The position numbers and the translations under genes are program-made. A model generated the notes under the pieces. That model searched no databases. It had not been told where the DNA came from and saw only the letters and a program-made list of their open reading frames with translations. A stretch of DNA of 55,905 nt from Oscillospiraceae bacterium (GTDB lineage Bacteria > Bacillota > Clostridia > Oscillospirales > Ruminococcaceae), in assembly GCA_017545185.1 (NCBI GenBank), contig JAFWQJ010000076.1, positions 1 through 55,905 on the forward strand, written 5' to 3'. Below are positions 1-55,905 of this stretch, one piece after another. The first letter of the stretch is position 1. Every line of letters starts with the position of its first letter.

Positions 1-477
1 ATGGTGATTTTCGCCTTCATTGTGATTCCCTCCGGTCTGGGAAATGTTTTTGGAAAGCAATATCTGATCCCGAAAGGGGAGGATCGAAAATATACGCTGG
101 CTTATGTATCAAGTGCGGTCGTCAATCTGATCCTGAATATCCTTCTGATCCCGAAATATCTGTCTTACGGCGCAGCAGTCGCCTCTGTTATTGCAGAAAT
201 CATTGCGCCGGCAATCATGCTGTGGTTTATCAGAAAAAGTATCAATCCTTCTCAGATCCTACCAAAGAACTGGAAGCCGTTGGTATCAGCCGCAGCCATG
301 TTTGTCTGTGTTTATATGACCGGTACGTTTCTGAAGCCCTCAATTATCAGTACGATTGTATTGATTTCGGAGGGAATCTTGCTCTATACCGGTTCCGTGC
401 TGATCCTGAAAACACCGATTGCGTATGAAGCATATAAAATTGCGAGAAACAAAATCGCGGTCAACAGAAATCAATAA
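1..477 (+). CDS. Polysaccharide flippase (Wzx/MATE-like), C-terminal part
   Basis: This is the last 158 residues of a polytopic membrane protein; the gene certainly begins left of the window, because complete flippases of this family have about 450-500 residues and the first codon here is only an internal Met at base 1. The segment contains about five hydrophobic helices and a short basic tail. A run reading YTLAYVSSAVVNLILNILLI followed by IPKYLSYGAAVASVIAE is the pattern of the C-terminal domain of O-antigen/capsule repeat-unit flippases (asparagine, then a Pro-containing loop and a small-residue helix). Its role would be to flip undecaprenyl-linked repeat units across the membrane. It sits directly upstream of the UDP-L-FucNAc genes, which fits a capsule cluster. 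The family is inferred from the pattern and the context. Confidence 0.7.
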   Translation: MVIFAFIVIPSGLGNVFGKQYLIPKGEDRKYTLAYVSSAVVNLILNILLIPKYLSYGAAVASVIAEIIAPAIMLWFIRKSINPSQILPKNWKPLVSAAAMFVCVYMTGTFLKPSIISTIVLISEGILLYTGSVLILKTPIAYEAYKIARNKIAVNRNQ

Positions 478-530
478 CGGTGTTCACACGGAACACAGCG
501 CAAAAATAAAACGATCCCGGAGGAATTATC

Positions 531-1574
531 ATGTCATTATTCAAAGATGCAACCCTGCTGATTACAGGCGGAACAGGCAGCTTCGGCAATGCTGTCCTTG
601 ACCGGTTTCTGAAAACCGATATCGGAGAGATCCGTATTTTTTCGCGTGATGAAAAGAAGCAGGATGATATGAGACATCATTTTCAGGCAGCAATGCCGGA
701 TGCCGCGAAAAAAATCAAGTTCTATATCGGGGATGTGCGCAGTCTGGAATCCGTCCGCGGCGCGATGCACGGTGTTGATTACATTTTCCATGCAGCAGCC
801 CTCAAACAGGTCCCGTCCTGCGAATTTTTCCCGATGGAGGCCGTCCGCACCAATGTGATCGGCACGGACAATGTTCTGACTGCGGCGATCGAAGCGGGCG
901 TGAAATCCGTCATCTGCCTTTCTACGGACAAGGCTGCGTATCCGATCAACGCCATGGGCATCTCCAAGGCGCTTGAGGAAAAGGTCGCGATCGCAAAATC
1001 ACGGACTTCCGGCGATACGAAGATATGCTGTACTCGCTACGGAAATGTCATGTGCAGCCGCGGTTCTGTTATTCCGCTGTGGATCGAACAGATACGGAAC
1101 GGGCAGCCGATCACGCTGACGGAGCCCGGCATGACACGCTTTATCATGTCGCTCGAAGAAGCTGTGGATCTTGTTCTGTTTGCGTTTGAGCACGGAGAAA
1201 ACGGCGATCTTCTGATCCAGAAAGCCCCTGCCTGCACGATCCAGACACAGGCGGAAGCCGTCTGCGAGCTGTTCGGCGGAAGCAAAAAGGATATTCAGAT
1301 CATCGGCATCCGGCACGGCGAAAAAATGTTTGAGACCCTGCTTACAAATGAGGAATGCGCCAAAGCGATCGACATGGGGGATTTCTACCGTGTTCCCGCC
1401 GATAACCGCGGGCTGAATTATGATAAATATTTCAAAGAAGGCGATGAACGGCGCAATACCCTGACAGAGTTCAATTCCAATAATACCAGGATCCTGAATG
1501 TGGAGGAAACAAAAGCAATCCTCGCTTCCCTTTCTTATATTCAGGAAAATCTTGCGAAAATGAAAGGAGAATAA
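531..1574 (+). CDS. capE: UDP-GlcNAc 4,6-dehydratase/5-epimerase (CapE/FnlA family)
   Basis: Short-chain dehydrogenase of 347 aa, close to the roughly 340 aa usual for CapE. The Rossmann motif GGTGSFG is at residues 13-19 and STDK at 131-134. The catalytic pair is Met142 and Lys146 (MxxxK), the altered triad known for the CapE/FlaA1-type inverting dehydratases, where classical SDRs have YxxxK. The enzyme converts UDP-D-GlcNAc to a 4-keto-6-deoxy sugar with C5 inversion, the first step to UDP-L-FucNAc in the cytoplasm. The start is set by GGAGGAATT just upstream. The stop is 3 nt from the next gene, and the two following genes are the other two enzymes of the same pathway. Confidence 0.9.
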   Translation: MSLFKDATLLITGGTGSFGNAVLDRFLKTDIGEIRIFSRDEKKQDDMRHHFQAAMPDAAKKIKFYIGDVRSLESVRGAMHGVDYIFHAAALKQVPSCEFFPMEAVRTNVIGTDNVLTAAIEAGVKSVICLSTDKAAYPINAMGISKALEEKVAIAKSRTSGDTKICCTRYGNVMCSRGSVIPLWIEQIRNGQPITLTEPGMTRFIMSLEEAVDLVLFAFEHGENGDLLIQKAPACTIQTQAEAVCELFGGSKKDIQIIGIRHGEKMFETLLTNEECAKAIDMGDFYRVPADNRGLNYDKYFKEGDERRNTLTEFNSNNTRILNVEETKAILASLSYIQENLAKMKGE

Positions 1575-1576
1575 GG

Positions 1577-2746
1577 ATGGCTGCATGGAAAGAAAACGGC
1601 AAAATCAAACTAATGGTCATTGTGGGAACAAGGCCGGAGATCATCCGTCTTTCGGCGGTGATCCGGAAATGCCGGAAATATTTTGATACGATCCTCGTGC
1701 ATACCGGACAGAACTATGACTATAATCTGAACGGCGTGTTCTTCCGCGATCTCGGTCTTGCCGATCCGGATCTGTATCTGGATGCGGCCGGCAGCGATCT
1801 CGGTGAAACGATGGGCAGCATCATTTCTGCATCCTATAAGGTCATGGCTGAAATGAAGCCGGACGCCGTTCTTGTGCTCGGAGATACCAATTCCTGCCTG
1901 TCTGTCATCGGTGCCAAGCGTCTGCACATCCCGATCTTTCACATGGAAGCAGGAAACCGCTGCAAGGATGAATGCCTGCCGGAGGAGACGAACCGCCGGA
2001 TCGTTGACATCATTTCCGATGTCAACCTTGCGTATTCCGAACATGCCCGCCGTTACCTTGCCGACTGCGGGCTGCCGAAGGAGCGGACCTATGTGACCGG
2101 TTCCCCGATGGCAGAGGTCCTGACGGAGAACCTCGATGCGATCAAAGCATCCGGCATTCTTGCGGAACTCGGTCTGGAGAAGGGCAGGTATATCCTTCTT
2201 TCTGCGCACCGGGAGGAAAACATCGACACAGAAAAGAACTTCACGAGCCTGTTTACCGCAGTCAACCGGATGGCTGAGAAATATGACATGCCGGTTCTGT
2301 ATTCATGTCACCCGCGTTCCGGAAAGCGGCTGGAATCCTCCGGCTTCCGGCTCGATCCCCGCGTGATCCGGCATGAGCCGCTCGGCTTCCATGATTATAA
2401 CTGCTTACAGATGAACGCTTTTGCCGTCGTTTCCGATTCCGGTACCCTTCCGGAGGAAAGCAGCTTCTTTGCTTCGGTCGGGCATCCGATCCCTGCCGTG
2501 TGCATCAGAACAAGCACGGAGCGTCCGGAAGCACTGGATAAGGCATGTTTTATTCTTTCGGGGATCGACACAAAGGGGCTTCTGCAGGCAGTTGATCTTG
2601 CCGTTGAAATGGTCAGGGACGAAAAGAACGGCGGTTGTGTTCCTGTTCCGGACTACACAGATATCAATGTATCCGATAAGGTCATAAAGATTATTCAGTC
2701 TTATGTCGGTGTCGTCAATAAGACGGTTTGGAGAAAAGATTTATGA
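1577..2746 (+). CDS. capG: Non-hydrolysing UDP-sugar 2-epimerase (CapG/WecB family)
   Basis: 389-aa protein with the family N-terminus VIVGTRPEIIRL and the HTGQNYD motif, then LGDTNS and HMEAGNR, all typical of UDP-GlcNAc 2-epimerases (WecB/MnaA/CapG/FnlC). In the L-FucNAc pathway CapG inverts C2 of UDP-L-6-deoxytalosamine-NAc (UDP-L-pneumosamine) to give UDP-L-FucNAc. The position between capE and capF supports that substrate rather than the WecB role of making UDP-ManNAc, although sequence motifs alone cannot separate these. The ribosome-binding site AAAGGAGAATAAGG lies over the end of capE. The last codons overlap the capF start as ATGA, so the two are probably translationally coupled. Confidence 0.85.
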   Translation: MAAWKENGKIKLMVIVGTRPEIIRLSAVIRKCRKYFDTILVHTGQNYDYNLNGVFFRDLGLADPDLYLDAAGSDLGETMGSIISASYKVMAEMKPDAVLVLGDTNSCLSVIGAKRLHIPIFHMEAGNRCKDECLPEETNRRIVDIISDVNLAYSEHARRYLADCGLPKERTYVTGSPMAEVLTENLDAIKASGILAELGLEKGRYILLSAHREENIDTEKNFTSLFTAVNRMAEKYDMPVLYSCHPRSGKRLESSGFRLDPRVIRHEPLGFHDYNCLQMNAFAVVSDSGTLPEESSFFASVGHPIPAVCIRTSTERPEALDKACFILSGIDTKGLLQAVDLAVEMVRDEKNGGCVPVPDYTDINVSDKVIKIIQSYVGVVNKTVWRKDL

Positions 2747-3942
2747 ACATTTTAGTAACAGGTGCAAAGGGCTTTGCCGGCAGAAATCTGGTCGAGAATC
2801 TGAAAACGATCCGTGACGGCAGAAACAGAACCCGGCCGGATATCAGGATCGGCGAGATCTACGAATATGATATTGACTCTGCACCGGAAGATCTTGATGC
2901 ATACTGTGCGAAAGCAGATTTTGTATTCCACTTTGCCGGTGTGAACCGCCCGGATGATCCTGCGGATTTCAAAAAAGGCAACTGCGATTTTGCGGAGACA
3001 TTGCTGGGATTCCTGAGAAAGCACAGCAGCAGGGCGCCGGTTGCGGTTTCTTCCTCCGTTCAGGCAACGCTGTCCGGACGGTTCGGAACGTCCGAATACG
3101 GGCTGAGCAAAAAAGCCGGTGAAGAACTGTTCTTTGCATACGGTGCGGAAACAGGCTGCCGCGTCATGGTCTACCGGTTCCCGAACCTTGCCGGCAAATG
3201 GATCAGACCGAATTATAATTCCGCTGTCGGCACATTCTGCTATCAAATTGCGCATGATCTCCCGATCACAGTGAACGATCCCGATGTCGAACTGGAACTG
3301 CTGTTTATTGACGATCTGGTCGAGGAAATGCTCGATGCGATCGAAGGAAAAGAGCATCACTGTGAGTTTGACGGCGTGACTGCCGTCATGCGGCGCGACG
3401 GAAGATACTGCTTTGCGCCCCGCACACACAAAGCGACACTCGGAAGGATCGCCGCACTTCTCCGCACCTTTCACGATCAGCCGCAGACACTGGTTATGCC
3501 GGAGATCCCTGCCGGAAGTCTGGAAAAGAAACTGTACTCGATGTATCTTTCTTATCTCCCGGAAGAAAAAACGGCGTTTGATCTCAAAATGAACTGCGAT
3601 GACAGAGGCAGCTTTACGGAGCTGCTGAAAACCGCGGCGTGCGGGCAGTTCTCCGTGAATATTTCGAGACCCGGCATCACCAAAGGACAGCACTGGCACA
3701 ACAGCAAATGGGAGTTCTTCATTGTCGTTGCCGGTCACGGTCTGATCCGGGAACGCAGGATCGGGACAGATGAGGTCATGGAATTTGAGGTCAGCGGCGA
3801 TAAGCTCCGGGCGGTCCACATGCTCCCCGGATATACGCACAGCATCATCAATCTTTCCGATACGGAAAATCTCGTAACGGTCATGTGGGCAAACGAACCG
3901 TTTGATCCGGATCATCCGGATACCTTTTCCGAACCGGTATAA
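2743..3942 (+). CDS. capF: UDP-2-acetamido-2,6-dideoxyhexulose 4-reductase (CapF/WbjC)
   Basis: 399-aa bidomain protein. The N-terminal SDR part opens with NILVTGAKGFAGRNLVENL (Gly-rich NADPH loop) and has the active-site YGLSKKAGEE (YxxxK). The C-terminal 130 residues form the WbjC cupin (GQHWHNSKWEFF and PGYTHSIINLS, whose histidines match the metal site). CapF reduces the CapE product at C4, and the cupin domain adds an epimerisation step. A longer reading from a TTG at 2728 exists, but the ATG at 2743 has GGAGAAAAG in front and overlaps the capG stop by ATGA, so it is preferred. Cap5EFG of Staphylococcus aureus is the reference pathway; the gene order here is E-G-F. Confidence 0.9.
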   Translation: MNILVTGAKGFAGRNLVENLKTIRDGRNRTRPDIRIGEIYEYDIDSAPEDLDAYCAKADFVFHFAGVNRPDDPADFKKGNCDFAETLLGFLRKHSSRAPVAVSSSVQATLSGRFGTSEYGLSKKAGEELFFAYGAETGCRVMVYRFPNLAGKWIRPNYNSAVGTFCYQIAHDLPITVNDPDVELELLFIDDLVEEMLDAIEGKEHHCEFDGVTAVMRRDGRYCFAPRTHKATLGRIAALLRTFHDQPQTLVMPEIPAGSLEKKLYSMYLSYLPEEKTAFDLKMNCDDRGSFTELLKTAACGQFSVNISRPGITKGQHWHNSKWEFFIVVAGHGLIRERRIGTDEVMEFEVSGDKLRAVHMLPGYTHSIINLSDTENLVTVMWANEPFDPDHPDTFSEPV

Positions 3943-4008
3943 AAGCTCTGACCGTATGACTGCCCGCAAAACGGAAAAGCGGCTGCTTGAAAAGAGGTGA
4001 TTTTACGG

Positions 4009-5229
4009 ATGTTTACGGCAGAACCGTCCCAGCAGGTGCTGCTGGATGCGGTGAAGGCATCGCTGTTCGGAAGCGCGTTCTCATATCCTGATGATACAGA
4101 CTGGGATGCCGTGATAAAAGAAGCAAAATCACAAGCCGTTATGGGGCTGATCGGCCCGGTGATACCCGTACCGGACAGCAGCAGCGATCAGAGAACGGCG
4201 CACTTTATACGGCTTCTGTACGAACAGGACAAGCTGCTGAAGCTGCTTGCCGGCCACAATATCCCCTGCGTGATCCTGAAAGGCACTGCTGTCGCGGTAT
4301 ACTATCCGAAGCCTTCTTTGCGGACAATGGGCGATGTGGATTTTCTGGTCCCGCGCAGTCAGTTTGATGCCGCGATGAAGCTGATGGAATCGAACGGGTA
4401 TGTTTACTCACACGGAAAAGGGGAGGACGGGGGACTGGCATTTCAGTCCCGCCACATCGGCTATTTTAAAAACGGGATCGAATTTGAACTGCATCACCAT
4501 TTCAGCTCCAAAGGCTTCAACATAGATGATATGCTCGAAAACGCGATCCGGAACAGAACGTACAAAGAACTCTGCGGATTCCGCTTTCCGGTGCTTCCCG
4601 AAACAGAAAACGGTCTGGTGCTTCTCGGGCATATGAATCAGCACATGCTGACGGATCATCTCGGCCTCAGACAGATCATAGACTGGGAAATGTACGTTCA
4701 CGCTGTCCTGGACAGCAAAAAGTGGGAAGAAGAATTTGCCCCCGCTGCAAAAGAGATCGGATTATATAAGCTTGCCGTCAATGTCACGGGCATGTGCGGG
4801 AAGCATTTAGGGCTTCCGGAGACGATCGCACGGAACGGCTTTGTCAAAGACGAAATCGCAGATGAAATGATGAAAAACCTGCTGACCTACGGAAACTTCG
4901 GGAAAAAGCAGCCTTCTTTGTCAGGAGATTCGGGCGAGAGGATCCGGACAGTGCTCGGAGACATAAAGAGCAAGGGGTTCTTTGCGTATTGTCAGGATAA
5001 CGGGCTGGAAACATGGAATCTCTGCAAAAAGCATCCTGTTTTGAAGCCGGCCGCATTTCTGTTCGGCTTTTTCCGGTTTCTCGTCAGAGGAACAACGGGT
5101 ATTCTCAAAACGGGAAAACTGAAAGAACAGATCCGATATGTCAGGCAGAAAAACCGGTTTGACCGCGCGCTCGGGATCAGAACAAAAGAAACAGGAAAAC
5201 CCCGTCAGAATAAAAAGCCTTCAAAATAG
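4009..5229 (+). CDS. Nucleotidyltransferase-fold protein (NTP_transf_5-like)
   Basis: 406-aa soluble protein. Around residues 80-125 it has VILKGTAVAVYYPKPSLRTM and GDVDFLV, the DxD-type signature of the uncharacterised nucleotidyltransferase family PF14907. Members of this family occur in capsule loci and next to lasso-peptide and other RiPP genes. No substrate can be assigned. The start at ATG 4009 follows GAGGTG at 3994-3999; a GTG at 3997 in the same frame lies inside that ribosome-binding site and is less likely. The gene begins 66 nt after capF in the same direction and closes the operon at a strong terminator that overlaps its stop codon. Confidence 0.7.
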   Translation: MFTAEPSQQVLLDAVKASLFGSAFSYPDDTDWDAVIKEAKSQAVMGLIGPVIPVPDSSSDQRTAHFIRLLYEQDKLLKLLAGHNIPCVILKGTAVAVYYPKPSLRTMGDVDFLVPRSQFDAAMKLMESNGYVYSHGKGEDGGLAFQSRHIGYFKNGIEFELHHHFSSKGFNIDDMLENAIRNRTYKELCGFRFPVLPETENGLVLLGHMNQHMLTDHLGLRQIIDWEMYVHAVLDSKKWEEEFAPAAKEIGLYKLAVNVTGMCGKHLGLPETIARNGFVKDEIADEMMKNLLTYGNFGKKQPSLSGDSGERIRTVLGDIKSKGFFAYCQDNGLETWNLCKKHPVLKPAAFLFGFFRFLVRGTTGILKTGKLKEQIRYVRQKNRFDRALGIRTKETGKPRQNKKPSK

Positions 5230-5263
5230 TGCCGGTTTCACGCAGCACATTTTGAAGGCTTTT
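5213..5263. terminator. Bidirectional terminator between convergent genes
   Basis: A perfect 15-bp stem (AAAAGCCTTCAAAAT at 5213-5227, complement at 5249-5263) with A-rich and T-rich flanks. It overlaps the stop of the nucleotidyltransferase gene and serves the convergent Wzz/kinase gene from the other side. Confidence 0.85.
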
Positions 5264-5295
5264 CTGTCATCCGGGATACGGCGCCGGATGCGTGT

Positions 5296-6795
5296 TCAAT
5301 TTGCTTTGTTGTCTGCCGGTCTCTTTCCGTCACCGTAACCGGCACCGCTGTTTTTTCTGTAATAATACTTTTTCCCGGAATAATCACGGGAATAATAGTT
5401 TTCGCGCTGTTTGTGCTTCACGCCGTTCAGAATGAATCCGAGCATATTCATCCCTGCGGATTCAATTTTCTTGTTCGCTTTTTTCAGATCCTCATCGGTC
5501 GTAACACCGTGGCGCACCACGAAGATCATGCCGGAAACATTTTTTGCAAGCTCCATTGCATCGGTAACGACATTCACAGGCGGCGTATCAATAATAATGA
5601 CGCCGTACCGGCTGCTCAGCTCGTTCAGTATGGCAGTCATCTGTTCGGAAGCAAGCAGCTCGGAAGGATTGGGCGAAACGGGCCCCGCCGTCATAACGTC
5701 CAGATTTTCCATCACATTTTTCCGGATACACTGATCCGTCGGATACATGCTGCTGACTGCGGCGGACAGTCCTTTTTCATTCTTCAGGCCGAATATGATA
5801 TGCTGAACAGATTTCCGCATATCCGCATCAATCAGGAGCACCTTGTTCCCGCTCTGCGCCATTGCAACGGCAATATTGGCACAGGTCGCGGATTTGCCTT
5901 CGCCGAATTTCGCCGATGATACGGCAAAGATCTTCCGTTGGCTTGCAGCAAGCAAAAAGGTGATATTTGTTCTGATCGATTTGAAGCTTTCCACGATACC
6001 GAACGGAACATCCTCGTCTGTCAGTCTGAAATATCCGCTGCCGTCCGCGCCGTTTTTCTTTTTCCGTCCGTTCTCCTCAAACTGCTGGATCTCGCCGAGA
6101 ACCGCCTTTTTATACTTGTTCTTCAACGTATCGGAATCCTTGATCGTGTTGTCAAAAAGGTCGATCATGAAAATGATGCAGACGATCAGCACGAAGCCTG
6201 CCAGACCTCCGGCGGCAGTGTTTTTCGGGATGTTCGGCGAAACAGGGCTGTAATTTGCTTTTGCGGTACCGATCGTATTGATAGAACCGACACCGACTGC
6301 TTCCATCATATATTCCGGCGCGACTTTGGTGAGCGCGTTGCAGAGGGATGCGGCGACATCCGGATCGTTCGCAACGGCGGTCACCTTAATGGCGGACGTA
6401 TCTGCAACGGAGGAAATCGAGAAACAGTTTCTGATCGAAGCGAACCCGATCTTTCCGTTTGAATTGACGCTGAAATTCTCTGCAAGCGTGTTCCGGTCGT
6501 ACTGACCGGCAAGCTGGCTGCCGACTGCATCGATCACAGTATCGTCTTTCAGCACTTCGATATAGGTATTGACAAGCTGTTTTGCGTAACTGATGTTTTT
6601 GATATTTTCTTCATTCTCTGCAATATCGGTATAACTCTGCACATACATCGTGATATGAGAAGCGTATTTCATCGGAAGAACATACTTTGACAGGCTGTAT
6701 CCGCCTGCCGCGCCGAGAACGGCGCAGATAACGATCAGCGTGATATGATTCAACAGAAGCGTGATAATGTCCTTTATCGTATAGCTTTCGTTCAT
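5296..6795 (-). CDS. Fused Wzz chain-length protein and BY-kinase (polysaccharide tyrosine autokinase)
   Basis: A membrane protein with a Wzz domain first: TM helix near the N-terminus (ITLIVICAVLGAAGGY) and a second before the kinase (GLAGFVLIVCIIFMIDLF). The cytoplasmic BY-kinase follows, with Walker A SSAKFGEGKSAT, Walker A' LLIDADMRKS and Walker B VIIIDTPPVN. The C-terminus is a tyrosine cluster (NYYSRDYSGKKYYYRK) for autophosphorylation. Such proteins set chain length and switch polymerisation of capsule or exopolysaccharide. Firmicutes often split these domains into two genes (CpsC/CpsD); here they are one protein. An earlier ATG at 6822 adds nine residues but has no ribosome-binding site, while 6795 has AAAGGA 11 nt upstream. 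It is transcribed towards the capsule operon. Confidence 0.85.
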   Translation of the reverse strand: MNESYTIKDIITLLLNHITLIVICAVLGAAGGYSLSKYVLPMKYASHITMYVQSYTDIAENEENIKNISYAKQLVNTYIEVLKDDTVIDAVGSQLAGQYDRNTLAENFSVNSNGKIGFASIRNCFSISSVADTSAIKVTAVANDPDVAASLCNALTKVAPEYMMEAVGVGSINTIGTAKANYSPVSPNIPKNTAAGGLAGFVLIVCIIFMIDLFDNTIKDSDTLKNKYKKAVLGEIQQFEENGRKKKNGADGSGYFRLTDEDVPFGIVESFKSIRTNITFLLAASQRKIFAVSSAKFGEGKSATCANIAVAMAQSGNKVLLIDADMRKSVQHIIFGLKNEKGLSAAVSSMYPTDQCIRKNVMENLDVMTAGPVSPNPSELLASEQMTAILNELSSRYGVIIIDTPPVNVVTDAMELAKNVSGMIFVVRHGVTTDEDLKKANKKIESAGMNMLGFILNGVKHKQRENYYSRDYSGKKYYYRKNSGAGYGDGKRPADNKAN

Positions 6796-6841
6796 ATCTT
6801 CAAAAATCCTTTCATCCTGCATATACAGTTCAGAATATCGT

Positions 6842-6886
6842 AACGGAGTACCTGTATATTATACCATACTCCGTTGCTGCGGTCAA
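6842..6886 (-). promoter_or_regulatory. Promoter of the Wzz/BY-kinase gene with an operator-like dyad
   Basis: On the minus strand TTGACC (6881-6886) and TATAAT (6858-6863) are 17 bp apart. A 9-bp inverted repeat, AACGGAGTA at 6842-6850 and TACTCCGTT at 6867-6875, straddles the -10 box and part of the spacer, where a repressor would block polymerase. A short hairpin at the 5' end of the transcript is the alternative. Confidence 0.75.
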
Positions 6887-7246
6887 GTAGTTGCGGCATT
6901 TTCAGCCGGTCTGCCGGAATCTTTGTTGCATTTCGACATTTTCATCAGATTGTCTGTCATGGATTCCCACAAAATATGGCGTACCGGGCTGCCGCCGGAG
7001 AGGATTCTGCAGCTCCGGAACCGGTAAAAATGTAAAATAAAAGTGCGGTTCCGTGCAGTAAGAAAACGATCGTTTCCGTTCCCGGAAAGGCCGCTTTTTC
7101 AGGGGAAACGGCAGATGCGCCCGCGGTGTTCCGGCATTACATTTTTTCGCCTGACACGGGCATACTTTGTTTTACATGATATTCCATAAAAAGCCTTTTC
7201 GCAGCCCTTTATTTTCAATGCTTTTCCCAAATTTGCAGATATGAAC
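6887..7246. other. Intergenic region, nothing recognised
   Basis: About 360 bp between divergent promoters. A 60-codon frame on the minus strand (7099-7281) has no good ribosome-binding site and runs over the next promoter, so it was not called. No tRNA or convincing structured RNA was seen. Confidence 0.5.
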
Positions 7247-7275
7247 TTGACGGATTCAGAATAATGTGTTAAAAT
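7247..7275 (+). promoter_or_regulatory. Promoter of the small-protein/PqqD/exporter operon
   Basis: TTGACG (7247-7252) and TAAAAT (7270-7275) are separated by exactly 17 bp. The first start codon, 7342, follows about 60 nt after the expected transcription start. Confidence 0.75.
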
Positions 7276-7341
7276 GGTCACAGTGCACAGATATACTATT
7301 ATATGGTCACGAAACCGGCGCGAACCGGGGAGGATAAAATC

Positions 7342-7698
7342 ATGAGCAAAATGGCAGTTCCCACAATGGATGTTGTGCGCTTTCGGGAAGATGATATCAT
7401 TGCCGCGAGTGCCGGTCTCTTTTTGCCGAAGCCGGAATCAGAGAAGCTGATGTCAGCGGGCTTTCATAACGGTGCGCCGGATGATGCAGCAATGAATCTG
7501 TTTCCTGTGACTGCTTTTGTGAAAGCACTGCATATCACACACGGCAGTCTGAATGTGTTTTTCAGATATGATGAAAACGGCGCAGTACGCGCAAACGATC
7601 TCCTCGGCTATGAGGAAAATAACGTACTGGAAAACGGTGTCTGTACATCAAAAAACATGCGCGATCAGAATGTCCTGTGGACATGGATTCATCAGTAA
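7342..7698 (+). CDS. 118-aa small protein, candidate peptide substrate of the PqqD cassette
   Basis: An unrecognised small protein. The start ATG at 7342 has GGGGAGG 8 nt upstream, better than the earlier in-frame ATG at 7303. It has no signal peptide and no membrane segment. The N-terminus contains PTMDVVRFREDDIIAAS, a mixed hydrophobic/acidic stretch that could be a recognition (leader-like) segment. The only cysteine lies near the C-terminus, in GVCTSKN. It is first in the operon and is followed by a hairpin with a T-tract before the PqqD-like gene. That arrangement is common for RiPP precursor genes, which are expressed above their modification genes. Whether it is a precursor, a regulator or simply a conserved small protein cannot be told from sequence alone. 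Confidence 0.65.
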   Translation: MSKMAVPTMDVVRFREDDIIAASAGLFLPKPESEKLMSAGFHNGAPDDAAMNLFPVTAFVKALHITHGSLNVFFRYDENGAVRANDLLGYEENNVLENGVCTSKNMRDQNVLWTWIHQ

Positions 7699-7714
7699 GA
7701 AGGATATTATGCTG

Positions 7715-7754
7715 CTTGCAGCTGTGGGTGCGGCTCACGGCTGCAAGTTTTTTT
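7715..7754 (+). terminator. Partial terminator between the small protein and the PqqD-like gene
   Basis: A 12-bp stem with one G-U pair (CTTGCAGCTGTG at 7715-7726, CACGGCTGCAAG at 7736-7747), a 9-nt loop and seven T. The ribosome-binding site of the next gene starts right after it. It probably lets a fraction of transcripts through, so the first gene is made in excess. Confidence 0.8.
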
Positions 7755-7767
7755 AGGAGAATGAAAC

Positions 7768-8037
7768 ATGAAACTTGCGGTTGAAATGGCAGTTATGGAA
7801 GTGGACGGCGAGATCAGCGCGGTCGCTGTCGGGGGAGACAGCGCGAAATTTCACGGGATGCTGCGCCTGAATCAGTCGGCGGCGGACATCATCAGAATGC
7901 TGGCGGATGATACCACGTTTGAGCAGATGCACAGGACGCTGTGCGAAGCATACACCGATTCTACGCCGGATGAGGTCGCGGGACTTCTTTCGGATTTCCT
8001 CGCACAGTTGAAAAAGGAAGGACTGCTGACGGAATGA
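7768..8037 (+). CDS. PqqD-like peptide-binding protein
   Basis: 89-aa protein with the PqqD-family layout: an N-terminal beta-rich half (residues 1-35, with AVAVGGDSAKFHGMLRLN) and a winged-helix-like C-terminal half with the typical LNQSAADIIRMLADD and the ending LKKEGLLTE. PqqD proteins bind leader peptides of RiPP precursors (RiPP recognition element), or sit beside HPr-kinase-like proteins in polysaccharide loci. GGAGAATGAAAC precedes the ATG. The stop overlaps the next start as ATGA. No radical SAM enzyme, lasso cyclase or transglutaminase-type B2 protein is encoded nearby, so its partner enzyme is unclear. Confidence 0.8.
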   Translation: MKLAVEMAVMEVDGEISAVAVGGDSAKFHGMLRLNQSAADIIRMLADDTTFEQMHRTLCEAYTDSTPDEVAGLLSDFLAQLKKEGLLTE

Positions 8038-8510
8038 CGGCAACCTCTTATGCAAGCGAGCTGGAACGCGCCGGCATGATCGCGGTCACGGTCAAAGGCG
8101 TAAGTATGCGTCCGCTGTTTCACGCCGACAGCGACGCGATCCTCGTGAAAAAATGCGGCGCCGAAGCGCTGGATCATCTCGATATTGTGCTGTTCAGAAG
8201 GCAGGGTCCGGACGGCCGGCAGTATGTTCTTCACCGCATCGTCGGCAGGCGGCAGGACGGCTGCTTCATCATCGCCGGCGACAACTGCACCGACGCGGAT
8301 ATCGTCCCGCCGCAGGATATTCTCGGAAAAGCCGTTTCCGCACAGCGCAGGAACAAGCCCATTCCTTTGAAGGGGATGCGGTATGCGGCATACAAAATGC
8401 TTTGGTGCGCGCCGTACCGGATACGCTTCCGCGTGCTGCGCATCAGGAATCAGGCACGCGCTGCTGCAAAGAAAATCGTTTCATACCGGAGAAAACAGCA
8501 TGGAATTTAA
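8034..8510 (+). CDS. S24/S26-type signal-peptidase-like protein lacking a membrane anchor
   Basis: 158 aa. Peptidase signatures are clear: VKGVSMRPLF with nucleophile Ser24, VLHRIVG with His67 where bacterial type I signal peptidases have Lys, and GDNC near residues 82-85. The Ser/His arrangement is that of the SipW/ER-type S26B branch. There is no N-terminal transmembrane helix, and the C-terminal 45 residues are strongly basic and amphipathic (RIRFRVLRIRNQAR), so contact with the membrane would be peripheral. Homologues of this form occur beside PqqD and HPr-kinase-like genes. It could process the small protein encoded upstream. It overlaps the PqqD-like gene by ATGA and the next gene by 11 nt. 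Confidence 0.75.
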   Translation: MTATSYASELERAGMIAVTVKGVSMRPLFHADSDAILVKKCGAEALDHLDIVLFRRQGPDGRQYVLHRIVGRRQDGCFIIAGDNCTDADIVPPQDILGKAVSAQRRNKPIPLKGMRYAAYKMLWCAPYRIRFRVLRIRNQARAAAKKIVSYRRKQHGI

Positions 8511-9249
8511 AATTCGCCTTGCAGACGTCAATATCGCCGTCAGCAGTATTTACGATGATGTATACCGGCTCTGCCGCGATTATCTCACAGACGGTGCGCC
8601 TGACTTCTGCGTTTCACCCGCTCCTGCCGATATTGCGCGTGAGCGGGTAAAAAATATGCGCGAAGCCGGAACGGAAGGCATCTCTCCTGCGGATTACCCT
8701 GACGCGTATCTCGAAACGCTTGCTGTATACCGCAGGATCGCGGCTGAAATGCTCAGATACGACACGCTTCTGATGCACGGCGCGGCGGTTGCGGTAAAGG
8801 ACAAGGCATGGATCTTTACGGCTCCTTCCGGCACAGGCAAAACGACGCATATCCGCCTTTGGCTCGGCAATATCGCGGGAAGCTACGTTGTGAACGGCGA
8901 CAAGCCGCTGATCCGTGTCGGTGAGGATGCGACCGTATACGGGACACCGTGGGCAGGCAAAGAGGGGATGCAGAAGAATACCGGGGTAAAGCTCTGCGGC
9001 ATCGTTTTTCTGGAAAGAGGCGCGGAAAACCGCATCGGACGCACAACATTATCGCAGTCGCTTCCCGTGTTCATTCAGCAGTGCTACCGTCCGGACGACA
9101 AAAGCGGCATGGAAAAAGCACTTGCACTGATCGGAAAACTCGGCAGCCGCATACCGTTATACCGTCTGCAGTGCAACATGCTTCCCGAAGCGGCATTCAC
9201 GGCATTTCAGACGCTTCATGCAGATACGGAACAAGAAGGATATGAATGA
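8500..9249 (+). CDS. HPr kinase/PEPCK-like P-loop protein
   Basis: 249-aa protein with a central Walker A loop, TAPSGTGKTTHIRLW, near residues 107-120, preceded by DTLLMHGAAVAV and followed by VNGDKPLIR. This is the pattern of HPr-kinase-related proteins that cluster with PqqD. Some members phosphorylate the precursor peptide in lasso clusters such as paeninodin. The start at 8500 has CCGGAGAAAAC in front; a longer frame from 8383 lies inside the peptidase gene and is out of keeping with the family. It overlaps the peptidase gene and runs into the exporter gene, so the four genes are one translational unit. The phosphate acceptor is unknown. Confidence 0.75.
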   Translation: MEFKIRLADVNIAVSSIYDDVYRLCRDYLTDGAPDFCVSPAPADIARERVKNMREAGTEGISPADYPDAYLETLAVYRRIAAEMLRYDTLLMHGAAVAVKDKAWIFTAPSGTGKTTHIRLWLGNIAGSYVVNGDKPLIRVGEDATVYGTPWAGKEGMQKNTGVKLCGIVFLERGAENRIGRTTLSQSLPVFIQQCYRPDDKSGMEKALALIGKLGSRIPLYRLQCNMLPEAAFTAFQTLHADTEQEGYE

Positions 9250-11170
9250 GAAAAAAGATAAGAAAATTGTTTACACGGGGATCAACAGGCTGTTCCGCAA
9301 TGACAATGTACAGATCCTGCGGGACAGTCTCCGCGACGGCACGATCAGGGAATTCCTTGATGACTGGAAATGGATATTCAGCTATTCAAAAAAATACCGC
9401 CGGATCGTCGTGTTCTACACGCTCATCGGCATTTTCGGTTCGACTATGTCGATCGGCACGGCATACGTCAGCCGCATCCTGATCAACATCATTGTCGGTC
9501 AGCAGCAGGAAAAGCTCTGGCTGCTCATCTCCGTTCTGGCAGGTATGCTGCTGCTCTCGCTGGTGCTTTCAAGCGTCAACAGCTATATCAACGCACGCAT
9601 TTCCATATATGTCAACAACGATATTCAGGCGGGGATCTTTGACCGCATCATGGACGCGCGCTGGAAGGAACTCAGCAGCTACGCAAGCGGAGACCTGCTC
9701 AACCGCTTCAACGGCGATGTCGGCACAATTGCGGCAAATGCCATAAACTGGATTCCGAACCTGATCATCAATATCTACACGTTCGCTGCCACATTTATCG
9801 TACTCTGGCGAATGGATTATATCATGGCGCTGATCGCCTTTATCGCAGCGCCCGTGCTGCTGGGATGCAGCCGCTTCATCATGCGGCGCATGAAGGAATA
9901 CCGGAAGCGGGTGCTGGAACTCAACTCGAAGATGATGAGCTTTGAGGTCGAGACATTCTTCAATTTTGACATGATAAAGTCCTTTGGCATTTTCGGGTAT
10001 TATTCCAAAAAGCTCCGCGCATGGCAGCAGCGGTTCAAGGAATACAGCCTCGATTACAACCGCTTTGAGATCAAGTCCAATATCCTGCTGACACTTCTGT
10101 CGAATGCGGTTTCGATGTCTGCGTTTGCGTACTGTCTGTACAGACTGTGGACAGGCCGGATCATGTACGGTGATATGACATTCTTCCTGCAGCAGCGATC
10201 GGCGCTTTCCGGCCGCTTCAACAATCTTGTCGGAACGATCCCCGGAATGCTCAATTCGTCCGTATCTGCGCACAGGATCAGAGAACTCATGGATCTCCCG
10301 CGTGAAACGCATGATATGCAGAATGCCGGGCTGCTCGGACAGCAGATCGGCAGCGGGATCACAGTCAGTATGCGCGGCGTCACCTTCGGCTATGATGACA
10401 GAAAAAAAGTGTACAGCCGATCCGATTTCCGGGTAAGCTCCGGAGAGATCGTCGCAGTCATGGCGGAATCGGGCGGCGGCAAGACCACGCTGATCCGTCT
10501 GCTGCTCGGTATGCTTGATCCGCAGGAAGGAAGCGTTACCCTGAAAAGCGGTTCCGGCGGCGAATTTCCCATGAATTCCGATCTGCGGCGGTTCTTCGCA
10601 TACGTACCGCAGGGGAATACGCTGTTTTCAGGAACGATCGCGGAAAATATGCGCATTGTCAATGAAAGCGCTTCTGACGAAGCAGTCATCACCGCACTGA
10701 AGAACGCCTGTGCATGGGAATTTGTCTCGCAGCTGCCGGAAGGGATCAACCATGTGCTCGGGGAACGCGGCAGAGGGCTTTCAGAAGGTCAGGCACAGCG
10801 CATTTCCATTGCACGCGCGCTGCTTCGGGATGCGCCTGTTCTTCTGCTTGACGAAGCAACCAGCGCCCTTGACTGCGAGACGGAAGAACGCGTTTTGCAC
10901 AACATCATGGAAAGCAGCCCGGACAGACTGATCATTCTCTCCACGCACCGTCCGGCTGCCCTGAAGCTTTGCGAGCGCATATACCGGATCGGTGACGGCG
11001 GGATCCGCGAGATCACACCGGAAGAAGCACAGGCTGTCAATGCGCGGGTATCGGAAAAAACGGCGGAAACGACCCGTGATATGTGCCCGGCTCAATTCAG
11101 TATGCCGATGGCACCGCCCGAAAAAGGCGCAATCAGAAATCATGCCGATGAAGGATGGTGGGAAACTTGA
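9242..11170 (+). CDS. ABC exporter, fused membrane and ATPase domains
   Basis: About 642 aa with a type I exporter fold. Six membrane helices lie between residues 50 and 320. The ATPase domain follows, with AESGGGKTTLIRLLLG (Walker A, near residue 408), LSEGQAQRISIARALL (signature) with LLLDEATSALD (Walker B), and STHRP (H-loop). There is no N-terminal C39 peptidase domain, so it does not itself cleave a leader. The ATG at 9242 lies only 1-2 nt after AGAAGGA; an ATG at 9218 in the same frame has no ribosome-binding site. It overlaps the HPr-kinase-like gene. By position it should export the product of this operon, peptide or glycolipid. Confidence 0.85.
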   Translation: MNEKKDKKIVYTGINRLFRNDNVQILRDSLRDGTIREFLDDWKWIFSYSKKYRRIVVFYTLIGIFGSTMSIGTAYVSRILINIIVGQQQEKLWLLISVLAGMLLLSLVLSSVNSYINARISIYVNNDIQAGIFDRIMDARWKELSSYASGDLLNRFNGDVGTIAANAINWIPNLIINIYTFAATFIVLWRMDYIMALIAFIAAPVLLGCSRFIMRRMKEYRKRVLELNSKMMSFEVETFFNFDMIKSFGIFGYYSKKLRAWQQRFKEYSLDYNRFEIKSNILLTLLSNAVSMSAFAYCLYRLWTGRIMYGDMTFFLQQRSALSGRFNNLVGTIPGMLNSSVSAHRIRELMDLPRETHDMQNAGLLGQQIGSGITVSMRGVTFGYDDRKKVYSRSDFRVSSGEIVAVMAESGGGKTTLIRLLLGMLDPQEGSVTLKSGSGGEFPMNSDLRRFFAYVPQGNTLFSGTIAENMRIVNESASDEAVITALKNACAWEFVSQLPEGINHVLGERGRGLSEGQAQRISIARALLRDAPVLLLDEATSALDCETEERVLHNIMESSPDRLIILSTHRPAALKLCERIYRIGDGGIREITPEEAQAVNARVSEKTAETTRDMCPAQFSMPMAPPEKGAIRNHADEGWWET

Positions 11171-12246
11171 ACGAAGAAGCACCGAAAGAACGGAACCAAA
11201 ACGGAACCATACAGATCAAAGCACGGTCAGAGGATCTTTACAGTCAGGGATACCGGAACAGCGGGGCAGCCTTCCTGCGGCTGATCCTCATGGCATTTGT
11301 GTGCTTCTGGAATTTCGGAACCCCGGAACCGACAGGGATCCTGTTTGCGGTCAGCGGCTTTGCGATCCCCTGCTTTTATATTCTCTCCGGTTATTTTACC
11401 CTTCCGGATGACAGGATACAATGCACGGAAAAGACAAAGCGCAAAATCAAGCGGGCGTTTTTCTGTCTGCTGTTCATGCTGGTATTGTATCTTTCGGTCA
11501 ATATCCTGATATTCGGGATCCGTTCCCTCTCGGTCTCAGTTACCAAACGCGCCTTGTTCAATTTCCTTGTGCTGAACCTGTGGCCGCTTTCGATCGGCAG
11601 CAATATCTGGTTTATCCAGGCGATGCTGCTCGCCTATGCGGTCATCTGTCTTGCAGCAAAATTAAACCTTCTGCGGTTCTATAAAGCAGCTTTGATCCTT
11701 CTGTTTCTCTTTATGCTGCTTTCCGGAGAATTTGCCGGACTGATCCGTTTTCACATGTTCGGATACAACTGCATTCCCGGCAACTGGCTCACGCGGGCGC
11801 TCCCTTATATTCTGCTCGGGAAATATCTCCGCGAAAAGGAAGAACGGTTCTTACGGACAGCTGCATGGAAATATGCGGTGATCTGGGCTGCGGGTGCCGG
11901 CCTGTCCGTGGCGGAGCTCTTCATGCTCGCACGGACGGGATTCCTCGTCTATGAAGGCCACATGGCCGGATACGGCATCATGGCTTTCGCCGCCTGCGCG
12001 CTGGCACTGTCAAAGCCGCAGTGCGCAGACACGCGGATCGCGTCCTTCATCACCCATTTTGATCCGGTATTATCAGGCATCATCTATATTTTTATGGATC
12101 CGCTCTATTATATCATCGGACTGGCCCTCGGAAATGATCATATCAGTATCATTTCCCGTTTCGGCGGTCTGGCAGCATTTGCAGTCAGCATTCTGCTTGC
12201 GCTTGCGCTGAAGAATCAAAAGCTGTTCAAAGCATTCTTTTCCTGA
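11155..12246 (+). CDS. Membrane acyltransferase (acyltransferase-3-like)
   Basis: 363 aa with about ten hydrophobic segments from residue 40 to the end and a soluble charged N-terminus. FYILSGYFTLP early on and SNIWFIQAMLLAYAVI in the middle are typical of acyltransferase family 3 proteins, which O-acetylate or O-succinylate polysaccharides and lipids at the membrane. The first helix lacks the usual catalytic R/H-rich loop in an obvious form, so activity is uncertain. The start overlaps the end of the exporter gene, making it the last member of the operon. GTG 11158 and TTG 11167 are alternative starts. Confidence 0.65.
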   Translation: MVGNLNEEAPKERNQNGTIQIKARSEDLYSQGYRNSGAAFLRLILMAFVCFWNFGTPEPTGILFAVSGFAIPCFYILSGYFTLPDDRIQCTEKTKRKIKRAFFCLLFMLVLYLSVNILIFGIRSLSVSVTKRALFNFLVLNLWPLSIGSNIWFIQAMLLAYAVICLAAKLNLLRFYKAALILLFLFMLLSGEFAGLIRFHMFGYNCIPGNWLTRALPYILLGKYLREKEERFLRTAAWKYAVIWAAGAGLSVAELFMLARTGFLVYEGHMAGYGIMAFAACALALSKPQCADTRIASFITHFDPVLSGIIYIFMDPLYYIIGLALGNDHISIISRFGGLAAFAVSILLALALKNQKLFKAFFS

Positions 12247-12291
12247 TCCGTTTTGTCATGATCGGTGACGGTCTATATCAGGAGGTTTTCC

Positions 12292-13785
12292 GTGAAGCAT
12301 TTATCCCGCAAACGGCTGGCAGAGACTGTGCGCAGCCAAAGAAAGGCGCGCGGTCTTTCAAAGACTGCCCTTGCCGAAAAAACAAAGATCAGCCGCACGC
12401 TGCTGACCAGACTGGAACAGGAGGACTTCGCGCCTTCCGTCGATCAGCTTTTATGCCTTTCTGAGATCCTCGGCTTTGAATGCAGAGACCTTTTCACAGA
12501 TGATGCGGCCGAAGCTGTCCCTGCGGCGCGTAAGAAGATCACTGTTGCAGGAACCGGCTATGTCGGTCTGTCGCTTGCCGTTTTGCTCTCGCAGCACAAC
12601 GATGTGACCGCTGTGGACATTGTGCCGGAAAGGGTCGAAAAACTGAACCGCTGGATCTCTCCGATCCAGGACGATTATATTGAGCAGTACCTTTCGGAGC
12701 ACGAGGAGAGAAACCTCAGTCTGACGGCGACCGCCGACGGCGAAGCTGCATATCAGGACGCTGATTTTATCATCATAGCGACGCCGACAAACTACGATCC
12801 CAAGACCGATTTCTTTGACTGCTCGGCGGTCGAGGCTGTGCTTGCACTGATCAAAAAGGTCACGGACGGAAAAGAACATAAGCCGACAGTCGTGATCAAA
12901 TCCACGGTCCCTGTGGGATACACGATGCAGGTGCGCGGGAAAACAGGCATGGACAATATCATTTTCAGCCCTGAATTTCTCCGTGAGTCCAAGGCGCTCT
13001 ATGATAATCTGTATCCGAGCCGGATCATCATCGGTTCGGATGAGAGGAATATGGATGCCGCCGGGACCTTCGCGGCACTGCTTCAGAACGGCGCAGTCAG
13101 GACGGATATTCCGGTGCTGTTCATGGCGCCCGCAGAGGCAGAGGCAGCAAAGCTGTTCGTGAATACATACCTTGCCCTGCGCGTCAGTTATTTCAATGAG
13201 CTCGACACTTATGCGGAAGTGAAGGGGCTCAGCACGGCAAACATCATCCGCGGTGTGTGTCTGGATCCCCGCGTGGGTGATTTTTACAACAATCCGTCCT
13301 TCGGTTACGGCGGCTACTGCCTGCCGAAGGATACCAAGCAGCTTCTTGCGAACTACCGGAATGTGCCGCAGAATATGATACTTGCGATCGTGGAAAGCAA
13401 CCGGACCAGAAAGGATTTCATTGCCGACCGTGTGCTTGAAATTGCGGGGACCTACTGCAGCAATGAACCCTTTTCTGCCGCAAGCGAACAGAAGCAGAAG
13501 GAGATCGTGGTCGGTGTGTTCCGCCTGACAATGAAGTCAAACAGCGATAACTTCCGCCACAGCTCCATACAGGGCGTTATGAAGCGCATCAAGGCGAAGG
13601 GGGCTGCTGTGATCATCTATGAGCCGACACTGGAGAACGGCAGCACATTCTTCGGCAGCCTGATCGTCAACGATCTGAAAAAGTTTAAGAAGAAATGCGG
13701 CTGCATCATTACCAACCGCTATGATCCTGTCCTTGACGATGTTGCAGAAAAGGTTTACACAAGAGATCTGTTCAGAAGGGACTAA
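12292..13785 (+). CDS. Cro/CI helix-turn-helix fused to UDP-glucose/UDP-ManNAc-type 6-dehydrogenase
   Basis: 497 aa. Residues 7-68 form a complete XRE-type helix-turn-helix ([20 protein letters not shown], then [16 protein letters not shown]). A short linker leads into a full nucleotide-sugar dehydrogenase: NAD loop [10 protein letters not shown] at 85-94, [21 protein letters not shown], and catalytic Cys343 in [11 protein letters not shown]. The enzyme would oxidise a UDP-hexose at C6 to the uronate for capsule. The GTG start at 12292 has AGGAGG 7-8 nt upstream; an earlier GTG at 12265 has none. The fusion suggests that the enzyme senses its own substrate or NAD state and binds DNA, but this is inference. 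The helix-turn-helix could also serve only as an oligomerisation or protein-binding module. Confidence 0.85.
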
Positions 13786-13865
13786 GATCTCACTGACGGA
13801 AAATGCTGTGAACAGGATCGCTTTCCGAACGCACAGGCGCTGCGCCTGCAGCACCTTATAAACAG

Positions 13866-13898
13866 AAAAACCGCCGCCTGATTCCGGTCAGGCGGCGG
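13866..13898 (-). terminator. Terminator of the GH25 gene
   Basis: An 11-bp GC-rich stem (CCGCCGCCTGA at 13871-13881, complement at 13888-13898) followed, on the minus strand, by five T. Confidence 0.8.
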
Positions 13899-13973
13899 CT
13901 GCTGTTTGCGGTGAATGAAAAACGGATCCGATCAAAATGCGTTTTGGGATGCCCGGCTGTGCGCGCCGTGCTT

Positions 13974-15299
13974 TTATGTCTCCGGCAGCCTGTCCGGATA
14001 CAGAATGTCCATATCGACATCGCCGTCGATGCCGGGGATCCGGCCGTATGCGCTTGCCTGCCAGAACGCAAATTCGCCCGTATAGGTCGTTTCGTCCACG
14101 TAATGTGCCAGCCATACGGGCGCGGCGCTTTTGCTGCGCGCGCTCCAGATCGTATCCAGAAAGATCTTGCTGCTGTAAAGCATCGGCTGAAAGCCCTGCC
14201 TGCGCACCTCGTCGGCAAACGCGGCATACACATCGTTCAGGTCGCGGATGCTCATGCCGTATTTCTGGAAATGGGAAAATTCCTCCCAGTCAAAGGCGAT
14301 CGGCAGACCGGGCTTCTGACCGTCCAGCTGTTCCGCGATCCAGCGCACATGTTCCCGGACGTCCTCCTCGCTGCGGTCGGTCGTATAGAAGTAAACACCG
14401 ACGTCAAGTCCCGCATCTGCTGCGTTTTTCAGGTTCTGACGGAAGAACTCGTCCGGTTCGACGCTGCTGTAATAATACCCGGCGCGGATGATCGCAAAGC
14501 TGCATCCGGCGTCGCGCACGGCCTGAAAGTCGATATCGCCCTGCCATGCGGAAACGTCGATCCCGAACCGGACATTCCCGTCGTCATAGCGGCTGATAAA
14601 ATCGCCGTAATTCACGCGCGGATTCGTGTCCGCGGACTTCGGCACTTCCTCGGCCACGCTGACCGTGATATCCCATGTGACGGAATTGCCGGCGCAGTCC
14701 GTGACCGTCACGGAGAGGGGATAGGCGCCGACGGTTTCCGTGTCGATCTCACCCTCGTAAGTGAGCACCGGATTCCGGTCGAAATTGTCCGCGAATCCGA
14801 TATGATCATTGAGGTCAAAGGGCGTTCCGACCTTGTGACAGGCGTTCAGTCCCGGGTTGATGATATGCGGAGCCGTCGTATCAATGACCCGATACTGCAG
14901 CGTTTGCGTAAATTCCGCGCCGTGATACAGATACGGGATCTCCGCCTCGCACCAGCCGAGCGCCGAGGTGCCGAGCAGGGCGGAGCCGTCCTTCAGCGCG
15001 ACGTTCCGGTCGGTGATGAAGCTGTCCAGCGTGATCTCCGCGCCCGCTTCGACGGTGTCGGGGCAGATCATTTTGAGATCGTCGGGCGGGTCGATTTTTT
15101 TCGTTGTTGTGACGGCGGCCGATGTTGACGACGCCGTCGTCGCTGCCGTGGTGACCGCCGCGGTCGAAACGGTCGTTCCGGGTGCGGCCGTGACTGCTTC
15201 CGTTCCGGATTCCGGGGCGGTGCTGTCCGCGGGTCTGCCCGCGCATCCTGTCAGCAGAAGGGTGAGCGCCGCGGCACTGTATATGATAATGTGTTTCAT
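13974..15299 (-). CDS. Secreted GH25 lysozyme lipoprotein
   Basis: 441 aa. A lipoprotein signal ends in LLLTGC with Cys19 as the lipid-modified residue, followed by a Thr/Ala/Ser-rich linker to about residue 68. Residues 70-220 contain bacterial Ig/HYR-like beta domains (VIDTTAPHIINPG and YPLSVTVTDCAGNSV are typical). The C-terminal 200 residues are a glycosyl hydrolase 25 domain, with GIDVSAWQGDIDF at its start, the catalytic DWE in IAFDWEEF, and VDMDILY at the end. It would cleave the MurNAc-GlcNAc bond in peptidoglycan at the cell surface, in self-remodelling or against neighbours. It is monocistronic with its own promoter (15400-15428) and terminator. Confidence 0.9.
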   Translation of the reverse strand: MKHIIIYSAAALTLLLTGCAGRPADSTAPESGTEAVTAAPGTTVSTAAVTTAATTASSTSAAVTTTKKIDPPDDLKMICPDTVEAGAEITLDSFITDRNVALKDGSALLGTSALGWCEAEIPYLYHGAEFTQTLQYRVIDTTAPHIINPGLNACHKVGTPFDLNDHIGFADNFDRNPVLTYEGEIDTETVGAYPLSVTVTDCAGNSVTWDITVSVAEEVPKSADTNPRVNYGDFISRYDDGNVRFGIDVSAWQGDIDFQAVRDAGCSFAIIRAGYYYSSVEPDEFFRQNLKNAADAGLDVGVYFYTTDRSEEDVREHVRWIAEQLDGQKPGLPIAFDWEEFSHFQKYGMSIRDLNDVYAAFADEVRRQGFQPMLYSSKIFLDTIWSARSKSAAPVWLAHYVDETTYTGEFAFWQASAYGRIPGIDGDVDMDILYPDRLPET

Positions 15300-15399
15300 A
15301 GATTTCCTTTCGGGGACGGATTGCGCTTCCGCGGATGCGGCTGTTCTGCCGTGATGCGGGGCACCCTGCGCAGCGGTGCCCGACAGAACGACATGTCAC

Positions 15400-15428
15400 A
15401 TTATATCATATTATCAGGGAAAAAGCAA
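15400..15428 (-). promoter_or_regulatory. Promoter of the GH25 gene
   Basis: On the minus strand TTGCTT (15423-15428) and TATAAT (15400-15405) are 17 bp apart, about 100 nt before the start codon. Confidence 0.7.
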
Positions 15429-15483
15429 GCAGCGTGCAGTATTTTTTATGCAGCAGACAGCCTGCCGGCGAACTTCCGGAATC

Positions 15484-15652
15484 GCCCGCGGGGGCTGCCC
15501 CGCTACCCCTCCCCTTTTAGGGGAGGCAACCGGCGGACTTTCGTGCTGGGAGCAGTAACGCCAAAGAAGCCGCCCCGCGGCGTGCGTTGCGAATGTTGGG
15601 AGTTCTCCGCTAACTGTCCCCGGAGGGAAATGCCCGCGGGGGCTGCCCCGCT
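15484..15652. repeat. Non-coding GC-rich repeat element with two identical 21-bp copies
   Basis: The same 21-bp segment (GCCCGCGGGGGCTGCCCC followed by GCT) occurs at 15484-15504 and 15632-15652. Between them is a hairpin made of CTCCCC and GGGGAG near 15505-15530. A shorter relative, CCGCCCGCGGGCACTGCCCG, appears at about 48681-48705 in another intergenic gap. The segment from 15429 to 15780 contains no gene with a ribosome-binding site. It looks like a dispersed REP/MITE-type intergenic element. Confidence 0.6.
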
Positions 15653-15859
15653 TAAGCGCATGTCTGCGTATGGTTTCGATGCGGCGCAGGGCGTGCTGCG
15701 GTTTATTGCCCCGCTATTTCTCCGAACCGGACAGAATAGCAGGGGCTATTTTGCGGAATCATGTCTTTAATATTTTGTGCATAGATGATATAATATATAC
15801 AGAAACTTCTCCGGAGAGTATAACGCAAAAATCAAAGGCCGGGAAAGGAGGGTGAAAGC

Positions 15860-15934
15860 GTGCTCACGGTGCGCGTTTATCAAGCGAGACGTTTACGCAC
15901 GAAAATAAGAGATTTCTTGGAGGTATTGACATGA
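15860..15934 (+). CDS. 24-codon leader ORF coupled to the next gene
   Basis: The GTG at 15860 is preceded by a near-perfect ribosome-binding site (AAAGGAGGG, 15844-15852). The frame runs for 24 codons, is rich in Arg (RVYQARRLRTKIRDF) and ends with a TGA that overlaps the ATG of the next gene at 15931-15934. A -10-like TATAAT lies upstream at 15789-15794. The strong start and the stop/start overlap suggest a leader peptide for translational coupling or attenuation. Confidence 0.5.
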   Translation: MLTVRVYQARRLRTKIRDFLEVLT

Positions 15935-16779
15935 TGAAGAAAGCAATCGGAAGGATCCTTTTCACATTCAGCTGCGTGCTCGCAATGGTGCTTGTATTTG
16001 GGCTTCAGGCATCGAATATACATGTATATGCACTCTCCGGCGGACGCTGACCTATGTCTCGCAGAAGGTCGAGTGGACCGGCTTCGGGGCGGGCTCCTAT
16101 ATGATCGAATACGGCGGAGAGACCGGCATGTTTACGTCCAGACCGGGCAAACCGAGCAGCGGCAAGGTCACCGTGCAGGTCGGCGTAAAGTACAGAACCT
16201 GCGCGGTCTGCGGCAAGGAGGACACCGCTGTGATCCCGCACACCAAGCGCACGCTGCGGCGATACCCAGTGCACGATCGCCCCGAAAAGCGATGTGATCT
16301 TCTGCTATGAAAGATACGGGGATACAAGCAGTGCCTATAACGATACGGCATTCCTCTGGTTCGATCCCAGTACCTCCCTCAGAAAAGAAACGGAGTCCTT
16401 CTTTGAGTACAAGAAAAACGGCGGAAATTACGGCGTCAATACCTATCTGATCTATTATCCCGCTTACAATGAATACTGCTGTATCCGGAACAGCATTATG
16501 CCGGAAAAAGTACGCAATATCTATGATTACGGTCATGGTACGATCGGAACGCATGAATTTTACGGCGACAGTCTGCAGATGGTGCAGGTATTGTACGGGA
16601 ACAGACAGGCGCTGAATAAAAAGAAGGTCAAGGGGACGCCCTTTCGGCAGGCACTCCGGAAACCGGCTGTTGATATGACCGGCGTGACTTGGTTTATCCG
16701 GTTTACCGCGGAAACCGCAGCGCGCAGATTGTTTCACCCCTGCCGCCCTGATCCGGTTTCTGCGGTTCAGAGGCGATAA
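15931..16779 (+). pseudogene. Frameshifted gene for a secreted protein of unknown function
   Basis: The ATG at 15931 (GGAGG upstream) begins a signal peptide (FSCVLAMVLVFGLQASNIHV), but that frame stops at 16050. The next coding stretch, about 16041-16260 (TYVSQKVEWTGFGAGSYMIE, and a CxxC pair in YRTCAVCGKED), is in a second frame. From about 16258 the first frame resumes (GDTQCTIAPKSDVIFCYERY) and runs to 16779. Two compensating frameshifts about 215 nt apart are needed to read one protein of roughly 280 residues. The last 50 residues look unlike a protein end, so a third lesion is possible. No family was recognised. Sequencing error is the alternative to a true pseudogene. Confidence 0.6.
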
Positions 16780-16808
16780 AAAGTAAACAAAACTGATAGG
16801 CAACACAC

Positions 16809-16837
16809 TTGACAAAATGTACCGTATCCGGTATAAT
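16809..16837 (+). promoter_or_regulatory. Perfect consensus promoter of the BspA/dockerin gene
   Basis: TTGACA (16809-16814), a 17-bp spacer and TATAAT (16832-16837), about 40 nt before the start codon at 16881. Confidence 0.85.
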
Positions 16838-16880
16838 AAGAATTGCAGGAGACTGCAATTCAGGAAGTAGGGGATAGAAT

Positions 16881-19800
16881 ATGAAAAAGCGCAGATTTGT
16901 TTCGATGCTGACAGCAGCTGCTCTGGCTCTGACGGGATACTGGCCGGGCGCTGCGCTGACCGCATCCGCCGAACCATATTCGGGCGCGGAGGTGCAGCAG
17001 GGGAGTGCGGATATTGCGTACTCTGACAACACCTTCGGCGCGATGCTGGCCGCTGACATCAATCAGGAGAACGCCCGCATCATGTCCGGCTGTGCTGTGC
17101 ACGGCGTGGAACTGAACGAAAAGGTCGCGACTGTCAGCTTTGATGCGGCGCAGAGCGGCCGCGCCGTCGTTTGTGTCTACACGGACCCCTCCGGCACGGA
17201 TAAAGCGCCGCAGCTGCTCGGCTCCGGCGTGCAGAGCTTCACGGAGGGGCAGACCTCCGCAGACGTTTCTCTGCAGATCAGTGCGCTGCCGGCGTATTAC
17301 CTTGTGCGGGTGTATCTGATCGGGGAGAATGAGATCCCGCTGAGCACGGAGTATACCGACGCGACGCACACGCTGGAGATGCAGCAGCTCACGGAATCGG
17401 ATATCAGCGATTACGAGGGCTTCGAGATCCTGAACATGGATGAAAGCACGGAAACGAACTTTGCTGTCTACGAAAAGGACGTTCAGGTCCTGCAGCAGAG
17501 CAGCACCGAGAATATCGTGACGCTGCAGGACAACGAAAACTGCATCTACAAAATTCAGAACTACACCGGCACGGCAAGAACCGGCACGACGGTTTCGATC
17601 GAGGGCGGGAACGGCACCGCCGCGATCTTTAAGATCGGCTCCGTCAAAACGGAAGGAAACGTCACGACGATTCAGGGCGACCGCGCCATGGAAACAGCGG
17701 ACGCATTCGCATATATCAAGGTTGAGACGGATTCCGCCGGCAATGAGGCTTCCTATACGCCGCCGGAGCTGCCGGAGGAATATGCGCATATCCCGGTGAG
17801 CGGCGGGACCGCTGCAGCGCAGAGACCTGCGCAGGGACGTCCCGGGATTGCAGACGCGGAGGACAGCAGCACCGAGGATGAAAATCAGGAATACAATGAG
17901 GACGAGATCCATTTCCGTATACAGCTCGGAAAGGGTCTGCCGACAGGAGCCGAGGGGGAGAGCAGCGGCAGAACCGAGTCTGTGAGCGGCCTTGAGGTCG
18001 ACGGTGTTGCCGACTTCTATTTTTCCTATCAGGCAACGATCTATAAAACGCCGCTCTTTGACCGCGTAGATCTGGCTATGGCATTCAAACTTGATGCGGG
18101 TCTTGAACTGTCCGCGTCGGTCGGATTCAAGTTCCCGTTCGGTACGGCTGTGATATTCAATCCGTGCAGCCGCATCGGCTTTACGCTCGGGCCGTATATC
18201 GTCGGCACCGTGACCGGCATCGTGACAATTGGCGCGACATTCTCTTGTTCTTACGGCTCTGACAAGGTGTTTCATGCGAATGTATGCGTTTCCAATTTTT
18301 CGCTGACGGTTGAGGGCTTCCTCGGCGTCGGCCTCGGCGGTGCACTGGAAGTGCTTGATCATTCCGGTGAGCTGAGTCTTGAGATCGGCTTAAAGGCAGT
18401 GCTGGAACCGAACGAGCTGCATCAGGGCTGTAACTCATGCTATCAGCTGACACTCAGTCTGGAAGGCAGGATCAATGCCAATCTGACATTTGATGCCTTC
18501 GGAAAGGATATTGATTTTGGCATCAATCCGTCCATAGCAGCTGAAATCGGTACATTTTATTTATCCGATACAATGGGCTTCGGTTTCGGCGACTGTCCGA
18601 ATCTCAGCAATCCGCCGGGCAGCCCCGCAGACGCCCCGGCGGATTGGAAGCCGGAAAGCTCGGAGGACAGCCTGACGGCAGAACAGCGGCAGCTGTTTGC
18701 GTTCACAGAGCTTTCGGACGGCTACGGCGTTCAGCTCAAAAACAGCACCGGTGCGAAATATATGTCTATGGATATCCCGCAGATCCCGGATTATTACATG
18801 GGCAAGCCGGTCGTTGAGATCATGCCCTATGCGTTTTCCAATATCGTTCATATCCGGGGCGTGAAGCTCCCGAAGAAGCTCAAGCGCATCGGCGCCTGTG
18901 CGTTTTCCAAATCGCCGGAGAACAACTACTTCTCCAAGTTTGAGGGTGAGTCGGTCTGGTTCCCGGATACGCTGGAGTCGGTCGGCGACAGTGCATTCAG
19001 CGGCAATGACATCAAAGTGCTGACGCTGCCGGATTCGCTGCAGTCAATCGGGCAGTATGCATTTTCCGGCGGTGATTTCACATCCGTTGTCCTGCCGGAA
19101 TCGCTGCAGAGTCTCGGCCGGTATGCATTTTCCGGCAGCGCGCTGGAGACGGTCGTTTTCCGGGACAGCTATGACCCGCTTGCGCTGACCGTCATTCCGT
19201 CCTATGCATTCAGTTCCTGCGAATCGCTGAAAAGCGTCCGATTCCCGGCCGGACTGCGGAAGATCGAAGCGTATGCATTTTACAAATCATGCGATTTCCC
19301 GCTGAATCTGCCGAGCGGTGTGCGGGAGATCGGCGATCATGCATTCTGGTGCAATCCCGATCTTGCTGCAAGCCACAGCTGCCCGCTCTACAATCTGCAG
19401 CTGCCCGCTTTCATCCACAGGATCGGTCAAAATGTGTTCGGCGAACGGTATCACATCAACAGGCTGATATTCCCGCTGCACTTCACCGGAACGGTCGATC
19501 CGGAAATGTTCTTAAGCAGCCGTTCGCCTTCTGTTAAAATGGTTGAGCTGCCGAACAACTGGAAGGAAGTCCCGGCGCATTTCATGGAAGGCTGCTATAT
19601 TTACGGCGTAAAGCTTCCGGAGGATCTGAAAACGATCGGCGAATCCGCGTTTGCGCGCACCAGAGTCAACAATATCACGATCCCGAAAACAGTGACGAAG
19701 ATCGGAAAGGCGGCATTCCGGAGCGACTACTATCTGGAAGCGGTCTCGATCCCGCAGGGTGTGACGGAGATCGCGGAGGATACCTTTGACGATTGCGATC

Positions 19801-20918
19801 ATCTTGAGAAGGTCGTGATCCCGAACAGCGTGAAAACGATCGGCAACGGAGCGTTCCGGTCATGCTACAAGCTGAGCAGCATCACGATCCCGGAGAGCGT
19901 GCAGACGATGTATTTCGGCGCGTTCGATCATTACAAGAGCAACTCGATGTATTCGGTCTCCAAAGAAACGGTCAGTGAATCCGGCGGAAGCTCCACGACC
20001 ACTGTCTCATACAATTATTCGTCGCCGCGCACGATCACATTCCTGAACCCGAATACGCAGTTCCTGGATGATCCGGAAACGCTGAAATCGGATTACATCC
20101 CCGAGGGCGGATCTAAGCCGACGATCGAATACGGCAATTTTCTGACGATCTGCGGTTATCCGGGCAGCACGGCGCAGGCATTTGCTGAAAATCCGGATCA
20201 TATCTGCCGGTTCGTCGGCCTGACGTCTTCGTCTGCGACAGTGAGTGAGCCGACAGGGGAGCCGCAGACGATGACCTTCACCGGCCTGCTCCCGAATACG
20301 GTCTACAACTTCTATGACCTGCTCGGCACAAACTTTACCGCGAATAATCTGCTGTATCTTTCGCAGGGCATATCGGATGAAAACGGCACGCTGACGGTCT
20401 GGTACCGCCCGCGGACGAACGATACCAATGCGGAAAAATACGTCAGATGCAATGACCCGTCCGCAGCGGATACGCCCGCGGTCACGACAACTGCGAAGCC
20501 TGCGACACCGGTCACGACAACGACTGCAAAACCCGCGACACCGGTCACGACAACGACCGCAAAACCCGCGACGCCGGTCACGACAACAACTGCAAAACCC
20601 GCGACGCCGGTCACGACAACGACTGCAAAGCCCGCGACGCCGGTCACGACAACGACCGCAAAGCCCGCGACGCCGGTCGGAACGACTGCGGTGACGACTA
20701 GCCGACCGGTCAGCACGATCCAGGGCGATGCGAACGGTGATTTTGTCGTGGACGTTTCCGATGCGGTTCTGGTCGCAAGATTCTGCGCGGAGGACAGCAG
20801 TGCCGACATCACCAGACAGGGCATCCTGAATGCGGATGTCAATCACAACGGTTCGGCGGATTCCGAGGATACCATTCTGATTCTCCGCTTTATCGCAAAG
20901 CTGATCCGGGCTTTCTAA
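16881..20918 (+). CDS. Secreted BspA-type leucine-rich-repeat protein with C-terminal dockerin
   Basis: 1345 aa. A signal peptide (residues 1-31, ending ALTASA) is followed by a beta-rich N-terminal region (40-260) that resembles the one in the 41410-46557 gene, notably LPAYYLVRVYLIG and the pattern E-S-D-x-S-D...N-x-D-E-S-T-E-T-N-F. A second beta region covers about 345-580. BspA-type LRR_5 repeats run from about 627 to 1020 (units such as LPKKLKRIGACAFS and IPNSVKTIGNGAF). A Thr/Pro linker spans about 1198-1263. The last 67 residues are a type I dockerin with two Ca-binding loops, GDANGDFVVD and ADVNHNGSAD. It is probably displayed outside the cell through dockerin-cohesin binding; no cohesin gene is in the window. 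Function: adhesion or host/glycan binding, by family. Confidence 0.9.
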   Translation: MKKRRFVSMLTAAALALTGYWPGAALTASAEPYSGAEVQQGSADIAYSDNTFGAMLAADINQENARIMSGCAVHGVELNEKVATVSFDAAQSGRAVVCVYTDPSGTDKAPQLLGSGVQSFTEGQTSADVSLQISALPAYYLVRVYLIGENEIPLSTEYTDATHTLEMQQLTESDISDYEGFEILNMDESTETNFAVYEKDVQVLQQSSTENIVTLQDNENCIYKIQNYTGTARTGTTVSIEGGNGTAAIFKIGSVKTEGNVTTIQGDRAMETADAFAYIKVETDSAGNEASYTPPELPEEYAHIPVSGGTAAAQRPAQGRPGIADAEDSSTEDENQEYNEDEIHFRIQLGKGLPTGAEGESSGRTESVSGLEVDGVADFYFSYQATIYKTPLFDRVDLAMAFKLDAGLELSASVGFKFPFGTAVIFNPCSRIGFTLGPYIVGTVTGIVTIGATFSCSYGSDKVFHANVCVSNFSLTVEGFLGVGLGGALEVLDHSGELSLEIGLKAVLEPNELHQGCNSCYQLTLSLEGRINANLTFDAFGKDIDFGINPSIAAEIGTFYLSDTMGFGFGDCPNLSNPPGSPADAPADWKPESSEDSLTAEQRQLFAFTELSDGYGVQLKNSTGAKYMSMDIPQIPDYYMGKPVVEIMPYAFSNIVHIRGVKLPKKLKRIGACAFSKSPENNYFSKFEGESVWFPDTLESVGDSAFSGNDIKVLTLPDSLQSIGQYAFSGGDFTSVVLPESLQSLGRYAFSGSALETVVFRDSYDPLALTVIPSYAFSSCESLKSVRFPAGLRKIEAYAFYKSCDFPLNLPSGVREIGDHAFWCNPDLAASHSCPLYNLQLPAFIHRIGQNVFGERYHINRLIFPLHFTGTVDPEMFLSSRSPSVKMVELPNNWKEVPAHFMEGCYIYGVKLPEDLKTIGESAFARTRVNNITIPKTVTKIGKAAFRSDYYLEAVSIPQGVTEIAEDTFDDCDHLEKVVIPNSVKTIGNGAFRSCYKLSSITIPESVQTMYFGAFDHYKSNSMYSVSKETVSESGGSSTTTVSYNYSSPRTITFLNPNTQFLDDPETLKSDYIPEGGSKPTIEYGNFLTICGYPGSTAQAFAENPDHICRFVGLTSSSATVSEPTGEPQTMTFTGLLPNTVYNFYDLLGTNFTANNLLYLSQGISDENGTLTVWYRPRTNDTNAEKYVRCNDPSAADTPAVTTTAKPATPVTTTTAKPATPVTTTTAKPATPVTTTTAKPATPVTTTTAKPATPVTTTTAKPATPVGTTAVTTSRPVSTIQGDANGDFVVDVSDAVLVARFCAEDSSADITRQGILNADVNHNGSADSEDTILILRFIAKLIRAF
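20472..20669 (+). repeat. Six tandem 33-bp repeats coding the Thr/Pro linker
   Basis: Each unit encodes an 11-residue TPVTTTTAKPA (the first is TPAVTTTAKPA). The copies differ only by synonymous changes (ACT/ACC, AAA/AAG), as expected from recent slippage. The number of units is likely to vary between strains. Confidence 0.9.
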
Positions 20919-20952
20919 TCTGCGGGAACGGAGTATCCGGAACCTCTCATGA

Positions 20953-20990
20953 AAAAAGGACGCCGATTCATACGGAACGGCGTCCTTTTT
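20953..20990. terminator. Terminator after the BspA/dockerin gene
   Basis: A perfect 13-bp stem (AAAAAGGACGCCG at 20953-20965, complement at 20978-20990) ending in T5. Confidence 0.85.
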
Positions 20991-21068
20991 GCGGCACGGA
21001 ATGTCCGTCCGTGCCTGCCGGGACCATACTGACAAATGCCCGCATATCCGCTGCAGGAGGTTCCGCGG

Positions 21069-23402
21069 ATGCGCGCGCAGCAACATGCAAAGGATGTGTG
21101 TGATATGAAAAAGAGACTGTCCGGCTTTGCGGCTGCCTGCTGCATCGCAGCGGCCTTCTGCGGCGATCTTTCCGCGGAGGCGGTCAGCGCCGTCAGGCTG
21201 CGGGAGAATTATGCCGAATGGCGGCAGAACGGATTATCGGACGGCGGGATGCTGCAGCGCTATGTGCAGGAGCTTTCGTTCGGAGCGGAGCTGCAGGGCG
21301 GCTATTTTGTTTCGGCCGGCGAGATGCTTTCTGCCGTCACAACATGGTTCAGCCCGGAGATCATGGCAGCGCAGCGCGGCGTGCAGTACCTGAATGTCAT
21401 GATCCCGGAAGGGGATTCCGCCATGTTCTGCGTGAAGTCGCCGGAGGATGCCGGAGCGGCGGAAGCCGTCCTGCAGAAGTATGAGAAGAACGCGGCGCGG
21501 CAGTCCTACAGCGTCAGCGGGACCTGCTTCCGTCTGACGAACCGCAGTCAGGCCGATCTGGACGCGATCCGGCAGGAGCTGGCGGCGGCTGACCTGTCTG
21601 CCTGTTTTTATTATCATGTTCCCGTTTATCAGAAGCGGCAGCTCACTGTCCCGTATCTGACCGGCTATTCGGATTCGCAGAATTACAGCCCCGCCGACCG
21701 CGGAAAGCTGACCGCGGAGGAGCTGCAGGCGTATCTCGGCGCGCATCTGCCGGACTGCACGCTCTATACGGAGAAGCGGACATACAATACGGAATTTTTC
21801 GTCGTCCCGCAGGCGGAGCTGACATTTCAGGCGCACTGGGAGCTTGCCCTGCAGCTGTACCGCGATCTCGGCATTGTCCCGGATATGAGCACGGATCTTG
21901 CGGCCATGCAGTCGCCCGTGCTGCCGGTATGCGCCGGCGTTCCGTTTGACGTCAGTGCGGATGACCGCTTCAGCGCGGATGACATTGCCGCGGAGACCGG
22001 CTATCTGCTCGGCAGCGGGAGCCTCAGCGCACCGCAGGCGGGCGACCTGAACGCGGACGGCAGGATCACTGCGGCAGACCTGACGCTCATGAAGCGCGTG
22101 ATGCTCGGGCAGAAGCCGCCCGCCGCCGTGCAGCCTTCCGAACCGCCGATCACGGCGGTGCAGCCTTCGATGCCGTCGCTCGGCACGGTGCGGGTGCCGG
22201 TCTTTGCGGTCACCTTCCCGGACTGCTTTCAGATGGACGACGAGGAATACACGCTGCTGCGGAAGCGGTGCTTTTCCGCCGCCGATCCCGGCGATGCCAA
22301 TTATCCGCACGAAAGCATTGCCGCGTATTTTGACCGCGCTTCCTGCGGCAGGCTGCGGCTGACCGGCGATGTGATCCCCTATACTGCGGAAAAGCCGATC
22401 GGCAGCTATGCGGGGGATGACGGGCGCACACTTGCCGATGAGATCCTTGCGGCAACGGACGGACAGCTCGATTTCCGCGATTATGATGCGGACGGAAACG
22501 GCATTCTCGATTCCTTCGTGATCGCGCTGCCGGATATGGCTGCGGCCATTGACGCCGATCAGGACAGGCGTCCGGACTGGTGGCCGTTTTCCGCGGAGGC
22601 CGTGACCCGCGATGAATATGACGGCGTGCGTGCCGGGACATTCTGCGTGCTTCCCTATGAGCCGAAATACACCGCGGATTTTGTCTGCCGCACTGCGCAT
22701 GAGCTCTGCCATGCAATGGGGCTGCCGGATTATTATCAGTATGCCGCGGGGGATTCCGGCGAAAGCGACGGGCTGGACGGCGAAGCGGGCGACGAGCTCA
22801 TGGACGAGGGCGACGGCGATCTTTCCGCCTGCTCCAAGCTGCTGCTCGGCTGGATCCCCGCGGACGGGGTGCAGGTCTATACCGGCGGGACACAGCGCTT
22901 TTTCCTGCCGGCGTCTCCGGATGTGCCGTCCTGCATCATGATCCCGAAGGATCCGGCAGCCGGACTGCTCAGCGAATATTTCCTGATCGAGCTGCTGACG
23001 CCGGAGGGCAATCAGCGGGAATACGGCGGCACCGGAGTCCGTGTGCTGCATGTGCAGGCGGAGGTCTCGGAGGGCGATTTCGGGCCGGAGCTGACCTACA
23101 GCAATCACGGAAAGCATTATGACAGCAGTCACCGGAAGCAGCGCGTGCTGCGGCTTGTCAATGAAAACGGCAGTCTGCTCCGCGTGAAAAACGGGCAGCA
23201 GGGGACAGACCGCATCGACGGCAGCACGGCGGGCTTTCACTGGTATGATGCGGACGGCGATCTGACGGAAGAAACGGGGCTGGTCATCCGGCTTCATGCG
23301 GTGCACGCAGGGCCGTATTATGACCCGGCATCCGCCGACCTTTCCGAATGGATCAGCGGCATTGCGGAGATCACGGTCTCGGAGGCAGAACCCGCCGCAT
23401 AA
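21069..23402 (+). CDS. Secreted M6-like zinc metalloprotease with an internal dockerin-like repeat
   Basis: 777 aa. The start at ATG 21069 has AGGAGG 8 nt upstream; ATG 21105 (MKKRLSGFAAACC) is an alternative with AAAGGA and gives a more usual signal peptide. Residues about 60-300 form an unrecognised N-terminal region. A single EF-hand/dockerin half, GDLNADGRITAADLTLMKRV, lies near 325. The catalytic domain covers about 375-740, with a zinc motif HELCHAMGLPD near residue 543 (HExxHxxGxxD, the immune-inhibitor-A/M6 pattern). Preceding it is a Ca-loop-like DYDADGNGILDSFV. It should degrade extracellular protein. The gene stands alone between two terminators. Confidence 0.85.
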   Translation: MRAQQHAKDVCDMKKRLSGFAAACCIAAAFCGDLSAEAVSAVRLRENYAEWRQNGLSDGGMLQRYVQELSFGAELQGGYFVSAGEMLSAVTTWFSPEIMAAQRGVQYLNVMIPEGDSAMFCVKSPEDAGAAEAVLQKYEKNAARQSYSVSGTCFRLTNRSQADLDAIRQELAAADLSACFYYHVPVYQKRQLTVPYLTGYSDSQNYSPADRGKLTAEELQAYLGAHLPDCTLYTEKRTYNTEFFVVPQAELTFQAHWELALQLYRDLGIVPDMSTDLAAMQSPVLPVCAGVPFDVSADDRFSADDIAAETGYLLGSGSLSAPQAGDLNADGRITAADLTLMKRVMLGQKPPAAVQPSEPPITAVQPSMPSLGTVRVPVFAVTFPDCFQMDDEEYTLLRKRCFSAADPGDANYPHESIAAYFDRASCGRLRLTGDVIPYTAEKPIGSYAGDDGRTLADEILAATDGQLDFRDYDADGNGILDSFVIALPDMAAAIDADQDRRPDWWPFSAEAVTRDEYDGVRAGTFCVLPYEPKYTADFVCRTAHELCHAMGLPDYYQYAAGDSGESDGLDGEAGDELMDEGDGDLSACSKLLLGWIPADGVQVYTGGTQRFFLPASPDVPSCIMIPKDPAAGLLSEYFLIELLTPEGNQREYGGTGVRVLHVQAEVSEGDFGPELTYSNHGKHYDSSHRKQRVLRLVNENGSLLRVKNGQQGTDRIDGSTAGFHWYDADGDLTEETGLVIRLHAVHAGPYYDPASADLSEWISGIAEITVSEAEPAA

Positions 23403-23423
23403 CAGGGGAGCGCATAAGCAAAC

Positions 23424-23457
23424 ACCCCCGCCCCGATCCGGAGATCAGGGCGGGGGT
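23424..23457. terminator. Bidirectional terminator between convergent genes
   Basis: A 10-bp stem (ACCCCCGCCC/GGGCGGGGGT), one mismatch, then 4 more bp closing a CGGA loop, in the 89-bp gap between the metalloprotease gene and the convergent secreted-protein gene. Confidence 0.75.
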
Positions 23458-23491
23458 TCTATTCCGTTTTCAGAAACAGGTCAGGTGTTTC

Positions 23492-24943
23492 TTACGGCTG
23501 CCAGAGTCCGGTTCCGAAGAACACATCATTGAAGAACTGGCGCGTGCGCTCCTGACCGAGGCACATGTTAAAGATCGCCGTGGAAACGCCGGGGTTGCTG
23601 ATGAGGTTATCGACGTAATCCTGCGTGATCCCATACCGCGCTGCGCGCTCTGCTTCGTTCAGGTCGGGCGTGCTGACAGATGCATCCAGCGTGATGCCGA
23701 AGCTGTCATAGAGCATCCCGCTGATCGCGCCGTCGTCCTTGTAGGTCGTTGCCTTGAACAGACCCATTGTGCGGACTGCATCGAACCAGCCCGGTGTCGG
23801 CGGCTGATCCGCATACTGTGCGTATTTTGCCTGCAGCGGTCTGAGTGCATCGAATACCGGCATGTTCTCGTCGCCGTTGATGCCGAGCCCGTAGAACTCA
23901 ATATAGGACACTCTGTTTTCGCCCATGAACATATAGTCCGTGGAGATCAGCGGAAGATCCTTGTTGAACGGGGTCAGGACGATCGTGCTCATCTGCTGGA
24001 CGCCGTCGGTCTTCATGATCGACAGATTGCCGTAGCCCTCGACCTCATACTGCTGCACCTCGAAATCCAGCGTGACCATGAAGCCGGGTGCGAGCGGGGC
24101 GGTCATGCTGATCGCGGCGAACTCGCCCGCATCAATCGGCGTGACGGTGTAATACTGCGAGATCATGTCCAGGATCGTCGCGGCTTCCTTGTCCATCATG
24201 TAGCTGTTGAACTTCGTGATATAGGCGGCTTTGGTCTCTGAGCCGCTGCCGATCGCATCGGCATAGGAGCGGCCGTAATTTGCATTGACATTGTTCGCCT
24301 TCAGCGTGATCGTGTCCGCGATCACGACGGCATTGTTCAGATTGATGTTGTTCGCGTTGATGACAACATCGCCGAGCGGTGCATAGATCAGGCCGGTGAA
24401 GCTGACGTTCTTGCAGTCGATCGTGATGTCACCGAATTCCGAATAAAGCACGGCGTTGTTGAAGTTGCTGACATTGCCGCTGATGCTGATATCGGAATCC
24501 GCACGGAGCGACGCGTTCATGTTGACATTGCCCCTGAGGGACGCTTCGCCGGAAACGTCCATGGTCTTGTTCAGGTTGAGGTTGTGACCGGACAGCTGCA
24601 TCGTGTCAAAGGTCTGTGCATTTGCAAAATACTGACTGCCGAGCTGTGTGCCGGAATACGGCATATCCAGTCCTGCATATTCGGTCTTTTTGCCGTTCAG
24701 ATTGACCTTTTTCCCTGTCACGATCGAACCGTTTGCAGCAACGCTGCCGTTTAAGTTGAAGTGCTTTGCATTGACGGTCAGCGCGCCGGCTGAATCTGAG
24801 CCGGCAAACATTGTATAGGGGAAGGCGGTGTTACCTGCTGCGTTCACGCTCAGTGCAAACCATGCACATGATGCTGCCAGTGCCGTTGCCAGCGCGGTAA
24901 CGACTGCGGACGCTTTTTGTACGATCTGCCTTTTCATTTTCAA
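23492..24943 (-). CDS. Secreted protein with an Asn-rich beta-repeat domain
   Basis: 483 aa. Signal peptide of about 36 residues (ending SVNAA). Residues 40-245 contain short beta-strand repeats rich in N, L, I and V: LNGSVAANGS, LNLNKTMDVSGE, GNVNMNASL, GLIYAPLGDVVINANNINLN, VVIADTITLKANNVNANY. This suggests a beta-helix or bactofilin-like solenoid. The same module, with the same closing sequence, forms the N-terminus of the 37157-40819 protein. The C-terminal half (250-483) is a separate domain of unknown type with no recognised motif. It is monocistronic, with a TTGACA promoter at 25006-25034. Function unknown; a surface or matrix role is a guess from the secretion signal and neighbours. 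Confidence 0.7.
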   Translation of the reverse strand: MKMKRQIVQKASAVVTALATALAASCAWFALSVNAAGNTAFPYTMFAGSDSAGALTVNAKHFNLNGSVAANGSIVTGKKVNLNGKKTEYAGLDMPYSGTQLGSQYFANAQTFDTMQLSGHNLNLNKTMDVSGEASLRGNVNMNASLRADSDISISGNVSNFNNAVLYSEFGDITIDCKNVSFTGLIYAPLGDVVINANNINLNNAVVIADTITLKANNVNANYGRSYADAIGSGSETKAAYITKFNSYMMDKEAATILDMISQYYTVTPIDAGEFAAISMTAPLAPGFMVTLDFEVQQYEVEGYGNLSIMKTDGVQQMSTIVLTPFNKDLPLISTDYMFMGENRVSYIEFYGLGINGDENMPVFDALRPLQAKYAQYADQPPTPGWFDAVRTMGLFKATTYKDDGAISGMLYDSFGITLDASVSTPDLNEAERAARYGITQDYVDNLISNPGVSTAIFNMCLGQERTRQFFNDVFFGTGLWQP

Positions 24944-25005
24944 AACTCCCTTTCAATGTATATTTTTTTGTTTCCGTCTAGCAATCTTGGGCAATTGCTA
25001 TAAAC

Positions 25006-25034
25006 ATTGTATCACCAATTTTGTAAAATGTCAA
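25006..25034 (-). promoter_or_regulatory. Promoter of the secreted beta-repeat gene
   Basis: Minus strand TTGACA (25029-25034), 17-bp spacer, TACAAT (25006-25011). The ribosome-binding site AAAGGGAG lies before the start codon at 24943. Confidence 0.8.
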
Positions 25035-25141
25035 CAGGCTTTGATACAAAAATCACGATTTCCGGGAATTTCGTATGAATAGATAGTTTTCTTTGATAAA
25101 ATTGTGCATGTTATACATACATATTATAATTATGTTAAGAA

Positions 25142-25173
25142 AGAGCAGACAAGTTGTTCAACTTGTCTGCTCT
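25142..25173 (-). terminator. Terminator of the GGDEF-like gene
   Basis: A perfect 15-bp inverted repeat (AGAGCAGACAAGTTG at 25142-25156, complement at 25159-25173) with a 2-nt centre, followed on the minus strand by TTCTT. Confidence 0.75.
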
Positions 25174-25203
25174 GAATGCATCGGAACGGATGCGCCCTGC
25201 CGG

Positions 25204-26427
25204 TTACTGCAGCGGGATCAGAACGCTTCTGTTCTGCTCCGTGCACATCGTCTTCGCCCGGCGCATTCCGTGGTCAATGGCGATGAACAGGGACGATGCG
25301 GATGTATAGGAATTGACGCTGCAGTGACAGATGCAGCCTGCCGCGGTGAGCTGCACCGTGGCGCTGCGGATCCGGACGGGCTGGGACAGCATCTCAAGGA
25401 TCTTCTGTGCCATGCTGTTTGTCCGGCTTTTCGGGAGCTCCTTGCTGAACAGCACGCAGAGCTCGTCAATGTCCGTGCTGAACACCTCTGCCTGCTTGCC
25501 GAGTGCGGTGACGATCTTTTTTGCGACCTCTGAAACGAATTCATCCGCAAAGTCGCGGCCGTAATTCTCATTGAGGCTCTTGAAGTTATTGAAGTTATAC
25601 ATCACAATCGTCACATCCTCGGCCTTTATGCGTTCATCGAGCTTTTCGTCAAGCGCATAGCGGTTTTTCAGGCCGGTGACGACATTGGTATAGGCGATCT
25701 CGACGGCCTTCTGCCGGATGTTCGCGGTTTTCTGCTTGCTGTTCTGCAGCTTCAGCGCAAACGCGTAGTCACGCTTTTTCGATCTGGCAATTGCATACAG
25801 ACCGGCTGCCATGGTCAGGATCAGGAACAGCAGCACAAACAGGAAGCTCTGTCCGACGCGGCAGAAGAACTGATACGTTGCCTCGTCCGATTTTTCAAAC
25901 AGCGTGTCCAGAGACTGCTTTGCGTCCTCCCGCAGGCGTTCGGTTTCGGCAGTCTGAAGGACGTTCGGCTTCGTGAGCCCGGCCTTTACGGACGAAAGGT
26001 GCTCGGAAATGGTATCGTAGTAGAGATTGACCTTGTTTAGGGATGCATCAAATTCCTGCGGTATGCTCTTGTCGATGTTTGCCATGTTGATCTGACGGAA
26101 TGATTCCGCATTCTCTTTGATTTTGTTCTGACTGGAAAGAACACCGTCAACACTGTCTGAGATCAGCTGCTGGTTGTCGGCATGAAGCTGAATGTTCAGA
26201 ACATTCTGGTTGATGTCCTCAAAGTTGCCGTCGATCTTGGCAATGTAGCTCAGTGCGTCCTCTGCATGCCAGAGGCCGTATCCGGTTTTTGCAAATGCAT
26301 AAATAATGACGACAAGGTTCAGGATCGTCAGCACAATAAACAGGATGGAAAGTGACCGGTATACACCGGGGTTATAGCCTTCCATGACCTGATTTTGTTC
26401 CTGCGTGTTCACCTCTTTGTTTTTCAT
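25204..26427 (-). CDS. Membrane sensor with a degenerate GGDEF domain
   Basis: 407 aa. Two transmembrane helices (about 24-46 and 194-213) flank an extracytoplasmic helical sensor region of about 145 residues. The C-terminal 170 residues have a GGDEF-domain outline (NVVTGLKNRYALDEKL, then FNNFKSLNENYGRDFADEF). The active-site signature is STDIDELCVLF where GG(D/E)EF is expected, and the metal-binding Asp of the D-x-D-x-F-K motif is Asn. It is therefore unlikely to make c-di-GMP and may act as a receptor or scaffold. GGAGG precedes the ATG. Its promoter (26679-26707) is about 250 nt upstream, leaving a long leader. Confidence 0.8.
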   Translation of the reverse strand: MKNKEVNTQEQNQVMEGYNPGVYRSLSILFIVLTILNLVVIIYAFAKTGYGLWHAEDALSYIAKIDGNFEDINQNVLNIQLHADNQQLISDSVDGVLSSQNKIKENAESFRQINMANIDKSIPQEFDASLNKVNLYYDTISEHLSSVKAGLTKPNVLQTAETERLREDAKQSLDTLFEKSDEATYQFFCRVGQSFLFVLLFLILTMAAGLYAIARSKKRDYAFALKLQNSKQKTANIRQKAVEIAYTNVVTGLKNRYALDEKLDERIKAEDVTIVMYNFNNFKSLNENYGRDFADEFVSEVAKKIVTALGKQAEVFSTDIDELCVLFSKELPKSRTNSMAQKILEMLSQPVRIRSATVQLTAAGCICHCSVNSYTSASSLFIAIDHGMRRAKTMCTEQNRSVLIPLQ

Positions 26428-26672
26428 TGTAATATCCTCCGCTCATAAAAATTGATGTATCAGAAGCCAGTGTAACATTGTTTTCCCAGATGAAGCTTTT
26501 GCAAATATAATGCCCGGCTGCGGAAAACCCGCGCCGAAACGGAGTTTTTTTCTTTTTCTCTCAATACGGCGCTGTTCAGCAGACGCACCGCATCGACGTT
26601 ATCACCATAACGCATCACCTCAGATGTACAAAATATTATCATGGCAGTTGAACATTATTAGCCATATTCCCC
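26428..26672 (-). promoter_or_regulatory. Long 5' leader of the GGDEF-like gene
   Basis: About 245 nt lie between the predicted transcription start and the ATG at 26427. They include a small frame on the minus strand (reading MRYGDNVDAVRLLNSAVLRE from 26615), with GAGGTG immediately before its ATG. No known riboswitch consensus was recognised. The frame could encode a small protein or the region could be a structured regulatory RNA. Confidence 0.4.
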
Positions 26673-26678
26673 AATTAT

Positions 26679-26707
26679 ATTATAGCACAATGATATGAAA
26701 ATGTCAA
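26679..26707 (-). promoter_or_regulatory. Perfect consensus promoter facing the GGDEF-like gene
   Basis: Minus strand TTGACA (26702-26707), exactly 17 bp, TATAAT (26679-26684). Confidence 0.8.
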
Positions 26708-26755
26708 TATGGAGAAAGAATTTTCCGGAAAAAAGTTTTTTCCTGCGGCTGCCGT

Positions 26756-26785
26756 GCCGTTCACTCTGAAAAAGGAACCGTTCAC
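26756..26785 (+). promoter_or_regulatory. AgrA/LytTR-type tandem operator upstream of the 149-aa gene
   Basis: Two 9-bp direct repeats, GCCGTTCAC (26756-26764) and ACCGTTCAC (26777-26785), are separated by exactly 12 bp, the spacing of AgrA/LytTR sites. Eleven bp further on, TGGATT (26796-26801) and TATCAT (26819-26824), 17 bp apart, form a weak promoter that would need an activator. The same repeats occur at 29401-29460. Confidence 0.7.
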
Positions 26786-26870
26786 AGGAAGTCTGTGGAT
26801 TTTTTGCCGGGTCTGTGCTATCATAAGAGAAAATAACAAAACGGCATTCAGAGGAGAAAAGGAAACCGAT

Positions 26871-27320
26871 ATGCAAATACTCGAACATCAGTCACTGTAT
26901 CTGAATAATCTGATCTCTTACAAGCTGCATCTTCCGCGGGAAAGGGTCCCCGGGATCATCCGGCATATTCTGGACAATCTCGGCAGTCTCGGCCTGCAGC
27001 CGACCGGGAAAATCCTGTTCACGGAGGATATTCGGCAGCAGAAAAACATGGAGATCCTGATCCCGGTGCAGCCCGATTTTGACCCCTGCCTGCAGTACGG
27101 AAAAAAGGAGATCTTCAAGCTTGTCAATGCCGTATCTGCGCGGCATGAGGGCTGTTTCGCGGAAACAGAAAAGACCGAACAGCAACTGCTGGACTATATC
27201 CGGGACAGAGCCTATCAGATGATCACGCGGCCCTATTACAGCATCGTCCGGCTGGATCCGGACGATACAGGCAGCTGCATCCTTGACATTTATATCGGCG
27301 TCGATTGCAATATCCTGTAA
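26871..27320 (+). CDS. 149-aa protein of unknown function, in the putative LytTR regulon
   Basis: Soluble, without signal peptide or membrane helix. The start at ATG 26871 follows GAGGAGAAAAGG; a longer frame from 26709 would run through the operator and promoter and is rejected. The sequence has a compact alpha/beta outline: LYLNNLISYKLHLPRERVPG, NMEILIPVQPDF, and a C-terminal strand pattern SCILDIYIGVD. The outline recalls GyrI/effector-binding-like or DUF5085-type small proteins, but the resemblance is only by eye and no name is justified. The upstream tandem operator links its expression to the kinase/regulator pair encoded just downstream on the other strand. Confidence 0.7.
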   Translation: MQILEHQSLYLNNLISYKLHLPRERVPGIIRHILDNLGSLGLQPTGKILFTEDIRQQKNMEILIPVQPDFDPCLQYGKKEIFKLVNAVSARHEGCFAETEKTEQQLLDYIRDRAYQMITRPYYSIVRLDPDDTGSCILDIYIGVDCNIL

Positions 27321-27323
27321 AAA

Positions 27324-27357
27324 AACCGCATTTCCGTGTGAAATGCGGTTCTTTTTT
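27324..27357. terminator. Bidirectional terminator
   Basis: 10-bp stem AACCGCATTT/AAATGCGGTT with a 7-nt loop, flanked by A5 and T6. It overlaps the stop codon of the convergent histidine kinase gene. Confidence 0.85.
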
Positions 27358-28645
27358 ATATTTCCGGATTCAGCCAGAGACTGACCTCCAGCGTGAACAG
27401 TCTGTCATCCGCAGAGAGCACTGCCTCTCCGCCGTATTTCTGCGCGGTCTTGACGATGTTCGCAACGCCGAACCCGTGCATATTCTTGTCCTCCTTCGAG
27501 GTCTGGACCTGATTGCCGTTCCGGATCTCAACCTTTTCAAACACCGGATTCGTGATCTTCAGGCAGAAAAGCCCCTGCTGAAAATCGGAATGTATCCCGA
27601 TCTGTTTTGTTTCCTCGCCGGTGTCCTTTGCACAGGCCTCGATCGCATTGTCCAGCGCGTTCGCAAAGATCGTGCAGAGGTCGGCGCTTGTGATGCCGGA
27701 GGTCGGCGCATAGCCGGTGAACACGATCTGCGTGTGATGCTGCACTGCCTTCTCGTTTTTGTCGTCCAGCAGCGCATTCACAATGATGTTTCCCGTGTCA
27801 TAGGTCTTTCGCCGCGAATGGCTCATGCTTTCGATCTCGTCCATATATTCGCAGGCGCGCTGCACCTCGTTTTCGGCCAGCAGACCGCGCAGGCAGAGCA
27901 GGTGATTCCGGAAATCATGCCGGAACGCGCGGAACTCCGCGTATATGTCATTGATCTTCTGATAGTATGCGACCTGATCTTCCAGCTGCACCGCCAGCAG
28001 CTCCGAAATGCGCTTGTGTTCCTTTTCCGCTGCGCTGATCCGGAGGATCCGGGCGATGATATAGGAGATGATCAGAACGACCGGCACGATCAGCATTCTG
28101 GCAATCGGATTCAGCTCCGGAATGACCGTCGTAAACGCAAAAACGGACAGGAAGAACAGAAACACCAGGATCGTCACATACAGCCGCGGCGGGATCAGCG
28201 TCAGACTGTGCATGACGGCTGCGGCACGGTTCTTCCGGCTGATATACAGCAGCAGAAACGCCGTGACAGCGGCTTCCGCGATGCAGGCGGCAATATTCAG
28301 CGGCATCTGTGCGTCCGTAAACAGATGCATCAGATTCGTATAATTCGTGTTCAGGACGAAAGACAGAATGCTGATATACAGCATACTCAGATTCCGCTTC
28401 CGGAAAATGACGGCATAGCATCCCGCCTTCATCAGCATCAGAACAAGGATCAGCAAAAGCCGGATCACGGGCGGGATCTGCTTGCTCGGCAGCAGGAACA
28501 CCAGCTGCGGGACCGCACTGCAGAGCGATGCAAGGCAGAACAGCAGCCTGCTTTTCGTCAGTTCAAAGCCGGCCGCCTTCCGGACAAGAAAAATAAACAT
28601 GATATTCTGCAGCAGCGCAGATACATAATACCCTGCATACAGCAT
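27356..28645 (-). CDS. AgrC-like (HPK10/GHKL) sensor histidine kinase
   Basis: 429 aa. The first 205 residues form about six membrane helices with short loops, as in peptide-sensing AgrC/ComD kinases. The cytoplasmic part has the HPK10-type H-box FRHDFRNHLLCLRG, the N-box NALDNAIEAC and the G-box GFGVANIV in a GHKL ATPase domain. It would autophosphorylate on the His of FRHDF after binding an extracellular ligand and pass phosphate to the regulator encoded three nt upstream. No AgrB-type peptidase and no AgrD-type propeptide are encoded nearby, so the ligand is not obvious; the 10-residue peptide at 29536 is the best local candidate. Confidence 0.9.
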   Translation of the reverse strand: MLYAGYYVSALLQNIMFIFLVRKAAGFELTKSRLLFCLASLCSAVPQLVFLLPSKQIPPVIRLLLILVLMLMKAGCYAVIFRKRNLSMLYISILSFVLNTNYTNLMHLFTDAQMPLNIAACIAEAAVTAFLLLYISRKNRAAAVMHSLTLIPPRLYVTILVFLFFLSVFAFTTVIPELNPIARMLIVPVVLIISYIIARILRISAAEKEHKRISELLAVQLEDQVAYYQKINDIYAEFRAFRHDFRNHLLCLRGLLAENEVQRACEYMDEIESMSHSRRKTYDTGNIIVNALLDDKNEKAVQHHTQIVFTGYAPTSGITSADLCTIFANALDNAIEACAKDTGEETKQIGIHSDFQQGLFCLKITNPVFEKVEIRNGNQVQTSKEDKNMHGFGVANIVKTAQKYGGEAVLSADDRLFTLEVSLWLNPEI

Positions 28646-28648
28646 CTC

Positions 28649-29362
28649 TCAGCACCTGTTTGCAAAGTGATAGCGTTTGATATAATCCTGAAACGCTTTT
28701 TTGAACGGCGTGCGCTTCAGCTTGCTGATGAGTGCTTTCTCCTGATTATCCAGCACGATCATCGTTTCCGTATGCGAAACGACATGCCGGAACCCGACCA
28801 GATAGGTGCGGTGGCTCCGGAAGAACCGGTCCTCCGGCAGCAGGCTCTCAAATTCCGCCAGCGTTTTCTTATAAACAAAGCCTTCCTCTGTCGTCCGTAC
28901 AAAGCAGTATTTGTCGGAAGCCTCCGCATAGATGATATCGTCGATATTGATGCGGCGGCTGAGATCGCCGTCTTTGATCACGATATACTGATCTGTGCTC
29001 TGATCGGAAAGCAGGCCGTCCATTGCGGCAGCCAGCTTTTCCGGATCGACCGGCTTCACCAGAAAGCGATATGCATTGACCTCGAACGTGTCAAACACGA
29101 TATGCGGAAAGCCGGTCAGAAAAATGATCGGCGTGTCAATGCGCGCAGCCCGCAGCTTCCGGGCTGTTTCGAGTCCGTCCAGCTCCTTCATCTGATAATC
29201 CATGAAGATCAGATCCAGATCCTGCGGGAACGCAAGCAGCTCCTTTCCGCCTGTATAATCAGAGTACATGACGGAGAGATTCCGCTTCCGTGCATAGCTG
29301 TCCAGATGGCGCTTCAGAAGGTCGTGCATCGGTAGTTCATCGTCGCAGATTGCAATTCTCAT
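28649..29362 (-). CDS. LytTR response regulator (AgrA-like)
   Basis: 237 aa. The receiver domain covers residues 1-120 with acidic pocket Asp7/Asp8, phosphoacceptor Asp55 (LIFMDYQMKELDG) and the Lys in FLVKPVD. A LytTR DNA-binding domain covers about 130-235 (IIYAEASDKYCFVRT, FFRSHRTYLVGF). LytTR regulators bind 9-bp direct repeats 12 bp apart; such repeats lie right upstream at 29431-29460 and at 26756-26785. GAGGA precedes the ATG. The gene is the first of a two-gene operon with the kinase and is divergent from the tiny peptide gene, an arrangement like agr P2/P3. Confidence 0.92.
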   Translation of the reverse strand: MRIAICDDELPMHDLLKRHLDSYARKRNLSVMYSDYTGGKELLAFPQDLDLIFMDYQMKELDGLETARKLRAARIDTPIIFLTGFPHIVFDTFEVNAYRFLVKPVDPEKLAAAMDGLLSDQSTDQYIVIKDGDLSRRINIDDIIYAEASDKYCFVRTTEEGFVYKKTLAEFESLLPEDRFFRSHRTYLVGFRHVVSHTETMIVLDNQEKALISKLKRTPFKKAFQDYIKRYHFANRC

Positions 29363-29400
29363 ATTCTGTTTTCCTCATCTTTGCTGTGTTGTTTTGTGTG

Positions 29401-29460
29401 TCCGTTCACTCCCGAAAAACGGCAGGAACTACCGTTCATTCCGATAATCCGACAGTTGAC
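29401..29460 (+). promoter_or_regulatory. Three LytTR-type repeats upstream of the tiny-peptide promoter
   Basis: TCCGTTCAC (29401-29409), ACCGTTCAT (29431-29439) and ACAGTTGAC (29452-29460). The second matches the AgrA consensus (W-M-M-GTT-N-R-K) at all nine positions, and it is 12 bp from the third. The third ends 10 bp before the -35 box. Copies 1 and 2 share the longer core GTTCAYTCC. Confidence 0.75.
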
Positions 29461-29470
29461 TCCGTTTGCG

Positions 29471-29499
29471 TTGATTCAGCGCGGTATCCGTGCTATAAT
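29471..29499 (+). promoter_or_regulatory. Promoter of the tiny-peptide transcript
   Basis: TTGATT (29471-29476), 17 bp, TATAAT (29494-29499), directly downstream of the LytTR repeats. Confidence 0.8.
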
Positions 29500-29535
29500 G
29501 CAGTTACAGTCGAACACGGAAAGGAGATGAACAGC

Positions 29536-29568
29536 ATGTTTGATTGGCTTTTGGGCTTATTCGGCTAA
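29536..29568 (+). CDS. 10-residue hydrophobic peptide MFDWLLGLFG
   Basis: ATG 29536 has AAGGAG (29521-29526) 9 nt upstream and the frame ends at TAA 29566-29568. A second ATG at 29527 in frame would add MNS but lies directly against the ribosome-binding site. The peptide is almost entirely hydrophobic, with Phe, Trp and Leu and one Asp. It has no leader, no cysteine and no AgrD-like charged tail. It could be secreted as an unmodified signal, act as a membrane-active toxin or PSM-like peptide, or be a leader peptide. The promoter and ribosome-binding site are better than chance for so short a frame, but the frame is short. Confidence 0.55.
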   Translation: MFDWLLGLFG

Positions 29569-29788
29569 AAAAGTACACCTTCATTATACTAGCACAAATC
29601 CTATATTTTGTCAATAGCATCGCACGACGATACACAGTCTTTTTCGCTTCATTTTTTAGATTTAGCAATAAAAAACATGTCGCACAATTCGCAGCATTCA
29701 TAACAGCAAATATGCAGCTGCAAAAGAATATGTCAAAAAGACAGTCAAAAAGAATACTGCATCCTGTCAGGCTTTCCGGCAGGTTTAC

Positions 29789-29821
29789 AAAACGGCTGCG
29801 GGACTTCCCGCGGCCGTTTTT
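29789..29821 (+). terminator. Strong terminator 1 downstream of the peptide transcript
   Basis: 14-bp stem with one G-U pair (left arm 29789-29802, right arm 29807-29820), ACTT loop, T5. Confidence 0.85.
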
Positions 29822-29884
29822 GTGTGTCCGAAGGAGTTTGTTCTATATTTTTACGATCTGCGCATGGGACAGACTGCATATCAG

Positions 29885-29920
29885 AACAGGCTCACCGGAG
29901 ATCCCGGTGAGCCTGTTTTT
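29885..29920 (+). terminator. Strong terminator 2
   Basis: Perfect 14-bp stem AACAGGCTCACCGG (29885-29898) and complement (29904-29917), AGATC loop, then further T. The 60 nt between terminators 1 and 2 contain GAAGGAG but no clear gene. Confidence 0.85.
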
Positions 29921-29970
29921 GATATCTGAGCTTCCGCAATATCCGCACAATTTTACTGTGCAAAAAAATG

Positions 29971-30003
29971 AAACGCACCGGATCGTTTCCCGGTGCGTTT
30001 TTC
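29971..30003. terminator. Bidirectional terminator 3, shared with the ABC permease gene
   Basis: 10-bp stem AAACGCACCG/CGGTGCGTTT with T-tracts on both strands; it ends the minus-strand transporter operon. Confidence 0.8.
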
Positions 30004-30010
30004 TGAAGGA

Positions 30011-30946
30011 TCAGTAAGCGCTTCGCTTCTGTGTTACGAGGGAATTTCCGGCAGCCAGCAGGAGCAGAACGACGGCCAGGATCAGTGCCCCGGGCACCAG
30101 CTTTGCCGCAACGCCCGGCTGCATCGTGAATGCGCCGCTGTACGGAAATACCTTCTGTGAAAAATTGTAGATGATATTCGCGATGTCATACCGGAAGACC
30201 GGACGGACAAAGAGCAGATATGCGCCGACCAGTGCATAGGCAACCGGATTATGTTTGAACAGAGTCCCGGAGAAGAATCCGAACTCGTAATAAAGCAGCA
30301 TCAGAACCAGCGTGAACGGAATGCTTTTCAGGTATGCGGCGGCTGAAAAACCGTCTGCAATGCGGGTGTATCCTGTCAGTTCGGGATATTCTGCATAGAA
30401 CTGATGCGTGAAATAAGCCTGAATGCCGTATGCAGCCAGAACTGCAGCCGTCAGCATGAGGATCAGCAGCAAATATCCGCTGAGCTGTCTGGAGATCATC
30501 GCGGACTGTTTTCCGAACCGCAGAGAGCTGTAACGGAACGTGCGGTTTTTCTGATCGACGGCACTCCACAGCAGTCCGAAAAACGCGGCAAGAAGCGGAA
30601 TGAATGCCATTTCGCCGGCAAGCAGCAGCGAAACAAGGCGACTGGGCTGCATATAATTCAGGGATTTTCCGATCTCTGCGTAATAGAACGCGACCGGGTT
30701 CTCGATCATACCGCTGTTCTGATCCATCGAGAGAATCTTGTAATCCTGTGCAAGCATAGCCTGCACATCCTCGCCGGCACTTTCTGCGGCCTCGACGGAG
30801 TTCCGGAAATTGATGACCTTCATGCGGGCGTCCTGATGATTCGTATAGCAGATAAACAGTGCAGATGCAAGGAACAGCACAATCATCAGCATCCATAATT
30901 TGGAATACCGGAAATACCGGAAATCATTTTTAAGCTGTTTGAGCAT
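30011..30946 (-). CDS. ABC transporter permease (ABC-2-like)
   Basis: 311 aa with six predicted membrane helices: the first near residues 18-36 (LWMLMIVLFLASALFICY), then a soluble loop of about 75 residues, then five helices from about 105 to 300. The layout is that of ABC-2 permeases used in lantibiotic or bacteriocin immunity and small-peptide export. The start at 30946 has GGAGG 9 nt upstream and lies inside the end of the ATPase gene (17-nt overlap). No substrate can be read from sequence. The position after a secreted four-Cys protein points to self-protection or export. Confidence 0.75.
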   Translation of the reverse strand: MLKQLKNDFRYFRYSKLWMLMIVLFLASALFICYTNHQDARMKVINFRNSVEAAESAGEDVQAMLAQDYKILSMDQNSGMIENPVAFYYAEIGKSLNYMQPSRLVSLLLAGEMAFIPLLAAFFGLLWSAVDQKNRTFRYSSLRFGKQSAMISRQLSGYLLLILMLTAAVLAAYGIQAYFTHQFYAEYPELTGYTRIADGFSAAAYLKSIPFTLVLMLLYYEFGFFSGTLFKHNPVAYALVGAYLLFVRPVFRYDIANIIYNFSQKVFPYSGAFTMQPGVAAKLVPGALILAVVLLLLAAGNSLVTQKRSAY

Positions 30947-31595
30947 GATAGATGTCCTCCAGACTGTTCGCTGCACGTTCTTCGGGTGAGATCTCGGTCA
31001 TGACAGTCTTTCTTTTCACGAAAATATGCTCTGCGACCTTCTCGTAAAATGCAAACTGATGACCTGTCAGAATGATTGTGCAGTTCTTTTTCATTTCGTT
31101 CAGATGCTCTGCGAGATCATCCATCATGTCTACATCCAGACCGTTCGAGATCTCGTCCATGATCAGATATGCCGGCTTCAGCAGATCAGCAAGCGCCAGC
31201 ATGAGCTTTTTGCGCTGTCCGTATGAGTAAGTCTTGACCTTCCGGTTCAAAACGGGATATTCAAGGTAATGTTCTGCGGCCTGCCGGATCTCTTTCCGGC
31301 TGAATTTGCCTTCTGACAGCAGATCCAGATTCTGCATACCGCTGAGATTCTGATAGCAGGGAGAGTCGTCCCAGATGATCAGGCACTGATCCCGCACCTC
31401 GGAGAGAGGCTTTTTATCAAACAGAATGTCGCCCCGGTAGCTTTCCAGCATACCGATGCATTTGAGGAGGGTCGTTTTTCCGCAGCCGTTCTTTCCCATC
31501 AGAAAGCTGATGGAGTTGCCCGGAAACACCGTGTTTGTCGGTTCGTAGATCGCGGTGTTCTTGTATTGTTTCTGAAAATCAACGAGTTCAATCAT
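30930..31595 (-). CDS. ABC transporter ATP-binding protein
   Basis: 221 aa, single ATPase domain: Walker A GKNGCGKTT, Q-loop region IIWDDSPCYQNLSG, signature YSYGQRKKLMLA (YSYGQ in place of LSGGQ), Walker B YLIMDEISNGLD, H-loop LTGHQ. The variant signature is common in the bacteriocin-immunity/ABC-2 group. It pairs with the permease encoded downstream and overlapping. A hairpin in the 75-nt gap from the secreted-protein gene suggests it is co-transcribed at a lower level. Confidence 0.88.
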   Translation of the reverse strand: MIELVDFQKQYKNTAIYEPTNTVFPGNSISFLMGKNGCGKTTLLKCIGMLESYRGDILFDKKPLSEVRDQCLIIWDDSPCYQNLSGMQNLDLLSEGKFSRKEIRQAAEHYLEYPVLNRKVKTYSYGQRKKLMLALADLLKPAYLIMDEISNGLDVDMMDDLAEHLNEMKKNCTIILTGHQFAFYEKVAEHIFVKRKTVMTEISPEERAANSLEDIYHAQTA

Positions 31596-31615
31596 AACTT
31601 TCTCCTAACAGAAGT

Positions 31616-31658
31616 GCAGATCAGTTCCGCAGTTCGGATGAATGCAGAACTGATCTGC
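31616..31658 (-). terminator. Intercistronic hairpin between secreted protein and ABC genes
   Basis: A perfect 12-bp stem (GCAGATCAGTTC at 31616-31627, complement at 31647-31658) with no good T-tract. It is more likely an mRNA-stabilising or partial attenuation element than a full terminator. Confidence 0.55.
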
Positions 31659-31670
31659 CTGTATTCTCAA

Positions 31671-32072
31671 TTAGCCTGCATTCCAGAGGGTCTTGCATCC
31701 GCCGGAGTTGTAGAGCACTTCCTTGTCTCTGAACTTATAGCCGAACGGGATCGAGCAGCCGCCGATGCCGATGTTTGCAGACGGACCGCAGACAGAGACC
31801 CAGTCATGCTCCATCAGGTGCGTATAGGTTCTGGTGACGCCGTATGCATTTGCAAAGAGGCCCTGCGGAGACTGATATGCGGAGCTTTCCGTGATGTTGA
31901 TGCGGCTGTCAACGGTCCAGTAGAAATCTGTTCTGCAGGAGGAGACGCCGCCGATACCGCGCTGGATCCATGCGGAGTACTGCGATGCACTGGCGGTCAT
32001 TGCGCCCATGCTGGCGAGAGTTGCTGCTGCGGCTGCAGAGACAATGAGTTTCTTGAGAAAATTCTTTTTCAT
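31671..32072 (-). CDS. Small secreted four-cysteine protein, candidate bacteriocin or peptide effector
   Basis: 133 aa. A clear signal peptide (residues 1-29, ending GAMTASA) gives a mature protein of about 104 residues with four Cys (SSCRTDFYW, VSVCGPS, IGGCSIP, GGCKTLW), enough for two disulfides, and Gly/Ser-rich loops. The size, secretion and following ABC pair recall lactococcin-972-type and similar secreted bacteriocins, but no family motif was recognised. The start at 32072 has AAAGGAA upstream; a longer frame from 32165 lacks support. Its promoter (32222-32250) is preceded by two LytTR-like repeats, so it may be controlled by the adjacent two-component system. Confidence 0.7.
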   Translation of the reverse strand: MKKNFLKKLIVSAAAAATLASMGAMTASASQYSAWIQRGIGGVSSCRTDFYWTVDSRINITESSAYQSPQGLFANAYGVTRTYTHLMEHDWVSVCGPSANIGIGGCSIPFGYKFRDKEVLYNSGGCKTLWNAG

Positions 32073-32221
32073 AGTGTTCAAATTCCTTTCAGTATGATTT
32101 TGTTTGTGTGTTGTTTTTTTCGTTCTTCGGCGTATGCATTGTACAGTACAGAGCGGAAAATCCATGGCTTTTCCCGGTTCCGTATCGTCCTCTGCAGGAT
32201 CGCTTCCTGAACTGTGACTTC

Positions 32222-32320
32222 ATTATAGCAGGTACAGCCCCGGAATACAAGAAAAAAAGAGTGACCGGGCAAAATGCCGGAGCGAGTTGGATAAGATGAC
32301 ATGTTTCAGGAGTGAACAGC
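32222..32320 (-). promoter_or_regulatory. Promoter and LytTR-like repeats of the secreted-protein operon
   Basis: Minus strand TTGTAT (32245-32250), 17 bp, TATAAT (32222-32227). Upstream, also read on the minus strand, are GCTGTTCAC (32320-32312) and the poorer CCCGGTCAC (32269-32261). Their 51-bp offset equals that of repeats 1 and 3 at the peptide promoter, and the distances to the -35 box agree within 1-2 bp. The longer core TGTTCACTCCTGAAA is nearly that of 29403-29417. Confidence 0.6.
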
Positions 32321-32442
32321 CGCCTGCGCGGGGGACATGCGCGCCGCTGCCGCATAATTGCATCTAAGCTGACTTTGGTGCAATCAGAGAGGGGGGGAAC
32401 ATGCCGGGGAGATAATCCGGCAGTCTGCGCTCTGCCCGGAGC

Positions 32443-32471
32443 TTGCATTCTCCCTTCCGTTCTGATATAAT
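32443..32471 (+). promoter_or_regulatory. Promoter of the ECF sigma factor operon
   Basis: TTGCAT (32443-32448), 17 bp, TATAAT (32466-32471). Confidence 0.7.
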
Positions 32472-32537
32472 AATTTTCAGGAACATGTAACCTGCTGCAA
32501 AGAAAAACCGTCCCAGTATATGAGGAGGTGAGATACC

Positions 32538-33104
32538 TTGGAACAACCAAACGAAGCTGCAATGATCGCGCTGCTGCAGAAGCGGGATGAAACGGCACTG
32601 GAGGCGATCCGGAATGAATACGGAAAGCTGTGCGGCAAGCTGGCATTCGACATCACCGGATGCCGGGAGGATTCAGAGGAATGTGTCAGTGACATGCTGC
32701 TGAAGGTCTGGCAGACGATCCCGCCGAAGCACCCGGATAGCCTGAAAGCGTATCTCATCACGCTGATCAGGCATCTGGCGATCGACCGGTACCATGTGCA
32801 GACCGCGCAGAAACGGGGCGGCACACAGTTCGACGAAGCCCTTGACGAGCTTCAGGATACCCTCGTTTCCGATGAGAATGTCAGCGCTGTCATCGAAAAG
32901 CGTGAACTGACCCGCGCGATCGAGCGGTTTCTGGACACGCTCCCGCCGCAGACCCGCAACGTCTTTATGCGGCGCTATTATATGGCAGACTCCGTCCGCG
33001 GCATCGCGGATGCATATCAGATGAGCGTCAGCGCAGTGAAAATCTCCCTGATGCGGACGCGCCAAAAGCTGAACCGATTTCTGAAAGAGGAGGGATTCCT
33101 TTGA
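32538..33104 (+). CDS. ECF-type RNA polymerase sigma factor
   Basis: 188 aa. Region 2 covers residues 20-90 (DITGCREDSEECVSDMLLKV, then LIRHLAIDRYH). A variable linker follows, then region 4 near 125-185 (LDTLPPQTRNVFMRRYYMAD and a helix-turn-helix in MSVSAVKISLMRTRQKL). It would direct RNA polymerase to a small regulon when released by the anti-sigma protein encoded next. The start is a TTG at 32538 with AGGAGGTG 8 nt upstream; no ATG start fits. The stop overlaps the TTG start of the following gene (TTGA), so the two proteins are probably made in fixed ratio. Confidence 0.9.
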   Translation: MEQPNEAAMIALLQKRDETALEAIRNEYGKLCGKLAFDITGCREDSEECVSDMLLKVWQTIPPKHPDSLKAYLITLIRHLAIDRYHVQTAQKRGGTQFDEALDELQDTLVSDENVSAVIEKRELTRAIERFLDTLPPQTRNVFMRRYYMADSVRGIADAYQMSVSAVKISLMRTRQKLNRFLKEEGFL

Positions 33105-34420
33105 AGCCGCTTGAATTTATGGATGCCCTCAGTGATGTGAACGAGGCGTATGTCCGGCAGATGCTGAACGAAACCGATGCCGATGCACCGGCCGGCGCGC
33201 ACAAAACAGGAGGTGCAATTTTGAATACACCGATCACCTTGAACACCGGCAGCGTTTCCCGGCCGGAGAACGGCAGAAAAGCCGGAACGGATCAGCCGTT
33301 CGGCGGAAAGCTGCGGTATCTGGCTCTGATCGCGAGCGCGGCGGCCTGTATTGCAGGCGTGTTCGGGATCATGAAGCTGCATCCGGGCAGCAGCGAGGAA
33401 AGCATGACCGCAGAGCCGCAGCTCACCGAGGTACAGGAAACACAGACGGAACCGCCGGTCACGCAGCTGACGGAAGCGGAAGCATTGATTTCCGCGACGA
33501 CAAAAACCGAAACAAAACCGAAGTCCGGCACGACCGCGCCCGTCACTGCGCAGACAGTCCCCGGGACGGCCGCAGCGGAAACCGGAGCGGTCACCGCAGG
33601 CACACAGGCGCAGACCGCTGCGCAGGCGGCCGCACAGACAATGCCGGATGAGACAACAGCGGCGCCGCGCAGTACGACAACAACTGCAAAAACGACCCGA
33701 ACCACGACGACAACGACCACCCTTCCGACAGATGAAAACGGAATCCCGATCCGGCCGGAGGAAACCGAAACGACTGCAGCAGCATGGGAGCCGATCGTCA
33801 CAATTCCGTATGAACAGCCGTATCTGCTCGGCGATGTGGATACAGACGGAGACATTACGCTGCTGGATTTCCTGCTCGCTGCCCGCGAATACTACATGGA
33901 AGAAGTCTGCCGCCAGGCAGGGCTGGTGCTGGATGCTGAAGCATGTGACAGAGCCAATGCTGACCGCTGGCAGCGGCCGTCCGATTATGCAGTTATCCTG
34001 GATCATAACAGAATCCCGCAGCATAATCTGTTTGTCGATTATATTGATGCGGAAGCGATCCGGGATGTTGCGATCATCCGCGCATTTCTGGGCGGTCCGG
34101 ATGTGCGCTGCGAGGATTATATCAGCGTCTCCGAAACCGAACACAGCTGGAATTACGGAATGGCAGAATATGAACCGGCACTCGCACAGTTTTTCGGTGC
34201 CCCGCCGGAAGGGAAATACACAAGCACTGTTGACGTTTACGGCGCACAGATCATCAGCGATGACGTTCCCGAAGCATTCCGAAACTTCTACAATTCACTT
34301 TATACGATCCATGAATTCGGTGCCGGATGGAATGATGTGGAATTCAACGTCGGGACATGGTCTGACGAAGAATTTGCGCAGAAAATGGACGAGCTGCGCG
34401 CGATCCTTGCAGAAAACTGA
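33101..34420 (+). CDS. Membrane anti-sigma-like protein with an extracellular dockerin-like segment
   Basis: 439 aa, TTG start with GAGGAGGG upstream. Residues 1-65 are cytoplasmic and begin with MKPLEFMDALSDVNEAYV, a pattern seen in anti-sigma proteins paired with ECF factors in Ruminococcus. One transmembrane helix (about 72-92) is followed by a Thr/Ala-rich stretch (95-225) that probably spans the wall. A dockerin/EF-hand-like motif follows, LLGDVDTDGDITLLDFLLAA (about 243-262), and a C-terminal domain with unknown fold. The layout suggests that something outside, perhaps a cohesin or a substrate on the surface, controls the sigma factor. This is inferred from the topology. Confidence 0.75.
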   Translation: MKPLEFMDALSDVNEAYVRQMLNETDADAPAGAHKTGGAILNTPITLNTGSVSRPENGRKAGTDQPFGGKLRYLALIASAAACIAGVFGIMKLHPGSSEESMTAEPQLTEVQETQTEPPVTQLTEAEALISATTKTETKPKSGTTAPVTAQTVPGTAAAETGAVTAGTQAQTAAQAAAQTMPDETTAAPRSTTTTAKTTRTTTTTTTLPTDENGIPIRPEETETTAAAWEPIVTIPYEQPYLLGDVDTDGDITLLDFLLAAREYYMEEVCRQAGLVLDAEACDRANADRWQRPSDYAVILDHNRIPQHNLFVDYIDAEAIRDVAIIRAFLGGPDVRCEDYISVSETEHSWNYGMAEYEPALAQFFGAPPEGKYTSTVDVYGAQIISDDVPEAFRNFYNSLYTIHEFGAGWNDVEFNVGTWSDEEFAQKMDELRAILAEN

Positions 34421-34430
34421 GACAGAAAAT

Positions 34431-34474
34431 CCGCCCCGCATCCCGGTGCAATGCCGGTGCGGGGCGGGGTTTTG
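34431..34474 (+). terminator. Terminator of the sigma/anti-sigma operon
   Basis: 10-bp stem CCGCCCCGCA (34431-34440) and complement (34458-34467), followed by a T-rich run. Confidence 0.8.
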
Positions 34475-34586
34475 TTTATTCAAGATGCTGTCCGATATCC
34501 CTTCCGCCGTACATAATGCGGACGAAGGCGCGGCTGCGGTATGACCGCACGGAGCGTGCGGGATGCAGGAGAATGCAGAAAGAACG

Positions 34587-34616
34587 AATCCCCCTGCGGC
34601 TGCAGGGGGATTTCTT
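34587..34616. terminator. Terminator of the transglutaminase-like gene
   Basis: 11-bp stem AATCCCCCTGC/GCAGGGGGATT closing a GGCT tetraloop, T-rich on the plus side, 47 bp from the minus-strand stop codon. Confidence 0.7.
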
Positions 34617-34662
34617 TATGCATCGAAGTTACAGGGGGCTGTGCATGTCCCGCAGATTCAGC

Positions 34663-36666
34663 TTACGCTTCCGGGTGATCCCACCAGCCGCTTGCATTGA
34701 TCCAGCAATCCGCATCCGGTGCGGGCGCGTAGGTGCTCCGCAGGAATCTGCCGTCCGCACCCATATAATAATAGTAGCCTTCCGAAAGCTCATGCCAGCC
34801 GACCGGGATTTCCTCCCTGCTGCAGACGATATTCGTTCTGCCGAGCGCGCCGGTTTCCGCATCGCTCAGCACCTCTTTCGTGTTCAGCGTCAGCACGGCA
34901 GGACGCTTTCCGTTTGTCAGGTCAATGTCATTCATGAACCATGCCGTCAGCTGATTGTATGCGGAATGCGGGAACAGCTCGAACTGCCGGCTGTTTGAAA
35001 CGCTCATGCCTGCCGCAAGATCGCCGAGCAGGTTCCCTGCGTTCAGGGCGTCCGGATCTGCGAGACTGTTGCCTGCCATATCGAACGAATGCCATTTGTT
35101 GTCCACGTATACCGCATTCAGCGCATGATCGGACATGCCGCAGTACAGATTCTGCACGCCGATCCGGTTCAGCAGCAGCGCGCTCGCATGGGCAAAGCCG
35201 ACGCATTCCGTATAAGCGGGCGTATCTTCATCGCCGAGCAGGAACACCGCGCCTGCCGAGCAGATGCTGCCGCGGCAGAGATCGTTATAATAATACGCAT
35301 CGTTCGGGTAGAGGTCAAAGCCGGGCGTGAAGGTCTGGATATTGTCCGGGCCGGGGTCTTTTGCTCCGTCCTGCTTGTCCAGCGAATAAAAGCCTCTGTA
35401 ATCCGAAAGCCGTGCGATCAGCTTTCCGACCTGCACAACAGCAGCCTTCTGCTCTGTCCGCGGGTTGCAGACGGCAAAGATCTCCGCTGCGCAGTCGTCC
35501 AGACGGTCGTTCACCTCGTCCGCAATGAACTTCGTATTGTCAAACGCGCAGAGATAGCGCTTCACGAGCTGCAGCTGTTCCGGGCTGCTCTCCGCATAGC
35601 TGTCGCCGCAGACGGTCGAAAGCTGCTTGAAATTCGCAAACGCATAGTCCTCGATATATTCAACGGATGCCGGAATATAAACATCCCGCACGGATTCCGG
35701 ATCAAGCTGCTTTGTCAGATTTCTGCAGATCGTTGTCGTTTTCTTGGAAAAGCTGAGACTGTGCGATTCGCGGATCTCCTGCTTTTTCTCCGCGGTCAGG
35801 TCAAGCGCCGCATACACGGTCGCCGTATTGTCGTACAGATAGCGGATGCCGTCAACCTCCTGAAAATTGTCCTGCAGATACTGCGCGCCGCTGAACGGGT
35901 CGGTATCCGCAAAGCAGATGTGCGAGGGCAGCGCAATTGTGTGCAGCTGCGTGCAGCCCTCAAAGACACCGCTGCCGAAATACAGGTACGTGCCGGCTGT
36001 GACCGTTCCGGCAGTCGGGATCAGCTGATACGGCAGCGCGTGTTCGCCGTCCGTATTGCGGGTGCACCAGACCGGCTGCTCGTAATTCTCAAACGAGACG
36101 CTTTCCAGCTCCGCATGGCCGCTGAATGCACCGTCTGCGATCTCCATGACCGGGAAGATCCGTCCCTTTGCAAAGACCTCGCGCGGGACGGAGACATGCG
36201 CCGCATTTTTTCCGGTGTATGCGGTAATCGTCGCATACATTTCCCCGTAATTCAGCGTGAAGTCAAAATTCCGCTGCACATACTGCAGCAGGATGCAGTA
36301 ATCCTCCGGCGCGGCATAGCCGTCCCTGTTGATGTCATATTCCGGATAGCCTGCGATCTCCTGCCCCGGCTGATAGCCGGTTTCCTGATACAGCGCGTTG
36401 ATCTTGGATTCCAGCGCGTAGAAATCCTCTGTCTCCCCTGCTTTGTGATCGCCGTCAAAATCGCATTTCTCAAGGCCGAACGTGCGGATCTTCGCAAGGA
36501 AGGTATCAAGCACATAAGGCACAACGGAACCCTGCTTCCAGTTGATGTATTCTTCTCCGCCGACCTGCTCCCACGCGGAAGCCGGCATCAGATTCGACGG
36601 GAGCAGCGCCGCGGAAAGCACTGCCGCCGTGAGCGAAAGCACGCTCTTTTTTTGCATTTTCTTCAT
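34663..36666 (-). CDS. Secreted transglutaminase-like protein with EF-hand and LRR elements
   Basis: 667 aa. Signal peptide of about 32 residues (ending PASA). A dockerin-like pair of Ca loops follows near residues 65-135 (CDFDGDHKAGETEDF and YDINRDGYAAPEDYCILLQY). BspA-type repeat fragments (VMEIADGAFSGHAELESVSF, YIPASVEYIEDYAFANFKQL) cover about 170-380. The C-terminal third is a transglutaminase-like papain-fold domain: Cys in TECVGFAHASALLLNRIG, His in SDHALNAVYV and Asp in HSFDMAG form the expected triad. The dockerin is unusually at the N-terminus. It probably cross-links or cleaves surface protein. The start at 36666 has GGGAGAAAG upstream. Confidence 0.8.
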   Translation of the reverse strand: MKKMQKKSVLSLTAAVLSAALLPSNLMPASAWEQVGGEEYINWKQGSVVPYVLDTFLAKIRTFGLEKCDFDGDHKAGETEDFYALESKINALYQETGYQPGQEIAGYPEYDINRDGYAAPEDYCILLQYVQRNFDFTLNYGEMYATITAYTGKNAAHVSVPREVFAKGRIFPVMEIADGAFSGHAELESVSFENYEQPVWCTRNTDGEHALPYQLIPTAGTVTAGTYLYFGSGVFEGCTQLHTIALPSHICFADTDPFSGAQYLQDNFQEVDGIRYLYDNTATVYAALDLTAEKKQEIRESHSLSFSKKTTTICRNLTKQLDPESVRDVYIPASVEYIEDYAFANFKQLSTVCGDSYAESSPEQLQLVKRYLCAFDNTKFIADEVNDRLDDCAAEIFAVCNPRTEQKAAVVQVGKLIARLSDYRGFYSLDKQDGAKDPGPDNIQTFTPGFDLYPNDAYYYNDLCRGSICSAGAVFLLGDEDTPAYTECVGFAHASALLLNRIGVQNLYCGMSDHALNAVYVDNKWHSFDMAGNSLADPDALNAGNLLGDLAAGMSVSNSRQFELFPHSAYNQLTAWFMNDIDLTNGKRPAVLTLNTKEVLSDAETGALGRTNIVCSREEIPVGWHELSEGYYYYMGADGRFLRSTYAPAPDADCWINASGWWDHPEA

Positions 36667-36747
36667 ATTCTTTCTCCCTTCATGACGCAGCCCGTGCCGC
36701 ATCATGTACTTCTTCCGGTTTCTTCTTTTGTTTGCGCAAACAAGAAC

Positions 36748-36775
36748 ATTATAAGCAAAACCGCGGAAAAGTCAA
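36748..36775 (-). promoter_or_regulatory. Promoter of the transglutaminase-like gene
   Basis: Minus strand TTGACT (36770-36775), 16-bp spacer, TATAAT (36748-36753). Confidence 0.75.
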
Positions 36776-37075
36776 GGCGATATCATATAATCTTAATCTT
36801 ATTCTGCAATTATAGCCAGAATCATGAAAGACATTGTCAGAATAACTGTTGATTGCATTTCAGGATATTTCACAAGGTCTGTGCAGGGCGCAGACGGGGG
36901 CTGCTCTGCTTCCGGTGAGACAGGATCATTCTGCCGGTGACGGACTGCTGAAAGATGTATTGTTCCGGTCTGGATTTGGACAAAGTTGCATTATACAAAT
37001 TGCATAGGATAATACCAACTATACGAAATGTAGTTGTCGCGCGGCATGATTTTTGTTTTGATCAAACCGGATTGA
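36776..37075. other. Intergenic region without a recognised gene
   Basis: AT-rich near 36780-36860, then GC-richer. A 70-codon frame at 36955-37167 crosses the next promoter and start, so it is rejected. No structured RNA was recognised. Confidence 0.45.
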
Positions 37076-37143
37076 TTGCATTTCTGAATCATCTGTGCTA
37101 TAATTTCCCATGCAGGAAACATCCTGCATGGGATATTTTTTTT
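37076..37143 (+). promoter_or_regulatory. Promoter and 5' hairpin of the vWA/C39-like giant
   Basis: TTGCAT (37076-37081), 17 bp, TATAAT (37099-37104). Right after it, CCCATGCAGGA (37107-37117) and its complement (37122-37132) form an 11-bp hairpin with an AACA loop, followed by T8 and then the AAGGAGG ribosome-binding site. The expected transcript starts within the left arm, so about 7 bp of stem remain in the RNA: a 5' stabiliser, or an early attenuator. Confidence 0.7.
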
Positions 37144-37156
37144 AAGGAGGACAAAC

Positions 37157-40100
37157 ATGACTTTTAAGACAACCAGACTTCTCGCTGCACTTCTGAGCCT
37201 GTCGCTGATGAGCTCCAATGTTCCGGCGATTTCCGCAGGCGCAGAAAGCAGCACCGCACCGTATCCCTACACGCTTTTTGCAGCTTCCGCTGACGACGGC
37301 GCGATCTCGTCAACTGCGGGGAATGTCTGCCTGAACGGCAGCATTGCTGCGAACGGTACGGTAACCACAGCAGGTACGCTCAACATCAACGGCACCGAAA
37401 CAGAACATGCTGAAGAAGAGATGATCTACCTGTTCAACAAGCTTGACCGTCAGTACTTTTCGGACGATCTTGTTGACACACACGATGCAGATTATACATT
37501 CAGCAGCATCAATCTTCCGATCAGTGTCCCGACTGTCGTTCAGGGCAGCGCGGATATGACCGGAAACATCAACCTCAGCACCGGATTCAAGGCGCTGGAG
37601 GATATCCGTTTCACCGGTGACTCCCAGAACATCACCAATGCGGTCCTGTTTTCCAAATACGGCGACATTGTTCTCGAGGGTCAGAATGTCAGCGTCAGCG
37701 GCCTGATCTACGCGCCGTTCGGAACGGTGAACATTTCGGCACAGAACCTGAACCTGAACAATGTGATCGTGATCGCGGACAGCATTGTCCTGGATGCACC
37801 GAATGTCAATGCAAACTATAACAGCAGCATGGCTGCATTCATCGGCAATGAATCCGAACCGTTTGAAGTTCCGTTCGAGGAATGGAAATATCTGAAGGAT
37901 ACCGACGGCGACGTTCTGCCGGATCTGATCGAAAAGGAGATCGGAACGGATCCGCTGAATGCCGATACGGACGGCGATCTTCTCCCGGACGGCTATGAGT
38001 ATACGTCCCTCCGTACAAATCCGCTTGCGGCCGACTCCGATGATAACGGCGTCTCCGATTTTGACGAGGATTTTGATAACGATTCTCTGACAAACGGCGA
38101 GGAGTATGCAGCAGGAACCGATCCCTATGTCAAAGATACCGACGGCGACACGCTGTCTGACGGCGACGAGATCCACACCTATCTGACTGACCCGCTGGTC
38201 GTTGATACCGATCAGGACGGTCTGGACGATGCGGATGAGGATTACTTCGGCACGGATCCGAATAATCCCGATACCGACGGAAACGGCATTCCGGACGGCG
38301 ACGAAAAGCGCGATCAGACCTTTGTTCATCAGGTCGAAAATGCAGACTGCGCCGTCACGGAAGTCCGCGTGCAGTTCATGGGCACCGGCAATATCCAGAA
38401 GTGCACCGAGATCGAAAGCGTCATGAACAAGGATATCATCTGCAGCGACGTTGTCGGTCTGGTCGGCGAACCGTTCTCGATCGAAACGAAGTCCGAGTTT
38501 GAGCAGGCTGTCATCACATTCAAGATGAATCCGGATAAGCTCGGCGACACCGCGTTTGACGATCTGCTGTTCCTCTGGTACGACGAAGCAAACAGCGAGT
38601 TTGTCGAGATCGAAACGCAGTTTGATGCCGCGGACCATGAGGTCAGCATGGAGACCACGCACTTCAGCAAGTACATGGTCGTTGACAGAACCAAGTGGTT
38701 TGAGGCCTGGGCTAAGACGTTCAACTACAATCCGGGTTCGTCCAGCTCTTATGCACCGACCTATCATTACAACTCGGTTCTTGCGATTGACTGCTCCGGC
38801 AGCATGAACAGCAATGACCCGATCATCACGAAAACGGTCAACTCTCCTGCAGATGCAGAGCACGCGCATACCTGCGGCAGAATCAAGGCGGCTGACGGCT
38901 TCATTGACAATATGAACAGCGGCGACAAGGCTGCGATCGTCCGGTTCACCGGCTCTGCAACCGTTGCACAGGCTATGACTTCGGACAAGGCGCTGCTGAA
39001 GCGCGCGGTCCAGTCGATCTCCAGCAGCGGCAACACCAATTTCACCGCAGCAATCACGACTTCGATCTCTGCATTTGACGCGGCAGACCTTTCCAATGTC
39101 AATATGAAAAACAGAATCATTCTGCTGACGGACGGCGAAAGCTCTGTTTCCAATGCGACCCTCGATCAGGCAAATAGCAAGAATATCAAGATCTACACGA
39201 TCGGTCTGGGACGCGATTCCTACGATCAGATCCTGAAGGACATCGCGAACTACACCGGCGGTGAGTTCTACAAGGCATATACCGCATCCGAGCTTGTTGA
39301 TATCTACACGGAAATCGGCATCGGCGGTGATTTTGACACGACGGATACCGACGGTGACGGCCTGTATGACGCTGTCGAAGCTGCCGGCATCCGAATCCAG
39401 AACGGTACTGTCATCTCCGGCTGCGATCCGACCAAACGGGATACCGACAATGACGGCCTTGAGGACGGTCAGGAGATCGACCCGACGATCAGATGGAAGG
39501 CAAAGCACTACTATCCTTCCGATGTGCCGGAATCCGCAATTGACAAGGAATACTATTTCGTGATGAAATCGAACCCGGTTGACGGCGACGATTCCGACCA
39601 TGACGGCTATTCCGATCTGTTCGACCCGGATCCCTCCAATTACGAGGATTACAGCTTCCTGGACAACGAGATCCTTTATATCGGCATTTCCGATCCGTCC
39701 ATGGGCTATATGGCACCGCTGGAAGCAACCTCCGGCAGTATTTCCAAAGCAACCGATTATGACGTCAACGGCGGCGGTCAGTATTTCAGATTCAAGTGGA
39801 CCGGCGCAGGCTACAAGATCGCGCCTGTGGCGTATGAGAGCAGCAGCAAGGTCATCTCTGCACATGACAACGGCGGCTATTACACCGTCACGGTCGAAAC
39901 CGACTCGAACAAGACCGAGCAGATCTGGGAGATCGCACCTTACGGCACGCCCGATGACGACGGCTTCTACAGCTGCGACGGCATGGTCTTCCGCAACAAG
40001 TCGCTGAATGTTTACACCGCATCGCTCAATCCGCTTTATCTGTCCTCTGCAAACGGTCTGAGCCTGTCCGGCTCCAAGTCCGAAAACAACAGGGTAAAGG

Positions 40101-40819
40101 TCTATTCCCCGTTCAACTGGACAAGATTCGGTGAGATGTATCTGAATCACCTCGGATGGGAATCCACCACGGTTCCGTGGAACGCACTGCAGAACTACGA
40201 ACACAATGTCAGCATCGGTATTGACCGCACCAACAACGTGGTGAATTACAAAGGCCATGATCTGCTGGTCTATCAGCACGGCGGCAATTTCCCGCAGCTT
40301 TATTTCAATCAGGTCACAATGGACGGCGTCTGCTGTGAGATCATGGGAACCTATAATGCACTCGTCATGAAAGATGTTCCTGTTGATTTCTTCAAGCTGG
40401 CTGTTGAATTTGAAGTGAATGCAACCGGCATCTACTTCGGAACCGGCGGCAGCGGCTGCTGGGGCAGCGATCCGTATCTGATCGACAACTGCCTGGATGC
40501 TTACCATGTTTCCTATACGACCGTTGATATGGATGATTACGACAGCTATACGGACGGCTGCAATGCATTCGATGCAGAACTGATGAACGGCGTGAGCGGC
40601 ATCTTCTCCTATCACTGGCCGAAGCTCGGAATCTATGCAGGCATTCACACCTATGCTGAAGTTTATGACGCTGCGAATGGCACAACCCCTATCAGAACAT
40701 TTAACAGATACAGCGACACTGAGAAAAAAGACAGTCCGTATGACTATGCATCCACCGATGCTGCAATGAAGCATTCGGTGAATATGGGGCATTTCATGGT
40801 CGGATATGTTCTCAACTGA
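37157..40819 (+). CDS. Giant secreted modular protein: beta-repeat, type-3 repeats, vWA, lectin-like and C39-like domains
   Basis: 1220 aa. Signal peptide 1-31. Residues 35-230 are the beta-repeat module shared with the 23492-24943 protein (GLIYAPFGTVNISAQNLNLN). Thrombospondin-type-3 Ca repeats occupy 250-385 (DTDGDLLPDGYE and similar). A vWA domain covers 540-725, with MIDAS residues in IDCSGSMNS and LLTDGES. More type-3 repeats lie at 728-832, then a beta-trefoil-like stretch at about 840-990. The last 200 residues resemble a C39-like papain-fold peptidase, with Cys1059/1060 in DGVCCEIMGTYNAL and His1212 in MGHFMVGY. The fold assignments after 840 are by eye. It could be an adhesin or a surface-delivered toxin; a small membrane-protein gene follows 31 nt later. 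Confidence 0.8.
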   Translation: MTFKTTRLLAALLSLSLMSSNVPAISAGAESSTAPYPYTLFAASADDGAISSTAGNVCLNGSIAANGTVTTAGTLNINGTETEHAEEEMIYLFNKLDRQYFSDDLVDTHDADYTFSSINLPISVPTVVQGSADMTGNINLSTGFKALEDIRFTGDSQNITNAVLFSKYGDIVLEGQNVSVSGLIYAPFGTVNISAQNLNLNNVIVIADSIVLDAPNVNANYNSSMAAFIGNESEPFEVPFEEWKYLKDTDGDVLPDLIEKEIGTDPLNADTDGDLLPDGYEYTSLRTNPLAADSDDNGVSDFDEDFDNDSLTNGEEYAAGTDPYVKDTDGDTLSDGDEIHTYLTDPLVVDTDQDGLDDADEDYFGTDPNNPDTDGNGIPDGDEKRDQTFVHQVENADCAVTEVRVQFMGTGNIQKCTEIESVMNKDIICSDVVGLVGEPFSIETKSEFEQAVITFKMNPDKLGDTAFDDLLFLWYDEANSEFVEIETQFDAADHEVSMETTHFSKYMVVDRTKWFEAWAKTFNYNPGSSSSYAPTYHYNSVLAIDCSGSMNSNDPIITKTVNSPADAEHAHTCGRIKAADGFIDNMNSGDKAAIVRFTGSATVAQAMTSDKALLKRAVQSISSSGNTNFTAAITTSISAFDAADLSNVNMKNRIILLTDGESSVSNATLDQANSKNIKIYTIGLGRDSYDQILKDIANYTGGEFYKAYTASELVDIYTEIGIGGDFDTTDTDGDGLYDAVEAAGIRIQNGTVISGCDPTKRDTDNDGLEDGQEIDPTIRWKAKHYYPSDVPESAIDKEYYFVMKSNPVDGDDSDHDGYSDLFDPDPSNYEDYSFLDNEILYIGISDPSMGYMAPLEATSGSISKATDYDVNGGGQYFRFKWTGAGYKIAPVAYESSSKVISAHDNGGYYTVTVETDSNKTEQIWEIAPYGTPDDDGFYSCDGMVFRNKSLNVYTASLNPLYLSSANGLSLSGSKSENNRVKVYSPFNWTRFGEMYLNHLGWESTTVPWNALQNYEHNVSIGIDRTNNVVNYKGHDLLVYQHGGNFPQLYFNQVTMDGVCCEIMGTYNALVMKDVPVDFFKLAVEFEVNATGIYFGTGGSGCWGSDPYLIDNCLDAYHVSYTTVDMDDYDSYTDGCNAFDAELMNGVSGIFSYHWPKLGIYAGIHTYAEVYDAANGTTPIRTFNRYSDTEKKDSPYDYASTDAAMKHSVNMGHFMVGYVLN

Positions 40820-40850
40820 GATAATCGCAACAAATTTGTGAGGTAGAATT

Positions 40851-41255
40851 ATGCTGAAAAAGATTGTTCGGTTTATCCTGATCCCTGTCTTCATCTTATC
40901 CCTGATCGGTGCAGTATACTATGCTGCGAAGGACATCAAAGTGAGAAACTGGTACAAAACAACACTGACGGTCACATTCATCGGTTTGCCGGAAGGAAAT
41001 GTATTCGGCGATTATACCGATGCACACGGTGTACGACATCAGAACGAACCGGCTTTCGTCAATTCAGCCTTTTCCGGATACAAGACAGATGTTAAACAGT
41101 ATTACGGAAGCACCTTCACGATCCTGAACGACCCGGAAACGGGCGTGAACCTGAACTATGACGGTCTGATCAAAAACAACATCCTCTGTTTCGGTCTGAC
41201 CGCTCTGTCCGGCGCAATTCTGTTCCTCACAAGAAAGCGCCGGGAACAGGCATGA
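40851..41255 (+). CDS. Small membrane protein, DUF3592-like
   Basis: 134 aa with one transmembrane helix at 5-26 and another at 107-126. Between them is an extracytoplasmic loop of about 80 residues with beta pattern (TLTVTFIGLPEGNVFGDYTD, YYGSTFTILNDPETG). The tail is basic (RKRREQA), so both ends are cytoplasmic. This resembles DUF3592 proteins. GAGGTAGAATT precedes the ATG. It sits 31 nt after the giant protein with the C39-like C-terminus and is probably co-transcribed, as an immunity or accessory partner would be; that role is a guess. Confidence 0.65.
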   Translation: MLKKIVRFILIPVFILSLIGAVYYAAKDIKVRNWYKTTLTVTFIGLPEGNVFGDYTDAHGVRHQNEPAFVNSAFSGYKTDVKQYYGSTFTILNDPETGVNLNYDGLIKNNILCFGLTALSGAILFLTRKRREQA

Positions 41256-41331
41256 CCGCAGAAATAAGGTCGGTACTCATAGAAGTTTGCAAAGAACGAA
41301 TATGAAAGACCGATCCGGCGGGCTATGAAAA

Positions 41332-41370
41332 AAAACAGTCGGATATCCGCGAAAGATATCCGACTGTTTT
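41332..41370. terminator. Bidirectional terminator between convergent genes
   Basis: A perfect 16-bp stem (AAAACAGTCGGATATC at 41332-41347, complement at 41355-41370) with A- and T-rich ends. Confidence 0.88.
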
Positions 41371-41409
41371 ATTTTATGAGATCAGTATATCGTTTTGCTG
41401 CAGCGCCGG

Positions 41410-44400
41410 TCAGGCTGCTGCAGCCGGAAATTCCCTGATCCGCTTGACAATGTACATCAGAATGAGCGTCACGTCCTGAATGTCCGTGTTGCCGTCACCG
41501 TTCACATCGCCGTTGATGACGCCGATATCCTTGACCGGGACGGTTGCATCGCCGTTCGCAAACCGCGCGATCAGAACCGCGTCCGAAACGTCAATGCTGT
41601 TGTCGCCGTTTACGTCGCCGGGCTTGTAGCCGGGCAGCGTTCTCGGATCACGCCGGCTCTGCCTGGCAGGCGGGAGCATCGTCTTTTCGGTGACCGTCAG
41701 CTTTGCGTCCGCAGTGGTCTGTCTGAAGCCGTTTCTGTCGATGACGGTGCAGTGATACAGATACCCGTTCTGCTCTTTGGTCGCCCGGAACGTCAGCCTG
41801 CTGTCGGTGCAGTTCATGGACCACCAGTTGCTGCCGCCGTCCGTGGAATACTGCCACAGATACGAAAGTTCATCCTTGCTTGCCGCATAGACCGAAAATT
41901 CTGCGAACCTGTCCTCCTCGGCGGCATCATCCTTCGGACCGGAAAGCAGGACCGAGAAGCGTCCCTTTTGCACAAGTACCGGCAGCGCCTGATTTCCGGC
42001 CGTATTGACGCTGACATTGTCCCAGTCGGCCTCCTCACCGATCAGGTTTGCTTCGGTCAGTGCGGTGCAGCCGCTGAATGCATTGGCCTCGACGGTTTCC
42101 AGCGCAGCGGAGAAGGTCACAGAAGAAACCGTGCTGAAGTTTCTGAAATAATTTTGCGGGATCACGGTGCCGCCGGTGACGGTGACATCCGTCAGCTTCT
42201 CCGGTAATCCGGATGTGCTTCCGGCGAAGATATCCGCCAGTACCTGCATCCTGTTTCCGAAGCTGAACGCCGGGAGCACCAGCTTTTCGACCGCATTGCA
42301 GCCGTGGAGCCAGTGGCAGAATTCTGTATCCGGACAGGTGACGCCGCTGCCGAAATATGCTTCCTTCAATCCGGTGCAGTTCTCGAACGCGTGCTGCATG
42401 ATCTCCGTTGTGCCGGGAACCGTCACGGTTCTGAACGCGCTGCAGTTCGTAAACGCGGACTTTCCGATCAGCTTCACGGATTCCGGAATGATCAGATCGC
42501 CGCTTGCCGGATCGACGGTTCCGCCGGCGGTCGGGTCACCGCACAGAGAAAGCGGTTCTGCGGAGATCAGTCCGGTGCAGCCGCTGCATGCGCGCACGCC
42601 GATCTCTGTCAGCTCATCCGGATATGCGATATGCCGGATCTGGCTCAGACCGTTGAAATAATCGTCCGGGATCACGGTGCCGGTGAGGAACGCAACATCT
42701 CTCAGCGCCGGGGAAACGCCGGATTCGCTGCCGCTGAACAGATAGTAAAGCCTCCATGTATTATGTGCTTCGCCCAGATCAAACGCAGGGAGCGTCAGCT
42801 TTTCCAGCGCGGGGCTGTCATGGAACCAATGGCAGTATTCCTTGTCCGGGCAATTGACGCCGAGGCCGAAATACGCCTGCTTCAGTCCGGCACAGTTCCG
42901 GAATACATGCTGCATGAGGACGGTTCCGTCGGAGTCCGGCACAATGACCGATGTGATCTTTGCGCAGCCTTCAAATGCGGATTTGCCGATCATGGTCACG
43001 GATTCCGGGATCACCAGATCGCCGAAGTCAGCGGCGCTGCAGCTGCGGAATGCCGCATCGCCGATCGTCGTCAGCGTATCCGGCAGCGATGCGGCGCACA
43101 GGCTGGTGCAGCCGGAAAATGCTCTGCTGCCGATCTCCGTGAGATTGCCGGGACAGCTGATGTGTTCCAGATATTGCAGATTTTCAAAATACTCTGCCGG
43201 GATCACGGTGCCGCCTGAAACGGTCACCTCCTTCACGGATGCGGGAACGCTGACCGAACTGCTGCCGAACAGGTCGCGCAGGTGCCAGTTCTGATAGGTC
43301 GTGCCGAGCACAAAGGTCGGGATCGTCAGCTTTTCGAGCGCGGTGCAGCCGTAGAGCCAGTGACAGAATTCCGTATCCGTGCAGGTGACGCCGGGGCCGA
43401 AATATACTTCCTTCAGTCCGGTGCAGTCCTGGAATACATGCCGCCGGAGATCCGTGATATTGGTATCGGGGACTGTGACCGAGGTCAGCTTCGTGCAGCC
43501 TCCGAACGCCGACCTGCCGATCACTGCCACGGATTCCGGAACGGTCAGATCGCCGAGCGCCGCAGCGCTGCATTTGAAGAATGCCATATTGCCGATCGTT
43601 GTCAGCGTATCCGGAAGCCGGAACGTCTCCGAGGTATCCCCGCTGCCGTAGCGCAGCCATTTCAGGCTGCTGCAGCTGCTGAATGCAGAATCGCCGATCG
43701 CGGTAAGGTTCACCGGCATATAGACGACCTCCAGATCGGATGCATCGGCAAACAGCTTGTCTGCGATGTTGTTGATCGTCAGACCCGCATCCGGATCCAG
43801 ATCGTCGAACACGATCCTGCGGATATGCAAACGCACGGAGTACGGAATCGAAGCATCCGGATACATATCGCCGCAGCCGATCACGGTGAATGTGCCGTCG
43901 TTGAAGAACATGCCGGAGATATGCTCGCCGAGATCATACTTCGTGTTATTCGTCATGCGCATTTCCGGCGGGGGCAGCAGATGCGAATAATCATAAGTCT
44001 GTACCGGTTCCGTTGTCTGCGTCACCGTCGTGAATGCGGGTCCTGTCTCCGTCACGCCGCCGCTGACAGTCGGCCTTCCGGTCCCTTTTTCCACATAGGG
44101 CCACTCGATCGTTTTCGAGACTTCCTGACAGCAGGTCGTGACCCTGACCGAACCGGAACCCTTTAACGTGCCGTTCACATAAATCCCGTAGGAATAGGAT
44201 GACGCGCGCGGATTTGCATGAAGCACGATCTTGTTCTGCGGATTGTACGCATCCAGCGGATAGGTTTCGTTATCAATTTTCAGACAGGCATCTGTACCGG
44301 CGGGCGCATTCACAAAGCCGATCAGGAAGGTCAGCCGGTAGGCCTGATGCGGGCACTCCACAGTTTCGTCCGGATCCACAACATGGAAGGTGAATTTCAT

Positions 44401-46557
44401 GCCGCTGTAGACGCCGGCGGTGTTGTACGAACAGAACACCACGATTTTCGGCAGTCTGAGCTTTCCGAGGATCGTGTCCGTTTCATATCTGATGGATGCT
44501 TCACACCGCGGCGCCTTATTCAGCAGATCCTTCAACTTCTGGAAGGAATCTTTTTTGTCCGCGAAATTGAAGCCGGCTGACACCTTGACTTCCAGATAGA
44601 CCTTGAGTGTGATCTCGATCCTGATACAGGTCTCATCCGAATGGATCCGTTCTTCTTCTGTGGCCGGATCGGCCCTGAACACATTGATGCCCTTTTTGTT
44701 GTAGGTCTGATCGTCCTTTGTGCCGTCCGATCCGCCGAGAACCTTTTGCGTCGCATTTGCCTTGATGCCGCCTGCAACGGAAGCCGTCACCGCGCCTTTC
44801 AGGAACACGATCTCAAAGCCGACCTTGATATCCAGCGCGGCCGTCACATTCAGATCCGCCGAAATAATGACCGGAGAGGTATCAAAGTCGATTTTTTCCA
44901 TCCCGTTGTCGGAATCATAGACAAAGCCCTTTGTAAAGGACTTTTCAAATGCGATCTTTCCTTCAAAGCCAACGGTCAGACCGATGTCAATAAACGCATT
45001 GATCTCCGCTGCACCGATCGTTGTGAGCGGAATTTTGAACAGGTGTTTCGGGGACTGATCCTTCCGGTCTCCGGTTTCGGCGGCGGGATCGGACTGCACA
45101 CTGTCCGGCAGCTCCTCCGGTTCTTCTCCGGAATCCCCCGTATCCGTGCTGCCGCTCTCTGTCCCGGAATCCCCTGTCTCCGTACTGTCTGTATCCGTGC
45201 CGGACGTTTCCGAGCCTTCTGTTTCCGAGCCTTCCGTTTCCTGACCGTCCCCGGAACCGCTTGGCGGTTTGGTGCCGGGAACAGTCTTTGACACCGTGCC
45301 GGTCAACTTCGCAGTCAGCTTTACTTCACTCACAAAGAACAGATTGACATAGCTGAAGCTCTTGTACAGATTCCATTTGACCGTTGCATCCGCCGCAACG
45401 GAAGGCGTAATCGTAAATGCATCGCTGCCCTTGACCTTGCACTTTTTGATGAATGAAAGATTTTGCTTATGCTGCGGAATGGAAAGCGCCGGATCAAGGG
45501 CTTCCAGCTCCTCCAGCTTTTTGTCATAATCATCCTGATTGCCGATCACCGCGGCATTGGCGCCGAGATAGCTGCGATCGCTGACCGCTTCGTCCCGGAG
45601 AGCAGGCTCCCCTGCCGCATCCGCCGCATCGGCTCCCCCGTTCGTTTCGACCGTCTGCGTCGTTTCGATCTCGACCTTGATGAAATCGAACATATCGTCG
45701 ATCTCGCCGGTGCCGGTGATCGTTGCGGTGTCGCCGTCAATGACGATGTCCTGAATGTCGGTTGAAATGATGTCGTCATCGGTCGGCTGAATGAAGAAAT
45801 ACTGCCCCTGCTCCAGCGAACGGATGCTGTCATCAATATGACCGAATACGTAGATATCCCGGTCGTAGTCCGCGGAAATGAGAATGTTGCTGTCCGCTGT
45901 TGTTTCCGCGCGGACGGTATCCTCAGAAAGCACGATGAAATTCGTCGTCTCATCTTCATCGAGGTTGACGACCTGCTCCGGCGCAAAATCCGAGGTATCC
46001 TTTTCCGTGATCTCCTGCATTTCACGGTGATATGTCCTGATCTCAACCGCCTTGCAGAGCGGCAGTCCCGCTCTGCCGGTCAGCCGTGCACTGACCGTGA
46101 AATATGCCGGAAGCTGCGCGGTGTCCGCGGTGAATGTGCTGTGCACGTATTCGCCCGCCGGCACATCGTATGCAGCGCTGTAAACATTCGCCGGGTTGTC
46201 CTCGTCGATAAACGAGACAAGCAGCTTTGCCGCCTCGCTCTGTGTCGAGGTCACGCGGATCATGCCGGTCTCCCGGTCAAAATCCAGATTCGTCACCGCA
46301 TAGACCGCATCCGCGGCGGATGCCTTCAGCGGCTGTGCGGCGGGCTGTGAAGCCGCCTGCTCCGCGCCCTGCTTTGCCAGATACCGCGCCAGTGAATTGG
46401 AACCTGTCAGTCCGGGATTCGTCTGTGCATCCTGCGATGCGGCAGGTCCCGGTTCCCCCTCCTGTGCCGTGTTCCGGCTGCCGGACGGTACCCCGCTCAG
46501 CATGGCCGAAGCGCACATGACTGCGCTCAGAACACCGGCGATCGCTTTTCTCATCAT
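41410..46557 (-). CDS. 1715-aa secreted BspA-type LRR protein with C-terminal dockerin
   Basis: The start at 46557 (MMRKAIAGVLSAVMCASAML) has GGGAG 8 nt upstream; a longer frame from 46635 is not supported. After the signal peptide a beta-rich N-terminal region (about 75-230) is paralogous to that of the 16881-20918 protein. An acidic/Ser/Thr linker with repeated ETEGSETSGTDTDSTETGDS lies near 440-490. BspA LRR_5 repeats run from about 864 to 1510 and include three long internal repeats. An Ig-like domain (about 1530-1620, LSYLWQYSTDGGSNWWSM) and a type I dockerin (about 1645-1705, GDVNGDNSIDVSD and GDVNGDGNTDIQD) end the protein. It is probably a cell-surface or cellulosome-type adhesin. Confidence 0.9.
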   Translation of the reverse strand: MMRKAIAGVLSAVMCASAMLSGVPSGSRNTAQEGEPGPAASQDAQTNPGLTGSNSLARYLAKQGAEQAASQPAAQPLKASAADAVYAVTNLDFDRETGMIRVTSTQSEAAKLLVSFIDEDNPANVYSAAYDVPAGEYVHSTFTADTAQLPAYFTVSARLTGRAGLPLCKAVEIRTYHREMQEITEKDTSDFAPEQVVNLDEDETTNFIVLSEDTVRAETTADSNILISADYDRDIYVFGHIDDSIRSLEQGQYFFIQPTDDDIISTDIQDIVIDGDTATITGTGEIDDMFDFIKVEIETTQTVETNGGADAADAAGEPALRDEAVSDRSYLGANAAVIGNQDDYDKKLEELEALDPALSIPQHKQNLSFIKKCKVKGSDAFTITPSVAADATVKWNLYKSFSYVNLFFVSEVKLTAKLTGTVSKTVPGTKPPSGSGDGQETEGSETEGSETSGTDTDSTETGDSGTESGSTDTGDSGEEPEELPDSVQSDPAAETGDRKDQSPKHLFKIPLTTIGAAEINAFIDIGLTVGFEGKIAFEKSFTKGFVYDSDNGMEKIDFDTSPVIISADLNVTAALDIKVGFEIVFLKGAVTASVAGGIKANATQKVLGGSDGTKDDQTYNKKGINVFRADPATEEERIHSDETCIRIEITLKVYLEVKVSAGFNFADKKDSFQKLKDLLNKAPRCEASIRYETDTILGKLRLPKIVVFCSYNTAGVYSGMKFTFHVVDPDETVECPHQAYRLTFLIGFVNAPAGTDACLKIDNETYPLDAYNPQNKIVLHANPRASSYSYGIYVNGTLKGSGSVRVTTCCQEVSKTIEWPYVEKGTGRPTVSGGVTETGPAFTTVTQTTEPVQTYDYSHLLPPPEMRMTNNTKYDLGEHISGMFFNDGTFTVIGCGDMYPDASIPYSVRLHIRRIVFDDLDPDAGLTINNIADKLFADASDLEVVYMPVNLTAIGDSAFSSCSSLKWLRYGSGDTSETFRLPDTLTTIGNMAFFKCSAAALGDLTVPESVAVIGRSAFGGCTKLTSVTVPDTNITDLRRHVFQDCTGLKEVYFGPGVTCTDTEFCHWLYGCTALEKLTIPTFVLGTTYQNWHLRDLFGSSSVSVPASVKEVTVSGGTVIPAEYFENLQYLEHISCPGNLTEIGSRAFSGCTSLCAASLPDTLTTIGDAAFRSCSAADFGDLVIPESVTMIGKSAFEGCAKITSVIVPDSDGTVLMQHVFRNCAGLKQAYFGLGVNCPDKEYCHWFHDSPALEKLTLPAFDLGEAHNTWRLYYLFSGSESGVSPALRDVAFLTGTVIPDDYFNGLSQIRHIAYPDELTEIGVRACSGCTGLISAEPLSLCGDPTAGGTVDPASGDLIIPESVKLIGKSAFTNCSAFRTVTVPGTTEIMQHAFENCTGLKEAYFGSGVTCPDTEFCHWLHGCNAVEKLVLPAFSFGNRMQVLADIFAGSTSGLPEKLTDVTVTGGTVIPQNYFRNFSTVSSVTFSAALETVEANAFSGCTALTEANLIGEEADWDNVSVNTAGNQALPVLVQKGRFSVLLSGPKDDAAEEDRFAEFSVYAASKDELSYLWQYSTDGGSNWWSMNCTDSRLTFRATKEQNGYLYHCTVIDRNGFRQTTADAKLTVTEKTMLPPARQSRRDPRTLPGYKPGDVNGDNSIDVSDAVLIARFANGDATVPVKDIGVINGDVNGDGNTDIQDVTLILMYIVKRIREFPAAAA
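42290..43500 (-). repeat. Three internal repeats of about 523 bp in the BspA protein gene
   Basis: Matching segments occur at 42311, 42837 and 43358 (CAGTGGCAG, CAATGGCAG, CAGTGACAG), 526 and 521 bp apart. They encode variants of CTGLKEAYFGSGVTCPDTEF followed by CHWLHGC and EKLxLPAF. The copies have diverged, so the duplications are old. Confidence 0.75.
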
Positions 46558-46614
46558 TGCTGTCACTCCCACATGATATTTTGCAATATTTTGTAAAAAA
46601 ATTGCAATGCGTAA

Positions 46615-46643
46615 ATTATAGCACAGAACAGTCAATCTGTCAG
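46615..46643 (-). promoter_or_regulatory. Promoter of the 1715-aa BspA gene
   Basis: Minus strand CTGACA (46638-46643), 17 bp, TATAAT (46615-46620). Confidence 0.65.
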
Positions 46644-46715
46644 TATCATGAAGCGCCGCGGAACAAAAGATCCGGACAGCAGCGGAAAACAGCCCCGCCG
46701 TTCCGGCGAAATGAT

Positions 46716-46760
46716 AAAAAAACGCTGCTCCCCTGTCATCGGAGAGCAGCGCCTTTTTTT
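46716..46760. terminator. Bidirectional terminator
   Basis: 8-bp stem CGCTGCTC/GAGCAGCG with A7 and T7 on its two sides; it ends the beta-lactamase-family gene. Confidence 0.75.
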
Positions 46761-46763
46761 CTG

Positions 46764-48530
46764 TTATACGAGCCAGAATGCATACATCTGGAAATAAATG
46801 ATCATGGTCAGCGCGACGGCTGCAAAGAAGATCGTCAGCACATTGCGGAAGCCGCAGACCTTGTCAAAGCGCTTGTGCAGACGGCGGAAGCCCGCGATGA
46901 TGCCGATGATCAGCAGGACGCCGAGGAAGATCTCGACCCCGCAGAAATACTTTGTCCAGATGACCGGTTTCCGCTGCATGAAGAACTGCACGAACACGAA
47001 CCACAGAATCAGCGGCAGCGGGATCAGCAGGCTCATGCGCACACGCCACCATTTCAGCGGATTGCGGCTCTTTTTCCGGCAGATCAGCTTGATGAACTTC
47101 ACGAACAGGCAGATGATGCATACGAGAATGCCGATCAGCATCAGAACGATCAGCCCGATCTCAAAGGCCGGCTGTACGCCGTCCGACATGTAGGCATCCA
47201 GAACCGATACCTCTACGCGGTCGTCCGTCTGGTTCATGTAGGACGGATAATGCAGCATATCCTTCATCACCGCGGGCGGATTCTGGAACACCGGGAATAA
47301 CCCCTGCACCGAGCCGAGGATCTTCAGCATACCCTTCTTGATCGTCCGGGCACTGATGCAGAGAAAATCGCCGGCGGGCTTCTTCACATTGCGTTCGCCG
47401 AAAATCAGATCGGGCATTTCGGAGTTGAATTTCGATTCGCCGTACTGATTCGCCATCACGACAAATCCGATGTCATCCTCACGGTCCAGCAGCAGATAGC
47501 TGGAACATGCCTGCGTATTGCCGCCGTGCCCGATGACGTTCACCTTGTAATTCTCTGCCATGAAGCCGTGACAGAGACGCGCATCCTGCGTGCCGGTGAA
47601 CAGCAGCGTCGGCGTGTACATTTCCTCGAAGGTCTCCTGCTTCATCAGGCGGGGATCCTCTGCGAGCAGCGCCTGTGCAAAGGTCTCGAAATCGCGCAGC
47701 GTCGAGGTGCAGGAGCCGACCGGATACATCACGATATAAATAAACGAATTGGGGAACAGCATCCCGTTCGGGAGATAGCCCTCCAGCTCCCTGCGCTTTT
47801 CCTTCACCCACGGATTATCGGACAGATCGGAATTGATCGCGGTATGCTCCATGCCGAGCGGCTTGAAAATATTGTCCTGTGCATACTGATAATACGGCTT
47901 GCCGCTGATGCGCTCCACAATATACGCCGCGAGCGTCGCGCCCCAGTTGCTGTAGGCTACGGTCTGCCCCGGCTTCCAGATCTGACAGGGCTGCCGGTGC
48001 GTGATGTATTCTTCCAGCGATACGATGTTTTCTTCCGTCGCGGAATACATGCCGATCGCCGTTTCCTCAAAGCCCGCGTTGTGGTTCATGAGGTTCAGCA
48101 TCGTGATCGGGTCGTCATATTTCAGATGCAGAAAGAAATTCGGCGGCAGATACTGCCGGACATCCGCATTCAGGTCGATCTTCCCCTGCTCTGCCAGCTG
48201 CATGACGCTGACCCAGACCGTCAGCTTGGAGACGCTGCCCCAGTCAATGACGGATTCCTCTGTGATCGCGATGTTTTTTGCCTTGTCCGCGCTGCCGAAC
48301 CAGCCCGCATAGAGCTCCTCCTCAGAGGTAAACACGGCAGTCGCCATACCGGCGGCAGAGGATTTGTTCTGATTCCAGAAATCCTCGATCGCGTCGCTCA
48401 GCCCGGATGCATCCAGCCCGGAGGGCAGCTTTTTTTCTTCTTCTGCCGCTGCCTGTATCGGAAGTGCTGCCGTGAGCATCACCGCAGCGGCTGCCGCACA
48501 GCAAATGCGGCGGAACAGTCCTGATCTCAT
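46764..48530 (-). CDS. Membrane-anchored beta-lactamase-family serine hydrolase
   Basis: 588 aa. Signal peptide 1-28. The class C beta-lactamase/DD-peptidase/esterase domain covers about 45-390: SxxK nucleophile in DWGSVSKLTVW, YxN in VAYSNWGAT and HGG in VIGHGGNTQ. Four hydrophobic helices follow (about 460-585), which is common in the Firmicutes penicillin-binding-like esterases. It would act on cell-wall peptides or small esters outside the membrane. The gene is monocistronic, between its own promoter (48599-48627) and terminator. Resistance to beta-lactams should not be assumed from the fold. Confidence 0.88.
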   Translation of the reverse strand: MRSGLFRRICCAAAAAVMLTAALPIQAAAEEEKKLPSGLDASGLSDAIEDFWNQNKSSAAGMATAVFTSEEELYAGWFGSADKAKNIAITEESVIDWGSVSKLTVWVSVMQLAEQGKIDLNADVRQYLPPNFFLHLKYDDPITMLNLMNHNAGFEETAIGMYSATEENIVSLEEYITHRQPCQIWKPGQTVAYSNWGATLAAYIVERISGKPYYQYAQDNIFKPLGMEHTAINSDLSDNPWVKEKRRELEGYLPNGMLFPNSFIYIVMYPVGSCTSTLRDFETFAQALLAEDPRLMKQETFEEMYTPTLLFTGTQDARLCHGFMAENYKVNVIGHGGNTQACSSYLLLDREDDIGFVVMANQYGESKFNSEMPDLIFGERNVKKPAGDFLCISARTIKKGMLKILGSVQGLFPVFQNPPAVMKDMLHYPSYMNQTDDRVEVSVLDAYMSDGVQPAFEIGLIVLMLIGILVCIICLFVKFIKLICRKKSRNPLKWWRVRMSLLIPLPLILWFVFVQFFMQRKPVIWTKYFCGVEIFLGVLLIIGIIAGFRRLHKRFDKVCGFRNVLTIFFAAVALTMIIYFQMYAFWLV

Positions 48531-48598
48531 ATTTTCAGCCCCTTTTCTTTTCTGATGCCGGCGCCGGACAGATCATCCGGTTCGCACAGTCTGCTCAC

Positions 48599-48627
48599 AT
48601 TATAGCATATATTCTCCCAAAAAGCAA
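48599..48627 (-). promoter_or_regulatory. Promoter of the serine hydrolase gene
   Basis: Minus strand TTGCTT (48622-48627), 17 bp, TATAAT (48599-48604). Confidence 0.7.
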
Positions 48628-48770
48628 GATAAGAACGGTATATTTATGTTTCGGCTTTCTTTCCGGCAAACTGCAGGAACCGCCCGCGGGCACTGCCCGC
48701 TTATAGCACATAAACACTTGAATTTCAACTCACATGCCGAAAATACGATGTTTTCGGTCGATTTCATCGG

Positions 48771-50065
48771 TCAACATTTTCCTTGCAATGTCTCATCCAG
48801 CAAAAACTGCTCAACACCGATATACTGGATGCCGTGATCGTCGTTCCACGGCTTCATATAATCCTTCACGACTACGATCTTCCGGAACGAATCGGGGATG
48901 CGAAGCAGAGACGCGATCTCCTGACTGCGCTTTTCGGGGTCTGCAATGCTGAGCGCCGACTGAATATAGAAGCGGTCGCTGCCCCGGTTGACAACAAAAT
49001 CGACCTCAAGCTGTTTGCGCATACTTTTGCCTTCAGCATTTCTGGTGTTATACTCCACGACACCGACATCCACATCCAGACCGCGCCGGAGCAGGTCATT
49101 ATAGATCACATTCTCCATGAGATGCGTTTCCTCAAGCTGCCGGAAACCGAGCCTTGCATTGCGCAGGCCGACATCGGAATAGTAGTATTTCGCAGGCGTT
49201 TTGATATACTTTTTTCCCTTGACATCATACCGCTCCGCCTTGCTGATCAGAAACGAATCCATGAAATAACCGAGATATCTGTCGATCGTATCCGATGAAA
49301 TGCCGATCTGTTTTTCGCTTTTGAAGGTGTTGGACAGCTTGCTCGGATTGGTCAGGGAGCCGATGCCGGATGCCAGAATATCCAGCAGAATATCCAACAC
49401 CTCGCGCTCATTCGCAATATGATTGCGTTCCAGTACATCTTTGATATAGGTGCCTGTAAACAGATCGCGGAGATAACGGCTTTTTTCCTCGTGCGAAGAA
49501 AGTGCCGCCGCGACCGGCATCCCGCCGTAGGTGTAGTAATCCTGCCACGCGCCCCGCCTGTCATCCTCATAGGCTACTCCGCAAAGGAAAGCGGATGCAC
49601 GCGGATCTCGTCGCCTCTGTCCCGGAACTGCGTGAGAATGTCCGAGGAGAGCATTTTGGAATTGCTGCCCGTCACATAGATATCTGCATTGGGTATCTGC
49701 ATCAGCCCGAGCACAACGTCGATGAATCCCAGCTTTGCGGCGGGGTCATCAACATAGGGGTTCTGTATTTCCGAGACAAACTGGATCTCGTCGATGAACA
49801 CATAATAGCGCTTGCTGCTGTCCGTGATCTGCCCGCGGATATATTTGTCCAGCTCGATCGGATTGCGGTATTTCGCATTGTTCAGCGTATCAAGCGCAAG
49901 CCCGATGATCTGTGCGGGTGCTGTCCCCTCATTCAGCAGATAATCCCGGTAGATCTGAAACAAAAGCACGGATTTTCCGCATCTTCGCAGCCCCGTGATG
50001 ATCTTCACTCTGCCGTTGTCCTTTTTCCGGATCAGCTGATCGAGATACTGTTTCCGCGGATACAT
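48771..50065 (-). pseudogene. AAA/DUF4143-type ATPase interrupted by a frameshift
   Basis: The first part (50065-49574, 163 residues) has Walker A ITGLRRCGKSVLLFQIY, Walker B YYVFIDEIQFV and VTGSNSKMLSSD, and stops after HPLSFAE. The second part continues in another frame, with YEDDRRGAWQDYYTYGGMPV read through 49571-49509 and then DUF4143-like sequence (YLRDLFTGTYIKDVLERN, RKQLEVDFVVNRGSDRFYI) to 48771. Inserting one T in GAGTA(T)GCCTAT near 49574 restores one frame of about 430 residues, the normal length. The ATG at 50065 follows GAGGTG. Such ATPases are widespread, with unclear or toxin/defence-like roles. The lesion could also be a sequencing error. Confidence 0.8.
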
Positions 50066-50218
50066 CTTTGTCACCTCACGATATCAATGCGTATATACGC
50101 AATCATTTCCTGCTGTTTCTGTGCTGATTATATCATATTCTATGCGGAAAGTCAAGGATAACACAGGAAATTTTTGCGTATTGATGAGAAAATTTTTCCT
50201 GCCCGCGATCTGCGGCTG

Positions 50219-50253
50219 AAAAAAACAGGTGCCGATCACAGTCAGCACCTGTT
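50219..50253 (-). terminator. Terminator of the primase-helicase gene
   Basis: 9-bp stem AACAGGTGC/GCACCTGTT followed on the minus strand by T7. Confidence 0.8.
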
Positions 50254-50257
50254 AAGC

Positions 50258-52228
50258 TCAGTAAGCCGGAATAAACTCGTCATCCGCGGCCGGCACACCG
50301 GATAGAATCTTCCTTGCGACATAGCTGTCATCGCGCTCGAAGCAGTTGAACAGCGTATAATACCGCAGCCCGATCCGCCCGCCGGTCTGGCCGTTGCGGT
50401 TTTTCAGGATCTTCAGCTCAACGTCCCGGATCCGGTGCTCCTTGCATTCGTTGATCTTTTTCTGTGCGTCATCCTGCCCGATGCCCTGCACCTGCAGGCC
50501 GATCAGCACATCGGAGCCGTATTCGATCGCGCCGGACTCCTTGAACGCGCTCATTTCGATCTCCCCTGTTCCGTAGCTCATGCGGTTCAGGCTGGAGATC
50601 GCGAGCACCGGAATGCCGAGGTCACGGCTCATGCGCTTCATTTCCAGCACGGCTTTATCCGTGTTCGTTTTGTCCGTTGCGCGCAGGTCAAACGGCGCAA
50701 GGATCTGCAGATAGTCGATCATGACGACCGGTTTTCTGCCGGTCAGCCGGATATGCTCCTCCGTGCGCGAACGGATCTCCGCGACGCCGATATCCCCGAT
50801 GCCCTCGTAATAATACAGACGGTCGCTGTATTTCTGATACGCGAGGACCGCTTTGTCGATCAGGCTTTTTTCCTCCTGCGAATAGCCCTCATACCGGCTT
50901 TTCGTCAGGATGCCGCGGACAGTCTTTGCCTGCCTGACATCACCGCCGCTGCACAGATAGGTCTGCCGGCTGATGCTCTTTGCAAGCAGCTCGGACGCGG
51001 ACATTTCCAGTGAAAAATAGAGGACATCCGTGCCAGCCTCCGCGATCTGATCGGCGGCCTGCAGAATAAACGTGGTCTTGCCGAGCGACGACACCGCACC
51101 GAGCACATAAAGCCCGGCAAACAGTCCGCCGTCCAGCTCTTTATCGAGATCCGCAAAGCCGGTCGGAATGGCCTCGTCCGCGTGATCGCCGCGGATGTGA
51201 TCGAGGAAACCGGAGAGCCGACGCGCACCGGATGCCGCGTCATGCGCGCTGCGCTCCGCCGTCAGACTGACCGCCGTTTCCGCCGTGACCGCTTCCGCAT
51301 TCTGTGCGAGCTGCTGCGCAAATGCCGCCGGATTCCCGCGGAAAAAGTCGTTTGCATCCTTGCGCATCCCCTCCGGATAAACGGAAAGATCGTATTCCGC
51401 CGTCACGAACGGCACGCCGATCCGGCGGAGCTCCTCCGCGAGATGTTCGGACGCGGTTTTTCCGGCATCGTCCGCATCAAAGCTGAGGATCAGCGGGCAG
51501 GCAGGCTTTTTCTGTTCGAGCCGGTCGATCAGCTTGCGGAAGCCCGTCCCGCCGACCGCGACCGCCTGAAAGCTGCCCGCGGACATGATCGAGATCGCGT
51601 CGATCGGGGATTCGCAGACGAAGCAGGGCGTTTTGTCCTGATCGAGCGCATTGACATGATAGATCGGCTCCCCGCCTGCGCTCGCGGTTTTCGGCTTGCG
51701 GAAGGATTTGCCCTTGATGCTCCGCGTCATATAATAGGTATGGCTGCTGTCATACGGGATGACGACGGCCTGCTTTTCTTCGTCGTAGCCGAGGTGAAAG
51801 CGCTTGACGGTCTCCGCAGAAAAACCGCGTGTTTTCGTCCAATAGTCGGTCTTTCCGGCATCCTGCATACAGGCGGTGATATAGCTGCTGAAATCCGTCT
51901 GCACGGGCGCGGGACGCTTTTTTTCCGGCGCACTCCCCTGCCCCGCGCCGGGTGCCCTGCCGAACAGCTCCTCTGCAAAATGAAGCTGCTGCGTAAAGTC
52001 CGGCAGATCCTCGACCAGCCCGATCAGCGTGAAGATATCGCCGGACTGACTGCACGAGAAGCAGTGCCAGTTTTTGCCGCCGTTATAAACGGAAAAGGCG
52101 CCGTCCGAGTGACTGCCGCGGTGCGTGCCGCTGCCGCAGAGCGGACAGTGATAAAGCCCGGAGCGCTCCTTCACGGAGATCCGTTCCAGATACGCGGTCA
52201 GCTTTTCCTTGTAAAAATCAAGTTCCAT
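50258..52228 (-). CDS. Primase-helicase fusion (CHC2 + TOPRIM + DnaB-type helicase)
   Basis: 656 aa. An N-terminal zinc ribbon (Cys28, Cys31, Cys56, Cys59 in YHCPLCG and NWHCFSCSQSGD) is followed by a TOPRIM domain (FVCESPIDAISIMSAG, then LILSFDADDAGKTASE). The C-terminal RecA-type DnaB helicase has GAVSSLGKTTF (Walker A) and VVMIDYLQIL (Walker B). Primase and helicase in one chain is the arrangement of phage T7 gp4 and of some plasmids and mobile elements, unlike the separate chromosomal DnaG and DnaB. The start at 52228 has CAGGTG 7 nt upstream; the longer frame from 52321 would run into the iterons. It starts 74 bp from the array, as expected for a replicon-encoded fork enzyme. Confidence 0.9.
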   Translation of the reverse strand: MELDFYKEKLTAYLERISVKERSGLYHCPLCGSGTHRGSHSDGAFSVYNGGKNWHCFSCSQSGDIFTLIGLVEDLPDFTQQLHFAEELFGRAPGAGQGSAPEKKRPAPVQTDFSSYITACMQDAGKTDYWTKTRGFSAETVKRFHLGYDEEKQAVVIPYDSSHTYYMTRSIKGKSFRKPKTASAGGEPIYHVNALDQDKTPCFVCESPIDAISIMSAGSFQAVAVGGTGFRKLIDRLEQKKPACPLILSFDADDAGKTASEHLAEELRRIGVPFVTAEYDLSVYPEGMRKDANDFFRGNPAAFAQQLAQNAEAVTAETAVSLTAERSAHDAASGARRLSGFLDHIRGDHADEAIPTGFADLDKELDGGLFAGLYVLGAVSSLGKTTFILQAADQIAEAGTDVLYFSLEMSASELLAKSISRQTYLCSGGDVRQAKTVRGILTKSRYEGYSQEEKSLIDKAVLAYQKYSDRLYYYEGIGDIGVAEIRSRTEEHIRLTGRKPVVMIDYLQILAPFDLRATDKTNTDKAVLEMKRMSRDLGIPVLAISSLNRMSYGTGEIEMSAFKESGAIEYGSDVLIGLQVQGIGQDDAQKKINECKEHRIRDVELKILKNRNGQTGGRIGLRYYTLFNCFERDDSYVARKILSGVPAADDEFIPAY

Positions 52229-52301
52229 GTTTTGCACCTGCCTGTCTGTTATCCGGTTTACCGGGGTTACTGCGCTTCTCTCCCCTGCCGGGTCCTGCAT
52301 A

Positions 52302-53022
52302 TTTTTAGCACTTAAACGCAATTTTACGGCTTGCTAAAAATGCGTTTAAATGCTAAATCCGGTCGGTTGTTTCTATCACTTAAACGCAATCTGCGATTTT
52401 TCCGAAATGCGTTGAAGTGATAAGTTTTCATGCCGTTTCTATCAGTTGAACGCAATTTAGCCGATTGACGAAATTGCGTTGAAGTGATCGTTTTCTGTCC
52501 TGTTTTTATCACCAAAACGCAATTTGCAGATTTCACTGAAATGCGTTTAAATGATCGTTTTGCAGTCTGTTTCTATCATCTGAACGCAATTTGCAGATTT
52601 CGGAGAAATGCGTTTAAGTGATCGTTTTCTGCCCTGTTTTTATCATTCGGACGCAATTTGCAAATTCCGATAAATGCGTTTAAGTGATCGTTTTTCATGC
52701 CGTTTTTATCATTTTACCGCAATTTGACCGATTTGGTAAAATGCGGTGAAGTGATAAATTTGCAGTTCATTTTTAGCACTTAACCGCAATCTGACTGCTT
52801 CGGGGAATTGCGTTAAAGTGATAGAAATACGATAGACTTTTAGCACCTGACCGCAATTTGAGCGACTCTGCGAAATGCGTTTAAGTGATAGATTTTAGGC
52901 ATGTTTCGAGCAGTTTGCCGCAATTTGACGATTTCACGAAAATGCGTTCAGGTGCTAAGATTTTGCGTTTAAATGCTAGGAAAATGCGTCGAACTGATCA
53001 AAAATTGCGTTCAAATGATAAA
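52302..53022. repeat. Iteron array, probable replication origin
   Basis: Ten imperfect palindromic units of about 52 bp repeat every 66-68 bp. Each has a left arm like TATCACTTAAACGCAATTT and a right arm like AAATGCGTTTAAGTGATA. CGCAAT lies at 52317, 52385, 52451, 52518, 52585, 52652, 52718, 52785, 52852 and 52919. Three further right arms follow the last unit, with TGCG at 52943, 52964, 52985 and 53006, a spacing of exactly 21 bp. Arms facing both ways plus a 21-bp direct array are typical of initiator-binding iterons. The region has no gene. Confidence 0.9.
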
Positions 53023-53082
53023 TGCTGTTTCTGAAAAGCTCGCAAAACCGTTGTTTTTCATGCACTTTTTCTCACTAATACT

Positions 53083-53139
53083 ATAATACTCTAGTATTAT
53101 AAGAAACATGCATCGGCATTTGGCCGAATGCCAAATGCC
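53083..53139. other. AT-rich segment with two perfect dyads beside the iterons
   Basis: TATAATACT-CT-AGTATTATA (53082-53101) and GGCATTTGGC-CGAAT-GCCAAATGCC (53115-53139), then TGCATGATGCAT. These may be the unwinding element, partition or additional protein-binding sites of the origin, or may end the rep transcript, although no T-tract is present. Confidence 0.55.
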
Positions 53140-53179
53140 TGATATGCATGATGCATGGAAAAAGAAAAGTGCCGCCGGC

Positions 53180-54661
53180 TCAGCTTTTTTTCTTTCCGCT
53201 GTGCGTGAACGTGAACACCATATTGTCCAGCGTTTTGAGTGACGGGATCACGGAAGGATCAGCCGGATCCGGAAGCTGAATGTCCTGATACCATTCGGAC
53301 AGATAGGTCTGCTCGCGCAGCAGCTTCCATGTCGCTTCAAATGTTCGCTTGAGCAGCGAGGTCGGGTTCTTGACTTTTTCAAGCCGGGTCGCAAGCTGTG
53401 GGTTCCGTTCGATCATTGTGCGCGCGGAAATATGCGGGGTCTGATCGCCGCACTGTTCGATCAGCTGGACGACCGTCACAACATTCTCGATCGCGGCCTT
53501 GTTGCGCTCCTTGAGGATCGAAGTTTTGATGCAGTAGGAATGCGTCGGATTGCGGACCGGATCGCCGCGCTTCGTCAGCTTCGGCGCGCCGTCCTTCTTC
53601 TGCACGATCGCCAGCCGGTATACCGTCTGAATGACCATGTTCATATACGGCGAGCTGAACGAGATCGTATTAGTCTTATCGTCATAGCCTTCAAAGTTCA
53701 GCACCGGATACAGCGATTTGGACGGCTTTCCGGCTCTGGTGCCATGCATCACGCCGACGATATTGTGAAAGCTCTGGATCGTTTCGATCAGCCGCTGGAT
53801 ACCGGCCTTGTTGATATTGCGCTGCAGCCCCATGCTCTCCGCGAGATCGGGGATATACAGCTTGATGACGTCCTGCAGATTGGAGTATTTTGTCTTTTCA
53901 AATTCGCGCAGGATGATCGAATAGAAAATGCGCAGCATACCGAGGTCAATGGATTCGATGCCCTCTTTGGTGACCATGTTCTGCAGCTCGACCTCGGAGA
54001 CCGGCTGGATGTCATTGCCCTTGAAATACATTTTGCCGCCGGAAAATTTCAGGCCGTCCGTGGAAGCGAGCGGCTGCATATAAGCATTGCCCGCAGGCGT
54101 CAGCGACATGATGTACTGATAGTTTTTCAGGGTCGGCACAGCCAGATTTTTCGGGATATCCAGCACGGTATCACCGGCACGGCGGCGCGTGCGGTATGTG
54201 TTCTCCCCTTCCTCCTGCATCAGGAAATACTGCATTAAATGATGCAGGCTGAACGGCGCAAGGAACGTGAACATATTAGGCGCGGGATCCGCGAGCAGGG
54301 TTTCGTATGCCTCGTCTTCATCCGTCAGCTGTGTGCGCAGCGCGGCGGCATCCTCCGGCGGAAGATTCTGGACAAAGGCAGCACGCTTTTCCGGTGTATC
54401 GAACCGGCTGACGAACGGGCCGAACTGCCGCAGATACACCATATGATACACGCTCGCAAGCGCAAATTCCGTCGAGAGCGGGTCGATCTCCAGATTTGCC
54501 GTGGTCAGCGTCATGAAGCCTGCGACCTCAAATTCTGCGGGATTCAGCATGAACTGTTCTGCGTACCGTCTGAGATTCTGCAGGATCTCATTCTGTACGT
54601 CCTTCGGCGGAAGCCTGCGCGGAGCCTGCTGATATTCAGCAGGCGCGTTGTTTTCCAGCAT
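53180..54661 (-). CDS. Probable replication initiator-like protein
   Basis: 493 aa, soluble, no recognised domain name. It is mostly helical, with basic stretches towards the C-terminus (LKRTFEATWKLLREQTYLSE). Segments such as YSNLQDVIKLYIPDLAESMG and SLYPVLNFEGYDDKTNTISF could be winged-helix elements of a Rep protein. The assignment rests mainly on position: it lies between the partition genes and the iteron array, on the same strand as the primase-helicase. AAAGGAAAACGAT precedes the ATG, and an inverted repeat (54677-54718) lies just upstream as a possible autoregulatory operator. Another conserved plasmid function is possible. Confidence 0.5.
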   Translation of the reverse strand: MLENNAPAEYQQAPRRLPPKDVQNEILQNLRRYAEQFMLNPAEFEVAGFMTLTTANLEIDPLSTEFALASVYHMVYLRQFGPFVSRFDTPEKRAAFVQNLPPEDAAALRTQLTDEDEAYETLLADPAPNMFTFLAPFSLHHLMQYFLMQEEGENTYRTRRRAGDTVLDIPKNLAVPTLKNYQYIMSLTPAGNAYMQPLASTDGLKFSGGKMYFKGNDIQPVSEVELQNMVTKEGIESIDLGMLRIFYSIILREFEKTKYSNLQDVIKLYIPDLAESMGLQRNINKAGIQRLIETIQSFHNIVGVMHGTRAGKPSKSLYPVLNFEGYDDKTNTISFSSPYMNMVIQTVYRLAIVQKKDGAPKLTKRGDPVRNPTHSYCIKTSILKERNKAAIENVVTVVQLIEQCGDQTPHISARTMIERNPQLATRLEKVKNPTSLLKRTFEATWKLLREQTYLSEWYQDIQLPDPADPSVIPSLKTLDNMVFTFTHSGKKKS

Positions 54662-54676
54662 ATCGTTTTCCTTTCC

Positions 54677-54718
54677 GCTTATTCGGTAAACCGGATAATA
54701 TCAAATTCTCGAATAAGC
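54677..54718 (-). promoter_or_regulatory. Operator-like inverted repeat before the rep-like gene
   Basis: GCTTATTCG (54677-54685) and its complement CGAATAAGC (54710-54718) flank 24 bp that contain GGTAAACCGG. It sits 16 bp before the start codon. Confidence 0.55.
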
Positions 54719-54775
54719 AAAGTATACAAGGTAACCGAAGAAATCAGAGAAATCCGGATAACGGGCACTCCCCTG

Positions 54776-55135
54776 TTATTTCGGCGCATGGAGGATCTTT
54801 TCGCCGCGCTTTGCATAGCCGGCTTCGATCTCGTCCAGCGATTTTTCCAGGATCTCGTTGATCACAGCCTTGATCTCGCGGCGGTCGGTGTATGCATAAT
54901 CCTTCAGGCGGCTGAGCAGATCCTTCCGCACGATGAACGTCGCGCGGATGTATTCCTCCGGAATCTGCTCCGGTTCCGGTTTTGCGGCCGTTTTCTTTTC
55001 AACCTTAGCAGGCTTTTCAGCGGCAGCAGCTTTGCCGGGTTTCTTCGGCTTTTCCTGCTTTTTCGGCTGTTCCGGTTCCGGTGCTGAAAACAGCGCGTTA
55101 TTTTCCAGCGGGTTCGACTGCAGTTTGAATGCCAT
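54776..55135 (-). CDS. Ribbon-helix-helix partition protein, ParA partner
   Basis: 119 aa. The first 55 residues are a Lys/Pro/Ala-rich disordered tail (KPKKPGKAAAAEKPAKVEKK). The last 60 contain a CopG/ParG-like ribbon-helix-helix: IRATFIVRKDLLSRLKDYAY, then an acidic helix. Small RHH proteins of this kind, with a flexible tail that stimulates the ATPase, act as the centromere-binding partner of ParA on plasmids. The ATG at 55135 is 8 nt from GAGGAG; an ATG at 55141 overlaps the parA stop but is too close to that site. It is co-transcribed with parA. Confidence 0.75.
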   Translation of the reverse strand: MAFKLQSNPLENNALFSAPEPEQPKKQEKPKKPGKAAAAEKPAKVEKKTAAKPEPEQIPEEYIRATFIVRKDLLSRLKDYAYTDRREIKAVINEILEKSLDEIEAGYAKRGEKILHAPK

Positions 55136-55137
55136 GG

Positions 55138-55902
55138 TCATTTCTCCTCTCTGCGGATGATCTCCGCGGTGATGGCCCGGTAGGCAGCTGCGCCGCCGGA
55201 GCCGGATGCATACTGCAAAACGTCCTTGCCGTATGCCGGTGCCTCTGCGATCTTGGAATTGTAGCGGACAATGTCAGTGAACATTTTGTCCCCGAACTGC
55301 TCTTTGATCGCGTCCAGAATGGTTTTGTCGAGGCTTCTGCGCGCGTCGTACAGCGTGACGGCAACGCCTGTCAGGTCGAGTGACGGGTTCATGCGCCGCT
55401 TGACCAGATCGACCGTATGCATGAGCTGCACGATGCCGTCCAGCGGCATGTACTGCGCAGCGACCGGAATGATATACCGGTCGGATGCGGTCAGTGCCAT
55501 CAGGGTGAGCACGGACAGGCTCGGCGAGCAGTCGATCAGCGTGTAATCATACGCATCGCTGAGCGGCTCGATCGCCTCTTTCAGGATGAAATCGCGGCCG
55601 GCTGCGCCGATCAGTTCGACTTCGGTGCCGGACAGGCGGATGTCTCCGGGTATGATGTCCGGCATCCCCTCTCTGCGGATCACGGCGGATTCTGCATCGG
55701 ACTTCCCCGTCAGAATGTCGCTGACGGTCGGGGTGTTTTCCGGCAGCGCGGTCAGGCCGGTGCTCTTGGTCAGACTCCCCTGCGCGTCCATATCAATGAA
55801 CAGCACGCGGCGGCCTGTCTCAAACAGCGCTGCGCCGATATTCAGGCAGGACGTTGTTTTGCCGACACCGCCCTTCTGGTTGACAAAGCTGATGACCTTC
55901 AT
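55138..55902 (-). CDS. parA: ParA-type partition ATPase
   Basis: 254 aa, complete: ATG at 55902, three bases from the window edge. The deviant Walker A KGGVGKTT is at residues 10-17 (with NQKGGVGKTTSCLNIG), Walker A' FIDMDAQGSLT, and Walker B YTLIDCSPSLSVL. Soj/ParA family without an N-terminal helix-turn-helix, as in chromosomal Soj and type Ib plasmid ParA. The adjacent RHH gene indicates plasmid type Ib segregation, moving the replicon by ATP-driven binding to the nucleoid. Confidence 0.93.
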   Translation of the reverse strand: MKVISFVNQKGGVGKTTSCLNIGAALFETGRRVLFIDMDAQGSLTKSTGLTALPENTPTVSDILTGKSDAESAVIRREGMPDIIPGDIRLSGTEVELIGAAGRDFILKEAIEPLSDAYDYTLIDCSPSLSVLTLMALTASDRYIIPVAAQYMPLDGIVQLMHTVDLVKRRMNPSLDLTGVAVTLYDARRSLDKTILDAIKEQFGDKMFTDIVRYNSKIAEAPAYGKDVLQYASGSGGAAAYRAITAEIIRREEK

Positions 55903-55905
55903 GGA

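Follow-up and report, generated by a model that had tools for sequence, protein, structure and literature searches.

In a stretch of 55,905 nucleotides from an Oscillospiraceae bacterium (contig JAFWQJ010000076.1, hereafter the window), we found a locus that likely encodes a leaderless, self-inducing peptide together with the membrane two-component system that reads it, accompanied by operator-driven outputs. An AgrC-type kinase and a LytTR regulator (27356-29362, minus strand) are divergent from a gene of merely ten codons, MFDWLLGLFG (29536-29568, plus strand), which is preceded by the ribosome-binding site AAGGAGA and is proposed here as the signal. The original prediction spoke of a compact peptide-sensing regulon built around a 10-residue peptide, with a new kind of signal and a bacteriocin-like output. 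Support for it comes from conserved short ORFs, operator and -10 geometry, the lack of an AgrB match in the genome, covariation between peptide and sensor, and secreted outputs. The genes, their conservation, the promoter geometry, the AgrB result and the covariation are direct results of computation.

The regulator (28649-29362, minus strand) matches Pfam families Response_reg (2.9e-15) and LytTR (3.5e-18), its best full-length match among solved structures being ComE (4cbv, 1.5e-16). The kinase (27356-28645, minus strand) has a hydrophobic sensor half and a GHKL catalytic half (HATPase_c_5, 4e-22; SPOB_a, 2.6e-7); the AgrC kinase module 6e52 is the sole PDB profile to match it at E<=0.001 (1e-9, catalytic half), and the N-terminal half of its AF2 model (pLDDT 82.5, pTM 0.50) is helical. 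The window thus holds the kinase and regulator types of agr. That their operon faces a promoter with repeats, as had been predicted, agrees with both the Pfam matches and the boxes found at 29402, 29432 and 29453. No defence-system match was obtained for three proteins of the window.

The predicted absence of AgrB holds: profile PF04647 finds nothing in the window's genome, which is 95.18% complete. The profile is likewise without a match in 14 of the 24 genomes of the regulator clade considered below (this one included), and all 21 copies in the other ten lie on contigs other than that of the regulator. AgrD profiles (PF05931, TIGR04223) do not match in the window's genome either; since they are equally silent in 14 control genomes, absence of AgrD is not proven.

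The regulator-kinase operon is likely to start from a promoter (TTGACA-17-TAGTAT, 29586-29614, minus strand) on the far side of the peptide gene, which would make the operon leader antisense to that gene. This arrangement, overlooked in the original prediction, recurs at seven of the 25 clade loci (the window counted), and in the window's subclade the leader is probably antisense to the peptide mRNA.

Next, we examined the operators. The peptide promoter (TTGATT-17-TATAAT, 29471-29499, plus strand) is preceded by three half-sites starting at 29402, 29432 and 29453 (29402-29463, plus strand), which form both the best tandem and the best trio of the window. A second tandem (26757-26788, plus strand) stands before a gene for a GyrI-like protein and consists of boxes CCGTTCACTCT and CCGTTCACAGG at 26757 and 26778; the predicted spacing of 21 bp was correct, and the predicted positions, 26756 and 26777, were one base off. 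The third operator (32258-32319, minus strand), before a gene for a small secreted protein, had been described as matching less well. Its repeats are indeed present and stronger than claimed: boxes 32309-32319, 32279-32289 and 32258-32268 make up the second-best trio of the window, spaced by 30 and 21 bp as at the peptide promoter, and 32279/32258 is the third-best tandem. At all three promoters a -10-like hexamer (TATCAT, TATAAT, TATAAT; that of the secreted protein gene at 32222-32227, minus strand) starts exactly 30 bp past the last box. A tandem pattern fitted to two of the sites found only those two in the window at up to two mismatches, and nothing in 100 shuffles. The 9-mer GTTCAYTCC alone is weak, with three occurrences against 0.82 expected and three reached in 6 of 100 shuffles. 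Among its predicted positions, 29404 and 32309-32317 (minus strand) are exact, 26759-26767 reads GTTCACTCT, and a further exact copy lies at 29434.

The same geometry recurs in relatives. Among 25 loci of one regulator clade, drawn from 24 genomes, a period of 21 bp accounts for 23 sites, whereas none of 17 other spacings has more than 0-3. Of 31 sites, 26 have the -10 element 29-31 bp beyond the operator, 20 of them at exactly 30 bp. Third boxes at the matching 30 bp were seen in L047 (score 0.82) and L049 (0.84), and an operator also precedes the orthologous GyrI-like gene in L047 (17981) and L048 (15330). At seven loci (L051, L052, L055, L095, L096, L097, L153) no operator reached the threshold, and L154 has just a weak match inside a gene. 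Genome-wide, the window's own genome yields 13 matches at up to three mismatches and a reversed control 14; we therefore name no additional targets in that genome.

Short aromatic ORFs are present at 21 of the 25 clade loci, 20 of them clear and one (L055) ambiguous, with two overlapping frames and a single weak ribosome-binding site between them. The peptides are about 7-16 residues long, MFGWWDW (L143) being the shortest, and tryptophan and phenylalanine make up 16.9% and 16.0% of the 237 residues following the initial methionine. A strict scan matched 15 of the 25 loci where 0.03 were expected, none of 30 control regulators and none of 25 on the regulator strand; 14 of these matches are the named ORFs and one looks like chance. 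Six ORFs failing the strict rule (L051, L052, L055, L147, L148, L152) were accepted by eye, and that of L050 fails by position. A composition rule, fixed before loci L142-L155 were read, matched 8 of these 14. Comparison of four close pairs showed 13 codons that differ, 9 of them synonymously, where the null mean is 3.2 (P 0.0016). L146 carries two tandem identical copies of the peptide gene, and another genome (G023) three near-identical copies within 7 kb, each preceding a gene for a secreted protein.

Four loci (L048, L142, L150, L151) have no such ORF adjoining the regulator; in L142 and L151 the operator directly precedes another gene. One of the loci lacking it belongs to genome G025, where an operator without mismatches elsewhere in the genome leads to MSIWDWLAGLFG. 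A tree of the peptide-linked regulators needs two changes, one change sufficing in 12% of bootstrap trees, and their single origin is not proven.

Distances between peptides track distances between sensor halves when catalytic distance is held constant (n=22, partial r 0.485, reached in none of 5000 permutations), also without close relatives (n=17, 0.345, P 0.0004), although the test removes phylogeny only partly. The reverse comparison, of peptide with catalytic half given the sensor, gives -0.05 (P 0.68).

The gene behind the second operator (26871-27320, plus strand) had been called unknown; its fold was overlooked. The AF2 model of its 149-residue product (pLDDT 92.7) has the paired beta-alpha-beta-beta fold of GyrI-like proteins, and Foldseek matches it to STM3175 (2e-6), CTR107, EcmrR, CtaZ and SbmC. 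The match to DUF5085 (PF16895; 6e-5, 24.0 bits) stays under the curated cut-off of 30. Unlike the binding proteins STM3175, CtaZ, EcmrR and SbmC, with which it shares the fold at 9-15% identity, the window protein stands alone without a DNA-binding domain and its gene is linked to a kinase-regulator locus. Such a gene adjoins 16 of the 25 clade loci and is missing at nine. G023 has none in its genome. G1064 has none within the 6.1 kb around its regulator, on a contig that stops some 0.5 kb beyond the peptide gene, and an operator without mismatches on another contig of that genome precedes a GyrI-like gene. DUF5085-like genes also adjoin short precursor-like genes in other Clostridia. Open-access papers that mention DUF5085 deal, by their titles and abstracts, with type VII secretion or with the genomes and secretomes of staphylococci and streptococci.

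The third operator-led unit (32072-30011, minus strand) starts with a small secreted four-cysteine protein (31671-32072), proposed as a bacteriocin-like output. Pfam returns no family for it at E values up to 1, and its match to lactococcin 972 (TIGR01653; E 0.0034, 17.6 bits) falls short of the cut-off of 32.1. An ABC transporter ATPase (30930-31595, minus strand; PF00005, 1.8e-17) follows, together with a presumed permease (30011-30946, minus strand), named for its place behind the ATPase and without a Pfam or NCBIfam family above cut-off. In some relatives the operator is followed by genes for secreted proteins, either wall hydrolases or small ones; the targets in G023, G933 and G1147 comprise NlpC/P60, Amidase_5, PG-binding, M15 and M23 proteins.

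From these sequences we infer a circuit in which the peptide is translated, exported and activates the kinase, while the regulator binds the operators and the outputs have the functions proposed here. Translation of the divergent mini-gene would directly give a linear and aromatic peptide without leader, already at its finished length of ten residues, and the AgrC-type membrane kinase and LytTR regulator would respond to it. Phosphorylated regulator would bind tandem boxes of 11 bp, spaced at 21 bp, immediately before the -35 element. It would thereby activate the peptide gene (a positive feedback), the gene of the GyrI-fold protein, which would probably bind the hydrophobic peptide inside the cell as buffer or self-protection, and the small secreted bacteriocin-like protein with its ABC pair. 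The antisense leader of the kinase operon may set a threshold.

Other explanations have to be weighed. The peptide might itself be the effector, a leaderless membrane-active or antibacterial product like a very small phenol-soluble modulin, with the kinase sensing something else and the GyrI-like protein conferring immunity. The aromatic and hydrophobic composition would suit this, as would the link, by entry titles, of STM3175 and CtaZ to resistance against toxic aromatic compounds, and the DUF5085-like genes beside precursor-like genes. We nevertheless regard it as unlikely: the seven residues of MFGWWDW are too short for a membrane span, some relatives have separate secreted hydrolases as outputs, and the peptide follows the sensor half, its link to the GyrI-like protein being lost when the sensor is taken into account (n=16, 0.10, P 0.20). 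Rather doubtful, too, is an intracellular role, in which the peptide would modulate the kinase of the producing cell as a feedback subunit; no exporter recurs, and the covariation with the sensor half would look identical. The triple copies before secreted-protein genes in G023 and the fast change between species are signal-like, without being decisive.

That the peptide is a precursor of a modified, for instance cross-linked, product appears very improbable. Aromatic residues suit cross-linking and the tandem identical copies of L146 would fit, but no exporter, protease or maturation enzyme recurs in more than four of the 25 loci, some of the stretches being short; what does recur above that level is the regulator (25), the kinase (25), the GyrI-like gene (16) and frames antisense to regulator and kinase. 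A tryptophan or phenylalanine attenuator leader, suggested by a short Trp/Phe-rich ORF with a ribosome-binding site and by secreted-protein genes following it in L049 and L182, can practically be dismissed: the window's next likely real gene on the same strand begins at a distance of 3 kb, at 32538, and a folded hairpin with U-tract near 29790-29822 (not listed by a pattern scan) lies in between, the next gene in L047 has its own operator, the ORF is duplicated in tandem in L146, and Rfam finds nothing in 26000-33000.

On the preferred reading, that of a leaderless signal, we lean on balance towards a separate class of cell-to-cell signalling. Aromatic peptides of 7-16 residues, complete as translated and independent of any propeptide, protease or dedicated exporter, would be read at the membrane by AgrC-type kinases whose sensor half evolves fast. 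A GyrI-fold protein would often bind them inside the cell, and they would control interbacterial killing through wall hydrolases and small bacteriocin-like proteins. A further group of related regulators, accompanied by tryptophan-rich ORFs of 14-23 residues behind the kinase, suggests that the class is wider still. If this is true, a peptide in no need of maturation can drive Agr-type sensors, against the usual rule that two-component peptide pheromones are cut from a propeptide. Gut Ruminococcaceae-like bacteria would offer signal-receptor pairs that are quickly synthesised and tested, and perhaps a means of specifically inducing genes for wall hydrolases and bacteriocin-like proteins; mini-genes of 7-16 codons, skipped by annotation, could be found behind the operator. 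The open-access papers listed on these topics gave no description of such a system, and none contained any of six peptide strings.

Known systems share parts of this design. The agr locus has the layout AgrBDCA, and the window has in common with it the AgrC-type GHKL kinase, the LytTR regulator, divergent promoters and tandem repeats with a 21-bp spacing; it differs in the missing AgrB match and in a proposed signal of ten residues without cysteine. In pneumococcal fratricide, wall hydrolases are among the outputs of circuits of the ComCDE/BlpRH type. These share with the clade such outputs and a LytTR regulator resembling full-length ComE, whereas the ten-codon ORF has no double-glycine leader and no exporter recurring beside it. 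As PMC10518010, PMC13361665 and PMC12186490 describe, systems of leaderless communication peptides (LCP; SIP/RopB, NIP/NrpR) employ hydrophobic leaderless peptides of 8-10 residues, whose genes are divergent from the receptor gene, vary between species and have genes for secreted or antimicrobial products close by. Peptides of this class are secreted and re-imported. The receptors are cytosolic RRNPPA regulators of the RopB type, and neither 'histidine kinase' nor 'two-component' occurs in the main text of PMC10518010. In the window the partner is instead an AgrC-type kinase with a LytTR regulator, and Pfam finds no RopB/Rgg-type receptor among nine window genes. In peptide length (ten residues here; 7-16 in the clade, some outside the LCP range), leaderless and hydrophobic nature, divergent orientation, neighbouring secreted products and variation between species the two agree, and LCP is the nearest known class to the system of the window.

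The window holds a conserved locus, probably peptide-sensing, that has a gene for a short aromatic peptide and no AgrB match. A LytTR response regulator (28649-29362, - strand) and a GHKL kinase (27356-28645, -) are encoded in tandem. They face an ORF of 10 codons that encodes MFDWLLGLFG (29536-29568, +) and has a good ribosome-binding site. Left of this pair lies the gene of a DUF5085-like protein (26871-27320, +), and right of it are the genes for a four-Cys secreted protein and an ABC pair (32072-30011, -). The candidate promoter of the regulator operon, TTGACA-17-TAGTAT (29614-29586, -), is located beyond the peptide gene, as is a weaker candidate (29736-29709, -), so that the kinase mRNA would likely have a leader antisense to the mini-gene. 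The promoter occupies this position in 7 of 25 related loci and stands directly before the regulator in many others.

Relatives of the regulator were found in 36 of 100 relatives (E<=1e-20) and, within the family, in 225 of 396 genomes (E<=1e-35). The clade considered here comprises 22 regulators scoring at least about 280 bits in the family search (21 genomes) together with those of genomes G001, G025 and G082, giving 25 loci in 24 genomes. Eight clade members served to build the profile, and the cut was set at a score break chosen after the scores had been seen. Regulator and kinase recur at all 25 loci and the DUF5085-like gene at 16; apart from frames antisense to regulator or kinase, no other gene recurs in more than four of these stretches, some of which are short. 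In line with the original observation that no AgrB is present at the locus, PF04647 has no match in the window's draft genome (3.6 Mb, 94 contigs, 95.18% complete). This genome is one of 14 clade genomes without a match, and all 21 copies in the remaining 10 are on contigs other than the regulator's. Two AgrD profiles matched nothing in the draft genome, nor did they in control genomes.

A short aromatic ORF adjoins the regulator on the divergent strand at 20 of the 25 loci (for example MFDWLWDLFG, MWDWIFGIFG, MWRYIWQIIFK, MWRYIWQIIFG, MSWIDHILHLIFG, MGFWDCIWYWIFG, MLDWFDWWGW, MFGWWDW). At L050 the ORF lies between the regulator gene and that of the kinase, from which it diverges, and beside the regulators of L048, L142, L150 and L151 none was found. 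Under a strict rule (ATG, SD, length of 7-16 codons, content of aromatic and hydrophobic residues, divergent strand, 450 bp), matches occur at 15 of 25 loci versus 0.03 expected from resampling, while none of 30 control regulators does, nor any of the 25 clade regions on the regulator strand. One of the 15, MFVHSFFC in L055, differs from the ORF assigned there, which is ambiguous because a single weak ribosome-binding site would serve two overlapping frames. The ORFs of L051, L052, L055, L147, L148 and L152 do not satisfy the rule; their acceptance was by eye. Outside the scanned regions the rule gave four matches in the clade loci, of which two are additional peptide genes of the same kind (L049, L050). 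A composition rule fixed before L142-L155 were read is matched by 8 of those 14 loci. Among four close pairs of peptide genes, two of these pairs being copies inside one genome, synonymous changes account for 9 of 13 differing codons (null mean 3.2, P 0.0016); tandem genes at L146:2431-2475 and 2517-2561 encode identical 14 residues and differ only synonymously.

The tandem boxes 21 bp apart, predicted to be conserved near this kinase and regulator in relatives, do recur there. Boxes near CCGTTCACTCC show period 21 in 23 sites versus 0-3 for any of 17 alternative spacings, and with a looser cut in 30 sites versus 3-7 in five resamples; the spacing control weighs more than the number of sites, since the matrix was drawn from sites of the window and near relatives. 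Distance to the -10 played no part in choosing sites. A TATAAT-like hexamer (at least 5/6) begins exactly 30 bp past the second box in 20 of 31 sites and at 29-31 bp in 26, all three window promoters having it at +30. Exceptions are L148 (25) and L150 (33); L048:15373, L149 and L182 have no such hexamer in this count, L182 showing TATAAT at about +60 by eye. The count leaves out L049:2928 (overlapping another site), L143:7233 and L154:1722 (seemingly intragenic) and L196 (wrong coordinate), and adds window 32258 and L182, L204 and L205 from the genome-wide operator search. A third box stands 30 bp upstream at the peptide promoters of the window (score 1.0), L047 (0.82) and L049 (0.84), and at the window's secreted-protein promoter (0.92). 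At threshold the operator is absent from clade loci L051, L052, L055, L095, L096, L097 and L153, and the sole match in L154 is weak and intragenic. Because the whole draft genome yields, at three mismatches, 13 matches versus 14 for the reversed control, our claims concern local sites. About 50 bp from the operator of the DUF5085-like gene, a perfect TTGACA-17-TATAAT match with TG preceding the -10 (26707-26679, -) faces a GGDEF gene (25204-26427). An ECF-type sigma factor gene starts near the third operator and is followed by one whose product has a Thr-rich stretch and may be its regulator (32538-34420, +).

The operator also located missing parts. G025 has a regulator with no adjoining peptide gene; elsewhere in this genome, MSIWDWLAGLFG and a secreted protein are encoded behind a 0-mismatch operator. 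In G1064 a search of 6.1 kb around the regulator, on a contig that runs on for only about 0.5 kb beyond the peptide gene, showed no DUF5085-like gene, and a 0-mismatch operator on another contig precedes one. Both are predictions that came out. In G023, three operator-peptide-secreted-protein units lie inside 7 kb. Peptide gene and operator are well supported.

In 22 peptide-kinase pairs, including ORFs accepted by eye and the unlinked peptide of G025, peptide distance tracks that of kinase residues 1-205 given the catalytic half (partial r 0.485, 0/5000 permutations) and sensor distance given the regulator (0.504). Given the sensor, catalytic half (-0.05) and regulator (-0.06) add nothing. 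Without five near relatives the value is 0.345 (n=17, P 0.0004). Where a DUF5085-like gene is present (16 loci), its own link to the peptide is gone given the sensor (0.10, P 0.20). The sensor half, predicted to consist of hydrophobic helices, has a mean identity of 0.178 versus 0.401 for the catalytic half; across the latter, the kinase profile matched only the S. aureus AgrC kinase module among solved structures (E<=0.001). It is probable that the peptide serves as a signal, a likelihood slightly reduced by the ambiguous L055 ORF and by AgrD profiles that matched no control genome.

The DUF5085-like protein scores under the Pfam cut-off, but a high-confidence model (pLDDT 92.7) gives it a GyrI-like fold. 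It resembles albicidin-resistance protein STM3175, CTR107 with rhodamine, EcmrR, CtaZ with closthioamide, SbmC/GyrI and BmrR. As these proteins bind aromatic, hydrophobic ligands, it may reasonably be supposed to bind the Trp/Phe-rich peptide. Its profile matched 6/394 genomes of the order, 5/30 of the genus and 12/391 of the class; G023 lacks the gene. Class-level relatives in other Clostridia (L108-L112) adjoin short precursor-like genes whose products, judged by eye, have GG-like leaders, and several also stand beside ABC transporters, which suggests a general role of the family in peptide operons.

In relatives, operator targets include, for G023, an NlpC/P60-like protein (below cut-off) with ricin-type lectin, an Amidase_5 and a peptidoglycan-binding protein; for G933 and G1147, M15 and M23 peptidases that also carry wall-binding or sub-threshold lectin domains; for G001, G1064 and G1071, small secreted proteins that belong to no family; and for G1085, a YezG-like immunity protein. 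Less telling are a membrane protein (G1058), an asparagine-synthase-like protein whose site has no -10 (G025) and large secreted proteins (G025, G1097). The window's secreted protein matches lactococcin 972 at sub-threshold level only. We infer that the outputs serve interbacterial killing. The window also encodes a large secreted VWA-type protein (37157-40819), with relatives directly behind the system at L050:3673-6081 and L096:7089-7901 and a resemblance by eye at L150:2175-4667. A hydrophobic protein of 90 residues (L201:1068-1337, G001:C159), by eye like a circular bacteriocin precursor, is encoded behind an operator-like tandem with 2 mismatches, a site that occurs again at G001:C15 (L193).

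In a second regulator set, a clade of six, Trp-rich ORFs of 14-23 residues with ribosome-binding sites lie behind the kinase in five (L059:7507-7563, L062:9951-10007, L063:2886-2948, L054:5941-5985, L172:7045-7116; for example MEYLDCSFKWLEWLFPWL, MKCDMFAWIWKWFM); none was found there in L180. At L156:2489-2527, MWERIWGKGGGH with a ribosome-binding site likewise follows the kinase; this regulator groups with L052 in the tree, yet was counted among controls.

We found no description of this combination of features in the open-access literature searched. The locus would work in a manner like agr but, having no AgrB match in the draft genome, is not filed as such. Its putative signal looks like the leaderless communication peptides (PMC10518010), whose receptors are cytosolic, unlike the AgrC-type membrane kinase here.
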